A stretch of DNA of 64,000 nt from positions 46,253,428 through 46,317,427 of the forward strand of contig CM055098.1 in assembly GCA_029204225.1 (NCBI GenBank), in the 5' to 3' direction. The notes under the pieces are model-generated. The model had not been told where the DNA came from and did no database searches. It worked only from the letters and a program-made list of their open reading frames with translations. This document shows, piece after piece, positions 1-64,000 of this stretch (the stretch's first letter is position 1; the number at the start of each line of letters is the position of its first letter). Position numbers and translations under genes: made by a program. This DNA is from Diphasiastrum complanatum (Eukaryota; Streptophyta; Lycopodiopsida; Lycopodiales; Lycopodiaceae).

Positions 1-414
1 TATTAACTAGGGTTAGGGTTGCCTTGGGATTTGCAAACCCTCCAACAGGGACTACTTTCTCCTTCCTTTTGGCTACTTTGGAAGATTTGCCTTTTTAGGG
101 TTAGAACCCTAGATGTGGACTTACATTCATACACTTCCTTCAATGCATTCCATGCTTCACTTGAAAAAGTGCACTTACCAACTTCCTTAAGTTCATTTGT
201 GACATTCATCTTGATGATGTGAAGTGCCTCTTGGACCTTTTTTCATACCTTGCTTGGTCTTGAGGCACCAAAGATCTCTCTTCCACCACTGCAACAATGT
301 CCATTAGCTCATTCAACTCAAGCAAGGATTTCATCTTGCTTTCCAAGTTGAATAATAGGTAGAGTTGAGCCTATCATTACTTTCCAACATGATTCCACTG
401 TTAGTAGCCATCAT
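1..414 (-). pseudogene. Copia gag N-terminal fragment (DUF4219/UBN2 type), broken
   Basis: Read on the minus strand from an ATG near 414, this gives LNSTYYSTWK, the usual copia gag opening in which a tryptophan follows the 'N/S-Y' pair. ELNELMDIV and, in another frame, SEAWNALKEVY follow, which is the UBN2 pattern. At least two frame changes and an in-frame stop break it, and it runs off the left edge of the window. Gag would form the virus-like particle of a Ty1/copia retrotransposon. It resembles the minus-strand gag start at 32285-32473. The family call is fairly secure; the element it came from is unknown. Confidence 0.7.
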
Positions 415-685
415 CCAAAATGATTACTCCTCCTCTCTTAACCTATGTTAATGCACTAAGCATGCACACTCCTCTCAAAAAATGAAAGAATAGTGAAATC
501 ACAAAGATTTAGAACCTTGCAATACTATCTCTCTTAAAATAGTCAAGTTACATGTAATTTTTTGATGAATCTTGATCAACACATGATCAAATACAATACA
601 TTGATCCTAAGATATGAAAAATGATGAAACACACTCTTGAATAGGTTGGCACCTTTCCAACAAGATACCTAATCAAAAATTTGAA

Positions 686-937
686 GAGAAAATTGATGTG
701 AAGCAAGAAAACTCCACAACTATATATAGCAACAGTCATAGTGGCATTCAACTAGCAAAGAATCTGGTGTTCCATACAAGAACCAAACACATCGAGATTC
801 ACTATCACTTCATATGTGAGAGATTGCTAGTTATGGAAATAGATCTTGTTCATTGTAGTATAGATGAGCAACTAGTTGATATTCTCACTAAGCCACTCAT
901 TAGAGAAAAGTTTGATAAGTTTAGATCACAACTTTAA
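686..937 (+). pseudogene. Copia RNase H C-terminal fragment
   Basis: The plus-strand frame reads IQLAKNLVFHTRTKHIEIHYHF and ends DILTKPLIREKFDKF. This is the conserved C-terminal end of copia RNase H, with the RTKHIEIHYHF and DILTKPL blocks. RNase H removes the RNA strand during reverse transcription. The upstream RT and the first half of RNase H are absent, so this is a truncated remnant. A purine run near 1002-1013 could be the polypurine tract before a decayed 3' LTR at about 1015-1400, but no second LTR copy was found to test that. Confidence 0.85.
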
Positions 938-1559
938 TGTACTTAAAGTTTGTTAGCTTTGATGCTATGTATAAATGTGGATAAAATGTAGAGTTTGCTT
1001 TTAAGGAGAGAGTTAAAATAAAATTAGACCTAATGTTGTACTATGGCTCCAGTCATGTGACTATGACCAATTGCACATGTAACAAGTAAAATCTAAGTCC
1101 CAAAAAATGCTAATATACCTTCAATGGCCCTTTACTTAGTTTCAAGAAACCATTTACTTGCAGAAATGTCAATAGGTATCCATCGGTCTATCCAAAATGA
1201 CGAGCCATTTTGCAATCTATTCTAGAAACTCATGTAAATTTGCAAATTCGTAAAAACTCCATTTACAATTTGTATTTACAAGTACGTACAAATATGTATA
1301 GCATATTCGCATTGTGAAAAATTTCAAATCACAAAGACCTAATTATGCCTTTTGATCTTTGGCAAATTTGGAGAGTGCATCTAGCTTCATTACCAATGTA
1401 GAAATCATGCATCATCTACACATAGAAAATGACAATTCAATAAGAACTTGCCATAAACACTTAGATATGATATTCTACTATCCATGTCCATAAAATAGCT
1501 ATACAATATTAGTACTCACATGTGTGAACTCATATACAGAAGAAAAATAACAATCTACA

Positions 1560-1790
1560 TCTGATCTCACTATATCACCACCAAAATACAAGAGTTGATG
1601 TAGAATCCCAAAGAAATTCCATAAGAATGAATGAGAGAAGAATGAGAGAGATAAATTTCTCCCACTTGTAACAGCCTCTTGACCTATTTGGAAAATCTTG
1701 CCCAAGCTTATAAACTACGGAAGTTTCTAGGTACTTGCCAAAAACCTAGATCTAATTTGACTAGATTCAATGTATCTCTACTAACCAATT
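1560..1790 (-). repeat. Diverged LTR fragment, same family as the LTR at 6306-6908
   Basis: A block containing 'gtagaatcccaaagaa', a GA-rich run and 'cttgtaacagcctcttgacc' parallels the centre of the LTRs at 6306-6908 and 7305-7823 in the same order. Divergence is high. The flanks (938-1559 and 1791-1935) hold no frame or motif I can assign. Confidence 0.45.
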
Positions 1791-1935
1791 AGAGTAAGTC
1801 CAAATTCGACCTAATAAAACTATAGTATACTTGTTAAACATAGTAAAAATACTATATCTAGTCCTTATTGACATAACATTCCCAAAATTCCATCCAACAT
1901 GAAGTAGATTAGGTGAAGATAAGTATCAAGCCTAA

Positions 1936-2208
1936 TCAAACTAGCCCTCTTGAGTCCATAACAGACCTCAATAATCTCACCAATGAGATCTCCCTTCCTT
2001 TGTGCCTTTTGAGTTGCTCCATGTAGTCTTCTCCAACCAACCTTTTGCCATCTCGACCATGAGTGAACAATTCACCATAATCATTGAATGCTTTGAGTTG
2101 ATGAAGGTATGTGAGATCCATGCCTTGGATCTTCACAAGAACCACTCTTCCATTGGCCTTTCCTCCACAAGACTCCCTCTTAATGATTGCATCATAAGAA
2201 GTAGAAAC
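1936..2208 (-). other. Open minus-strand frame next to an LTR end, unassigned
   Basis: An open frame of about 100 codons runs from the LTR fragment at 2209-2345 into this stretch. The peptide is charged (for example GRDGKRLVGEDYMEQLKRHKGRE) and I do not recognise it. Where a primer-binding site would be expected after the LTR end, the sequence differs from the TGGTATCAAAGC seen at 6294-6305. It may be internal retrotransposon sequence, or flank joined to a broken LTR. Confidence 0.25.
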
Positions 2209-2345
2209 TGTGAAGGATTTCAAGTCATTCAAGATCCAATCCATGTCCCTGATCTTTGGTTACAAAAAGGAGCAAACCAACAATTATGCCAATGTAGAAA
2301 AATCAGCATCTACATATACAAGATTAATCGTGCACATAGGTGAAT
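2209..2345 (-). repeat. LTR terminal fragment, copia family of 6306-6908
   Basis: Starting with TGTGAAGGATTTCAAG, this block runs nearly identically to the start of the repeat at 6306 (shared 'gatccaatccatgtccctg', then 'gatctttggttacaaaaagg'). It is more diverged from the LTR at 7305. It is the 3' end of a minus-strand LTR, cut off near 2345. Confidence 0.7.
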
Positions 2346-4590
2346 AATCTCACTATGACCCAATAAATAAACACATTCTTATCTGGCAGATTCCTCCAAA
2401 ATCCACATATGTTACTCACATATCTCGTTGAGATCTTGTAACTCAGCTACAAAATATTTTCTATTTCTCATGAGTAAATAACATATCCGAAAAATCTCTT
2501 AGACGAATAAAACTCACTCTGAGCAGTTTTCCAACCCAGTTTATCTCTAATTACATAATTTCTTCCACTCAATCAACTCCTCTCTGATCCTAGTACTAAA
2601 CTAAGATTAGATTGATCCAATATAGAACTCTCAGACTCAAATTATGATCAAACTTACTTTTATTCCAATCAAAATGGAATTAGTAACCTTTGACCTTTTA
2701 CTGTACTACTTACAGATAATGATTCAAATATCAACCTGTTCTAGTTTCAGATTGTTCACCACAATCCCTAGAGAATTCCTCTTTTTCGAAAAGTTCCAAT
2801 TAGGTATCTTACTCTGAATCTATCCAAAATTACTTTCAGACCAAATCTCATTTCTCTACCACAATTGATTCTCTTCCAAGACTATGCAATCTACGGATTT
2901 CCAAATATAATTTTATTCCACCACTTCTCCCTTCCTTTTAAAGAAATTATAAATTTAAAAAAAAGTTAACTGGAAAGATGATATATGAAAATATCTAAAT
3001 CCAAGAAAAGTCAATAATAAGTGCATTCCAATAAAGGATTCACTCTTTTCCTTCAAATATTTTCATCCCGAGTGACAGTACAATCATTCTATTGAAACCT
3101 ATTTATGCAACAGAGATATTCTAGATTTAAGAAATTGAAACACTTTAACCTTAGAATTATCTGAATTCCAAGTCCATTCCCACAAGTAGTAATTTATATG
3201 ACATAACAAGGGTTATCACTTTCGTAAAACGATCAGTGTGATGTGAATTCATCGAAAACTGATGGTTTTTTAATTATATTGCTTGTAAGACGCATGATTA
3301 GTGAATCATTTGGGTTCATCAGTTAAAATTTTGTGCATTGGATGTACAATATTCTTGGAATACAGTATTTCTCAGTTAAGGAATAGACTCAGCTCATTAG
3401 TGATTGTATCTCAAAGAGCTCAATTGGATAGAAAATCATAATAAATCTGAGAATAATATCTGAATTGATATTCAACAGGACTTTGGATATCTAGATTTGA
3501 TTCTAGATTGTAATCTAAAGTTTTTGTAGTTGAAGATTATTGTCATTTTGGTATGCGTTCAGTCTTTAATTACCAGTGATTTATAGAACTTAAATCTTGC
3601 ACTTCAGTCAAAGAATCATGTTTGAAGAATATTCCTAAATCTTACTTTTCTTGAGTGATGTCGGACATATATTCTAGTATCCTGTAAATGATTATGGTTT
3701 TGGATGCTAGAAAATTATGATTGACGAATCATACGAATCTAAATATTTACGATTGGCAGATTATAAATAGATACTTAATTATTGTCAGAGGATTATAAGG
3801 AATTGCGATGTTTCTTGAGTGTGATGATTAATTCTTGATCTATTATTTGAGTAAGAATTCAGATCAGTGTTTTTGAATCTCTCTACTCCAGCATTTCAAT
3901 TGAGAACCTACGGATCTCATAGACATTATTTTATTTATCTAGTGGATGCTATTCTACTACAGTTTATGGTCTGCAGATGCTTGAGTATAGTTTTTTCGTT
4001 TGATTGGATCTCCAGTTATCATAGAAGACAGACAAGTCTATTAAGATGATTGAATGCTATTTTTTTGTATTTGGTGCTAGAAATAGGAGCATTTAACTCA
4101 AAAGAGTATCTGGGATACTCAGAGTTGAGTTTTAATCATTCTATATCTTAATGATTCTCCTAGAGATTCTAGTTGAATGAATTATCATATCTTAGAATTA
4201 GATTCTAAGGATAGTTGTATTTGAAATTTTTTTATGAATTATTTGCCAAAGTTTGTGAATAATTTCAGACTGTAATTTCTTTAACTTTAATCTCCTAAGT
4301 TAGATAATATTTCACTCAGTGGTTCATGTAAGTGTTTTACATGAAGGTGATGTTACTAACTTGTAGTGAGTGTAACCCAGTTGAGAAATGTATCGCTTAG
4401 TATACTTTTCAAACGAGAGTTTGTACTCCAGAGTAGAGATTAACGATTGGAAACAGTTTTTCTCTGAGTACTTGTTTGATAAGTAAGTTTGATTAAGAAA
4501 TAATGGTTTTCTCGGTTAATATTGAAAGTTAAAGAAACTATTTATGTAATTTTTTCTTGTTTTGAGGAGCTTCTAAAGATAGAAGCAGTT
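2346..4590. other. AT-rich stretch without recognisable genes
   Basis: No long open frame, retroelement motif, tandem repeat or RNA gene is visible. Many words such as 'gaatcat' and 'ctcagtt' recur without a fixed period. It is probably very old repeat sequence. It ends at the purine tract and LTR-like start at 4591-4605. Confidence 0.5.
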
Positions 4591-4604
4591 CAAGGAGGGA
4601 AGAA

Positions 4605-5110
4605 TGTTATGGCCATATTCGGTTAAGGACCTGGAATAGTCCTTATATGGTGGGCCGGCCCTCTGGTATTCGAGATTTGTTGGTCACGCCATGATTTAAT
4701 TCCATGTCAAGGCCAGTTTGTGACTAATAACCTTGAGAGGACCCAAACACTCTAATTGAGACATATGGAGTATTGCATGTCTGTGTGACGGATATAGACA
4801 GGAGGACTGCATGAAGAGATGAGACCTATTTATAGTTGACCTGCATGGGGGTTGCATGGTTTCATGCACATGACTCTACTCTCTATATAATGAGGTGGGG
4901 ATTCTCCCGTCGACATTATTGGATTTAGGGTACCAGTTTCTCTCTTCTCCTCTTACTTCACATGGCACGGCTTGGGGGCTAGATCCAGGTTTGATCTAGG
5001 ATTGGTTGGGCGGTTTGGCTCCATAGTCTCTCCTATTGTATTCTCCTATCCTCATCTTAGGGGTTATACCTTTGGGTCTTTATAACTGATATCTTTGTGA
5101 CCATTGAGTT
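4605..5110 (+). repeat. Probable LTR, gypsy-like, plus orientation
   Basis: A purine tract (caaggagggaagaa, 4591-4604) sits directly before TGTTATGGCC, a common way for a gypsy LTR to begin after the polypurine tract. A TATA-like 'ctctatataatg' lies near 4890, followed by C/T-rich sequence, as expected of an LTR promoter. No second copy exists in the window, so the right boundary is approximate. Confidence 0.45.
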
Positions 5111-6293
5111 ATCCGCAGTTTTGGATGTCAATTGTCATGTTAGAAGAAGAATTTGATACATGGATTTCATTGAATCTGTTAATTGATAGAAGTTTATCCC
5201 TAGAGTTAGTGCTCTTGGATCCAGGGAGATTCGAAGCTTATCATTAACCAGAAAGGATTTAAATGTAATATCGAACCATATTAATTCTTCTATTTAGATC
5301 ACAAGATCAAGTGTGGATTGTGGTATCCATCTGAGCCAGTCATCCAAATAAATGAATTCTCCAGTTTATGGGAACAAGAGATAATATCCTATATGGAAAT
5401 GGTATGGGACATCAGTTTTTTTGGAAAGGTAATTCTAGGACTGTAAAGATATGATGATCAATGGTGTGTTTTAATACCTAGTCGCGATATGGGAAAATCG
5501 TAATGATAGGAGTTAAAAAACTACTTTCATTTCCGGTTAAATCCTATGGTGAATTATATTCAAAAGATCAGACTAGTAGCTAGGAGTTGATTTTTGTATA
5601 TCGGTAATTCAGCCCAGGTATAGGATAGAAATGAAATTGTTTCAGATTTTTTTCTACAGTAATTAATCTTCAAACATTTACTAATGTTGTTACGTCTTCT
5701 TAGTACCCTAGTTGAAATAGATTTTTAGAGAACTGAAAATTTTGAGGGAAGAAGAGTGGACATCAGTGGTAGTAAGTGTGATTCGAGAAAAGTATTTCGC
5801 AGTTAGGATTTCAATAATCCCTATAAATAATTGCTGAATACCAAATATTAAGAATAGTGAAATCTTGATCAACCTATGATCTATCCTCAATCTAATGATT
5901 CTTGCCACTTCCTGAGATTGAAACACACTCAAATGAAGTTTAATAACCTCACAAACTAGAGATCCAATCAAAATTAGGATTTTGACAAAATCATAAAAAA
6001 TTGAATATCTCAAATTCTACATGCAATTTCTAAAAACTTGATATATCATCTTGTAGCCTCCAATAAGACCTTCATAATGTACCAAAAATTGGCTGATTAT
6101 AGTAAACCAAGTTTTAAATTGGAATTGATCAATTATATAAACCTATATTGAGTTTTGACCTACAAAAGATCAATTCTATACATGCAAAAATGCTGATTTT
6201 TGAGTAGAAATCAATCTAGCATGCTCTAGCATTGGTAACTCCTCCAAATCTGTGATAAATGTGGTTGATCCTTTCATAACCTGAAACACAATA
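5111..6293. other. AT-rich stretch, probably decayed retroelement internal DNA
   Basis: No frame of convincing length or motif. The right part lies just inside the primer-binding site at 6294-6305 on the minus strand, so it would be the leader of that element, but no gag can be read. I see nothing else in it. Confidence 0.4.
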
Positions 6294-6305
6294 GCTTTGA
6301 TACCA
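6294..6305 (-). promoter_or_regulatory. Retrotransposon primer-binding site (initiator tRNA-Met type)
   Basis: On the minus strand TGGTATCAAAGC follows directly after the LTR end at 6306. It is complementary to the 3' part of plant initiator tRNA-Met, the usual primer of copia elements. It marks the 6306-6908 repeat as a 5' LTR of a minus-strand element. Confidence 0.8.
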
Positions 6306-6908
6306 TGTGAAGGATTTCAAATCATTCCAGATCCAATCCATGTCCCTGATCTTTGGTTACAAAAAGGAACAAACCAACAATCCTGCCAATGTAGATGCAA
6401 ACTCTAAGAGATACTGATCAAACATGGACCAAAATATAAAATATGGTTGTTGTCTGCACAATTACAATATACTACTGTATTTCACACGTGTGGATCCAAA
6501 AATAGTCATAAATGATCATTCTACATATAGAATTGCAAGATAACATCATGAGAGTGCACCAATGAGTAGTAGAACCCAAAGAGAACCATGTATAATGATG
6601 AAATGAGAGAGAGAAGAGAGAAGATGTGTCTCTCCATGAGTTTTCTCCTCTTATAACAGGTCCAAACCCTATTTGGCCTCCAAAATGTAAACCCCACTAT
6701 TTTTGGGTCTAGATTCAAAGTACCCAACATTCAAATTTGAATCTCTCTCAAACTTGACTACCAACTTTCGCACATTTTCAAACAGTGTTTATTGAATGTA
6801 TTTTAAACTATCATAACTTCAAAAAGTTTATCTCTAAGTCTAAAATAAGTTCTAGGCCTCAATTGACAGTTTACAAAAATATGACTAAACTTGTTGAAAT
6901 CTCTCACA
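6306..6908 (-). repeat. Copia LTR, 603 bp (5' LTR of a minus-strand element)
   Basis: On the minus strand it begins TGTGAGAGATTTCAAC and ends CCTTCACA, then the primer-binding site follows without a gap. Its centre matches the LTRs at 7305-7823 and 31213-31384, including the 'aaacactgtttgaaaatgtg' area and 'cctctta-taacaggtccaaaccc'. The 5-bp flanks do not match each other, so it is not a clean solo LTR. Confidence 0.75.
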
Positions 6909-7304
6909 GAAACCTCTTGAACATTAGAAGCCATGAAAAGAATCAATAGTACCTTCAACATAAGAATGATTGAAGTACTCTCTTTTTCCAAACAAGCACT
7001 TCTACTTAATGATTTAGGTAATGACTCATATGATAATGATTCTCCCTCACTATCATTCACAATGACATCATTCAAAGTACATCCTACTTTGAACACTTCA
7101 CATGCTTCTCTTCCTCTTGACTTGTGACTATCTCCCTCATCAAGTCTCATAATAGAAACACTTGATCTACTCTCTTTATGAAAAAATGTGACACCACTTT
7201 TTGCACAAATGACTTTTTTGGACTCATCACAAAAAAAATGTAGAAGGACCACTTCCTTCATGCATGCACCTAGCATCATTATTTTTTTCCACATGATTAA
7301 AGAA
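6909..7304 (-). other. 396-bp spacer between two LTRs with an open minus-strand frame
   Basis: A minus-strand frame starts near 7294 and stays open through this spacer into the neighbouring LTR. The predicted peptide is Ser/Cys/Glu-rich with two hydrophobic patches. I do not recognise it. No polypurine tract precedes the LTR at 6908, so this is not an obvious 3' end of an element. It may be host DNA trapped between two insertions. Confidence 0.3.
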
Positions 7305-7823
7305 TGTGAAAGATTTCAGATCCTTAAGATCCAATCTACTTGAATGATCTTTGGTTAGAAAGAGGGATACACCACCAATTTCACCAATGTAGAAAAATCA
7401 GCACACAATTTGAGATGCAAACATCAATAGAACTTGATCAAACTTGATGAAATGATTATGTAATGTAGAACCCAAGAGAACCATGTATAAGCATGAAATG
7501 AGATAGAGAAGAGATAAGATTGCTCTCTCCACGAGCTACATCCTTTTATAACAGGTCCAAACCCTATTTGGCCACTTGGCTTTCCCACCAAAATGCTAAC
7601 CGTACTAATTTTGGGTCTAGATTCAATGTACCCAACTATTCAAATTGAATCTACTCAAACTCGCATTCTAACTTTCCCACACTTTCAAAAAGTGTTTATT
7701 CAAATGAAATCTAGACCAATGAACTTTGAAAAGTCAACCTCTAATTCTAAAACAAGTTTTGGCCTAAATATGCCAAATATGAAAATATTGCAAAATGTGA
7801 TGAAACTAGTTGAATCTTTCACA
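7305..7823 (-). repeat. Copia 3' LTR, 519 bp
   Basis: It is bounded by the inverted ends TGTGAAAGATT and AATCTTTCACA. On the minus strand it follows the purine tract GAAGAGGGAG, which ends exactly at the LTR start. It is the 3' LTR of the copia element whose RNase H lies at 7824-8100. It is related to, but clearly diverged from, the LTR at 6306-6908. Confidence 0.88.
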
Positions 7824-8100
7824 CTCCCTCTTCAACTAGTTTTAGCATAGACTTTGATAATACTCCAAGTGAAGTCCTATGCTTCATGAACAAGTCTTTT
7901 CCAAATGCTTTGGTGAAAATATCAGCTACACATTCCCTTGAAGACACATGTTGAAGCTCCACCTCTGCAATGACTTGCTCCCTCACAAAATGATATTGTA
8001 TCTCAATATGCTTGCTCCTAGCACAGTTTTTGACAATAGAACTTTGATCCATCTTAAGAATGATCTTCTTCCTAAGAATAAATATCCTTTCAATGATCAT
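7824..8100 (-). pseudogene. Copia RNase H C-terminal part
   Basis: The minus-strand frame contains MDQSSIVKN, then RSKHIEIQYHFVREQV and CVADIFTKAFGKDLF, the canonical copia RNase H tail. It ends KLVEEGV, encoded by the polypurine tract at the LTR edge. The catalytic N-terminal half is missing, so it cannot be a working enzyme. Confidence 0.9.
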
Positions 8101-8930
8101 GTAATGCTCAAAATAGAAACAACCGTAATTGATATAGAGAGAATAGTGTCCACTTGGGATGCTTCACTATTTCTTACATCAATTTTACATATCAAGATGT
8201 AACTAGAACATGAAGAATCAAATAGAATGTAAATGAAATGATTCCACCATACTTCCAACTTTGAACTCTCTGAAAAAATACAGCAAACAAACAATAAATG
8301 TGAGTGATCAACATTTGCTTGCATGTCTCCTCCTCCTTTGTCCTTTGTTGCCATGTATCCACCATGATGCTCCATGATTGAGCTTCCATCTCCATCTTGC
8401 CATAGGATGCCATCAAGCCTTGATGACTTGACCATGAGTGAGTGACATAATGAACCTCCAATAGCTTCATTTCCATCAGCAAAACCAGCCAAGAGTGCTA
8501 GTACACATCCAACATCAAAACAATGCTCACCAATGTAACTACTTTTACCATATCTTGACAATTTGCACACATTCACATGAAAATGCTCAAACATGAGATA
8601 GAACAAGTAAAGTAAACTTGAACAACACTTACTTGTTGCTCCTTTGACCTTACTTGAGTCTTCAATATGCTGCAAAAACATATCCATAACATCTTTTCCA
8701 ATTACCTCTCCTTTGATGCTCTTGACTAGCTCCAATTGCCAACTTCCCTTTTGACTAGTTGAAGCACTTTGAGATCAACTTCTTGATCTTCAACTTGATC
8801 ATCAAAGTCATTGAACAAACTTTGTTTTCCAGATCCAATACTTGATTTTACAACAATATAACATCCATCCACTTGCATAGCTCCATGTACACAAGAAGAT
8901 CCTCCAAAAGATGTTCCACTCTTCATAAGA
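8101..8930 (-). other. Segment replacing the copia reverse transcriptase
   Basis: Copia RT motifs (the KARLVAKG, MDVKSAFLNG and YVDD blocks) are absent between the RT opening (WIQAMDLEYQALM) and RNase H. Instead a mostly open minus-strand frame encodes a Cys/Ser-rich peptide containing ELVKSIKGEVIGKDVMDMF, EDSSKVK and HFHVNVCKLSRYGK. The same peptide blocks are conserved in the inverted copy at 30283-30810 (ELVKSIKGRIFGKDVINMF, EDSSKVK, HVDVCKLSRCGK). I do not recognise a domain. It may be host sequence captured by the element, or element DNA rearranged beyond recognition. Confidence 0.5.
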
Positions 8931-9130
8931 GCTTGATACTCGAGATCCATTGCTTGGATCCACTCCTCTTCTTTCGCCCTTTTGATCATATGTGAGCCTT
9001 GAAGATACTTGTCTTTCTCTTGATGTTCTCCTTGGCTTTTGACTTGATGAAGGTCCATCATCACCACCATCCAAAGTAAGATCCTTCTCATCAACATCAA
9101 AAATGTTAGATCCATCCACTCTACCATCAA

Positions 9131-10240
9131 TCATGCTTGAAGACACCTTTGGAATGTTTCCCTCATCAAAATGACATCTCTACCAACAATCACTTTGTTA
9201 GTAGAAGGAATGTAAACCTTATAGGCTTCACTCACCTCACTATATCCAACAAAAATACCTCTTCTTGAAGATGGATCCTCCTTGGTCCTATCTTCAAGAG
9301 TAATGTTGACATAGCATGTGCATCCAAAGGTTCTTAGAAAGTTGACACTCAGCCTCCTCTTGAATAGCATCTCAAAAGGTTTCCTTCCATCCAAAATAGC
9401 ACTCGGCCACCTATTGCACACGAAATTGGCACACAACAAAGCTTGATCCCAAAATGGTTTGTCAAGATTAGCACTTAACCTCATAGCTTTAGCACATTCA
9501 CAGAAAGTCCTACTCTTCCTTTCAACCACTCCATTTTGTTGTGGGGTCCTTGATGTTGTATATTCCCTCTTGATCCCATGCTCATCACAAAAGGCCTTGA
9601 ACTTGTTAGATATGTACTCACCACCATTGTCACCTCTCAAGCACTTGATCTTTGTGGAAAATTGGTTCTCCCTTGCATTCTTGAACTTGAAAAAGACATC
9701 ATACACTTCATCCTTGCTCTTTAGTAGATAGATCCAACAAAATCTACTAAAATCATCAATGAATGTTACATACATCTTAGCTCCACTATTGCTAATTGTA
9801 GTAAATCCATGAATATCCGAATGTACAAGTTGAAAAGGCTTTGTAGATCTAGAAATAGATCTAGTATAAGGTAGTCTATGTGACTTAGACAAAGCACAAG
9901 ACTCACAAACATGCTTGACATTACTTAAGGAACTTGGAAGACCAATCACAACCTTCTTCCTTGCCATTACCTCCAATGACTTAAATTTGAGGTGTCCCAT
10001 CCTTTTGTGCCAAACCTCTTGAATAGAAATTTGATCCCTTGCAACACATCCAACTTGGTTAGCGATAACACAAGCATCAAGTTTGAACAAATTCCCTTGC
10101 CTTTTACCTTTTCCAATCAAGACATCCTTCCTTTTGATCAAACAAGCATCTCCATCTAACTCCACCTTAATGAACATTCCTATCTGTAGAGAGAGAAATA
10201 AGAATTGTGCCAATCCCTTTGATTGCACACTCACCATCAT
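9131..10240 (-). CDS. Copia gag-pre-integrase and integrase, about 370 aa open
   Basis: This is one of the longest uninterrupted transposon frames in the window. It begins with a gag-pre-integrase zinc finger (VWHKRMGHL, then CESCALSK, the HHCC pattern). The integrase core has the D,D,E triad in VHSDIHG, CLRGDNGGEY and TPQQNGVVERK, followed by FWDQALLCANFVCNRWPS and the C-terminal FGCTCYVN and GIFVGYSE blocks. Integrase joins the cDNA to host DNA. The frame continues from gag through stops near 10241-10351, so this is a polyprotein fragment, not a free-standing gene. The catalytic residues are intact, but the element lacks RT. Confidence 0.9.
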   Translation of the reverse strand: MMVSVQSKGLAQFLFLSLQIGMFIKVELDGDACLIKRKDVLIGKGKRQGNLFKLDACVIANQVGCVARDQISIQEVWHKRMGHLKFKSLEVMARKKVVIGLPSSLSNVKHVCESCALSKSHRLPYTRSISRSTKPFQLVHSDIHGFTTISNSGAKMYVTFIDDFSRFCWIYLLKSKDEVYDVFFKFKNARENQFSTKIKCLRGDNGGEYISNKFKAFCDEHGIKREYTTSRTPQQNGVVERKSRTFCECAKAMRLSANLDKPFWDQALLCANFVCNRWPSAILDGRKPFEMLFKRRLSVNFLRTFGCTCYVNITLEDRTKEDPSSRRGIFVGYSEVSEAYKVYIPSTNKVIVGRDVILMRETFQRCLQA

Positions 10241-10351
10241 TGGCCATGTAGATCACCCTCTTGTCATCTCCATATGCCAACAAAGAAGTGAAGTACTCTT
10301 TGTGAAAATAGCAATACTTTAATCTTTGTCACCTTCACTTGACATTGGACT

Positions 10352-10687
10352 TCAAGAACACACCATAAGAGAATCACAAACATCCCGATCTTCGTCACTA
10401 GTAGTAAAATTGACTTGTTTGCTACCTTCATCACTTTGTTTCTTCAAACATTCATTAGCAAAATGTCCTTTGACTTCACAATAGAAACATTTTAACTTAG
10501 ATCTATTCTTCTTTTTGCCAAAAAAAAGTAGAAATCTCACCTTGATCTTGCTCTTTAGACCACTTGTCTTTGCTCTTGCCCTTGAACTTGCCCTTTGATA
10601 ACATAGCCTCTTCCTCTCCAACTTTAGATGTGGAAGTGATAGAAGTCTAAACTCCTCATTCACCAAGATTTCCTGCAAGTCCGCCAT
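10352..10687 (-). pseudogene. Copia gag C-terminal part with zinc knuckle
   Basis: The minus-strand frame has a Lys/Arg-rich stretch followed by CFYCEVKGHFANEC, the CX2CX4HX4C zinc knuckle that binds retroelement RNA. The N-terminal UBN2 part of gag is absent. A stop separates it from the gag-pre-integrase frame at 10240. It belongs to the copia element ending at 7305. Confidence 0.85.
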
Positions 10688-10837
10688 TTACAAATCAAAA
10701 AAAGGTTATGTATAGAGAGAGATCCAAGGTTTACCTCCTGTAAACCCTTGCTGGCTGTTTTCTAGCATTCTTGGCCATTTTTCAAGCCTTTTGGATATGC
10801 AGAATTGTAAGGAGCACTTTACGTGCCAACGCTCAAA

Positions 10838-11150
10838 AGATACTTGCTCTCTGTGTCGAGAATCGCTGATCTTGGTGCACGAGTCCCATTCGATGGGAAC
10901 ATATGCCGAATAATCAAGCAAAAATCAAACAAGCTGCTGACTGTCGGATCAAGACATGAAAATCTTTACCAAGCAAAGATCATCAACTGACATGATAGCA
11001 TATTAAATGCATCAAAAAATGAAGATCATCTCTGGCACAGAAGAATGTATCATCAGAGTATGAGAATTCTACATTCTCAGACCTTGAACAAATCATTTCA
11101 TATTGGTGTTCTTGGATGCCAATTCAATCCAATATCTTTGGATAACTAGC
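10838..11150 (+). pseudogene. Copia protease-end / gag-pre-integrase fragment, plus strand
   Basis: The plus frame reads YLLSVSRIADLG, then VPFDGNICRI, SNKLLTVGSRHENLYQA, and after one stop EDHLWHRRMYHQSM. This is the region just before copia integrase, including its first zinc-finger histidine pair. It closely matches the same region of the element at 54600-54830 (LLSVSRIADLG, FDGNTCRM, SNKLLTITSRQGNLYQA), so it belongs to that family. Both ends are cut by other fragments. Confidence 0.85.
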
Positions 11151-11259
11151 CTTACTCTATAATATTTAATCCTGAATATTACACTCTTCATCTCTTCCAT
11201 TACCCTTTGTACACTTATCATCCAAAAGAGGAGATTTCTCTCTCTCTCTTGGGGAACAA

Positions 11260-11416
11260 TAAACCTTTTATACTATTAACATTCCAAAGGGTGATGCAAC
11301 GCGCTTTCAAGGATCTTTTACACAAGAATTTAGAGATTTATCTCGACGATATTGGTTTACATTCGTTTCAAGATAAACATCTCGATGCCCTTGAACAAGT
11401 ATTCATTCGCTGTTAG
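11260..11416 (+). pseudogene. Gypsy reverse transcriptase fragment
   Basis: The plus frame contains TFQRVMQRAFKDLLHKN, then EIYLDDIGLHS and LDALEQVFIRC. This is the catalytic YLDD region of Ty3/gypsy RT. The same block occurs at 33260-33410, so both come from one family. Only this short part of RT remains before the sequence jumps to integrase. Confidence 0.85.
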
Positions 11417-11419
11417 GTG

Positions 11420-12410
11420 AAGCTATTGGAGGTGGACATTTCTCCTCTAATGCTACTGCTAGGGCAATCCTTCTAGCAGGATTTTGGTTGCCAACCCTAT
11501 TCAAAGACACCCATTCTTTTGTAATAGTCTGTGACGTTTGTCAATGGGCAAAGAATATTCAAAAAGCCGACCACAATCTCCTTACTCCAATACTTGAAAG
11601 TGAAGCATTTCACAAGTGGGGAATTGATTTTGTTGGTCTGCGCTAAAACTGTAGCACGCTTCTTCTATGAAAACATTATCACTCAATTTGGCTGTCCAAT
11701 CGAACTTGTAAGTGATAGTGGATCTCACTTCCTTAATGTAGTAATCAACAGTTTATTAACTCATTACTTCATTATTCATCGAAAGAATACCCCTTGTACT
11801 ATCCTAGGTGCAATGGACAAGCTGAATCCACAAACAAAACGATTTGCAAGGTTTTAACCAAGATAGTAGAAACAAGTAGAACAAACTGGAAAATGAAGTT
11901 ATTCTCTGTTGTCTGGCTTATAGAACAACGCCAAAACGAGCCACGGGTTGAAAAACACCATTTGAACTGGTGTATGGCCAAGAGGCCGTTCTGCCAATGG
12001 AATTTTTAATTCCTTCTCTATGTGTCACTTTGGCATATGCTACTTACTTGTGTGACGATATTAATTATCAATACCAAGTACAAAATAGATGTTGTAGATT
12101 AACCAGATTGTGTGAAATGCAACTCATATCTTATCACGCATAGTTGATTCATAAGAGATGGCAAAAAGCTTGGCATGATCGTCATGTCAGGGTTAAGGAC
12201 ATTAATGATGGTGATAAAGTCCTTCACACATCATCAAAATTCCACCTTGGAAAGTTGAAATTTCGTAGCCAAGGACCTTACATAGTAAAGAAAATCTTTA
12301 CAAATGGTGCAGTACAATTGGAGACCTTAGAGACCATACCCACTACCCTAGTGAATGGCAATTGCTTACAGAAGTACCATGAGGATACCTTGACAATGAA
12401 TTCTATATAA
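11420..12410 (+). pseudogene. Gypsy integrase, frameshifted
   Basis: After the RT fragment the plus strand encodes an H2C2 zinc finger (GHFSSNATA, later CDVCQWAKN). The core has WGIDFVGL, then ELVSDSGSHF and NGQAESTNK, which supply the D, D and E of the catalytic triad. The C-terminal region includes KAWHDRHVRVKDINDGDKV and GPYIVKKIF, typical of the tail of plant gypsy integrases. At least two frameshifts and several stops break it. It belongs to the same family as 32916-33985, which has RT and RNase H but no integrase. Confidence 0.85.
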
Positions 12411-12429
12411 AGATTCACTTCTAGATATA

Positions 12430-12720
12430 TTCGACGAGCCACATCCAATATTCAGATCCGAAGGTGCATCCGACAATGGCATCCGACGACCTAGAATCGA
12501 CGGGTTGCATCCGATCTGTGGAACCAACAATTACATCCGAAGAATTTGCATCTGACGAAGTTATCCATGATGACCTACATTTGATGTTCAAAACCGACAT
12601 TCAGATCCGATGACTGCATCCAACGATCTAGATCCGCAGAGTTTACATCCGACGCTTGACCTAAAAATCCATATAAATACGTCGGCCGACTGTGTCATTT
12701 CCACTTCAAACTTTTGTGTC
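12430..12720 (+). repeat. Degenerate CATCCGAC-rich repeat in a gypsy 3' region
   Basis: Directly after integrase, the words CATCCGAC, CATCCGA and CATCCAAC recur irregularly every 15-40 bp. The block ends at 'aatacgtcggccgactgtgtcatttc', which matches 34110-34150, where another CATCC-rich block follows. It is probably the non-coding end or LTR of this gypsy family. No coding frame is seen. Confidence 0.6.
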
Positions 12721-12721
12721 C

Positions 12722-12930
12722 CAACCTCATGTGCCACATCTCTTGACTTGTCATTTGCTCATGTGTCACAAAACTTTCTTGGCTAGCAATAGCACAAGCA
12801 TCAAGTTTGTACAATTTTCCCTATAGCAATCAAAGTTTCTCTTTTACTTATCAAACAAGTGTCACCAACAAACTCAACTTCAAGACCCTTGTCAAGCATT
12901 TGACTCACACTAGGAGAATTTCTAGTTATG
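12722..12930 (-). pseudogene. Copia gag-pre-integrase fragment, minus strand
   Basis: The minus strand gives VEFVGDTCLISKRETLI, then after a frame change KLDACAIASQ and EMWHMRLGH. It aligns with the intact frame near 10010-10190 (DGDACLIKRKDVLI, FKLDACVIANQ, EVWHKRMGH) of the copia element at 7305-10700. It is a short, broken piece of that family. Confidence 0.8.
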
Positions 12931-14553
12931 AAAGAATCAACAAAACATTCCCATTTGTATATAGAGGAATATGAATTGTTTCAATGCTTCAGGTGTTTAT
13001 GATATGACATTGGCAACAAGGAAATGATTTTGTACAATCAATTACCAAAAAGCAGTCCATTTTGCCATGAGTCATTTACGTATAAAATGTGAATAGTCTA
13101 TAGTTGTAACACACATTCTTGTGAATATGTTGGATCGTATGCATGAGATCAATTTGAAATATGTGATGGCTTTGATATGGGTTTGGCTTGTGGTGTAATG
13201 GTTATGGATGCATGAGTGTGGAAATTTTTGAGAGCATAAATTTGCATGACAAAATTTTTCATTGAGTCTAATTAGAGGAAGGATATGGATAAAACATACA
13301 TTGTCTATTAGCATTGGATAGTTATGAGCAAAATTTTAGCATCAGTTATGTGATACTTTAACAAAAGAAGAAATTGGTCTAACAAAACTGGCTTGTAATA
13401 CTCCAGTCAATGCCTCTTCTGTGAGCAATCAAATGATACTTTCTTGCATGCATCATGCATGTCATTTCCAAGCTAAAGGACCAGCAAACTTTAAGCAAAT
13501 AGACACTAATCTGTGGCATAGGTTAAATGCTTCTTGATTTTAGAGATTTAATGACAGAAACCTCCAGGATTCAGATGCTATTAGCTCATTAGAAGCATCA
13601 AAATATAGTGGATGCAATGGCCTACTGATGAGCTGTATTTTGCATAAAACTTAATTAATCACATTGGCTCCATTTCTGTTTATCAAAATCATTTGGTAGA
13701 GATTAGATACAAAGGCAGGACCATGATCTTGTAATAGTGAGCCCAACCCTACATGGATGCATAGAACATGAATTGCCATTTTCTAAATCGCATTTGGGGG
13801 TTGATGATATAATAGGGTTGAGAGCTATTTCAGGGACGACTGAAGAGTTGTGTTCTTTTGTAGAGGGCAAACTAGTCTATTGTCTTGATATCTTTGTTAT
13901 TGACTCATGCAATTGACAATTTCTTACTTTGTAATAAGTTTGTATATAACCTTATGCGAATGTCTTCCTTACCTAGATGCAACAAGAAGGCAAAATTTCG
14001 GCACTAGATAATACAAAATCGAAAAGCCATTAATATTCACAATGTTGTAAAAATTCACCCCAGAAGGCATGCAGCGATACAGTTCTTCACCAACTGCAAG
14101 CACAATTGAAGAATGAATATTGAGGTGAAGGATATGAAGGAACACAGAGAACGCAACAAAGATCACCAAACAAGTCAGCAAAGATCTTTAGTCATTTTGT
14201 TATTCTAAGTTCCAATCTCCCATTTACAAATATGTCCTACTTAGTGACATAAACTACACAACTTGAACAAAACAGTCCAGATAACAACTCAAAATGGCGT
14301 GCGATTATTTTCAAGCACTTGAAGCTGATACCTTACTTTGCAAACTCCGAGTGTGATACAGATTGTAACCTTGTACAAAAGAATGCCCATTTAGGACAAC
14401 GGTGCATCCGCAGCTGGACATGGGTGCTATTCATACAAAACTTGGAAGGAAAAAACCATCAAGCCTTAATGGTTCCAATCACGGAAAGATCACTTAAGTG
14501 GTCCATGATGTTTAAACCTTACATTTGTTTGTACTGAATGCCTTGCCTGGTAC
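12931..14553. other. No gene recognised; includes the 3' flank of YBEY
   Basis: No frame or repeat could be assigned between 12931 and 14553. The part next to 14554 must contain the 3' UTR and polyadenylation region of the minus-strand YbeY gene. Confidence 0.4.
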
Positions 14554-16932
14554 TTAAGACTCTTCATCAACATCAAAAGAAGTCTGAATCAACCCTTTTC
14601 CAGTCCATCCCATTTTACTCATAAGGCGCTGTTCTTCCTCCTCCATTTCCTTGGCTGCTTCAGGACCCCGTTCATGATCATAACCAAGTACATGGAGTAA
14701 TCCATGAACCTAATGTACAAATGGCATGCTTCAGTTACAGGCTCGTTAGAGAAACCACTTTCTTCACTCAACTGAGAATCGATAATAACCAAGATCAACT
14801 CACCATGAGAATCCGAACTTCATCAAGAAGAGTGTGCCCTCTTTCCTCAGCCTGTTGTTTTGCAGTCTCCATTGATATCACAATGTCTCCCAATACAAGC
14901 TGCACAACAAATACCCACAAGCTGTAGCTACCTAGGAAGACCTTTTGTGATAATAATTCTTTGATTTGATCTACAGTAACTGTGCATCTGTTTTTGGCAA
15001 AATACTCGATATTCATTGAGCTATACAGACTCACATAAAAAATACATAACTGAAACATTTCAAACTTTATAAGCAATCACCTTCAACTTATTTGATTCTT
15101 ATTCCAAATATAACAATGTTGTAATCTGCAAACATGATTCTTCCTTGTTCTGTGTCATGCATACTATCTTTGACGAATGAATACAGAGAAGAAAGCTTTT
15201 TAGGAAGAACATCAAAAGGAAAACTAATATCTGGAAAAGAACAAGTACACACAGTGCAGTCCAGTGCAAACCACAAAGCGCCTTATAAGTGATGATACTT
15301 ACAAGGAAAGACAAGCCTGGAATTTCATTGATCGGAAAAGAAAGCACATCTGTAGGACTATTCTTCCCCAACCATTGCTTGTTCAGCTTTTGTATGTATT
15401 TATCATCACAAAGCAAAATAGACAACTCAATTGTGTTTGCCAATTCTGCAGGCTTGTAATTACCAGTTGTGAGTTCTAAAAGAAGTTGACCATCGAGTTG
15501 TAACTGATCTGTTACAGCCTGTGCAAAGAAAAAGTCCAAGATACATTAATATCTCTCTCTTCTAGTTTTCCGACATGATAAAAAACAATCGATTTGACCT
15601 ATTGAGGCTCAGGCAAAAAGTTGCAAAGCATCAACATGCAAAGATTGAAGTATCTGCAGATTTATCTTCGTACATAGTAAAGGCACATGGCTTAGAAACG
15701 TCCACATCAGTGTTCATGCCTAACATATTTGTTTCATAGCTGGAATTGTTTTTTCTCATGTAATTGATGCAAAGGACCAATTTTGACAATCATACAGACA
15801 AAGGAGGTGATATTCCTGTGGAAGAGAAATCAAACTTTAGAAACAAGATAAATTGACCAACGAAACTAAGGAAAATGAATATGGATGCCAGTTTCACCAG
15901 AAGATAACAACAGCAAAGAGACTTGACATCACAAAATAACTACAGGTCGGTGCATTTCCAAATGAGCAATTTTGTCTAATTCACTTGCATGAATAAGGAA
16001 ATGGCACACCCATTTCTCCCACTTACATAAGTAATCAGGAACTGCAATACTTTCCACATTAAGAAGGCTAACAGATATCAGGAAGATCCATAATAATAAA
16101 GCGCAAGTTGGATGAGAAACAATTTTCTTATTGATGCACAAACTTGAAATAACCTTGAGTGAAAATGTCAGACTTCAAATTTCAAAAGAAGTTGAATTGT
16201 TTGTAATGTGCAAACAGTCTCAATCACTAATACAAGAGCTGCTACTTACCACACCACAGAAAATGAAACCAGTGTGTTGGACCAACTAGACAAGCAATTC
16301 ACAAACCCACCTAAAACCTAAACCATAAACCCTTGCGGTAGACCAAAAATAGACATCAACATTGCCAAGCAAACAGACCAAAAAAAATTTATCCAACCAT
16401 TAAGTGAAAACATGATTTTCAAACAGAACTCTCAATTATAGGCTTTCCTAATGCCATCAATTTGCCTTGTGTTTGGTACCTGGAGCTCGGGGCTGACAGG
16501 TAGGGATTCTTCAATAATCACTGGTACACTTAAAGATAACTGCTTTGGAGCATGCTGTGTGTTCATGCCTCGCTGTTTTATCGATCTCACAGACATGCCT
16601 TTCCAATCAACATCGTTGCCAACCCAACTCTTTTGCGTAAACCCTAGTGCAACAATGGCACCTGTTCTTCTTGTTTTTGGTTGACTAATATCAAGGGCCT
16701 GATACCGATGAAAACTTGAGCCCAAGAAGCACCGGAAAGAGGATGCAGATCGAAAAAGGAAAATACCTTGCACTGGGGAATAACACAATAGTTTAGATGT
16801 CAAAAACATGCTCTTAGCATCTTTCAAGGCCAAGGTCAAGATCAAATTGCGTATAGTTTTGAAGTACAGAGCTGGCCCCCGTGCATTTTGAGGGAACCCA
16901 AGAGACTTTGAAAGGCAGGAGACACCAGACAT
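14554..16932 (-). CDS. YBEY: YbeY endoribonuclease, plastid-like leader, four exons
   Basis: YbeY is a zinc-dependent single-strand endoribonuclease. In bacteria and chloroplasts it processes rRNA and helps ribosome quality control. Four exons on the minus strand join in phase 0: 16932-16480, 15518-15303, 14899-14804 and 14709-14554, giving 306 residues. Splice sites are CAG|GTACCA, TTTGCACAG|GC, CTT|GTAAGT, GTGCAG|CTT, ATG|GTGAGT and ACATTAG|GTT. Residues 1 to about 125 are rich in Ser, Arg and Lys and poor in acid, as in a plastid transit peptide. The core has ELSILLCDD, PTDVLSFP, GDIVISMETA and GHTLLDEVRIL, then HGLLHVLGYDH (His257, His261, His267), the H3XH5XH zinc site. The frame stops at 14556, soon after GLIQTSFD. 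Arabidopsis YbeY is, to my knowledge, fused to a HAD-type hydrolase domain that is not seen here. The gene looks intact. Confidence 0.93.
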
Positions 16933-17505
16933 TGATAGATTTTAAAGTCACTAAAAAGAAATTGACTGAAGAGAGTGTAAATTGTTTGCTTCTTCCACTT
17001 CCAAATACTCAGGAAAATCCAGGGTTTTTGAGAAGTAGCCCTCAAAACCTAAGCACATCAGAGCTTGTAACACAAAGAGATAACAAAGAATGGAAAAGTG
17101 TTGTTTTTGGCAGGAAAAAGCCAGCAGTGGATCACATCAGCTGTGGGGCAAGGGGGGCTGCAAATTTAGGGTTAGAAAACTCATCTTTTGAAGAACTGTT
17201 GCTGCATAAATCGAACAGACCAGCAACTTTTCTACTGTGGCAACAGATCAGAAAAAATAGCAAACATAGCATTCAAGTCCTAGGAGGCCAACGTTCTTTT
17301 ACCTCAAGGGAAAATCAGCAAATTTGAAGGCTAAAGCAAGTTATTTCCTTCACGCATAGGAAGTTAGCAAAAAATTCAGACCACCTTGTTTGAATGGGCT
17401 TTCGAAGTGCGAATAATTTTCTTTATGCACACATCCCCTTTGCTTTTCGCTTAGACATCTAGAGAGCTTTGTCGTTACCTTTGTCTCACTTGGCTTCCAA
17501 CCCTT
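16933..17505. other. Upstream region of YBEY
   Basis: This holds the YbeY 5' UTR and promoter on the minus strand. Frames on both strands are open for short distances but carry no motif I recognise. A minus-strand frame at 17350-17631 encodes an Arg/Lys-rich peptide that I regard as chance. Confidence 0.4.
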
Positions 17506-18110
17506 TTGATACCGCAACCTGGCACGTCTTTTTGCTCTTTCCTTTGCGGTGTTTGCCTCTGCCTCCTTGGGGCGGTGATGCTGGTCACCGTGAATCACGT
17601 AACAAACTCTCTGCTTTACGTCAAACCCCAAATTTGCAAGAGGATCATTTCCTTCAGTGTCTTGCTGCTCGATGGGATTTTGTGTTTCTATCCCACCTAT
17701 TCGTCATCGGTTACATCACTGTGTTTAACTTGGGCAAGTGGGAGAATATTCTCGTGCGGCTCGTGCTCAGCTCCTATGAATCCAACAGTTCCTTCATCCG
17801 CCATCATCCAAGCCTTGGAGCATTTTCTTCCGCAGGCAAATGATAATCTCCCCTCTTTTGTTAAGGACTTCGAACTAGATTCCAATCTCCAATTCACGAA
17901 ATTTGGAGGTCCTTCTGAAATGGTTTTCGAACAGCTTCGTGACCGTTTTTCTCCTGATGATTTTGCTAGCAGGTTTGATTTGCTCTTTCAAAGTTTGCTC
18001 TTCAATAGCATGTGGGCGTAATCCTTTTACCATTGCTCACACATTCTTGGTGCTGCTCGTTTGATAGCCTTGGATAACCTTGACAGTGGTGTATGTCCAA
18101 TGGTTATTGG
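17506..18110 (+). pseudogene. Uncertain remnant, ends in a reverse-transcriptase-like motif
   Basis: A plus frame (to 18021) has a hydrophobic N-terminal third and a soluble part containing MVFEQLRDRFSPDDFASRF. After its stop, another frame reads GAARLIALDNLDSGVCPMVI and then GEVLYK. That resembles the fingers region of some non-LTR-type reverse transcriptases, 'RLIAL-K-DGGVRPIAIGEV'. No downstream RT motifs (such as FADD) follow, so only the first part of an RT would remain. The leading ORF is not recognised and may be unrelated. Confidence 0.4.
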
Positions 18111-18349
18111 AGAGGTTTTATAAAAATTGGTTTCTCGGGCCCTTGGTTTTCAACTTTGTGATAGACTTTGGACCTTCATCTAGATTGGGTTGTCTTTTAA
18201 GTGGATGTTTCAAACACTTTCAATTTTGTCTCGAGGGTCTATTTTCCAATAACTTCGTGCAGCAAAAGGTCCACTTGCTTAGCTCATTCAGTTCGTTCTT
18301 TTTATTCCATGGACGTGCCTTTATAATTTAGTCGTGCTTCATGCTTAGA

Positions 18350-18930
18350 TGATGTTTCAATTATCCCTTCTGTTGTTTGAAAGCCTCTGACTTCTTCTTG
18401 ATGAAGTACACCATTTTCCTTTTGAAAAATTCATCAATAAAAGTAATAAAATACTTTGCATCCTTCAATGAAGGATTCCGCATTGGGCCACATATGTTTG
18501 TATGTACAATATCTAATAGTCTTCTAGCAATATACTGATGGCTTGATCTAAAAGGTTTTCTAGCCTGCTTACTGACTATACAATCTCGACAGACAGGTAA
18601 TTTGACTTTCCTATCTAGATAGTCGATCGTGAGATCAAGAACAAAAACTGCTTAGATATGTGCGATACAGAAGCATGATTCAAATGACCAAGTCTATAAT
18701 GCCAAAGTAAATTTTTATTGATCTAAATAGAAGTACTAAGAGCTTGACTAGAGGCAGAAAAACAATGCCTTAATTTCTACAAGTATCCATGTCTCTTTTT
18801 TAGTGCTAGGATCTTGCCTATCCTATCAACTACTTTACATTGATCTGATTCAAATTCTACTTTGTGTCCTAAATCTGTAATTCTGCTTATAGAGAGCAAA
18901 TTTTATCAGGGAGAAAAATGTTCTTGTGAG
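18350..18930 (-). pseudogene. Copia gag-pre-integrase and integrase N-terminal part
   Basis: The minus strand reads LLSISRITDLGHKVEF, then LLWHYRLGHLNHASVSHI, CRDCIVSKQARKPF, LLDIVHTNICGPM and KYFITFIDEF. These are the pre-integrase zinc finger and the first part of the copia integrase core. The first catalytic Asp position reads VHTN, so Asp is replaced by Asn. Several stops interrupt it. The sequence differs from the other copia families in this window. Confidence 0.85.
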
Positions 18931-18935
18931 TTGTT

Positions 18936-19345
18936 GCACTACGGAAGCGGAAGAGCAAACAGTCAGACAAAGCAATTTAGAAAGTTTGACAGAAATCAAG
19001 TCAGGTAGATGCTATGAGCACAAGACAATTGCGGGCAAAACCGTGTGCTCAAGATGCTAACTCCGTCCTATAAAAGCTATGAGCTTATTTCTGATGATCA
19101 ATCTGAAAACAAGAATCGATGCATGAAAGCATCTACAGTGTCTGTCTCTAATGGTATATGTCTTGATATGATCACTGCAAATTCATAGTTTATTGTTTAT
19201 TACAATTCTTATCTTTATATCCAATTTACACTTGTGTAGATGTATGTACAAGAAGATGGCGTGGAGTCGTTTCATTGTCTAAGGTAGATCGTGGCGACTG
19301 TTGTCATTGTCCAAGCAGTTGCACAATCACTTAGGACATGAAAAG
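18936..19345 (+). repeat. Possible LTR with a degenerate primer-binding site
   Basis: The block from about TGTTGCACTACGG has a TATA-like 'cctataaaagc' near 19069. It is followed by TTGTATTAGAGCCA (19346-19359), which differs from the copia primer site TGGTATCAGAGCCA at two positions. No second LTR copy was found. 19360-20080 contains nothing I can assign. Confidence 0.35.
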
Positions 19346-20089
19346 TTGTATTAGAGCCAACACAATTTTGAATGGAAGTGAGATGCTCAGAAACATCTCA
19401 AATTCAATAAAAAAAATTCTCCTAAAAAAGAGTAAGCTCTATAAGTTGACCTAATTGAGAAAGAGTAAGCTTTGAAAGTGCTCAAGAGACTTTCTACTCT
19501 CTATAATAGCCTCACCTAAATGATCGATAGAGAGAGATGCATAGTCTATTGTATGAGACCTATAGGATATTGATTTGCTTCACCTCTTGAAACGATGCCT
19601 AATGAATTACAAATATGTATAGTTGTGCATTAATGTTCTAAAGTTTGCGTTGGCGCTAGCTCTGATCGCTATAAAATAACATTGCATTTTGCGAGTGCTC
19701 AGGAAATCTCTTTTAAGTTATCCTCAAATAACCTACATTTTATAAAATTTCTCAAAATTTTGAAGACTTTTACTCATAAAAGGATTTATATGCTTGTATA
19801 AAGTCGTCAGATACTTTATGATATCAGTTTTTGAAAAAACTTGTCAATTCCACTCCTAAAGTTTGCTAATTTTTTTGAGCACGACATTCCGCTCTGCTAG
19901 AATATCTCGTAGTTTTTACCCTAAAGATCAAGATCTATTTTGTACCCTATATTTCAACCTCCACTACAATAGTTTTCATTTATCTATTGAGCTTGTGGAT
20001 CGAAATTCTATTTTGACCCTGAGAATCAAGTTTTTATTTTGATCCTAGACTGTCGAATTTTTGCAGACAAACTTATTTACAAGTATGTG

Positions 20090-20770
20090 TATTGTTCGAT
20101 TTTGGGAACGACCTGGAATATTCTAAATATGGCAAGAGGCTCCTGAAATAATCCCAACACTACATAAATGAAGTAGAGAGTCAGAAATATTAGGAATGAG
20201 CGACCGGTTGGCATCCTGCATGTGTGAGTCCAACATTGGTCCTTAGGCTAATAAGTGCCATGGAGCACAAGCATCAGTTAAATAAACTTGGCTTTTGTAA
20301 AGTTCCTAAGTTAGGAAACACAACTTGTCCTCAAGAGACACAAAGTGATCTTGACGGTCAAGATCATGATCATGATTGAACTCTAGTAGCAATCAGAGTG
20401 AAGGAGACTCACCTCTCAAATCTATAAAAGGGAGCCATTTCCTTCGTATTTGGTCATCTTCCTATCTATCCTAATAAAACTCTATCAGTTTCACTTTCAA
20501 ATCTCTCTCTCAATGGTCTGGCGTGGTGGTGAAAAGTCATCCACGCCAAAGTGTCCGGAGCTCTCTGCACAGTCAAATCTCTCATTAGACAACTCGGCGA
20601 GTAATAAGACTATTACTCGCCAAAACCTATTACTCGTCAATATCACCTAATTACTCATCGTCTTCACTGAGTGCTTAGGGGCCTGAGATCTAGCATCCTG
20701 CACCTCGGCGAGTAATTAGCTGATGTTGGAGGGTTTGCGAATATCGAGAGACCCTAACCCTAGTTAGAAG
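20090..20770 (+). repeat. Possible LTR or promoter-bearing repeat with a strong hairpin
   Basis: A TATA-box-like 'ctataaaaggga' near 20422 sits in sequence with LTR character. The words 'ttggcatcc(c)tgc' and 'gtccaa' occur both near 20209 and near 20788, suggesting two related copies. GGCGAGTAAT occurs at 20596, at 20706 and in inverted form at 20611. No protein coding is seen up to 21700. Confidence 0.35.
20596..20621. repeat. Perfect 11-bp inverted repeat, 4-nt loop
   Basis: GGCGAGTAATA, loop AGAC, then TATTACTCGCC form a perfect hairpin. A further 'attactcgtc' and two more 'gagtaat' words lie within the next 115 bp, so this is a cluster of one motif in both orientations. Confidence 0.8.
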
Positions 20771-21724
20771 TTAATAAGTGAGAGGGATTGGCATCCCTGC
20801 GTGTATAAGAAGTCCAATCTGATGCTCACACAATTATTTGATAAGTTAGAAGTTAATAAAAGACTTAGGCCTTTTTGCGAGACTTTGTCCATCATACTAT
20901 TTTTTATAATCAGTAAGTTGGGTGAATGTTAAGTCAATGTCAGTTGTTATACTGAGCTATTTTTGTCAAAAAAGTGCTCTTTTTTGCAACAATAACAGTA
21001 TCACTCTTGATCCTTCACCGATTTGCTTGAGGTTTCCAAATAGAGTAATCCATCGTTTTTGAGTTCGACGAAGATTAAATTTATCTGGTTGTTTTTAACT
21101 TTTATAGGCAAATGTCTTATGGATTGTGACGATGTTTTTTTTTTTTGGTTAATCCAACAATTCAGCATTATGTCAAGGCTTTTGTGACATAATAAGAAGA
21201 TGAGCACGTGGATGATCCAATCTCTGCTTTTGCATGCAATAGAATCAATCTGTTGCTATGTAAGTAGCACAAGAGCATGATATGATAAATACAATTAAAT
21301 GCACTTTTTAGGTGATTTATATCTAATTTAAATATTGTCGTATGTTTTGGATCTTAAATATATTTATGTTTTTGATAAGCTTGTATTTTATGATAAGAAC
21401 TTTGATATTAGTTTATTTTGATATTTGAAGTTGCACAAAGCAACAATTTGCCTATAGATTTTAGGTTTAGACAAATGCATTTATTAGATTTTTTGCTAAA
21501 GAGGTAAGAATCGATAACTTAAGCTATCGTGATGATTCATTTGATTTTTTTTTTTTTACTTTTAAGTTCCAAGAGCTTACACTATTACAATCACTACTAC
21601 ACAATTAGTCAAAGATGATCTTCATTTGATGATAATTCCTTACAATGGATTTGATATTTTAACCACTAAGTATGTCTGTCATTTTGGAATTTGGAAGTTG
21701 GCCAAAATTCTCAATTATTCGCGA

Positions 21725-21895
21725 TCAATATTCACAATAATCACAATCAGTATTCCAAATATTTCAGTATCCATGATTAGTATTCACAATCAGTATTCAC
21801 GATAATCAAGATCAATATTCACAATAATCACGATCAGTATTCACGAGTATTCACAATATTCACGATCAATATTCAAGATATTTGCTTCTCAGTAT
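21725..21895. repeat. AT-rich minisatellite built from 'ATTCAC(G/A)AT(AATCA)'
   Basis: The words 'agtattcacgataatca', 'caatattcacaataatcac' and 'cagtattcacgag' alternate about eight times with a loose period near 10 and 21 bp. The array is degenerate and carries no open frame of note. Confidence 0.75.
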
Positions 21896-22073
21896 TCAAA
21901 ATGTTAGATAATCCTCGCCAACCATCAATCATGTAGTCTTTAGGGCACATCTCTAGAAAGTAGATCAATTCTTCATCTGATATATTGAAGACATTTTGTA
22001 TACATCCTGCAAAAGAAGACACTATTAGAAATAATAAACATATATTTTTTCATTTAACATGCGAGAGCACAAT

Positions 22074-22094
22074 AAGAAGAAGAAGAAGAAGAAG
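22074..22094. repeat. (AAG)7 microsatellite
   Basis: Seven AAG units in a row. The surrounding stretch from 21896 to 23230 has no gene I can recognise. Confidence 0.85.
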
Positions 22095-23261
22095 CTAGAA
22101 CATTGTGGAATCAAGCATGCATCAGCTTTCAATTCTCCTATTCACATATGTGATTATTATAAATTGCATGTTCACAATCAAGCATGCAGTAGCCAAATAA
22201 ATTCGTTTGTTTTTTTTTTCTTTTGTGCATGCAAGCTATGACTACTAATGCTATCACGGTTTGTGATGTTCTTTTATGTATTCTTTGTACTCCTTCAATA
22301 ATATGGAGTAAACCCTTTAGCTTTCATATTTTCTCCAAGAAGGTACGTACATGACATTCTTCTTCAAATATATAGCATTAGACCTAGAGCTCAACATTGC
22401 ATCGAAAAGTCAAGTGATATTCACAACTTTCATTGGTTGGTAACACACTCGAGAAAAAATCACCAGAATTGGTGAATTGATATCTTATCTTGAAATGCTA
22501 ATTCTACAAACTAAGAGTCCATAGACTTGCCAGTTAGGTTTTCTTGATTAGTTTTTATTCACCATTTCTCACCTAGTTGTCCAAAGAGAAATTTTCAAGC
22601 TCATTCCCTAGACCAAAAATTCAATTATTCGGATTGGGGACTAAAAACTCTCCTACCAATCCCTTAATAATCATCTAAACACAAATGTTCTAAAGCTAAG
22701 CTTACACCACTGACAAACAAAAACCTAGTTCTTCCTGCACATTACAACCAAACACAAAAGGGTTTAATTTCTTCGAATTCAAGAATGAAAACATCGTTAA
22801 CAAGTTCATGTCGGAAATCAAAGAAATCGAGATGTTACAGTGGAAGTGGTAAGCAGGTGTGTTGAATCGATAGTGCGGCAGTTACCAGCAAGACAGTTCA
22901 AGATGAATCTAATATTACAATGCGCAATGGAACAAAATAGTAGAACACATACTGATTTGATTATAGAAAGCTGAGTACAATGCTTGAAGCTGGGTGCAAA
23001 AACAGTAGTCGCTCAAAAATTGCTTCAACTGAATTCGTTAATGATGAAAAAATGGAATCATAGAATACTAACTAATTGTTTCTACAAAACCCACTTAATC
23101 ACTGATCCTCGTTACAGAATAATGCCTGAATCATTGTTACAAAGATGCATGTCAGGGCGTTGACTCCATCATTGATGATTGGATGTTAGTCGATCAATGC
23201 ATTGGAATCCTAAGTTAATCTATTTACAGTCCCACATAAAATAGTTGTTATTTTAACTATA

Positions 23262-23671
23262 TGTGGGTCAGATTTCTAATTACAAAGGGTCGGATTTATA
23301 CACTGGGTCGAATTTATACAAAGGGTCAGAAAATATACATGGGGTTCAGATTTTTTCAAGGTCAAAAAAATTAGACCCAATCTGATTCGATCCAGGGTCT
23401 AAAAAAATTAGCACCGATCCGCTTGATCCAACCCAGGGTCAAAAAATCTCTCTTTGATAAGAATGACATTGGGTCGGGAAATAGGCTTGGGTCAAAGAAA
23501 TTCGATCCTGAATTTTTCGATCCTTTGCTGAAGAATTTGATCTTGAATATTTCGATCCTTTGCTGAAAAATTTGATCCTTCATAATTTTTGTGGTTTTCC
23601 AAAAATAAGTATAAACAGGTCTCAGGATGCTCATTACCTAATGAAATTGGGCTTGAGCATAAATTTCAACA
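23262..23671 (-). repeat. Copia 3' LTR, 410 bp, rich in GGGTCGGAT words
   Basis: On the minus strand it begins TGTTGAAATTTATGCTC right after the purine tract TAAGGGGGAG, and ends GACCCACA. It matches the copy at 25524-25934 along its whole length. On the plus strand the word GGGTC(G/A)GA recurs many times. Just outside the lower end, 'cccacata' at 23231 mirrors the LTR terminus. Confidence 0.88.
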
Positions 23672-23689
23672 CTCCCCCTTAATATGGAT

Positions 23690-25510
23690 CCTGAAAATTT
23701 TCGATTTTCAGATTTAACATGATGTTAAATCTAAGATGATGTTCATTTGATAGAGCTTTGCTGAAGTAATATGCTGCCTATAGTTATGTCCTGTAGTAAA
23801 CCAGAAAAATTTCCTTGCTTTGCACTTTCTCTCTAAGATAGTGATGTCGAATTTCGATATGCTTACTTCGGGAGTGGAAACTTGTTGGATTCAGAGATAG
23901 TGCAATGTCACTTTGATTGTCACAATAGAGGGTCGTTGGATGTGACTCCAAAATTTCGATATTTACAAGCCGGTTCCTCAGCCAAATTGTCTCCTTGCTA
24001 GCATTTGTAGCAGCTATGTATTCCAAATCCAGAGGTTGATTTTCTTGTGTCAATATCTCATGCCCAATCTGCATCTGTGTAGCCCTCCAAGATGTTGGCA
24101 GATTGGCTGTCTCCATAGCAGATGCTAAGGAATTTTGTAGCTTGGACATACTTCACGACTTTCATGAGAGCCTTCCAATGAACTGGACCTGGATTTGAAA
24201 GAAATTGGCTAAGAGACCTGATGGAATAAGCAAGGTCCGGTCAAGTGTAGAGCATAGCATACACCAATGATCCAATTATGGAATGAAATGGATACTGCTT
24301 CATTTCCTCCTTCTTTGACTCGGATTTTGGACATTGCTCCTTGACAGTTTCAAACCAGGGTCGAGTGGGAAGTGGCTTGGTTTGCACTCGGCCATTTCAT
24401 ATTTTTGCCAGCACATTGGTGAGGTATCTCTGTTGGCTGATGAAAATCTGCCTGCTGGGTCGAATTCAAAAAATCTGAATTCCGAGACGGTAATGTGCAA
24501 GACTCATATCTGTCATCTTGTATTCATGTGCTAACAAACATTTGGTATCCTTCAACAAATTTAAATTGTTACTAAACAGTAACGTGTCATTAACATAAAG
24601 AGTGATGATTATGAAGGGATTTAATACAGACTTAAAATAAACATTTGAGTCTGCCGAGTTTGGAATGAAACCATTATCGATTAGAAATGTATTAATATTC
24701 TGAAATTAGACCCTTGGAGACTATTTCAGGCCATATAGGGCTATATGAATTTTGCACACTAGGTGCTCCTTGCCTTTTAACTCATGTCCTTCTGGTTGGG
24801 ACATGTAGATCTCCTCTTCAATGGTGCCATTAAGGAATGTAGTTTGGACGTCCATCTAGTGAACTTCAAGGTCGGCTGCAACTGCATAGGAAAGAAGTAA
24901 ACAAATTGAAGCATGATTTACTATAGGACTGAAGGTTTTCGAATAATCCAGATCTGAGATCTGGGAGAAGCCTTTGGCTACCAATCTGGCCTTGTATCGA
25001 TTTATTTTACCTTCAGCATCATACTTCACTTTGAACAACCACTTGCATGTGGTCAGATTTCGATCCTTTGGCAGCTCAGTCGCAGTCCACATTTGATTTC
25101 AATTAGGGAATCAAATTCTACATCCATGGCAGCCTTCCTCTGGTCAACATCAGATGTTGACATAGCCTCATGAACTGCGTTTGGTTCTTGCACAAAATAG
25201 CAGGACGGATCATCCATGAATCTGGATGGAGGTTGTCTGAGTCGATTTGATCTTCTGGGTTGAATTTTGACCCTCTGATGCTGCTCGTTCTATTGAGGTT
25301 CTGACTTACTTTCAGAATCAATATCGATTTTCTGGTTTTCAACCCTAGGGTCGGACTTTGGATTTTCGATCCTTAAATGACTTTGAATTTTTGACCCTTG
25401 AATCGAATTTTAAATTTTCGACCCTCGGGTCGGATTTTTTTGAAGCTTTTCCCTTGTAATCGAAAAACTGATCCTCCAAGAAAATGACATCTCTGCTCGT
25501 GAATGCCTTC
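23690..25510 (-). pseudogene. Copia integrase end, reverse transcriptase and RNase H
   Basis: In minus-strand order: TSRDVIFLED (integrase C-terminus), RRSNRLRQPPSRF, then RT with CKWLFKVKYDAEGKINRYK, ARLVAKGFSQ, MDVQTTFLNGTIEEEIYM and YGLK. The catalytic box reads LYVNDTLLF, so the first Asp of YVDD is Asn. RNase H follows with YTDADWA, STSGF, YCDNQSDIALSLNP and RSKHIEIRHHYLREKV. About ten stops break the frame, so it is dead. It would have copied the element's RNA into DNA. Confidence 0.88.
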
Positions 25511-25523
25511 TGAGCAGTCAATA

Positions 25524-25934
25524 TGTGGGTCGGATTTCTAATTACAAATGGTCGTATTTATGCACTGGGTCGGATTTATACAAAGAGTAAAAAAATATAC
25601 AAAGGGTCAAAAAATATACACGGGGTCGGATTTTTTCAGGGTCGAAAAAATTAGACCCAGTCTGATCTGATCCGATTCAGGGTCGAAGACGTCCGGATTT
25701 ATCAAACCCAATCCAAGGTCGAAAAAATTAGAACCGATCCGATCTGACCCAGGGTCAAAAAATCTCTCTTTGATAAGAATGACATTGGGTCGGAAAAATT
25801 TGATCCTGAATTTTTTGATCCGTTGTTGGAAAATTTGATCCTTCATATTTTTTGTGGTTTTTCAAGAATAAGTATAAACAGGTTTTAGGATGCTCATTAC
25901 CTAATGGAATTGGGCTTGAGCATGAATTCCAACA
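25524..25934 (-). repeat. Copia 5' LTR, 411 bp
   Basis: On the minus strand it begins TGTTGGAATTCATGCTC and ends GACCCACA. It pairs with 23262-23671. It has the same GGGTCGGAT-rich half, plus a small insertion around 25690. It is joined directly to the integrase tail of the element, with no primer-binding site. Confidence 0.87.
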
Positions 25935-27080
25935 GTTCATCAGGTCCACGTGCACTAATAAAAGACCTTTCTTGCTAGCTAACAGACCAGGGATAGTAAG
26001 TGCACTACGATTGTAGGTGGTCACTTAGAGCCCAAAAAATTACATGTTGAATGAGTAGAAGCATTGTACCATCCACTAATTTTTGTCAACATTAACTATA
26101 ACTCAAGCTTCCTCTGAAAGATCTGGTGCTTATGCAGTCCACGCTACTAGTCTGCTTTGCATACGAACAAATTTATGAGAGATTTAACAAATCTTTGACT
26201 TGGTAATAGGTTTGAGAGAAACCTGTTGTCTTAATTTCTATCCTCTAATAAGAATTCACTAAGAGAGCGTAGCTAAAAAAACTGAAGGCTATCAACAAAA
26301 AAGATGAGCGCATGGGCAATAATATAATAAATTTTGATAAAAATCAATTGTTTGGGAATAAAGGAGAGCACCCACAGATTGAAGCCAATTCTCTAAGGAT
26401 AGTGCTCGAAATCGGAAGTCTATTATCAGACACTGTGGTGCTTTACTACACGTATCAATTACAACCAAATTTTTGTATACACCTGAATATAATATTATGT
26501 CAATGACGTTTTTTTCACTCTGATAGTTGATAAAGAAAAAAGGATCTAAGAACGTGAAATATGAAAGTATCATGAATGTTAAAAACGCATTATCCAATCC
26601 AATGTCGACTCTTATGAGCTTGCATGTACGACAGAGTAGAGTAGCATGACAGTCGATTCAAGTATGTCCTTACGATTCATTTGCTCATTGATTGATGATG
26701 AAGCCAATGAGGAATTTTGTTATGATAAAGGTTAAGGCATCACTAACCTTTACATAACCCCCTTGTGTGATACAATTTTGATACACACATAGCAGCATTA
26801 TAACCAGCTGTACACGTAGGTGCTTCGTGATGGCTCTTTTGCAGCGTCCACGATTACATTGCTTTTATAGAACAAAGTCCGGTGGTGTACATTTCTGTAC
26901 ATACCACAATATTATGTATTCTTGTACACAAATCTTGTTTCATATTTGAATTACGATCCTTTGTAAATGTATCATGCGTTCTTGTGATTATAAAATACAA
27001 CATTGATGGTTTAGCCACTTGTTTGCTGCATTGAATCAAGTTGCATATGACTCAAGTTTTGGTTTCAGATTATTTGCAGG
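25935..27080. other. AT-rich stretch without recognisable genes
   Basis: Only short frames are present, and I see no tandem repeat or structural RNA. The upstream part of the Helentron (replication initiator domain) would be expected here, but no HUH-type His-x-His motif or flanking Rep sequence could be read. Confidence 0.4.
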
Positions 27081-28995
27081 TTCGCAATTAAAATCTATAG
27101 AGGCATCTTCGAAATTTCTTATTTCCAGAGCTTATTTTAGATTTTAAATTTGCAAAGTTTGCAATGTCTTTATACGGATTCAACAGACATCCGATATGCA
27201 ACAAAAATTGAAAAATACCTTACTCGACCTGTTGACTATTCAAGCCTTTGTTTAGCAGAATTCATTGCAGAATATCGATTAACATCATCGCAAATATGCA
27301 AACGTCGAAAACCTCAAATAATTAGATACGTAAATTACAACAAACTTAAAGATCATGAAAATTTTTATCGTGAATATTTGTTTCTATATAAACCGTTCCA
27401 AGTATCAGAGTACATGATTCTAGAATCACATTCATCATACGAAGCTGCATACCATGCACACTATGACATAATACAGCACAACAAACAAAAACTACATTTC
27501 AATCAAGAACTTGACAAATAAGCACGCTGCAATTGGGAAGACTCCGAAAACGAATCATCAAACACTGAAACATCAAATCAAAATTTGAATACCTGTAACA
27601 TCAATAATTATGATCTACAAACTGAATTTCCAACTCATGCAGAATGCAACCCCAAAAAACAAATAGATACAACTACAAAATTGACATACAAAATCATGAA
27701 TCAAAATACATATTTTCACGAACTTGCAAAATTAAATCCCATGCAACGCCTGCTTTTTGACGACATAATGCACAAAAAACGAACAAACAACAAAAAACGA
27801 ATTCATCTATTTTTGACTGGAGGCACTGGTATAGGGAAAGCATTTATTTCACTACTTCTCGTACAAGGTTTACTGCGTCATTACTATAAAGATACCATAG
27901 ATGATATACAAAATCCAACAGGAAAAGCTATTTTTAATATTCATGGAACCACAATACATTCCGCATTACATTTACTTATAAACACAAAAGAATTGACTTT
28001 TCTTTCTGGTGACAAATTACAGACATATTGCTTGTAGTAATTGATGAAATTATTTTAATTGGTGAAAGAATTTTCCGATTCGCAGATCAACGACTTTGAA
28101 CGATCAAACATAGCCAATCGAATTTTTTGGTGGACTTGATGTTATAACTTGTGGTGATCTATTTCAAACAGCTCCAGTTCTAGACTCCTGGATCTTTAAA
28201 CAACTTGAAAATAGTTTGGTCACATTTCATAATTCATGTTGGCAAAACATGTTCACCTACTATGAACTTGAACAAGTAATGCGACAACAAGATATAGAAT
28301 TCATACATGTTGTAAATAGAATTAGAGCAACCAAGCACACATCTGCAGATATCGATTGGTTAAATAAACATTGTCATAAAACACCACCCTCTGTGCCAAA
28401 TTTACCATACATATTTTACAAAAACAACGATATACAACAACACAACAATGAAGTCTACCATACAATCACAAGTACAGAATTCTGTCTACAGGCAATTGAC
28501 ATTCTTAATGGTACTTGCAGTGCCACAATAGTAATACCAGAAGCACCATTAGTAACACAATCATTAGCAAAAACAATTTATGTAAAACAAGGCATGTTGG
28601 TAGAACTTTGTGCAACAAACATAGATATTGAAGATGGACTTGTTAATGGAGCAGATGGCATTTTTCAAACTACAACCATGACCTCTACATAAGACATTGT
28701 ATGGATAGAATTCCATAATTCTGAAATAGGTGCAAAAACTCGCCACAATAATCAATACATCTACAAAACCCACAATATAAACCAAACATGGACTCCAATA
28801 CATCGAATCACGAAAGAATTTCAAGTTGGCCATTCTATGTTTTATAAAGTTACAAGAGAACAATTTCCAATCAAAATAGCAATAGCAAGAACAATACACC
28901 GAGTCCAAGGTTTGACAGTAACCGAACTAGCATGCAACCCAAAACATGTTTCGAAACATGGTTTATTGTACACAGCACTCACCCGAGTTAAGAAA
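27081..28995 (+). pseudogene. Helentron Pif1-like helicase, broken
   Basis: The first frame carries the Helitron-type preamble LTRPVDYSSLCLAEFIAEYR and RRKPQIIRYVNYN. After one in-frame stop at 27519 it continues to the helicase proper. LNPMQRLLFDDIM is followed by Walker A LFLTGGTGIGKAF (usually GGAGTGKT). A frameshift near 28025 leads to Walker B LLVVIDEI, and then FGGLDVITCGDLFQTAPV and ELEQVMRQ. Motif VI appears as ARTIHRVQGLT and LLYTALTRVK. Disruptions are two stops (27519, 28690) and about three frameshifts, which is mild compared with the surrounding elements. Walker A has Ala-Phe in place of Lys-Thr-Phe, so the family's usual Thr is lost. It would have unwound DNA during rolling-circle transposition. 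Confidence 0.85.
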
Positions 28996-28999
28996 ACCT

Positions 29000-29736
29000 G
29001 AAAATTTATACATCACATCACCATTAACTTCAGAACACTTAAAAATTGATCCACATGTACAACAAGAAATGACACGTCTAAGAACAACAGCAAAATGGGA
29101 GTTCCAAATTCCCAATATTTGTACCTACACAGAAACGCATCTCATTATTCAATCACTAAACACTAGATCATTACCTAAATACAAACATAGTATTTTAAAT
29201 GATCATAACCTAATGACATCACACATATTATGTTTACAAGAAACCCAAACACGTTTTTATAAACCTTACTTTCCAACAATCTTTGAAGCCATTGACAATT
29301 ACGTGTTTGCAGGCTCAACAATATTGTATCGTAAAACTGAACACCTTAAACATGTACAATTATTCAATACATTGCACAGTGAAATTATTCATGCTACATT
29401 TGCTCATAAAGCCTACAATGTACATATTATTGCAATATATAGACAGCCAAATAGTACTATTTCCACGTTTATTGAACAACTAAATATAGTACTTAACAAT
29501 ATTTCCAAAAACGCACCCATTATTATATTAGGCGACATAAATATTAATGCATTAAACATAAACACTAATTTCCAAAAACTTGAATCAGTTATGCGTGAAC
29601 ATAATATACAACTATCCTTTCAATAAGTAACAACTATATATGGCACCCAATTAGATCATGTTTGGACAAACATAGAAAACCCCAAAATTTTATCTGGAAG
29701 TACATATGCTTGTTGGTCAGATCATTCACCAAGATA
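29000..29736 (+). pseudogene. Helentron AP-endonuclease-like (EEP) domain
   Basis: The frame from 28946 carries the helicase end (ENLYITSPL) into an EEP fold: QSLNTRSLPKYK, HILCLQET, IIAIYRQPNS, IIILGDININA, then after a stop at 29624 LDHVWTN and WSDHSP. These correspond to the Asn, Glu, Tyr/Arg, Asp-x-Asn, Asp-His and Ser-Asp-His motifs of this nuclease family. All key residues are still visible, with only one internal stop. In Helentrons this domain is encoded at the C-terminus of the Rep/helicase protein, and its role in transposition is not settled. A LINE endonuclease is the alternative, but no RT follows and the helicase runs directly into it. Confidence 0.8.
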
Positions 29737-30249
29737 ATACACAATGGAAAACACACTATGGAGCAACCACCCAACCAAGTAGAAGCAACCAAACAACTCT
29801 AGAAGCTTCACCCCCAAGCCAAGGAACAAGAAGCATGAATGTAGAGTGAAACCCTGGCAATGAATCCATGATCACAATGAGAAACAGGACGAGTTTGGCC
29901 TCAATATATAGAGCCAAAAGCAACCTGGGCACATAGCCATGCATAGCCCTAAGTTCCCTATACATAGATTCACCTAGAATAGAGTCCTAAGCATGGACCA
30001 ACTATTCATAGAATTGCTATTGATAACTTTTCACATGCATACACTGTCTCATACCTTGTCTAAACTCCATTTAGTGTGTTCTGGGCCTCACAAGAATATT
30101 AATTACTTTCGGGTCACATCCACTATGACGTGGCATAACTAACAGCTTGATTTACTAGAATACCGCGTGTATCCAAGACTAGGAGTATACTGAATCCTAC
30201 TTACTGGCCATGGACATAATAGTTTAGGTCTAAAAATATTTATATTTTT
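29737..30249. other. Non-coding stretch after the Helentron remnant
   Basis: No frame of note. A minus-strand TATA-like 'ctatatattgagg' near 29905 suggests an LTR-type promoter in the reverse direction, but no LTR boundary or second copy is seen. Confidence 0.35.
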
Positions 30250-31212
30250 GATATCTTTGACGATCAAGAGAAAGGTAAGCAAGTGGAAGCGACTCGCTTT
30301 GCTTTACTCACATGTTTTGGAGAATCTTCTTGTGTAGATGATGCTATGCAAGTGGATATGGGTTCTCATGGTTTTCATGCTGGAAAATCAACTATTGGAT
30401 CTGGAAAAGAGGTCTTAGTCAATGGCTTTGATGGTCAAGAGGAAGATCAAGAGGTTGGTCTGAAAGGACTTCAACAACACAAAAGGAAAAGTGGCAATTT
30501 GGAACTAGTCAAGAGCATCAAAGGAAGGATATTTGGCAAAGATGTTATTAATATGTTTTTGCAGGTGTTTGAAGACTCAAGTAAGGTCAAACGAGCAGCA
30601 AGGAAGTGTTGTTTAGTTTACTTGTTTTATCTCATGTTTGAGCTATTTCATGTGGATGTGTGCAAATTGTCAAGATGTGGTAAAACTAGCTATATTGTCT
30701 TGCAATATCTTATTGTTGGAGTTGTACTAGCATTCTTGGTTGATTTTGCTGATAGAAATGAAGCTATTGGAGGTTCATTATGCACTAATTCATGGCCAAG
30801 TCATTAAGTGTTGATGATATCTTGTGGCAAGATGGCAATGGAGGCTCCTTCATGGAGTTTTATGGTGGAGACATATCAAGAAAGGACAAAGTTGGAGGAG
30901 AGAAGCAAGTAAATGGTCATCACTCACATTTATCGTTTGGTTGCTATAATTTTTCAGAGAGTTCAAAGTTTGAAACATGAAGGAATCATCTCATTCACAT
31001 TCTATTTGGTTCTTCATGTTCTAGTTATATCTTGATGTGTAAAATTGATGTAAAAAATAGTGAAGCATCCAATTTGGACACTATTATCTATATCCATTAT
31101 GGAAAATACTTTACAACATTAGAAAGGAGATCTATACTTAGGATGGAGATCATTCTAAAGTTGGATCAAAGTAGTATGGTTAAAACTATGCCAAAACTAG
31201 TTGAAGAGGGAG
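30250..31212 (+). pseudogene. Second copy of the RT-less copia, plus orientation
   Basis: The plus strand repeats the order of 8930-7824 in inverted orientation: GESSCVDDAMQVD (compare GGSSCVHGAMQVD), STIGSGK, ELVKSIKGRIFGKDVINMF, EDSSKVK and HVDVCKLSRCGK. It ends with KLDQSSMVKT joined to MPKLVEEGV, so the RSKHIEIQ block of RNase H is deleted. It runs into the polypurine tract GAAGAGGGAG and an LTR start. The two copies share the same replacement of RT, so the event predates at least one duplication or transposition. Confidence 0.75.
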
Positions 31213-31384
31213 TGTGAGAGATTTCAACCAGTTTAGTCATATTTTGGTAAATTGTCAATGGAGGCCAAAACTTATTTTAGACATAGATAAACTGTTTGAA
31301 GTTACATTAGTTTAAAATACATTCAATAAACACTTTTTGAAAGTGTGGGAAAGTTGGTAGTCAAGTTTGAGAGAGATTCAAATT
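31213..31384 (+). repeat. Truncated copia 3' LTR
   Basis: TGTGAGAGATTTCAACC follows the purine tract directly. The sequence aligns with the beginning of the minus-strand LTR at 6908, including 'cattcaataaacac' and 'tcaagtttgagagag'. It is cut after about 172 bp, where a proline-rich frame begins. Confidence 0.8.
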
Positions 31385-31385
31385 A

Positions 31386-32280
31386 ACCTGCCTCACCTAC
31401 ACCACCCACGAAGAAGTATAAGGGTAAGACAGTTAGCACAGATGACAACATCTCCCCTGATATCTTATCCAGTGATATAGGGGTATAGTATGTTGAGGTT
31501 GAAATCCTCTTAGGCCCCACAGGAGGTTTTGGTGCAACAAGAGACCCTACTTCAACATGCCCAACAAAGAAGACAAGCAGTAGCAGTAGCAGGCAGCTCT
31601 TTGGATGCAGGCACTTTCGGATCAGGTTCATTAGGCGTGGTCCTGCCAACTCAGGTAACTTCAGTTGTTCAAGTATCGTCGCCTACTAACACAATTCTCC
31701 TTCCACCACTACCCCCACCATTTACTGCCACATCCACCCCTTCATTTACATTTGACACGGGCTTCGATTCCACTATCCCACGAAAGCCCTCACATGTACA
31801 TTCTTCCACCCTACTTGACTCTATGATCAATGTAGACGATTTTGCATTACAATTACTAGCACAAACCACCATTGTCATAACCAATCCAGTCCGCTCTTCT
31901 CCTACAAAAACTCAATCACCTCCATGCTCACCTCCTTCAAAACCCCAATCACCTCCACCTACATCTCCTCTCCTACCTCAATCACCTCCACCTTCATTTT
32001 TTCACACTACATCTTCTCCACCAATTCCAGATCTTCTTCCATTCAAACCCATGCCCTACCCAAACTATACTCCCCCACTTCTTGACATTGGACCTTGGGA
32101 GCAATTACCACTAACAGCCTAAAAAGTACTTTGGTTGGTGAACGAGCTCCAGTACAACATCTTTGGTGTTTTAGGAGGTCAACACACAATGAGGCAATTC
32201 GACGATGGAGCCCTTGCAAATCTTTAGAAGGAGAAGGCAAGGTTGGAGGCAGAATTCAATCAACAATAGCAGCAAATCCA
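31386..32280 (+). pseudogene. Proline-rich ORF with a short coiled-coil tail, unassigned
   Basis: The plus strand starts SPTPPTKKYKGKTVSTDD, has stops near 31480, and continues in the frame 31529-32122 (197 codons). That frame has many Pro-Pro pairs and SPP repeats (for example PPCSPPSKPQSPPP). Beyond its stop another frame reads RQFDDGALANL, KEKARLEAEFNQ, a charged heptad-like segment. This looks like the N-terminal part of a large retroelement ORF or a plant gag-like protein, but no domain was recognised. Both ends abut copia fragments. Confidence 0.4.
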
Positions 32281-32284
32281 AAAT

Positions 32285-32473
32285 TTGAACGTTGCACCTC
32301 TTGATGTATTTGGCTTTTTCTTGAGGATGAATAGGTTCACCCTCCTTACCGTTTACAATTTCCATCAGACCTTGCATGATCATGATGGATTCCATTCTAA
32401 CTTTCCATATGGAATAGTTAGTTTTGTTGAGCCTTTCATTAGTATCCAAAAGATATGCATTTATAGATGCCAT
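32285..32473 (-). pseudogene. Copia gag N-terminal fragment
   Basis: The minus-strand frame opens MASINAYLLDTNERLNKTN then YSIWKVRMESIMIM, followed by GLMEIVNGKEGEP, a typical DUF4219/UBN2 gag start. It matches the fragment at 1-414 in pattern. It is cut after about 60 residues. 32474-32915 contains nothing I can assign. Confidence 0.8.
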
Positions 32474-32915
32474 CTAGTCTCCTAATCAAGGACTTGACAC
32501 AAATGAAGGTTACTTCTATTGATTTGATTGAAGGTCTACCTTATCCCACTTCTTAGGGACCTGAAAAGATCAGTAATAGACTTTCTATAGAGATCTAAGA
32601 ATGATCTCTAACAAAATCAAATCATAGAATACTAGAAACAATGCACTTGCTTGATTGAAGTAGACAATACTAGTAGAATTGCCCCTCTTTCTATAAAGAA
32701 CATTAAAGCTTCCAAATGATCTGATCAAGAGTGAATTTCAGCAACCTAATATACTTCCAAAATCACTTGTAAAATATCTAAATGGAACTTAATGAGGATG
32801 CAACACAATCTACTATCCAATCACAAGCAAAAAATGATCAAAATTGATGAAAAATTGATCTAATTTGGTGCATAAGTCAAGCAATGGTTGGACTGAACCT
32901 AAATCACTTTAGGAG

Positions 32916-33420
32916 GTGCCTACTACACCCTCCGGGAAGACATTCAAAAGCTTTTTGATGCTAGTTTCATTTATGAAATCGAACGTATTGCCAATTGTGG
33001 TGGTACTAAAGAAAAATAATAAACTCTGTATCTGCTTGGATTTAAAGAAACTCAATGACAAAACAAAGAAAGATCACTTTTCGTTACCTCTAACCACACA
33101 AATCCTCAAAGATATGGCAGAAGCAAAAGCTTTTAGCTTTCTAGATTGTTTTAGTGGGTATTTCTTAGTCCATATTGCTCCTGAAGATCGTCAGAAAACG
33201 GCGTTTATTACAAAGTTTGACACCTTCTCGTATATAGTTATGCCATTCGGTCTATGCCATGACCCATCGACATTCCAAAGGGTAATGCAACACACTTTCA
33301 AGGATATTTTACACAAGAATTAAGAGATTTATCTTGATGATCTTGGTGTACATTCATCTGAAGATAAGCATCTTGATTCCCTTGAACAAGTATTCATTCG
33401 TTGTTGAAGGTTCGGAAATT
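32916..33420 (+). pseudogene. Gypsy reverse transcriptase, broken
   Basis: The frame reads LPIVVVLKKNNKLCICLDLK then LNDKTKKDHFSLP, FSFLDCFSGYF, KTAFITKFDTFSYIVMPFGL, STFQRVMQHTFKDILHKN, and after a stop EIYLDDLGVHS. These are the ordered motifs of Ty3/gypsy RT, with the catalytic YLDD present. The position usually occupied by the first catalytic Asp reads FLDCFSGYF. It is the same family as 11260-12410. Confidence 0.88.
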
Positions 33421-33985
33421 CATTGAATTTCAAAAAGTGTCAGATCTAGGTTACCCATGGTGTGGTACTAGGCCATATCATTTCTCAAAATGGTATAGCC
33501 ACTGATCCTAAAAAGATCAGAGTGATTCTTGAAATGCCGCTACCACAGTGAAAGAAATTTATGTTTTTTTAGGCCACACATGTTACTATCAAATCTTTAT
33601 AATACACTACGGGGATAAGGCAAGGTTAGTATATCAAATCATTACCGATCCAAAGTGGACAGAAGAACGGATTAAAGCCTTTGAAAACCTCAAACAGGCT
33701 TTAGTCACCGTGCCAATTCTTCGTGTGCCTGATTACAACAAGTTCCATGTGCATACGGACGCTAGTAATATGGCATTGGCCCTGTTTAAATGCAACTCGG
33801 AGAATTAGGAAAGGATTTCCCAATCTGTTTCCTAAGTCGTCAGCTAGTTCCAACTGAGGTTAATTATTCCACAATTGATAGAGAAGCATTAGCAATGGTC
33901 TATGTGGTTCAACAATTTTGTCATTATTTGCTAGGCTCTTTGTTTTTCATACCGACCATCACGCTCTCATGTATCTACTAAATAA
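33421..33985 (+). pseudogene. Gypsy RT connection and RNase H
   Basis: Following RT, the frames contain VVLGHIISQNGIATDP, WTEERIKAFENLKQALVTVP, then HVHTDASNMALAL and YSTIDREALAMVYVVQQFCH. These are the RT thumb/connection and the RNase H motifs (HTDAS, DREALA). At least three frame changes or stops occur. Integrase is missing after this point and the sequence goes to an LTR-like segment at about 34060. Confidence 0.85.
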
Positions 33986-34059
33986 ACCACGCAAAACAGC
34001 AAATTGCACGATGGTTGTTGATTCTCCATAAATGATGAGTTACCAGATGCGTGTCTATT

Positions 34060-34862
34060 TTATATAGATGTGACACCTTTATGGGTCGATGATACAGCAA
34101 GACATCCAACGCCTTAATACGTCGGACGCCCATGTCATTTTCACTTCAAACTTTTACAGGAGCGTTCATGTCCTATTGGCAAATTTTCTGGCGGTCTTTG
34201 CTCCCAGTGATGTACTTCTGATGATTTTTCACACAAACCGACCTTCATTGATCATAGTATCATATGTTTCGACCCTTCATAGCTACCACACTTCCATCCA
34301 CTCATGTGGTAGAAACCTGCAAAGTTTTCACTTTTTTATAAAACTATGATAAAAAAGCTTCTATCTTTGTGCATTTACGATCCACTTCCACACTGTTTGT
34401 AGTTTGTTTATAGTTTGTTTGCAAATTGCCTAAAGTTTGCATCCAGCATATTCAATCCATTCACACTTTTTGTTTCCATCCAACAACCTTTCTAGCTTTA
34501 CAGCCAACGATATTTACCTTTTTGTCATAACCGACAACACCACTTTTTATACCCAACAATGGTTTTTTACATCCAACCTTAACTTTTTGCATCCAACAAC
34601 GTTTTCTACTATTGCATCCGACACTATTTTTCTCATTTGCATCCAACCACTTGTAGTTGCTTCCCACTTACATCCGACAAGTCACCTTTGTTTGCATCTG
34701 CTTCTGCATCCAACTGTGAATCAGACCTTGCATCCGAAGTGACATTCCAACCTACATTCCATTGTACATCCGACTTTGCATCTGATAGTCACATCCGACA
34801 TTGTATCCGACGTTGCATCCGACCAATTTACATACGATATTGTTACCAGAAAAAAACCAAAA
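34060..34862 (+). repeat. CATCC(G/A)AC-rich repeat region of the gypsy family
   Basis: It begins with sequence shared with 12650-12720 ('aatacgtcgg', 'catttycacttcaaactttt'). From 34436 to 34850 the word GCATCC(G/A)AC or CATCCGAC recurs more than fifteen times at intervals of 12-40 bp. Some frames stay open only because stop words are rare in the repeat. It ends just before an ATG at 34873. Confidence 0.65.
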
Positions 34863-34872
34863 ATTACAAAAA

Positions 34873-35998
34873 AATGGTGGAGTCGAATTTTGAGCACAAT
34901 GAAGGGACCCTAGAAATGCCAAAGAGCATCAGTTTGACAAAGTGCGGTGATGATACCTATGAGAATTTTGACAACAAGCAGCTAACCTTTCGGATTGATA
35001 TGCCAAACTTTCAGCTATTTGTATATTTGGCTGGTAGCAACCTTAGTGCCTTTGGATTTCCAAGCGACCATAAAGAAAAAGCCCAAAAAGTTGACAGATA
35101 TGTTACAGCAGCCTTATGCCAAGTTCTTGGATACATCTATGGATAATTGGAAAACAAAGATAGATTCTGTTGGAGGCCATCCCCTGCAAAGAATTGGTAG
35201 TTGCATGTGCATATATCACTAAATATACAGACCGAAGAAGGGCACACTTAATGAGGATTCGCCTGCAGATCTTTGTCATGTTGGGTAAATCATACGGGGG
35301 CTAGCAAAATATGTACAACTGGGCTAACATCATCTCCAGAAGTTTGATAAGTGCATTGATGAAAAGAACCCCGATAACAACTTGGTTTGCATATTCTTTG
35401 ACATAGCCAAGAGTCAAGCCCAGTTGGACTTAAAGACTGTGTTGACCCCAAGTTGACAGATATGTTACAGCAGCCCTATGCCAAGTTCTTGGATACATCT
35501 ATGGATAAATGGAAAACAAAGATAGATTCTGTTGGAGGCCATCGCCTGCAAAGAATTGGTAGTTGCATGTGCATATATCACTAGATATACAGACCGAAGA
35601 AGGACACACTTAATGAGGATTCGCCTGCAGATCTTTGTCATGTTGGGTAAATCATACGGGGGCCAGCAAAATATGTACAACTGGGCAGACATCATCTCCA
35701 AAAGTTTGATAAGTGCATTGATGAAAAGAACCCCGATAACAATTTGGTTTGCATATTCTTTGACATAGCCAAGAGTCAAGCCCAGTTGGACTTAAAGACT
35801 GTGTTGACCCCAAGGGATGCTACTGCTAGCCAAGGTTACAAAGCTGCCATAGCCTCTCCGTCAGGTACACCTTCAAGACAAGCTTCTGCTGTGTCACATG
35901 AACTAAGGACAAAGAACTGCCATGAAAGATCTTCTCCCCTAACATCCGGTCTTTCTGACACCGCACCAGTGGCAAAGAAGCAAAGAAGGAAGAGTTAG
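34873..35998 (+). pseudogene. Unassigned decayed ORF with an internal 362-bp duplication
   Basis: The first frame opens MVESNFEHNEGTLEMPKSIS. Later frames give ELVVACAYITRYTDRRRTHL, IRLQIFVMLGKSYGG and NMYNWADIISKSL, and a basic C-terminus SDTAPVAKKQRRKS that looks like a nuclear localisation signal. A frameshift separates these parts in both duplicate halves. The position after the gypsy non-coding repeat suggests a gag-like or captured ORF. I do not recognise the family. Confidence 0.35.
35091..35814 (+). repeat. Tandem direct duplication, two 362-bp units
   Basis: Units 35091-35452 and 35453-35814 are nearly identical, starting TTGACAGATATGTTACAGCA and ending TTGACCCCAAG. A handful of substitutions separates them, so the duplication is much younger than the surrounding decay. 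The junction shares the short word 'aag'. Confidence 0.92.
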
Positions 35999-36023
35999 AA
36001 TTAAAGTAGAATCACTGTGCTAC

Positions 36024-36266
36024 TGTATTGTGGGTCCTATCAGTGGATAAGGATCAGTTGGCCTCGCCACAAGGCTAGTCGACGGGACACGCGTCCCGCC
36101 AACGACAACCTGGGTCATGCATGGGTTGTCTGAGTGAACAACTATATGTATAGTGTAATTTCATTATGAGAAATACAGTTGCTATGTGAGCTTGCAGTGG
36201 AGAGTGTTTTCTGTCTGTGTTACTGTGTAGCATGATCTGTGTTCCTGTGCAAAGCAAATTCTAAGT
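36024..36266 (+). repeat. LTR end of the copia element that hosts the nested insertion
   Basis: Sequence directly upstream of the primer-binding site at 36267. It contains a hairpin CGGGAC-ACGC-GTCCCG near 36081, 'gggtcatgcatg', and a TATA-like 'aactatatgtatag' near 36140. The left boundary at TGTATTG (36024) is a guess. 46137-46330 has a similar skeleton and may be the diverged partner LTR. Confidence 0.5.
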
Positions 36267-36279
36267 TGGTATCAGAGCC
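36267..36279 (+). promoter_or_regulatory. Primer-binding site of the host copia element
   Basis: TGGTATCAGAGCC, a perfect match to the usual initiator tRNA-Met site of copia elements. The next four bases are followed by the nested gypsy element at 36284. Confidence 0.9.
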
Positions 36280-36283
36280 GTAC

Positions 36284-37201
36284 TGTTGTGTCGGCGTCTC
36301 AAAGGGGCGCTGGAACTTGAGCGGTTTTCCCAACACGCCTTAAGTCTAACATTCATCCATCATGCACTTACGTAAAAGCCAACTCAGAAACGTAACAAGC
36401 TTAACCATTCAGACTTAAGAAAACTAGAATCCCAACCAACCCGAAAGCCAACTCAGAATCTGTCCCCAAAAGGTAACCAAAGGCAAAGACAAGCCACACA
36501 TGAAACCCGAGGCATAGTGGTCGCCAAACTGAACAATTGGCATAGTGGCAAGCTACACGTCGATGACGAGGACCCTTAGGCGCCGGCGACACAAAAAGGT
36601 TGTAGTAAGTGTCCTTCAACTTGGACCAGTCCCAGAGGTGAAACCGAAATGATAATCATCCCCAAGGATCAACTTTATTAGATTTGAAAGAGGTTACATT
36701 CATACATAGACTGACTGGTCTCGGGGCCACCAACACATGTCGGGCATTGTGCCTGGCTCGTGCTGGTAGAGGGAACTGAGACCTGGCGACTGGATTCCTG
36801 GCATTGGTTGAGCTGCCCAAGTTTCTGTCTGCCGGACTCCCCCTATAGTTCTACTGTGATTCGGCGCACCCCCTCTGGTTTGAAACATAGTGCTTTCTGA
36901 TAAAGCACGCTTTTTAGGACTTAGTTTTTATTTTGCTGATTAAGCCTGGCAAGCCTGGCAGAATCAGTCTGGCTCCCGGACATAGGTCCCGGGAGCCGTC
37001 CTGGTAGCAGAATCAACTTGCTTCCTGACTAGGCCATGACTCGAGCTCCAGAGCTAGCTCATGACTTGTGACTACTTGACTGGCTCACCACAGGTCGGAG
37101 GCTCAGTCCTTGACGTTCTAACTTGCTCTGGGACCTTAGAGAGTGTCACCCCTTAGAGTCTTACAGGGCACGCTGGGTGCACCTGAGTCAGCTTTGCAAC
37201 A
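36284..37201 (-). repeat. 3' LTR of the nested gypsy element, 918 bp
   Basis: On the plus strand it opens TGTTGTGTCGG and closes GCAACA, with TGTTG/CAACA inverted ends. The purine tract CGAGGGGAGGA lies on the minus strand directly before it. It matches 40614-41515 with scattered substitutions and a small deletion near 41268. Confidence 0.92.
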
Positions 37202-37570
37202 TCCTCCCCTCGTTTGAGAAAGCTGATGTCCTCATCAAGGCCAAACTAGAACCTAAGACTCATGGCATGGGCTTAATTCACCGGCCAGACTTTATTCACA
37301 TATACAAGGGAACGGGCTTGATTCACCGGCCAAAGGAGACCAACTGTAAAGAGAAGTAAAAAAAACATTGTGTTTGCACCCAGCACTAGAAAAGTGTGGA
37401 TCTAGTTCACTTACGTAAAACCTGTGTAAAGCTGCTGCACTTAGACATTAGATTGAAGCTCACTCCTCGATGAAAAATGCGGCTTACTTTATTAACATGA
37501 AAGAAAAAGGTACTTACAGCTCCCTTAAGCCTCAGATATGTCATTTTCGTCGCACGTCTGGATGAGTCCC

Positions 37571-39788
37571 CTAGGACTCTAGATTTTTTGTTTGGTTGCC
37601 CAGGTTGAGCTCCTTGAGCTCTGCATCGGCACTTAGATTCACCTCTGATGTAGAAGCTGCAGGCAATGTTGGCTCCATTTGACCTCGCGTCAGCTGGTTT
37701 GTCACTGCTGGATGTCCTTCGTTAAAGAGGTGAGCTTTCGCTTGGTCACACAAGTTAATATCCTTGAGCTCTGCATTGGCACTTAACTTCACCTTTGATG
37801 TAGAAAATGCAGGCAATGTTGGCTCCATTTGGTCCCGTGTCAGCTGGTTTGTCACTGTTGACTGCCCTTTGTTAAAGAGGTGAATGAGATTGGGAGGGAT
37901 GGTTGGCTCAGGTCCATTTGTGTTGTTCTTTTCTAGTTGGTCCCCTGGCACAGCTCTGACGACACAAGGTCTCCTGCCATTATATAATAATACAAGGTTA
38001 ACCCCTTTTGCCAAGAAGGCCACCACATATTCGTTAAACCAGCTTAATCCCAAAATAGCGTCGAAGGCATCCATCTTCAAGATTGTGAACGTTAGTCGAT
38101 TCTTCCAAGTTCCTAGGGAGATTGGTAAGTTGGTTGCCAATCTACAAGTGATCATTGTACCTTTTGCGATCTCCACACAAATAGGAGTCACATTTTCTTC
38201 ACATTGGATGTCCAATTCCCCTGTCAGTTTTTCTGACAAGTAGTTATGTGACGCTCCCAGGTCTACCATGAAGTAAATGATCCTACCTTGAATACAGCCT
38301 TTCAGGTACAATAACTTTGATCCTCTCGCAGGCGTCGCCATGAGATGTTCACGATACACCGCAAGTGCCCCTATCTGTTGTAAGGCATTCAGGTCAGACT
38401 CCATCAAATCCGTTTCTGGGTCCTCTTCGTCATCCTGTTCACCATCTTCTTGATAAAATGTCTCTCTCTCCATCCTATCAAATCCTTCAATGGTAGCCAT
38501 GATTTGCTTGTTCAAGGGTTTGGGGCATGACCTCCAAGAGTGACCTTGCTGATGACAGTTGAAGCAGCGCATGGAACTGCCCACTGTTGGTGAGCTGTTG
38601 TTGTGACTAGCTGAAGGTCCAACATTGTTTCTTCTCTGGAACGTATTCCCTCCATTGTTGCCTTGGTTGCCAAACCCTGTTTTTGTTGGAAATTTGTTCA
38701 CGCTACTCGAGGCTTGGTTGACATTTGAAGCTGAGTCCCCCCTTGAAAAGAAGCTCGGACTCGATCTGGATCCACTAAATACTTTTGTTGAGGTTGAGGG
38801 AGCAGCTGGTGCCAATGTGCTCTCATAATCACAAACCATTTCAGCCGCCCAAATAGTTGAATTGAAATCATGGGGCATGTAGCTGTCTATTGCACGTCGG
38901 GTCCAAGACTGCATTCCAGACAAGAGGTAATGAGTTTTGTCCACCTCGGACATATCTTCAATAACCCATACACTCTGTCTGAATTTATTGAGGTACTCTC
39001 GCAATGACCCTTTCTGCTTGAGCCCTGATAATTCTGTCCTCAATCTCATGTGTGAATCCTTCGATATGAATTCCTCTCGTAACGCGGTTTTGAATGCGTC
39101 CCATGTCTAGAAATGCATTCCTGCCATCCGGTACCAATTTGTAGTGTAGCCCTCAAAATATGCTAATGCCAAGTCCGTTCTTTCTTCCTCAGGAGTGTTC
39201 ATCAGACGGAAGTAATGGTCCACGTGAAACAACCAATCTTCCACAATTCAAATGTCACGCTCTCCTTTGAAAGTAGGTGGTGCTTTTACTTTGGCAGTCT
39301 TCTTTGGGCCTTCTGTGTTTCGCGCTTGTGGTTCTCTTGGTATCTGTGGAGGAGGCGCCACTGCATTCCCTCTAGTTGCCTCCAACTCTTCAAACCTGGC
39401 TTCAAGCTGTGTTAGCCCATCTCTCATTTCTCTAGCAAGGTTAAATTGAGTAAGGTTCATGGCTCACAGGGATGTTTGCCATTCTTTCCTTTCTATTTCT
39501 CTGTCCTTCTTCACCTCGCTAAGCATAGCCATCATTGCGCTTGATAAGTATTGCCGCATCTTCACTTCAAAGAGGTCTTGTTGCGCCTCTGGCAAGAGTT
39601 CGTCTCTTGGTGTAGGTTCAGAAGAGCCACCCATCTCTTCTTGGAGAGGCGCCACTGTGGAGTGCATACGCTCTTTCTTTCTTGACTTGGACCTGGTGCC
39701 ATCTCGATGCATGCAGGAGCCGTATTCTCGAACCTGCTCCACTCCTCCGTCAATGCTCTTAACTCATCAAGGTGGTCCTCCATTATAG
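37571..39788 (-). pseudogene. Gypsy gag-protease polyprotein
   Basis: The last 492 codons (39049-37571) are open. Upstream, frames broken by at least three stops or frameshifts give a charged coiled-coil-like N-terminus (LTQLEARFEELEATRG), then APPTFKGERD, WLFHVDHYF and TWDAFKTALREEF, the retrotransposon gag core. The open part has LKQKGSLREYLNKFRQ, a Ser/Asn-rich linker and the zinc knuckle CFNCHQQGHSWRSC. The protease motif FMVDLGASHNYL shows Leu where the catalytic D-S/T-G needs Ser or Thr, then AILGLSWF. The C-terminus holds two tandem 50-codon units. Gag would package RNA; protease activity is doubtful. Confidence 0.88.
37591..37890 (-). repeat. 150-bp tandem duplication in the gag-protease C-terminus
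   Basis: Units at 37591-37740 and 37741-37890 encode two versions of the same 50 residues (VTNQLTRDQMEPTLPA and VTNQLTRGQMEPTLPA). The length is a multiple of three, so the frame is kept. Confidence 0.88.
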
Positions 39789-40129
39789 TAAGAGGTGTAC
39801 TTCCAACAGATTATCGCCTCAATCCTTTTTATTTTTGAAAACTCTCTCTTCTGTCGGTGGGCCCCACAGCTCTCTTTTCTTCTTTATTAAATCAGCTTCA
39901 ATGAAAATATCCCCTCCTCAAACTTAGCACACTCACATCACCTGAGAGCCAAGTAGGAACCAGGTCATTTGTGTCCAAGCAAGCACACAACAAACGAAAC
40001 ATACCAACCAAAGCAAACACAGAGGATCCCTCTCAAGCCACAATCCCCTTGAGACCGGACGTAGGACCTTTGCCTAGTTGCGCCCACACAAATCTATCAC
40101 AGAATTAGCCCATGGAAAATATCCATCCA

Positions 40130-40525
40130 ACCATCCGTGCTTTCACCATTAAGCAGCACATTGCCTCAGTCACGCCCCACCACTTTTTGGTCAATAGCCC
40201 TTATAGCTAAACGATCGGCAGCTATCCCGCACTAGCAGCTAACCACCCGTGCTTTACACCCAAATTCGAGCAGCATCTCTATATCAATGGTTAACTCGTA
40301 CAGTTCGAATATGTCACCCCGCACCCCACAAGGCACAGACCGTGCTTTCACCTACCTAGACAGCACTTTGCCTCATCTGTCCTACGTGCAGACGGCGCCA
40401 GGCCTGAACCGCGAGAACTGACCGTGCTTACAGCTCAAGGGTAGCACATTGACTCATCAAGTCCCCCGTTCTGCCGACCACCCCGACCATGGATGCACCA
40501 GTGCTTACACTGTGGGCAGCACCTT
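40130..40525 (-). repeat. Array of five hairpin-forming units in the element leader
   Basis: On the minus strand a unit of the form GTGCTG...TG(A/T)AAGCACGG occurs five times, with the plus-strand GTGCTT words at 40137, 40249, 40342, 40424 and 40501. In each, GTGCT (once ATGCT) can pair with AGCAC across a loop of about 10-20 nt. Spacing falls from 112 to 77 bp. The array lies between the primer-binding site and gag, where retroelement RNA packaging or translation signals are often found. Confidence 0.7.
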
Positions 40526-40598
40526 GCACAACGGCTGTCCTGACAAATCCCAAAAAAGTGGTCCTCCCTGTGAGACTTGCGTAGCTGACCGGCTAGTC

Positions 40599-40611
40599 GG
40601 CTCTGATACCA
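40599..40611 (-). promoter_or_regulatory. Primer-binding site of the nested gypsy element
   Basis: On the minus strand TGGTATCAGAGCC begins two bases inside the 5' LTR. It is the same tRNA-Met-type site as that of the copia element it inserted into. Confidence 0.9.
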
Positions 40612-40613
40612 CA

Positions 40614-41515
40614 TATTGCGTTGGCACCTCAAAGGGGCGCTGGGACTTGAGCGATTTCTCTGACACGCGCTTAAGTCTAACATTCATCCATCATGCACTT
40701 ACGTAAAAGCCAACTCAGAAACGTAACAAGCTTAACCATTCAGACTTAAGAAAACTAGAATCCCAACCAACCCGAAAGCCAGCTCAGAATCTGTCCCCAA
40801 AAGGTAACCAAAGGCAAAGACAAGCCACACATGAAACCCGAGGCATAGTGGTCGCCAAACTGACCAATTGGCATAGCGGCAAGCCACACGTCGATGACGA
40901 GGACCCTTAGGTGTCGGCGACACAAAAAGGTTGTAGTAAGGGTCCTTCAACTTGGACCAGTCCCAAGGCAAAACCGAAATGGTAATCATCCCCAAGGATC
41001 AACTTTATTAGATTTGGAAGAGGTTACATTCATACATAGACTGATCGGTCTCGGGGCCACCAACACGTGCTGGGCATTGTGCCTAGCTCATGCTGGTAGA
41101 GGGAGCTGAGACCTGGTGACTGGATTCTTGGCGCTGGTTGAGCTGCCCAAGTTTCTGTCTGCCGGACTCCCCCTATAGTTCTGCTGTGATTTAGCACACC
41201 CCCTCTGGTTTGAAACATAGTGCTTTTTGGTAAAGCATGCTTTTTAGAACTTAGTTTTTATTTTGCTGATAACAGAATCAGTCTGGCTCCCGGACATGGG
41301 TCCTGGGAGCCGTCCCGGCGGCAAAATCAACTTGCTTCCTGACTAGGCCATGACTCGAGCTCCAGAGCTAGCTCATGACTTGTGACTACTTGACTGGCTC
41401 ACCACAGGTCGGAGGCTCAGTCCTTGACATTCTAACTTGCTCTAGGATCTTAGAGAGTGTCACCCCTTAGAGTCTTACAGGGCACGCTGGGTGCACTCGA
41501 GTCAGCTTTACAACA
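40614..41515 (-). repeat. 5' LTR of the nested gypsy element, 902 bp
   Basis: Direct partner of 36284-37201. Its lower end (TATTGCG) has lost the perfect TG terminus; its upper end CAACA meets the target-site duplication CGTAC at 41516. Confidence 0.9.
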
Positions 41516-41520
41516 CGTAC

Positions 41521-42835
41521 AGGGAGTGTACACAGTACAGCATCGCCATCGAAGAGAGCTTCAGGAGAAGAGAAGTCTTCTGAGAGTTCGGGGTTTACGG
41601 CGGACTGAAGACGAAAAGAAAAGTCACTGTATAGACAATCGTTAGGCATAAAGGGATTTGCAGAGGAGCTGCAAAGAGCAGTGATAGTGGCCATAGCAAT
41701 TGACAGGGCAGGATTTGGTGAAAAACTGAGAAAATTGTGAATTTCTCAGCTTCGGTGGGGTTTTGAAGCTTTCTCTACAAAGTTGAACCATGTGTGGTGA
41801 AATCCTTACCAAGTTGTATGTCATCAGTCCCATTAGATTGGTAGGACTAGGGCGACCTCAGGGAGGTTGAATTTGTAAGAAAAAAACTCAGAGTAAAGTT
41901 GAGAATTGCTTGGAAAAGAGCTGAAGAAGGGTTTCTTGGTAAAAATCAGAAAACTGTTGGGAAAACCAGCTATTCTCAGTCGTTCCAAGGCCAAATATAG
42001 ATCTGAAAAGTTCTTCCAGGACGCAGAGATAGGGTGCATCCAGCTATAGATTCAGATTGGATCAAAAACGCTCCAGAATCGCGCAAGAACAAGCTAATTT
42101 GGCTTAAAAAGAAGCAAGAAATCAGGAAAGAGGAGGAGAGGTCATGGAGGCCGTGAGGACTGGTCGCGCGCTTCAAAACCAAAGAACACATAGTGTTCCA
42201 AAGTGAGACATGCCTGCAAGCACGTGAATCAGCGCACAAAAGCGCCCAGGACCGTCGGATCTCCAGTCACATAGACCTGTGGTAAAGATCGAGCCTCCAA
42301 GAACAGTTGTGGGCCGTTGGATCGAAGGTAGCCATTGGATTGAGGTGAAAGGGGCTTTGAAAGGAACTGAAGGCCATTGACGGAAGATTGGCCATTCAAC
42401 TTCATTAAAAATTTTCACACTGAAATTGGAGTTGGGTCCCTTCACGTGTGAAAGGTGAAGTTTCTTCAAGGTGAAGAAACAGTTCAAAAGTTCAAAAAGC
42501 CCTTATTTTTTAGTCTTTTAGCCTATTTTGACCAAACGAAAGGCTATAAACTCCAAATGAAAGGCACCCAAACTGTACTTGCAAGTACGCTACCGCAAAG
42601 CAAAGTGATTGCAGTGCACCAAAAGTGATTTCACCATTTCACTGGGCACGAAGTTGGGAGTTGACAACTGAGTGCATTTTGGAAGGCGACGCCGATTTGG
42701 CTTTCAAATTGGTGGAAAAGCGGTGAGTGGCCTGGTAAGGGAAAAAGTGCAGGTCATTATTTTCAACTTCTGACATCATTGTTGGCCTCGGCATACTGTT
42801 TTTAGCCTACGACAGAAGTTTCAAGCAGTTTTGCT
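41521..42835 (+). other. Leader of the host copia element
   Basis: Once the nested insertion is removed, this continues from the primer-binding site at 36267-36283 to the gag ATG at 42836. The length is about 1.3 kb, long for a copia leader. No coding frame with a motif is seen, so part of it may be another insertion or captured DNA. Confidence 0.45.
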
Positions 42836-43720
42836 ATGGCAAACATGGGAGAGTCCATTTTGAGTGAAAGTAGCAAATTGGACGGGATTTCCAACTATGC
42901 AGTGTGGAATTCAAAATGAAAAACATACTGATGGAGAAATACGTGTGGAAAGTCGTCACAAGTGATGAGAGAAGGTTGCCAAATGAAGCGGATATCAAAG
43001 TGTTCGACAAAAAGATGAGAAAAGCTTTGACCTTCATTAACTTGTCAGTGAAGGATCACATCATTACCCACATTTGTGATGCTGTTACACCCAGACATGC
43101 ATGGGATGTGCGACGTCAAATCCGTCAAAAATCATGTTTTTGAAGTCAGAGCTGAATAGTGCCCGAATGAAACAAGGAGAGCACATTCAGACGTACATGA
43201 CCAAAATCAAGACAATGAGGGATGAACTACATTCTATTGGTGAGCGCATACGTAATGTGGAGCTGGTGCACAATGCAGTGGCATTGCAAAACCCTATCAG
43301 ATGTCTGTGAGCGGAATAGCATCAAGAGAAAGATTGCCAACCTTTGATGAGCTCACAGGAATCTTGATGCAGGAAGAGCAACGACGAGAAATGGTGAAAC
43401 CTAGACATCAAAATACTGACGATCAGGCACTTGCGACACGCCAAAAACAAGGCAAGGGCAAGGGCAAGAAGAAGTCTAAGTAGCAATTTGTCAAGTCTCA
43501 GGAGGATGAGGGATCTTCCAGTAAGACCAAGAAGAAAGACAAGTGCTTCCATTGTGGTAAAAAGGGCCATTGGAAGAGTGAATGTCGCAAATTCCTGGCG
43601 GAACAAGGCAAGGGGAAACCAAAACAAGCAGGTAACCTTGTCGATGAGGGTGAGATTGAAGACTCTAGCATCTTCATATCTGCATTGTCATCTAATCAAG
43701 ATGATCAAGCATGGTATATT
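42836..43720 (+). pseudogene. Copia gag, frameshifted
   Basis: From ATG 42836 the frame reads KLDGISNYAVW and, after a frameshift near 42895, KMKNILMEKYVWKVV, ALTFINLSVKDHI and RHAWDVRR. A second shift gives FLKSELNSARMKQGEHIQTY and RDELHSIGE. The C-terminal Lys-rich part leads to the zinc knuckle CFHCGKKGHWKSEC at about 43540-43590. This is a nearly full-length UBN2-type gag with about three disruptions. It belongs to the element whose primer site is at 36267. Confidence 0.88.
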
Positions 43721-45400
43721 GACTTAGGAGCCACAAGACACATGACAGGTAACAAGAATTGGTTCAGTAGCATGAAAGTGTTGGATAATGGAATGTCCGT
43801 TTCACAAGCAAATGGCGAGGTGTGCAAGATCGAGGGGATGCACACCGTTTCAATCCAACTACCTAATGGCAAAAGCAGGATGATCAGGGAGGTACTTTAC
43901 GTACCAGGTTTGAAAAAAAATCTACTTTCTGTTGGAGTCATTTCTGATCAAAAGTTGAAAGTAGAATTTGCCCATGATCATTTCTTTGTGAAGGATGTGA
44001 ACCAAAAGTTCAAAGTTATTGCGGGTGGAGTAAGAGAGTCCAATACAAAATTGTACAGGTTGAATGCTACAATCAAGGGGCAACATGGACTTGTATCATC
44101 CATTTCATCGCAAACTGAGTTGTGGCATAAGAGACTTGGTCACTTGAACTTGGGAAGCCTCAGTTCGATGAGAAAATTGGAGATGGTAACAAGATTGCCT
44201 ACCATAGAAGATCACTTGAAATCGATGTGCAAATCTTGTGTATATGAGAAGCAGCATCGAGAGAAGTTCAATAAAGGGGGTGTTGCAAGAGCAAAGAACA
44301 TCCTGGATTTAATCCACACAGATTTATGCGGGCCTATGAGGACCATGTCCTTAGGTAAAGCCTTCTATTTCATGACCTTTATTAATGATATGTCACGTAA
44401 TACATGGATCTACTTCTTGAAGAAGAAATCAGATGCATTTGACAACTTCAAAAGCTTCAAAGCATTAGTCGAAAATCAGACAGGTAGGAAGATCAAAGTC
44501 CTAAAATCAGATAGTGGAGGTGAGTACAAGGCTAATGACTTCAATGATTGATCAATGTGGGATTAAAAGACAATTTACGCAAGCTCATACTCTTGCTCTC
44601 AATGGTGTAGCTGAGCGCAAGAATCGGACGATTGTGGAAAGTGTCAGATCTATGCTAGCTGAGATGAAACTACCAAAAGATTTTTGGTCAGAAGCATGCA
44701 GCACGACAGTCTATCTTCAAAATAGAAGTCCTACCATTGCCACACCAAAGATAACACCTGAAGAAGCATTCACGAAGAAGAAGCCAAAGGTGAACCACTT
44801 GCAAATCTTTGGATGTAAGGCCTTTGTACATGTTTTTAAGGAAGAGAGATGTAAACTTGATATAAAATCTATCAAGTGTATATTCCTAGGATATGATGAT
44901 CGTGTGAAGGGCTATAGATGTTTTGATCTAGTGGAAAACAAAGTCCATATAAGCCATGATGTTATCTTTGATGAATCCAAGATGTATGAAGACGAGGATG
45001 CTGAGAAGATAGAGACATCCAGTGGGAAAGATGGTATAGTGAGGATACCACCTGATGATGATCCATTCATTGACCTTCCAAGTGATGAAAAAGAGGATAC
45101 ATCTCAAGATACTACTACTCAACCTCAAGAGATAGGTTGGAGAGGTAGGGACAAATCTTTCGGTGCAAGAAGGATTGAAGTTGCAGGTGACAAACACAAG
45201 GAGAAGGATGTACCATGGGATACATTTTCACCAGGAAGCCGATCACTTGACAGGAAGCTTCATAAGTGGTTTGAGAGATTGTTGGAGAGCCGCGACATGG
45301 ATGACTTTCCAGGATCATTTAGTCAGGGAGAGCTACGAAGATCAACAAGAGAGAAGACACAACCTGAAAGGTACGAAGCAAATTATGCTCTCTTATCTAG
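43685..45400 (+). pseudogene. Copia protease and integrase
   Basis: The protease motif is WYIDLGATRHMT, with Leu in place of the catalytic Ser. EVLYVPGLKKNLLSVG follows, then the pre-integrase finger ELWHKRLGHLNLGSL and CKSCVYEKQ. Integrase has LIHTDLCGPM, KVLKSDSGGEYK, and after a frameshift near 44545 NGVAERKNRTIVESVRSML, supplying D, D and E. FWSEACSTTVYLQNRSP, HLQIFGCKAFVH and IFLGYDD complete it. The second part (44551-45494) is open for over 300 codons and ends with the usual acidic linker and RRSTREKTQPERYE before RT. Confidence 0.9.
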
Positions 45401-45404
45401 TATT

Positions 45405-46136
45405 ATTCAAAGCAAAGAACCTTCAGTACCATGCAGATGGAAGTATAGCAAAGCACAAGGCAAGATTGGTGATCAAAGGGTATGCACAAAGTAAAGGCAT
45501 CAATTATGAGGAGACCTTTGTGCCGGTTTGTAAGTGGAATACTCTACATCTACTTGTTGCTTTAGCTTCACATTTTGGTTGGCCTTTGCATCAAATGGAT
45601 GTGAAATCTGCTTTTCTAAATGGTGAGTTAGAAGAAGAAGTGTTCATGGATCAACCTGAAGGCTTTGTAGCGAAGGGACAGAAAAATAAAGTATGTTGCT
45701 TGCAGAAAGCGCTTTATGGTCTTAAATAGGCACCACGTGCATGGTATAGCAGGATTGATGCCTACTTTCGTTCAAAGGGGATGGTGAGAACACATTCTGA
45801 TCCAAATCTATATGTCTTATGCTTTGATGGTATGGTTGCTTTGATGCTCTTTATGTTGATGACTTGATTATTACGGGAAATAATCAAGAGATGATAGACA
45901 TGATCAAGAAAGACCTCATGGAACAATTCAAGATGACAGATCTCAGCCTGATGCATTATTGCCTTGGAGTAGAGGTGGGGCAAAAAGGACACAAAGTGGG
46001 TTTAACACAGGTGAAGTATGTCAAAGAGTTGCTGCACAGGTTTAGGTTGCAGGATTGCAAACCAGTAAATACTCCTATTGGACCAGGTAAAAAGCTTTCT
46101 AAGCTTGATGAGTCACGGTTATTTGGCGTGCAGTGA
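45405..46136 (+). pseudogene. Copia reverse transcriptase, internally deleted and truncated
   Basis: The N-terminal RT block is deleted. The frame resumes at HADGSIAKHKARLVIKGYAQ, then MDVKSAFLNGELEEEVFM, QPEGFVAKG and ALYGLK (stop at 45727). The catalytic area is frameshifted but still encodes VDDLIITGNNQEMI, then FKMTDLSLMHYCLGVEV and KPVNTPIGPGKKLS. The sequence stops at 46136 and RNase H is absent. Confidence 0.88.
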
Positions 46137-46385
46137 CTCGTTGTATGGACCCGCGTCAGTGTGCACAACTGCCGCGTGTCGTTGGTCATGCATGACTCCT
46201 ATGGATGGAGATGACCCACCTGGACTATGTATATAGAGGTGGATCTCCATGAGCTTGTCATTCATTCTCTCCTGGAGAATGAAGAGCTCTTCCACTGGTG
46301 GTCAGGTCAGGACGAGTATCTAGGCCTCAAGATGTAGGTAGGCGAGGGTCGAGGGGTGGGGGGGGGTAAGACATGGTGGTATGGG
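46137..46385 (+). repeat. Possible diverged LTR next to the truncated copia
   Basis: GC-richer non-coding DNA with 'ggtcatgcatg', a TATA-like 'tatgtatatagagg' and a G-run near 46360. The order of these marks resembles 36024-36266. Identity is too low to be sure. Confidence 0.35.
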
Positions 46386-46389
46386 ACAC

Positions 46390-48620
46390 CATGGCTTACA
46401 TGAGATCCAAGCTTGCTTGATGGTGGTCTATAGCTCTAATGCACGAGGGTGAGGTGGCAGTACCTCTATGGTTGGACGGTAATGTAGCATTCGTCACCTG
46501 TTTGTGCTTTAGCAATGACGATGGGGATTTTAACAGTATCCCCTTCATTTCTTTATAATTCCATGCAAACACATCTTTGTATTTGCTCAATAACTTTTCC
46601 AAAACCCATAATTGGGTTGGATCAAGTGGGCCCCTACGTGCACAAAGCGATCTATGTCTTCATCACTATTCTTGAGATGTCTTTGCAGGTCCCTCAAAAG
46701 AAATTGATGGTGGTTGAGGTTCCCTTTTTTGGCTTAACCAAATTGATGATCACGTCATCAGTCGTGTAATCCTTAAAACGTTGTGGAACATCATATAGTG
46801 GATCATCATCGACTATTTTTTATGGAATCTTAGAAACACTTCAGCCATTTCTAATCAAGGCGTTCCAAGAAGGAATTTATAGGTGTCTAGCACAACACAC
46901 TCTGTAGTGAATATCAAACTCGCAATTCTAATCGGAAAATCAGTTATGTGACTTGCAGGCATTGTCATTCTTTGGTCAGTCATTCGTAACTTGTACTTAG
47001 GCTTTTCCAATATTATTATTCCCCATGCTTTTGCTAAGGACATGGCGATAATATTCACGCAAGACCCACTATCGAGAATGGCTTGAACAGATGGACAAGA
47101 ATTATAGTGCACGGGTAAGGTGATGTTGTTACCTTTAGCAACACCTATGTGAAGTAAGCTCATATCTAGATTATGAACCACTTCATTGTTTTCCGCTTGC
47201 CTTAACTCATCTTGAATATCAGGCTGCTGGGAGCTCTGCAATATGACATCCCTCAAAGGCTTGGAAAACTTCACGGCCGTGTAGAAGGGCATAGTGATCT
47301 GAGTTTGTAAGAGATCAGAAAGAACCTCTAGCCTCTCGTAGGTGGTTGCCCCTGCGTAGGTAACTGGACAAATGGCGGAGTGGAAACTCTCTCTTCAGCT
47401 CTAACAAACTCATCTCAAAATTCATTGTATTGCCTTTGAACTTCTACAGGGTTACGGTATGACTATGGAATCATGGAAGTATTTGCGATGTGTTTCAGTT
47501 GTGATGGGTCCTTGTTTTGATCTAAGGTCCTTTGTTGTGCTCGTGTGACAGCAAGCAACGGTTCTTCAGATACCCTACATGTTGGAACAATCTTTTTAGC
47601 TTGATTAGCAATCTTTATATCAATGTTTTCTGATACAATCAGCACATGCAACGACGTATTGATATCTTAGGGTACATTCACTTTGAAAGTGAGTAGTTTC
47701 TCCTCATACGAAGCATCTCTTTTGAAGGGCTGAAGGAAAAATTGCATAACCTTCTGGGTTGGCTTGACTTGGTTGTTCCTCCAGATAATATTGATCGTTC
47801 GAATAGGAGGTAGATGCCTCATCTATGTATGTGTTATTAACACCTTCATCGTAAGTAGGTTCATAGATTGAGGTGTCGTATGAGGAATTATGTGCCAAAT
47901 TGGCCTGCACATGAGGTCGGTTTTTTGGCATCAACATATTTGGATGGGCAGGTCCTCGTGGGCTTGGGAGTGCTAATCGTGGTTGTTGTGGTCTTGGCAA
48001 CTCCTGAATTTGTATCGGACTCATATAGCGTGGATTATATTGAGCGGGTATCTGTCCTCGTGGTGCATATTGTTGTGGCATAGAATATTGGTGGTACCCG
48101 GCTGATTACATGTTAGGGATGTTGCATGGGTTGTACATGCAGCTTGATGTGGTATGAGATGTCGCGTCACAGAATACACATTAATTCTACGTGTCGTATG
48201 GTCTGTATGATGGTGGACACTCGTTACTGGTATGTGCACCACCACATTGTGGGCACCAGGTGTTTTCATGCCTATGGATAACGTTACCAGTTGGGCCCTG
48301 ATAGCTGGCATTGATATGATGTTAAGGCTTGTTGAAACTCTTTGCTGAGTTTCTCCATTTGTTGTTGATTCAACAACTCGAATTGAGATTTTCAGACTTG
48401 GTCTGAACCTCTTGTCTCACTTGGTCGACTTTCATTGAAACTACGGTGAGCTCTTTTCTCTTTCTGGTCATCCTCATCGGACCCTTCGTCTTCTTCTCGA
48501 ATGGCATCTGACATAGGTGATTTAAAAGTATGTTACTCTTCACCAGCTTTAAGCTCTTTCCGTACATGTCTTGGAAGACCAACTAGAAACCATACGATCA
48601 ATATTTTTTTAGTATATAAA
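46390..48620 (-). pseudogene. Gypsy gag-protease and RT leader, minus strand
   Basis: In minus-strand order: gag C-terminus with the zinc knuckle CPQCGGAHTSNEC (about 48245-48205), a Pro/Gln-rich region (RPQQPRLALPSPRGP), retropepsin with the intact motif AILDSGSCVNIIA near 47070, then FLLGTPWL, and finally the pre-RT block LLSKYKDVFAWNYKEMKGI at 46600-46540. RT itself is missing because the copia/LTR sequence begins at about 46390. The style fits the Tat/Athila side of plant gypsy. Many stops separate the frames. Confidence 0.82.
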
Positions 48621-48624
48621 GACA

Positions 48625-49091
48625 TGCTCTCCAACTCGTGGAGGAGGCCTTATCTTATAGTAGCGAGCTAGTTAACTCCATTCTATAGACTTTTGAGTTT
48701 CAGCACTAGCTTTCTTGAAAATACATTTCAGGTTTGAAAGGGCCTAAATTACTAGCTCCCACATGGTTTTCCATCTTTTGGAAATACCATGGGACTCACA
48801 ATATATGCACTTAGCCTAGCACTAGTAATTCTCGTGCTCTCAAACTCTTAGACTCTCAACATCATCTCCACTAAAAACCCTTTTGAGTGATGAGGCACTG
48901 CATCGACACCTCACGGGCATGGCATCAACTAACACAAGTGACCAGGCATGGCATCAACTGACACAAGTGACCATTTAGAGGGCTGGACCCTAAGCTCTTG
49001 GGGCCAAAAAGTTTGCATGCTACCTAGTACCAGGCCATTCCTGAAAGGCCCATCACAAATAAAGATAAGGAGGATTTACATTTCAGCTTTC
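48625..49091. promoter_or_regulatory. Presumed promoter region of the gene starting at 49135
   Basis: No frame is seen. A 29-bp tandem repeat (GGCATGGCATCAACTAACAC...) occurs at 48916-48944 and 48945-48973 with one mismatch. No clear TATA box could be chosen. Confidence 0.4.
48916..48973. repeat. 29-bp tandem repeat, two units
   Basis: Two adjacent copies differ at one base (ctAaca against ctGaca). They lie about 160-220 bp upstream of the ATG at 49135. Confidence 0.9.
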
Positions 49092-49117
49092 CTTCCTTCA
49101 TCGTAACGTGAAGGAAG
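49092..49117 (+). repeat. 9-bp perfect hairpin just before the start codon
   Basis: CTTCCTTCA, loop TCGTAACG, TGAAGGAAG. It ends 17 bases before the ATG at 49135, so it would sit in the 5' UTR if transcription starts upstream. Confidence 0.75.
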
Positions 49118-49134
49118 ACAAAAAAAAACCAGAG

Positions 49135-49632
49135 ATGGCAGCTCCAGTAAGATGCACTTTCATGGATACTGTCTCGTGTTTGGGTGGCAACACAACCAAC
49201 AAGAATGGGTTCACGAGCACTAGTCCAATCATGGGTGGATCGCAATTGAGGTGCTTTTCTAAATTACAGCCTGCTGCATCTGTTCTCCGTCTTCCATTGA
49301 AGAAGCACTGGCTGTGTATAAGTCCTTCAAGGCACAGCCCTCGCAACCTATTGCTGAGACAGGAGGATAGGCTAGCTCCAGTTTGCTTTTCCACAAGCGC
49401 TGGGGTGGAAACGAAATGGGAAAGATGGGCTCCCCTTGTTGGAAATGCAAAATTCGGGACTAAAGGAAGTTGCTTTCATACATCATCAGCAGGAGGTGTT
49501 GTAAGTTCAGTTGGAAGAAACTTCATTTGTTTGTCTGGAGATGGGTCTGCCGAGGATGGCGAGTTAACAGACGAAAGAGCAGCTAACGGAGTCAAAACCA
49601 GTAACTTTGAAGATGAAACACAACTCACCAAG
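49135..49632 (+). CDS. First exon of a plastid-targeted protein gene
   Basis: The ATG lies in a good plant context (gagATGGCA) and opens MAAPVRCTFMDTVSC. The first 60-70 residues are rich in Ser, Thr, Arg and Lys with almost no acid, as in a chloroplast transit peptide. The C-terminal part is acidic and polar (DGSAEDGELTDE). After 166 codons a donor site ACCAAG|GTCAGA fits a phase-0 intron, and the reading frame stops shortly beyond it. It is the only frame within several kb with host-gene character. I link it by strand and order, but not by proof, to the exons at 61438 and 62395. The intron between would be about 11.8 kb and carries the transposon fragments 51.8-60 kb. Confidence 0.6.
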
Positions 49633-50133
49633 GTCAGATTCTGCAAAATTGTTTTCTGAAATGATGGCTTTAGAGAGTCTCTAAGATTAACAGCTGATTA
49701 GTTTACATAGACACGATATTGTAGTGCTATCATATGAATAGAGACACACACACTAGGAGAAATTGATCCTTACTCCATATTTCTATCTGAAAGCTTCATG
49801 CCGCATACTATCTGAGATCCATTCTACAAACAAGAGAATTAAGCAGAAACCCAAACTCCACAATCTTACATCTAGGATACACTGTCCACTGTAAGGAACC
49901 GTCGTTTCCATCTCCTAAGGCCGTGTGGAACGTATCTCACAATGCTGAAATATTTCTGCTTCTATTATCTCCTCATTTATTTGAAATGTGAACAAAAAAA
50001 TAACATTGTCCCTATTCGCATAGTAGTTGGCATAATGAAATATTTCTCACCCCGTCCTTTGTGTGATGATCAGCAAGTTTTGCCATTACATATCATATAC
50101 CACCACAATCTCCTAGGCAAAGTTACAAGGACA

Positions 50134-50134
<1 letters not shown>

Positions 50135-50170
<36 letters not shown>
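50135..50170. repeat. (TG)18 microsatellite
   Basis: Eighteen uninterrupted TG units. Confidence 0.95.
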
Positions 50171-50171
<1 letters not shown>

Positions 50172-51369
50172 ACATGTGATGAACTCAATCACAAATTTGG
50201 CATTACATAAGGACAATACATCATAAAACATGCAACAAATAGTATCCTTCCTCCAACTAAGGATACTGAAAGTGTGCTCTACTGAAGTTACCCTTGCCTA
50301 TATGTGCAATAAATATCGCTAGAAAATGTTAAGTTTTATTTCACATTATTGCTTGCGTGTGCCCTACTGGATTTGCCCTTGCTTTTGGTGCACACACAAT
50401 GGAGATTGCTCCAATCTCTTCTCACAGCCACTTTCCATCGTCTCCGTTGTTTTGTCCACACGAGTCTTTGTTTTGAGGATGTTTGATTGCAACTTCAATT
50501 GACTTGGTTTTTTCTTATTTTAAGTGAAGCTTTTTCCTTAACCTTTGCCTTCAAGTATGAGATAAATAACTCCTACAAAGATGTCAATGCTAGCACAAAA
50601 ATGGACTCACTAATACCAATTATTGTTATGGAGATACAACTTCTTGATAGTCTATTGATGGAAGATTGCTAATGGTGGACTGTTGGTGGTGAATTGCCAT
50701 TGGAAAATCAGGAACAATGAAGTTCTTTTGCAGGGAAAAAAGATTCCCACACCCTAGAAAATGATTTGTTACCATGTAGTGAACTGTGGCATAAGAATAC
50801 TAGACCATAAAGGATGAAGCAAATAGTATTCTCCCAATAACGTGGTACAACCAAGAACTCCAAAAAGTGAGTTCAATAGTAGTTGCGTTTGACCCGTAGC
50901 TAGTCTTGCGATGTTCGGTCAAGATATGTTTAATATATAAATCGCCTGATATAAAAGTACCTGAGGGGAGGTCTACGGTAGAAATATCGAATGTCTTGAG
51001 ATACCTAGCAAAACCATGATAGCCGATAATCTTGAGGTGAGTGTTGCCTATGTGTATCTTTGCTAAAAAATTTGGAACCAACTGGAACCATTGGATATAG
51101 GTGATAAGTCGAAAGATGGCGCCAAGTTGTAAATTTGTAGAATTGCAAACTTAGCAAAAATAATTTGGTGGCTTAGCCCGTTATCATTTGTGATAACATA
51201 TTCGTTTGTAACCGTGAGATATTGGCTCAATCTGATGACATAGGACACCATGCTTTTGCTGTTGTGGGGGCCAACAATGGGATATAAAAGCCTGCACTTA
51301 CTTGGAGCTTCTTGAATGAACTTCTGAAAATAGAATCTCTCTAACTAGACAAGGGAAGCATGGCCCTTC

Positions 51370-51370
<1 letters not shown>

Positions 51371-51440
<70 letters not shown>
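51371..51440. repeat. (AG)35 microsatellite
   Basis: Thirty-five uninterrupted AG units, long enough to be length-variable between individuals. Confidence 0.95.
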
Positions 51441-51442
<2 letters not shown>

Positions 51443-51826
51443 CTATTAATGTCTTTGGAGTGCACAAGGTACATAAGATTAAAGATTACACTTCAAGTGT
51501 GTTTCTAATTCAGGCACCCTAGTGTCCAATATGAAACTGTAGAGAAGCTTAGCAAAAAAAAGACTAAAATAACGATAATAGTCATTCCTAAATCTAAACT
51601 TATAGGAGAGCTCACATAAAAAAGCTCCAATGAAACAATGGTCTAAGTGAATCTTTGACTATCTACAATGATGAACATCACGTAATATCCTAAGAGAAGC
51701 GCTTTAAGAAATTTGTGATGGTGGATGATGAGGGTACCATAGGACATGGAGGGTGTATACTTGTTAGAAGAGTATGATGCATGACTATCATGACTACAGG
51801 TCTGAAGAGCAATAACGATATTGTTT

Positions 51827-52402
51827 GTATTGGAAATGGTGAACTCAATCAACCTTTTTCGACACATTCCTTGAACGACCGATGGTTCGACACACTCTAT
51901 CTGAACATAACGACAGTACCGAACCAAAGTCCCAACCCAAGAGTCGCGATATGACTGTCAAACAATTGAATAGGTACCGAACTATCGAATGACAGAACTG
52001 TCGAGTGATTCAAATTATCGAATTCGAAACTTGGCAGTCATGAAGCACAAAATGCCACGATCAGTCATAGGCAACATTACGAGAGTTAGCACGTATTAGT
52101 TGGTACTTAAAAGTAAACCTTTCCTGTAATGATTAACTAAGTTGTCTATTAATTCCCTTCGATGAAATATATGTATGAAGGAATAGAGATCAAATAGAGA
52201 GAAGTGTAAGAGGAGCTTCAAGGGTGCTGTTTGGCGCCGCACTGACGACTCACTCAAAAAGAAAAGAAAGACAAAAGACTCTGTTCTTCCAGCATTGTTT
52301 TTGCGTTGTATATATTGGCTTGATTGTTGTGTTGTTTGTATTTCGTATTAGCGCATCTAGTTCTTGCAATTCCGCACATCACACCGCACACTTCCGCCAA
52401 CA
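51827..52402 (+). repeat. Copia LTR, copy A, about 576 bp
   Basis: It begins near TTGGAAATGGTGAACTCAA and ends CCAACA directly before the primer-binding site. Homologous blocks occur at 52960-53460 (copy B) and 55505-55785 (copy C), including 'gaaacttgg(c/t)(a/g)gtc', 'aatatatgtatga' and 'gaggagcttca'. The core is full of TCGA words (TCGAA, TCGAC). Confidence 0.85.
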
Positions 52403-52414
52403 TGGTATCAAAGC
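52403..52414 (+). promoter_or_regulatory. Primer-binding site of copia copy A
   Basis: TGGTATCAAAGC directly after the LTR end CCAACA. This is the initiator tRNA-Met type, identical to the site at 6294-6305. Confidence 0.9.
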
Positions 52415-52431
52415 AGGTATATTAGATACAA

Positions 52432-52955
52432 TATGGCTAGTGCAATTTAGACAAAGATCACAATCAATCTCGATGGCGCAAACTACCGCATGTGGAAGTT
52501 CAAGACAAAGACACTTCTAAAGGGCGAAGGGATCTGGTCAGTAACAGATTTCACGGAGCCAAAACCTCCAGAGGGAGATCCAAGGAGGGTGGAATGGTAA
52601 GGAAGGATGAGCACGCAATGGCGATCATCGTGTCCTTCATAAACGAAGACATCCTCATGCAGATTGAAGACTGCCAAATCAGCCATGAAGCTTGGGAAAA
52701 GCTAAAGCAAAAATACGAAGTGAGGACAACTGCATCAGTCATGCACCTCCACAAGCAGTTGCTTGCGATGGGATGGAAACGAGTTAGATCAGCATGTGGA
52801 GAAGATCAAGACAATCTTTGCACAACTCTCTGCATCTCGGCAAGAGCATCAAGTCCTAGCACCCCAGCAGCTGATGTACTTCATGAAATCACTACCCTCA
52901 TCTTATTAGCCATTGAGAATGCTGACTTGGTTAACCTACTTTGATGTCATCTTGA
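52432..52955 (+). pseudogene. Copia gag fragment, copy A
   Basis: From ATG 52432 the frame reads KITINLDGANYRMWKFKTKT then LLKGEGIWSVTDF, and after a frameshift RKDEHAMAIIVSFINEDILM and SHEAWEKLKQKYEVRTTASV. A further shift gives the C-terminal gag text. It has an early stop and at least two frameshifts. It is cut at 52959 where LTR copy B begins. It is a close sibling of the gag at 53500. Confidence 0.88.
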
Positions 52956-52959
52956 CAAC

Positions 52960-53480
52960 TGTTGGAAATGGTGAACTCAACCAACCTTTTTCGACACATT
53001 CCCTAAACAACCAATAGTTCGAGACACACCATCGACACCTACAGCTGGACACAGGGACATAGTCACGTGACCGTCGAACAGCTGAATGGCAGTCGAACTA
53101 TCGAGTAATTCGAATTAGCGAATTTGAAACTTGGTGGTCGTGAGACACAAAATGTCATGATCAGCCGTAGGCAACAGTACAAGAGTTAACACGTAGTTAC
53201 CTGGTAGTTTAACGTAAACCTTTCTTGTAATGATTAGCTAAATTGTCTTGTAATTCCCCTAGTGGAATATATGTATGAGAACAATGAAGAGACAAATAGA
53301 AGAATAGAAGAAAAGAGAAGTGTAAGAGGAGCTTCAGGGTGCTGTTTGGCACCGCACTGTCGACTCACTCTAAGTAAAGGAAATACTAAAGACATTCTAT
53401 TCTTCCAACATTGTTTTGCGTTGCATGCATTCGATTGATTGTTGTGTTGTTTGTGATTCATGATAGTTGGTCTAGATCTT
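52960..53480 (+). repeat. Copia LTR, copy B, 3' end deleted with the PBS
   Basis: TGTTGGAAATGGTGAACTCAA starts a block parallel to copy A. Near 53450, where copy A has the LTR end and primer site, copy B skips to 'cattagatacaatATGGCT', so the last part of the LTR and the primer-binding site are missing. Confidence 0.85.
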
Positions 53481-53499
53481 GGGTTCATTAGATACAATA

Positions 53500-54310
53500 T
53501 GGCTACTACAATTCAGACAAAGATCACAATCAATCTTGATGGCGCAAACTACCACATATGGAAGTTCAAGATAAAGACACTTCTCAAAGGCGAAGGGATC
53601 TGGTCAGTAATAGATCTCACAGAGCCAAAAGCTCTAGAGCGAGATCCAAGGAGGGTGAAATGGGTAAGGAAGGATGAGCGCGCAATGGCGATCATTGTAT
53701 CCTCCATAAACGAAGACATCCTCATGCTGATTGAAGACTATGAAAGCAGCCATGAAGCGTGGGAAAAGCTAAAGCAAAAGTACGAAGTGAGAACAATTCA
53801 GTCATGCACCTCCACAATCAGTTGCAGAGCTTGCGATGGGATGGGAACGAGCTAGATCGACACGTAGAGAAGATTAAGACGATTTTCGCGTAGCTCTCTG
53901 CATCTGGACAAGAGCACCAAGTCCCAACGCCCCAGCAACTGATGTACATCATGAAATCACTACCCTCATCTTATCAGCCACTGAGAATGCTCATCTTAAG
54001 TTTACCTGAGGTGACATTCGAAAGAGCAATGAATCTTGTAGCAGACGAAAGTTTGATGAGAGATGAACGAGAAACAAATGGAGACCAGGAGAAGGCCCTT
54101 TCTACAAAGGGAAAGAAGAAGACTAAAAACAAGCCCAAGATTGATAAGACTCAAATGAAGTCTTCAACGAAGGGTAACAACAACTAAGATACTTCTACCT
54201 GTGCTCACTGCACACAGCAGACAGATGTTGCTTTGATTCAAATATACCTTGCAGTCACTGCAAGAAGAATGGGACACTCAACATATGATTGCTGATTTAA
54301 TCCCAAAGGA
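53500..54310 (+). pseudogene. Copia gag, copy B
   Basis: ATG 53500 opens MATTIQTKITINLDGANYHI then WKFKIKTLLKGEGIWSVIDL, continuing open to 53855 through SHEAWEKLKQKYEVRT. After a shift it reads YIMKSLPSSYQPLRMLILSL and a Lys-rich linker. A degenerate zinc knuckle CSHCKKNG / GHSTYDC, split by a frameshift, lies at about 54250-54290. This is UBN2-type gag, more complete than copy A. Confidence 0.88.
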
Positions 54311-55400
54311 AAACATAAGGAAGAAAAGGTGAATGTTATTGAATCATCCAAAGATGGCGACAAGAACGACAATGTGTTCACAACTGTTGATGAAGAGTCC
54401 ACGACTTATGCACAACAAGACTACGACATAGTGATTGATTCAGGAGCCACATCTCATATCACTTGCAACAAGAATGTTCTGATGAACTACAAGGAACTGG
54501 ACAACACAAGAACATTGATACTGGGAGATGGAAGTAGACATGATGTCAAAGGTATCGGAACTCTTCCACTCCTTACACTGTCGGGACATACAAAGCTACA
54601 AGGAGCGCTCTATGTACCCACATTGAGGAGAGACCTACTCTCTGTATCGAGGATAGCAGATCTTGGAATATGAGTCCTATTCGATGGAAACACATGCAGA
54701 ATGGTCGAGCACAGATCGAATAAGCTGCTGACTATCACATCAAGACAAGGTAACTTGTATCAAGCATGATAGTGTACTGAATGCATCCGAAAGTGAAAAT
54801 TATCTCTGGCATAAGTCATCTAAATATGAGGAGTCTCTATGACATGAGCAAGATGAGCTTTTGAATAGTCTTAAAGTTACAAGTCCAAACTCAAACTTCT
54901 GCGAAGCTTGTCAGAAAGGTAAGTAGCATCGAAGCCCATTTGTACATGGAGGGAGAGCTACGGACATCCTAGAATTAGTTAATACACATGCCATTGGACC
55001 CATGAAGGTCGATTCCCTTTCGGGATCAAGATACTTCCGGACATTCATAGATTATTTCAATAGGATGATTACTATATACTATTTGAAGATGAAATCAGGA
55101 GTGTTCGATGCATTCAAGAAGTTTGTAGTGTTTGCAGAAGGACACACTTCCAAGAAATTGCATATTTTTAGGTCCGACAATGGAGGTGAATATTCGAGCA
55201 AAGAATTTTCAAGCTTCTGTTAGGAGAGAGGCATCGAACATCAATTCGCGCCTGCAGATACACCACAATACAATGGTGTAGCAGAAAGGCAAAACAAAAT
55301 GCTTATCGAAGGAGCAAAGTGCATGATGGCTCAAGAACAACTACAGTATCTGAAGGCCACCTACAATTTTGGGTTGATCTGCGAAAGCAAACATGATAAC
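54311..55400 (+). pseudogene. Copia protease and integrase, copy B
   Basis: YDIVIDSGATSHITCNKN shows an intact protease D-S-G. LLSVSRIADLG and SNKLLTITSRQGNLYQA follow, as in the fragment at 10838. Integrase continues with KVDSLSGSRYFRTFIDYF, SDNGGEYSSKEFSSFC (stop at 55222) and QYNGVAERQNKMLIEGAKCM, giving the second D and the E of the triad. The first catalytic Asp region reads LVNTHAIGPMK, so that Asp is lost. The sequence breaks off near 55400. Confidence 0.88.
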
Positions 55401-55404
55401 CCTC

Positions 55405-55504
55405 CATCATGAAAATGGATTCACAGAGTGCTATTTACTTAGCCCAGGATCCGGTGTTTCATTCGAAAACTAAGCATAGACCTCTAAAGTATCATCACAT
55501 CCTA
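55405..55504 (+). pseudogene. Short copia RNase H fragment
   Basis: In one frame MDSQSAIYLAQDPVFHSKTK then HRPLKYHHI, matching the start of the RNase H tail (SQSAIYLA-DPVFHSKTKH). It is fused directly to mid-LTR sequence of copy C, so RT, most of RNase H and the LTR start were deleted. Confidence 0.8.
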
Positions 55505-55785
55505 CAGCTGGACACAACGACATAGTCACACGACCGTCGAACAATCGAATGGCAATCGAACTATCGAGTAATTGGAATTATCGAATTCGAAACTTGGCAG
55601 TCGTGAGACGCAAAATGTCACGATCAGCCGTAGGCAACGTTACAAGAGTTAACACATAGTTAGCTGGTAGTTTAATGTAAACCTTTCTTGTAGTGATTAG
55701 CTAATTGTCTTTTAATTCCCCTGGTAGAATATATGTATGAGAACAACAAAGAGAGAAATAGAAGAAGAAGAAAGTTACACTTGGT
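55505..55785 (+). repeat. Copia LTR, copy C, truncated at both ends
   Basis: It starts within the LTR at 'tacagctggacac' (position about 80 of copy B) and continues to 'gagaaatagaagaagaagaaag'. The rest of the LTR is missing. Confidence 0.85.
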
Positions 55786-55819
55786 CTTCCACCATTAGGA
55801 GGGCTTAACCCTGTGTTTA

Positions 55820-56290
55820 TTTTCACTTTGACTCTCCTATTGAAAAAGAATTCCATATAGCTAAACTCTCATCAGGGATATCCTCCACTTCTAAATACCC
55901 ACCCTTTGGATCCAAATAATTACTGGCTGGAGTAGTCTTTACATGGTTATCCTGCCAATGAAGGAAATCTGCACCCAAAGCTAATGCAAAAACACTCTAA
56001 ACTTGGAAAATAAAGTTGTATAGAGGGACAATAGTGTCTAGTCTTTTGGAGCCACCTAAGGCAAAGCTGCTCACATTTCTTACCATTTGCTCTTTCATCG
56101 TGGCGGTCTAGTTTAGAATATCTTCTTTAGATCTCTTAATTGTGGTAGTCATGAAAGAGCCGCTTATATGCTCTGCCTTCAGTCCCATAGTGAGGGTCCA
56201 AGTTGCCCACATTATGTGCTCTTAAATAATTGAGTTGATGCATTTCACCAACACAAAGCCAAAGTCTTCTTGGTGGCCACCATGATCAAA
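55820..56290 (-). pseudogene. Decayed minus-strand ORF, unassigned
   Basis: A single minus-strand frame runs with only a few stops and ends LHWQDNHVKTTPASNYLDPK then GGYLEVEDIPDESLAIWNSF. Upstream it reads KEQMVRNVSSFALGGSKRLD and TIVPLYNFIF. Such consistent composition over about 150 codons suggests a former gene or retroelement ORF. I recognise no domain. It ends close to the truncated LTR copy C. Confidence 0.4.
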
Positions 56291-58755
56291 ATAGGGTTGC
56301 AGGTCTATCGTATATCACTTCCAAGGTTACTAGTTCCTCTTGGAAGAATGTGATTTATGATTGCCTTTGTGTTCAATCTAGTTCCAATGACAATCGTATA
56401 CTATTAGAAAGCGTGATTCCACCATTGCCATTGTCTCCGTACTAGTACTTGCTTAGGTCTATGGTCAAATGTTTGTTGCTCTTGTAGTGTAACCAAGCTG
56501 AAACTAAGCTACTAATTTGCTCCAAAAATAATGTGTGCTAGTAATTCCAACTAGGAAACTACATTGTTGACGTGCCTATGATTTGTCATGGTCCACTATA
56601 CCTAGGAGATATCTTGGTGCAGTTCCCTCTTGGTAACTGCTTTGATTTCAAAGGTACTATCTAGACGACCATGTCTCTTACAATAATATTGCGATTTGTA
56701 CAAATCCGACTCTCCGATTTTCTTTTGTTTTTATTATTATTTATATTTTACTTTTTTGAAACTTCATGTCAATTTGGGTTTAGAATCGATTTGAAAGTGA
56801 ATGTGGTCATACTGGGTGGCTAATTATCTAGTCATATTGTTTCAAGTTCTTGAATATTGCCAAAATAGGCTAGCAGGTAGTTGTTCAAGTATAGCATGTA
56901 TCATTTTGTTTAGGTATTGATGCTATTAGATCCTGGGTGACATTTTGTACTGCTAGCTAGTGTTGAAATCTAAAATCAAGAGTCACTTGTCTCGTTCTGC
57001 CTCAAATGTTACAAGCTTTGATCATATTCACATCATCCTTAAATCATAAATGTTGTCATTTTGATATTGAGGTGCTTTATGACTACTCAATCAGGGGGTT
57101 TTCTAAAGTGACAGTTTATATTTTTAATCTTCTTACAGTTGTCGTAGAGTGACGTCAACAGAGCTTTATTCATGGTTGTAAACATTTAAAGACAAATATT
57201 CACTGGAAAATCTTTGAAAGCTTATGATTTGTTTGTTGTACCTATTTAGGATGTAGTTTCTATGCGCTTCTTTTGCACATTTTTCAAGTTTTTTCTTTTC
57301 GCCTAGCTTGAACAATTACTTTTCCAATTTGCTTATTACAGAAAAATGGATACTTTGTTTGGCGTATCCTTGAAAGATGGCATGTACCTTGGGACTTGAG
57401 TGTGACGCTTCTTGGCATGTTTGCGTGGCTGATCAGGTGCTCGATGTCTTTGCATTGTCTTGTGAAAATAGTACTTGTACAAACGAGAGATTGCACAATA
57501 TTCCTCCAAAAGGTTATCGAACAAATTCATGGCATAGCATGAAGGACAAATAAAGTAGCAACAATGCTCATTGGAATGACATTTCGTTAACAACAAAATA
57601 GAAAACCATTGGTATCAAAATGCCTCATCGCACCATATTACAAAGAGAGCACTTTAATAACAGAGTTCGAGGGCATAAGTGAGGTGTGTATTGTCAATAT
57701 AAACAACGTTAAAGGTCGCTCGTTTTGATTGAGGATAGCCAAAAGCTCTCTATCACGGGCTTTGGCATATGAAACAAAGCTCAAATTATTCATGAGGTCA
57801 TATTGTAGAGGTGGCAGGTGGTGGAAGAGCTAAGCAAGGATAAGGAAAATAGGTGATAGCAGTGGTGCATGCAACAAGTTTTGATGCAAGAGATGCAATT
57901 TTATTGTTAACAAATTTAGCAAAAGTGAGAGTGGAAGTAGGGTAAACGTAAAAGAAGATGGCCTTTGTGGAAAGCTGGCCAAAATGTGGGATCTAAGGAG
58001 CTAGCAATAGACATAGCATGTTGCACAGTTTGTTATTGAAATCCAAGAAACTTCTTTTGAAGCAATGCTAACCTTCAATAAATCGTACCATAACTCTTCA
58101 AGAGAAATGTTTTGAAATGTATAGGAAGGAATGAATATGTAGAAAACTAGTGCATATACTATTTAAGTGAATTTGATTGTTGTAGATGAATATTCCAAGC
58201 TTGGTTTGCAAGTGCTAAAAAATCTTTGACACAAACAACCACGATTTGAACCTCTTTAAATAGATTCAAATTGTTTTGAGATTCGAATTGAAATCTTGCA
58301 ATTTTTTTTATAATTTTAACTCTCTAGTTTCTGTCATTGAAAAATTGTGCACACTAAATAACATTGCTGAAAATCAAATAAGTTACTAGTGAGAATCTTC
58401 ACAAGTTTAGAGGATCAATCATTGTATCGCCTGTCTCTCATTGTCTCAATTTAGTATCTTAAGTAACGTTTAAGTTTTTAACAGGATCTAACATCTTGAT
58501 TCCCTAAAAATTTCTAAAAACCCGATTTCTAACAAAAAAGTGTAGCAAACCTTTTCTTGGTTAATTTCCCCCCCTACAAAAACCTGCTTCTTTCAAATCT
58601 TTTGTGCCATGGCTCATACCAGCAAATAAGAAGCTGCAAAGCATATTCTCTCCAACTCATTCATAGGATAATTAGAAAGCAGGTTTTCTTATCATCTTGT
58701 CAATCATCCAAGTCTTTAGGTGTGCTTGTATTCCAAATTTGTCAATCTTAATCTT
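56291..58755. other. Probable intron sequence without recognisable genes
   Basis: Only short frames and no repeat motif. Some sections have mixed frames of retroelement flavour, but nothing can be named. Confidence 0.35.
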
Positions 58756-58763
58756 GGCTTTGA

Positions 58764-60055
58764 ATGCAACAGGCACAGGAAGATGATAAAAGTTATAGGA
58801 GAATGAATGGAATTGAGATTATTAATGATTGGTATATCTACGGGGTGGCACTGGGGCTGCCTGTACAAGGGCAAAAGCCCAACACTAAGAACAATTGCAA
58901 TAGCGAGCCTGAGATGTTTAAGGGAATGAACTATTACGAATACGATAGGATACATACTAGGAATGTATTCAAGATCTTATCTTAGCTCAATTATGAGGTG
59001 GTCTAATTAAGTTATATTTGGCCAATTGGACAAGAATACAATTTCACCTAGGAATTCAAGAATATTGTTGAAGGCTATTAGAGGGTAAATGCTGAACAAT
59101 TTGCATTTGATCATTTTTTATTATTGCTAAAAATCTAGCAAAACATAGAGTGATCATATTTGGGCCTCATATTTCATACTTAGCCTTGCATTTTGGGATT
59201 GTATTGGAAAAAGAAATTGTCGTATTTCTAAGCAGGATCAAGGGTGAGGGGAGTGCTACCCGTTGTCTTAGGGAGGTGGTGATGCAAGTAGCTCAAACTC
59301 ACAAACGGAAACCAATTTTGAAACATGATGATAAGGGTGTAGAGGGGCTTCAATAGCTTATTCGGGATCCACATGAAATGAGGTAGAATTTGACAACTAT
59401 AGAGAATGCTCTTGAGAACTTTCAAGTGCAGGGCAATCAACTGCTAGGGATGATTTTCGTTGGAATGCCGGTGGAAAGGGGAAGAGCTATTCTTGGATGT
59501 AGTAGAGGATGTGAAAGCTTCATAGTCACCAACTTGGGTACAATTACCAGAAGCATTGATGTATGTTGCCATACCCGATGATGATTTGAATTTGCCAATA
59601 AATCTTGTGGGAAGGATGGAGAATCCAAGAATAGTACAAAAGGTTGATGTAGAAGCTATGCCACTTATGAAACATGAATGTGGGTTCAATATGGAAGATG
59701 AAGATCCGAGAACACAATCACCTACCCCTTTGGAAAGACCATTGTAGGCATTGAAAGGCTCGTGGTCCAAGGAAGAAAAGGTTCGGAAAAGCTTGATTAA
59801 TCATACCGAGAGGGTGAAACTATAGTTGGTTTGAGCATGCAATGAAGTGCCAAAGATCAGCAAATTTGCAATTGTAGCTATTTGATGAAAGCATATGACA
59901 AGCTGAAGGAAGATTTAAATGTAACTCAGTGTGCTATGAGCATTGTGATTAGAAAAGGGGAAAAGGATTTAAAAAGTGTGAAGGGCGATACTGAACAATT
60001 GGAAAAGGAGTCTGATTATTTTGAATGCAGGCATCAATAGTTGTTGGATAGTTAT
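58764..60055 (+). pseudogene. Decayed plus-strand ORFs, unassigned
   Basis: A series of plus frames (58764-58985, 59150-59356, 59390-59581, 59556-59747 and 59885-60040) reads as one damaged coding region: DDKSYRRMNGIEIINDWYIY, LENFQVQGNQLLGMIFVGMP, ILGCSRGCESFIVTNLG, DDDLNLPINLVGRMENPRI, and a coiled-coil-like tail AYDKLKEDLNV ... KGDTEQLEKESDYF. I cannot assign it to a family. It may be an old transposon ORF or a retro-copied gene. Confidence 0.35.
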
Positions 60056-61437
60056 AATCATGTACCCGGTTAGGTACATAGTAGATAACTCAACGTGATG
60101 GCCTCTGGATAGGAGGAATGCAATTGCCATGTGTCATGGGTCAAGGCATGGATTGTGCTTGAAGAGATCCTCATTTTATACATAGTGGTAGAAGTTCTTT
60201 AGTTTTTGTCTCATGTCATTGTTAGTGATCTCATATGGCTTGATTGGGATTGGAGCAGTACTACTTCCATAGAAATGGAAGTAAAGGTTCTTCTTGGAGT
60301 GGTAGCTACCTTTGTTAGCAGATAACATGCTATTGATACTTGCTTATTGCTTACTAAAAAAAGGAAATCAAGTAAAGCAAAGGTATTGAGCAAAATAAAG
60401 GTTTTGATGTGCTTCTCAAGTAACCCCTCACTTCCTCTGCACAGCTTAACCAATATAATTAAATTAGGGCTGGCGACTTTTTCTCTAGTTACAAAAGTAT
60501 GCTGTCATACCTCAAAATGCTCTCTCCCCACCCCCACCCTCAACCTCTATACCAAGTTACAGTGGGAATCACGATAATATGTCAACAGCCAGAGAAATTA
60601 TAATTCTTCTGGATAGAGACTCATTGGAATGTCACGCACAATCGTCATGTAGCACCCTTATCAAAGTAACTTTGCTACTGAACCTCTCCCCATAAGTTCT
60701 CAAAGACCCAAAAGCACAATTTCACACCCAACAAAAAGGCAAGGCTCCTCTAGTCTCCTATCCATAGAATGAGACCACATGTGAACTTAAATGAAAAAGC
60801 TGGGCTTTTACAATCATCATAGAACTCTGTGAGATTTTTCTTTGTATTTCACAGGATTCCATTCAGCATAATATCCTGCTTTTTGAGCATAGGGTATTAT
60901 GCCCGTGAAGCCCATGGGCTTGACAGGTGTAATGCCCTGCCACAGTCTTTTCCATTTTTTCAAAGCTTTCAGTCAGTTTTTACCCTGGGCAAAGTCCTCG
61001 GGATGGGGCATTACTGGGTGTGGAGGCCCCTGCCATGGGGGGCAGAGCCTCTCACACCTTGTAAAATGGCCTAATGGGGACTTCACACTATTTACAATCG
61101 GCTCCAAATAGAGTTTAGTTAGCTGCAAGTGACAATTTAACATCATGTCCTAAACTAAGTCACATTTACATTCTATTTTGTCAAGAAGATTCAAGAGACT
61201 TAGGTCCTTCATGTATCTCTCTAGACTATCAGCATCATCTCTAAAATATAGCTGTTACTAAGGTTTTCTTTGATGAAACTGGTGGTCTTGGTTGCACATG
61301 TAACATAACTTCTCTAATGCAAAAACTTAAAATCAATCAAATAATTTTTGAAATTATGTTGCTGAAACTTCCTGAAACTTGCTGTAGGATCAAAATGACA
61401 AATGAGTGATGTTGCAAGGGCAGCTTTCTCTTGACAG
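60056..61437 (+). other. Intron sequence without recognisable genes
   Basis: A short inverted pair 'gtacccggttaggtac' lies near 60063. A possible acceptor-donor pair near 60855-60924 was considered as an exon but has the wrong phase. Nothing else is seen. Confidence 0.35.
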
Positions 61438-61534
61438 GATTGACGGTAGCACTTTCAAGTGCTTATCTAGGAATTGGACAGGGGGCACTTTTGGACTTGG
61501 AAAAGCAGGCTTTGTACATATTGGCCAACCAAAT
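61438..61534 (+). CDS. Internal exon of a plastid membrane protein, CPBP-like
   Basis: The acceptor CTTTCTCTTGACAG and the donor AAAT|GTGAGA bound 97 bp that encode LTVALSSAYLGIGQGALLDL and EKQALYILANQ. The pattern 'QAL-x-L-x3-Q/D-x2-E' and the hydrophobic lead fit the segment before the catalytic helix of plant plastid CPBP (CAAX-protease/Rce1-like) proteins. This is recalled from family patterns, not searched. It ends in phase 2, which the next exon fits exactly. It starts in phase 1, whereas the exon ending at 49632 is phase 0, so at least one exon is missing between them, or a weaker acceptor at 61417 (GCAAG|GGC, phase 0) is used. Confidence 0.5.
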
Positions 61535-61789
61535 GTGAGAAATTTTTTTGCTTTGATATTTTGCTTCAATTGCGGGAGCTGTAAGTTTCATCTTCATATT
61601 TTGGCTCTTAGCGCTAGTTTCTGTTGCCAATTTGTATCGATGCCTTTTTTTTTGTAGACATTCTGATAGGGTGGGCTTGGCTACTTTACAAAATGCTGTT
61701 TGTAAGTATCCCTGAGGTACCTTAACTCGTTGGGAGGAAGGAAACTTTACAGTATTACCTTTAGCAGCAGCTAAATTTATGCAGTTCAG

Positions 61790-61990
61790 AGCTGCTGCTC
61801 TGAGAAGGTGTCTTTCCATTAGGGGTACTAGATGGAAGCCTCTTGCACAAATTATTGGCACATAGCAAAGTTTCACCCCAAACTTTGTATCTAAGAATGC
61901 ATCTAGATTTTAGTCTTATGGCTTTAGCACAATCACAAAGTGTCCCAGTTCAAAGATATTTCTCTAACTAAGATCCTATCACATGCCCTC
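61790..61990 (-). pseudogene. Copia integrase fragment inside the intron
   Basis: The minus strand gives TLCDCAKAIRLKSRC, then VWGETLLCANNLCKRLPSS and TPNGKTPS. This aligns with RTFCECAKAMRLSANLDKPF and WDQALLCANFVCNRWPS in the copia integrase at 9131-10240. It sits in the 860-bp intron between 61534 and 62395. Confidence 0.75.
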
Positions 61991-62394
61991 CACTCAAGGT
62001 TTTATCAATTACAATGTCCTCCACGGAGTTCTCAGTCTCGAAGCACTCAATTGATGAAATGAGAGGAGTGTATTAGCTTTTATTCTTTCTGAATCCTTCT
62101 TACAAAAAGAGCCTCCTTCCCCATCTTCAGGTGATCAGAAGGGCACAGCCATATTGACATGTTGAGTCCCTGTCCAATGAATAAATTGACGAAATGAGCT
62201 GAATATGGACCCTGGGTAATCAACTAGGAACTTTATGGGTCTAAAATTTAAATAATGGTTCAACTACAGTAGAATATCTTTACATGCTCTGATTACGTGT
62301 TTATAATTCTGTTCTTGATTATGCTTTTACAATAAGCAGAGGAAACTGAAGTTGAATATAGCTGCAGCTAGCTTCTAATTAAGGGTTTTTGCAG

Positions 62395-62477
62395 CTTGGA
62401 GACTGCTTTGGGACTTGGGACAATTTTTGCAATTGTAAAACGCTACAAACCACTTTCACCTGATCTTTTTGTATATG
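62395..62477 (+). CDS. Next internal exon of the CPBP-like membrane protein
   Basis: The acceptor TTTTTGCAG and the donor TATATG|GTGCGT bound 83 bp. Joined in phase 2 to the exon at 61438-61534 they encode ANQILETALGLGTIFAIVKR then YKPLSPDLFVY. A hydrophobic helix is followed by 'KPLSPDLF', which resembles the 'PL-x2-D-x-F' that precedes the next membrane helix in plastid CPBP proteins. The following exon was not found and probably lies outside the window. Confidence in the exon is better than in the family name. Confidence 0.55.
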
Positions 62478-62811
62478 GTGCGTCAGTATCTTGATTTTCT
62501 ATGAATTTTATTTGTGTGTTGGCATTAGTTTCATCTTGGATCTTAGACTTCAGTATAGAGACTATCCAGAAGCAGAGCTACTTTGCAAATCAGGTGTCTG
62601 TTTTTGTTTGGCATAGTCAATTTTTGTTTGGCGTGTGGCTTATCTATTGGCCTGTTAGCTTACATTTGGTATGATTCATATTATACAGCGATTTCATGCT
62701 ATTAGAATATTATGGTACACCCACACCCTTTTCACGTGCATGGGTTCTTGAAGCAACTCATTACTCTAATTCTGAAGAACACCTTTCTCTTGTAGTTTTG
62801 GTAGCCCCTCT

Positions 62812-63270
62812 CTTGATCTTTCAAAAGACGCCTTCAAAATGCTGGTCCACATGAAGAATGCATTTCTAAGCTCCGTCATGCAACTGATGCCAAGAACAAA
62901 CTAATTAACATATAATCACAAAATTATCCCCAGTCAGATCAAATGCAGCTCAGAAGGCCAAACAATTTGAATTTTTAACAACAAACTTATGGATACCAGC
63001 ACTAGCTTTCTACTCTAATTCATAGAAACTTATATGCCTTTCTTGAACTTTCAAAAAACGCCTTCAAAATGCTGGTCTACATGAAGAGTGCATTTCTAAG
63101 CTCTGGTGCAAGTAAGGCCAAGTACAAACTAATCAACTTATAACCACAATATTATCCTCCGTCAGATCAAAATGCAGCTCAGAAGGCCATCCAAGCTAAA
63201 CCTTTTACGAGAAAAAAACGGATGCCAACAGTAGCTTTCTACTCTAACTCATAGAAACTTCTGTGCTTTT
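62812..63270. repeat. Tandem repeat, two 230-bp units
   Basis: Units start with CTTGATCTTTCAAAAGACGC at 62812 and CTTGAACTTTCAAAAAACGC at 63042. They share 'ccttcaaaatgctggtc', 'cagctcagaaggcca' and 'agctttctactctaa'. Divergence is moderate. No frame is conserved between them. Confidence 0.85.
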
Positions 63271-63517
63271 GACAAGGCCAATGCCATCGCTGACAGACAG
63301 TTTCTCTGGATGAAGCTATCCTCAAAATTGGCATTCCTTCCCCTTGAAAACTAGATGAAAGCTTTGTGAGAAGTTGGCTTTACAATTGACAATAATTTTC
63401 TTTCTCTGGGCCAGCAATCAAATGCCTCTCTTGGTCAGCAATCAGGAGCGATCAGAATTAGGAATCATACATCTCTCTCTAATGTGAATGACCAACTTTG
63501 TGAGTTGTTAGGAATAA

Positions 63518-63519
<2 letters not shown>

Positions 63520-63573
<54 letters not shown>

Positions 63574-63636
63574 CGCTGCTATGGTGAGGCGCTACTGCTA
63601 AGGCGCTGCTGCTGAGGCGCTGCTGGTCGTGCTGCA
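63520..63636. repeat. (CT)n microsatellite followed by a GAGGCGCTGCTG minisatellite
   Basis: A CT run of about 50 bp (63520-63569) passes directly into four copies of (G)AGGCGCT(G/A)CT with GCT extensions. Both are simple-repeat expansions; the second is GC-rich in an otherwise AT-rich area. Confidence 0.9.
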
Positions 63637-63645
63637 GTAAAGTGG

Positions 63646-63930
63646 ATTAGCACCATACGGCTGTCCAATCTTGGGCAGAGGTTCTCAAAGAAAGCAAATC
63701 CGAACAGCACTCATGGGTTAAAGGTCTAGGTAAAGACGCTCCAGTTTCATTCATCTCTGCTATACTTAATGAGAGCCGGCTGCGTAAGCAAAAGACCCTT
63801 GATGTTCGTGTAAGGGGCATTCCTGATTCTCAGGATGCTATTGGTGAAGCCATACAATTTTTGAAAGTTACTCTCCGGGATGGTATCTTTCATTTCGTTC
63901 CATTGGGTCCAAATAAAGGCGTAGTGTCAT
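63646..63930 (+). pseudogene. Possible LINE ORF1-like fragment
   Basis: One plus frame reads TAVQSWAEVLKESKSEQHSW, VKGLGKDAPVSFISAIL and LDVRVRGIPDSQDAIGEAIQ then FLKVTLRDG, ending at a stop at 63930. The 'SWAEVLK' opening and the 'VRVRGIPD...EAIQFLK' segment recall the RRM-like part of LINE ORF1/gag-like proteins. No zinc knuckle follows within the window. Confidence 0.35.
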
Positions 63931-63935
63931 AGTTT

Positions 63936-63977
63936 TTTGAGTTTGAATTTGAGTTTGAGTTTGAGTTTGAGATTGAG
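63936..63977. repeat. (GAGTTT)n hexanucleotide repeat
   Basis: About seven GAGTTT-like units with two variants (GAATTT, GAGATT) close to the right edge of the window. Confidence 0.85.
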
Positions 63978-64000
63978 AAATGAAGATGTTTTCCAGTTGA

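Follow-up and report, generated by a model that had tools for sequence, protein, structure and literature searches.

Helentrons are described, mainly from animals, as elements that encode an HUH Rep nuclease, a Pif1 helicase and a C-terminal AP-type endonuclease, carry subterminal inverted repeats, have TT on the 5' side and produce no target duplication (available portion of PMC4067079). The same portion gives a serine in Rep motif 2 as diagnostic of Helentrons and a leucine as diagnostic of Helitrons, with the reservation that the diagnostic Rep positions serve "in most cases". It assigns TC...CTRR ends and A/T insertion to canonical Helitrons, and Helitron2 elements in the narrow sense appear in it without an endonuclease. 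For Helitron2, including Helitron-5_SMo and the Chlamydomonas elements Helitron-1_CRe and Helitron-2_CRe, the accessible part of PMC3627910 reports a 5' hairpin, a T before the 5' end and asymmetric inverted repeats, the 3' copy lying ~20-30 nt from the end. Endonuclease-bearing Helentrons have been presented as elements of animals and of certain fungi (PMC6431247, accessible part). Helentron-Rep-like sequences were also recorded in green and red algae and in oomycetes (PMC4067079, same portion), and the accessible part of PMC5148889 reports none of the Helentron type among the fungal proteins searched. Plant matches known in 2014 were few, lay on short contigs and were indistinguishable from contamination, as far as the available portion of PMC4067079 goes. 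The titles found by a literature search of partial coverage named no Helentrons in a lycophyte.

The window analyzed here is a stretch of 64,000 nucleotides of the 1.745-Gb Diphasiastrum complanatum assembly (C7:46253428-46317427), and the fragment under study lies within it at C7:46.28 Mb. The loci compared with it are numbered L, and all of them belong to this assembly except L020, which comes from IMG/VR. The preliminary description had pointed to gymnosperm genomes, with conifers as the point of comparison. Such a host was rejected: the genome size is 1.745 Gb, and the best PDB matches of the D. complanatum chalcone synthase are 3awj (587 bits) and 6dx8 (583 bits), which we take to be from Huperzia serrata and Selaginella, respectively; the next match outside the close relatives of this pair scores 538 bits.

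Comparison with other copies by blastn revealed that the fragment is a plus-strand member of one Helentron family, here called family A, truncated at both ends and extending from 27153 to 29741. A Helentron-type segment had been proposed at 27081-29736; the segment is indeed present, and its bounds are replaced by those of the homology. Alignments start at 27153 (L010 and L012), 27158 (L019), 27177 (L018) and 27220 (L011), and all six copies that reach the 3' side (L010, L011, L012, L013, L018 and L019) align up to 29741. The same six copies have a further 84 to 101 bp in common, up to a shared end, which the window copy does not have. The 5' break of the window copy at 27153 falls between Rep and helicase, and the 3' break falls at the end of the endonuclease. 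The window copy has neither the element ends nor the catalytic part of Rep, and its membership is established through homology to fuller copies.

The motifs quoted in the preliminary description are all present on the plus strand, in reading frames at 27141-29626, and the proposed order, in which a Pif1 helicase leads into an endonuclease of the AP (exo/endo/phosphatase) type, was borne out by Pfam domains in pieces of the window and in relatives. The first part of the fragment (27153-27521) corresponds in tblastn to the region between Rep and helicase and has a nonsense codon at its end; within it, 27153-27452 is 68% identical to an ORF of L019, compared with 37% for the Rep ORF of L016. The N-terminal part of the helicase (27522-28126) carries an altered Walker A motif, GGTGIGKAF, compared with GGAGTGKTF in L015 and L016, and VIDEI in another frame. 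The C-terminal part (28114-29001) contains CGDLFQTAPV, IHRVQGLT and TALTRVK and one nonsense codon. The endonuclease (28985-29741), which sits in a frame separate from that of the helicase, shows LNTRSL, LQET, YRQP, GDININ, LDHVW and SDH. Pfam analysis of five pieces of the window assigned PIF1 to the N-terminal helicase part at E = 5.5e-5 (23.3 bits, under the cut-off of 25.9) and PIF1 to the C-terminal part at E = 4.2e-6 (27.0 bits, above the cut-off); UvrD_C_2 (E = 6.5e-4, C-terminal helicase part), Exo_endo_phos_2 (E = 4e-5) and Exo_endo_phos (E = 0.003) all fell under their cut-offs. That only one of the five scores exceeds its cut-off is as expected, because the frames are broken. In better-preserved relatives these domains score above their cut-offs (PIF1 with E = 3.6e-30 in L016, Exo_endo_phos with E = 2.1e-11 in L014), which indicates that the domains in the window are not chance matches.

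Reading the fragment against its relatives, we counted five nonsense codons and three changes of frame over 2.6 kb, in agreement with its earlier description as a remnant. Its A-richness was likewise confirmed, at 39.8% A compared with 30.8% and 31.1% in the adjoining 5-kb stretches; among 123 sliding windows, the two with the most A overlap the fragment. A second occurrence of the fragment together with its flanks (26859-32289) was found by blastn at C7:37.04 Mb (L009), with 98.7 to 99.1% identity and with part of the stretch inverted. In the endonuclease part, the window copy and L009 differ by a dS of 0.007 and a dN of 0.020 and show no sign of constraint, as expected if the duplication took place after the death of the element. 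Other pairs gave dN/dS values of 0.49 to 0.79 within families A and B and of 0.34 in two comparisons with the more distant L013; these values, taken without a formal test, hint at past constraint on the sequences. Remnants of retrotransposons with RVT_2 (copia-type) and with RVT_1 and RNase H domains flank the fragment, at 24856-25098 on the minus strand and at 32913-33323 and 33533-33808 on the plus strand. A 365-bp tandem direct repeat with 97% identity is located at 35088-35814 of the window.

Searches of the assembly showed that the genome holds many relatives, some of them nearly complete; no intact full-length copy was found among those characterized. A 192-aa helicase piece (28114-28692) has at least 150 matches, the window copy included (the best 150 of 750 candidates were scored), and a 231-aa endonuclease piece has at least 155, again with the window copy (150 of 1151 candidates scored). 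For the helicase piece at 27522-28037, 151 matches were listed. Helicase and endonuclease matches together touch each of the contigs C1 to C23 and many small contigs. The two domains are adjacent in many copies, which were not counted (for example, at C8:12369867 and C8:12370728). Three lineages were distinguished: family A, to which the window copy belongs; the lineage of L017; and family B (L014, L015, L016 and L021), for which a Rep piece gave at least 98 matches (86 of 1213 candidates scored). At the protein level, identity to the piece from the window is about 52% for L017 and 36 to 44% for family B (about 40%) and others. Among the 150 helicase matches listed, identity is at least 60% in 47, 45 to 59% in 70 and lower in 33, a spread which indicates that several lineages coexist. 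Local clusters were also observed, with 15 helicase-fragment matches in 1.6 Mb at C3:54.56-56.14 Mb and, among the matches listed, 10 endonuclease matches in 0.8 Mb at C22:3.03-3.84 Mb. L013 carries the endonuclease twice, in tandem.

The coding capacity missing from the window copy was read from the fuller relatives. Family B and L017 encode DUF6570 and, in family B, Helitron_like_N; PIF1 and Exo_endo_phos come next. The HUH Rep was detected as Helitron_like_N with E = 4.2e-17 (L014), 1.3e-19 (L016) and 4.7e-21 (L021), all from family B, and PIF1 and Exo_endo_phos share a single open frame of 752 aa in L015 and 702 aa in L016. Rep motif 2 contains the serine of Helentrons: it reads FVTEFQHRGSEHDH (RGSEHDH) in L014 and L016, FVTKFQHRGSQHDH (RGSQHDH) in L017 and GGSEHDH in L021, the residue behind the serine being E or Q and not P. 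In contrast to described Helentrons, the F/Y-x-R signature before motif 2, the second Rep diagnostic of PMC4067079, is absent, with AFVTEFQ in L014 and L016 and FFVTKFQ in L017 at this position. Neither the Rep motif 2 nor the 5' end of family A was found in the 13 loci searched. The helicase-endonuclease frame of L016 matched Pif1 structures, presumably bacterial and yeast, with a best E value of 1.1e-31 and Helraiser with 6.9e-15. The family B endonuclease was modeled with AlphaFold, and the closest folds include TDP2, APE1 and the LINE-1 endonuclease; the model is of low confidence (pLDDT 55), and these fold matches therefore serve as support only. An OTU protease, found in described Helentrons, was not detected by Pfam (E <= 0.1 and E <= 1) in 13 ORFs of related loci, one of which is a canonical Helitron. 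Family B also has a conserved 5' ORF on the minus strand (L014 8360-9139, 260 aa; L022 2294-2797). By eye, the 260-aa product resembles an RPA or OB-fold protein, a reading that was set aside given no Pfam support and a model pLDDT of 31.5; an RPA ORF belongs, like the OTU protease, to the accessory set of described Helentrons.

The ends were defined for family B. The 5' end is GGCCCTGCCCTTGTTGGGCAGGG, which folds as an 8-bp hairpin, and the 3' end is GCAGGGCC, 20-odd bases, CACCTTGTT. The sequences GGCCCTGC (5') and GCAGGGCC (3') are inverted repeats, the 3' one being located 28 nt before the 3' end, within the distance in print for Helitron2, with which these elements also share the 5' hairpin, the T before the 5' end and the asymmetry of the repeats. 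Family A and L017 share an end in CTTGTT as well as the 3' inverted repeat, and of the two repeat copies only the 3' one was seen in them. The 5' end of family A is predicted to be a hairpin starting GGCCCTGCC. When up to one mismatch is allowed, the pattern of the family B 5' end has 57 occurrences, and that of the family A 3' end has 165 when up to two are allowed; the reversed-pattern control gave 0 in both cases. Seven of the 57 family B matches start TGGCCTGCCC and may belong to another family. Near the family A 3' end, a GTGG-CTTG-CCAC hairpin was recognized by eye in L011, L012, L013 and L019; it is reduced to 3 bp in L018 and broken off in L010. The candidate family B hairpin, ATCG-CATC-CGAT, keeps its 4-bp stem in three of the seven 3' ends read. 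Minimum-energy folds of the 3' ends of both families prefer other pairings, and the family B 3' hairpin, in which the elements would agree with described Helentrons, is doubtful.

All 21 family B 5' flanks read, out of 57, have TT before the 5' end. Sixteen of these flanks are distinct; in L024 the flank consists of another copy's 3' end, and a few flanks resemble the interior of other Helentrons. On the 3' side, the flank begins with T in 18 of the 20 family A copies read (of 165) and in three of six family B copies (L014, L021 and L032), with A in L015, L016 and L033; the background frequency of T in the loci examined is 0.31. For the family B copy of 8.9 kb in L014 (C1:42559331-42568261), two paralogous empty sites were identified, and they reveal no target duplication. 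Its joined flanks match across the junction at C11:37684520-37684759 with 93% identity and at C2:41678881-41679119 with 82%, the alignments containing only 1-nt gaps, one of them beside the junction in the C11 match. Weaker matches of the L014 flanks were also listed, at 70 to 72% over part or most of the query, two of them on one flank only. The search covered this one of three copies considered; the C23 copy was left out with another Helentron end directly after it, and the C8 copy with a 3' flank in common with L016. A head-to-tail arrangement was observed in L024 at about 1160-1220 (C2:24.09 Mb), where the 3' end of one copy is followed immediately by the start of a family B copy, as would be expected of rolling-circle products or of self-insertion.

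These results indicate with high confidence that the segment is a dead, doubly truncated Helentron, endonuclease-bearing and of the Helitron2 type, resident in a plant nuclear genome that is very probably that of a lycophyte. The relatives with Rep, Pif1 and endonuclease, the element ends and the empty sites uphold the earlier proposal of a Helentron-type element in a plant genome. The elements agree with Helentrons in the order of the three domains, the motif 2 serine, the subterminal inverted repeats, the TT and, in one copy, the lack of target duplication, and differ from Helitron2 in the narrow sense in having an endonuclease. The live element encoded all three proteins or domains: the HUH Rep, the Pif1 helicase and the AP-type endonuclease. 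By analogy with characterized Helitrons and with the proposal made for Helentrons in PMC4067079 (available portion), Rep would nick and hold one strand at the 5' end of the element, the helicase would peel the nicked strand off and the endonuclease would nick the T-rich target. Replication would halt near the 3' inverted repeat and hairpin, and the element would be pasted in without target duplication. While each of these catalytic steps is drawn from analogy, the domain order, the end sequences, the T-rich 5' target side and the empty sites of one copy of a related family were observed. The window copy is now incapable of any transposition step.

How such elements came to reside in a lycophyte is a separate matter. 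They may represent an old resident clade of endonuclease-bearing Helentrons in lycophytes, or perhaps in seed-free plants, whose Rep-helicase-endonuclease fusion would be older than the plant-animal split or would have passed between kingdoms in deep time; we put this forward tentatively. A crossing in deep time could have come, for example, from animals or mycorrhizal fungi.

Transfer from an animal was raised as a possible inference in the preliminary description. The version considered here, in which the element entered the lycophyte lineage horizontally from an animal or a fungus and then multiplied, draws on the reported restriction of endonuclease-bearing Helentrons to animals and certain fungi and on the scarcity of plant matches in 2014, those being inseparable from contamination. 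Against it stand the lineage diversity seen in the 150 helicase matches listed, together with the common 3' design, for which one recent transfer is not enough, and the Helitron2-type ends in print for Helitron-5_SMo (PMC3627910, accessible part). The element code SMo we take to stand for Selaginella moellendorffii, so that this host is probably another lycophyte. Transfer in this form is unlikely; the simple animal-origin version is not favored, and a repeated or ancient transfer is possible. Searches of virus and prokaryote collections yielded no confirmed relative: with alignment A1, 54 stretches fitted the pattern in IMG/VR and 98 in GTDB contigs, none of them confirmed, and a single 990-aa protein gave no pattern match in IMG/VR. 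The sole find of a degenerate motif scan of IMG/VR (L020) was rejected, its long frames being phage-like by eye. These negatives say little on transfer, because the collections are not animal genomes.

Local capture of an endonuclease by a canonical plant Helitron is very improbable, even though plant Helitrons are generally known to capture gene fragments and Helitron_like_N is abundant in this genome (at least 150 matches scored, 150 of 1332 candidates). Of these, L027 and L028 were read and proved to be canonical, with the Rep motif 2 RGLPHAH that is also found in the bat element Helraiser; the helicase of L027 was not found within the sequence piece examined. Another Helitron_like_N match, at C19:33997427-33997933, falls within an open frame given as 3591 aa, which may be an artifact produced by masked sequence. 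Canonical Helitrons, including Helraiser (PDB 7lcc), share the rolling-circle plan of Rep and Pif1 with the elements described here. However, L027 (1173-aa query) matches Helraiser with E = 3.2e-167 over 860 residues, whereas the family B Rep piece, a shorter query of 290 aa, reaches only E = 0.075 and is not detectably close. The serine in place of leucine in motif 2, the 5' hairpin and the TT at the 5' side likewise argue against capture. The canonical traits (5'-TC, CTRR-3', A/T insertion and the motif 2 leucine) were absent from family B and L017 and, at the 3' end, from family A. The difference in motif 2 and the Helraiser E values show that the two classes are distinct, and the claim that the segment is not of the usual plant Helitron type holds, canonical Helitrons coexisting with it in one genome.

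Contamination of the assembly by animal DNA, which the preliminary description had named as a way in which its reading could fail, was a real concern for the earlier short, low-copy plant matches (PMC4067079, available portion); it is exceedingly improbable here, where the window copy is placed 46 Mb along a contig of 75 Mb, matches occur on each of C1 to C23 and the flanks of one copy recur empty elsewhere in the genome. That a fragment of a host Pif1 gene and the endonuclease of a LINE came to lie side by side by chance is hardly credible either, since the two domain types, which are generally known to occur singly in plants, are adjacent in many copies and in one frame in L015 and L016, and six copies have the same end.

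The elements are thus of a known type in a poorly documented host, and they represent Helentrons anchored in a land plant. The more than 100 anchored matches, the ends in a related family and the empty sites of one copy largely remove the doubt about contamination for one vascular plant. Helentrons are thereby documented in a land plant; transfer from an animal is not thereby shown. The end sequences should help to annotate elements that may escape Helitron finders relying on TC/CTRR ends, as noted for Helitron2 in the accessible part of PMC3627910. If the elements do form an old resident clade, their reported confinement to animals and some fungi would stem from sampling or from loss in seed plants. 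Genomes of lycophytes, ferns and mosses now allow the age and route of the Rep-helicase-endonuclease fusion to be tested.
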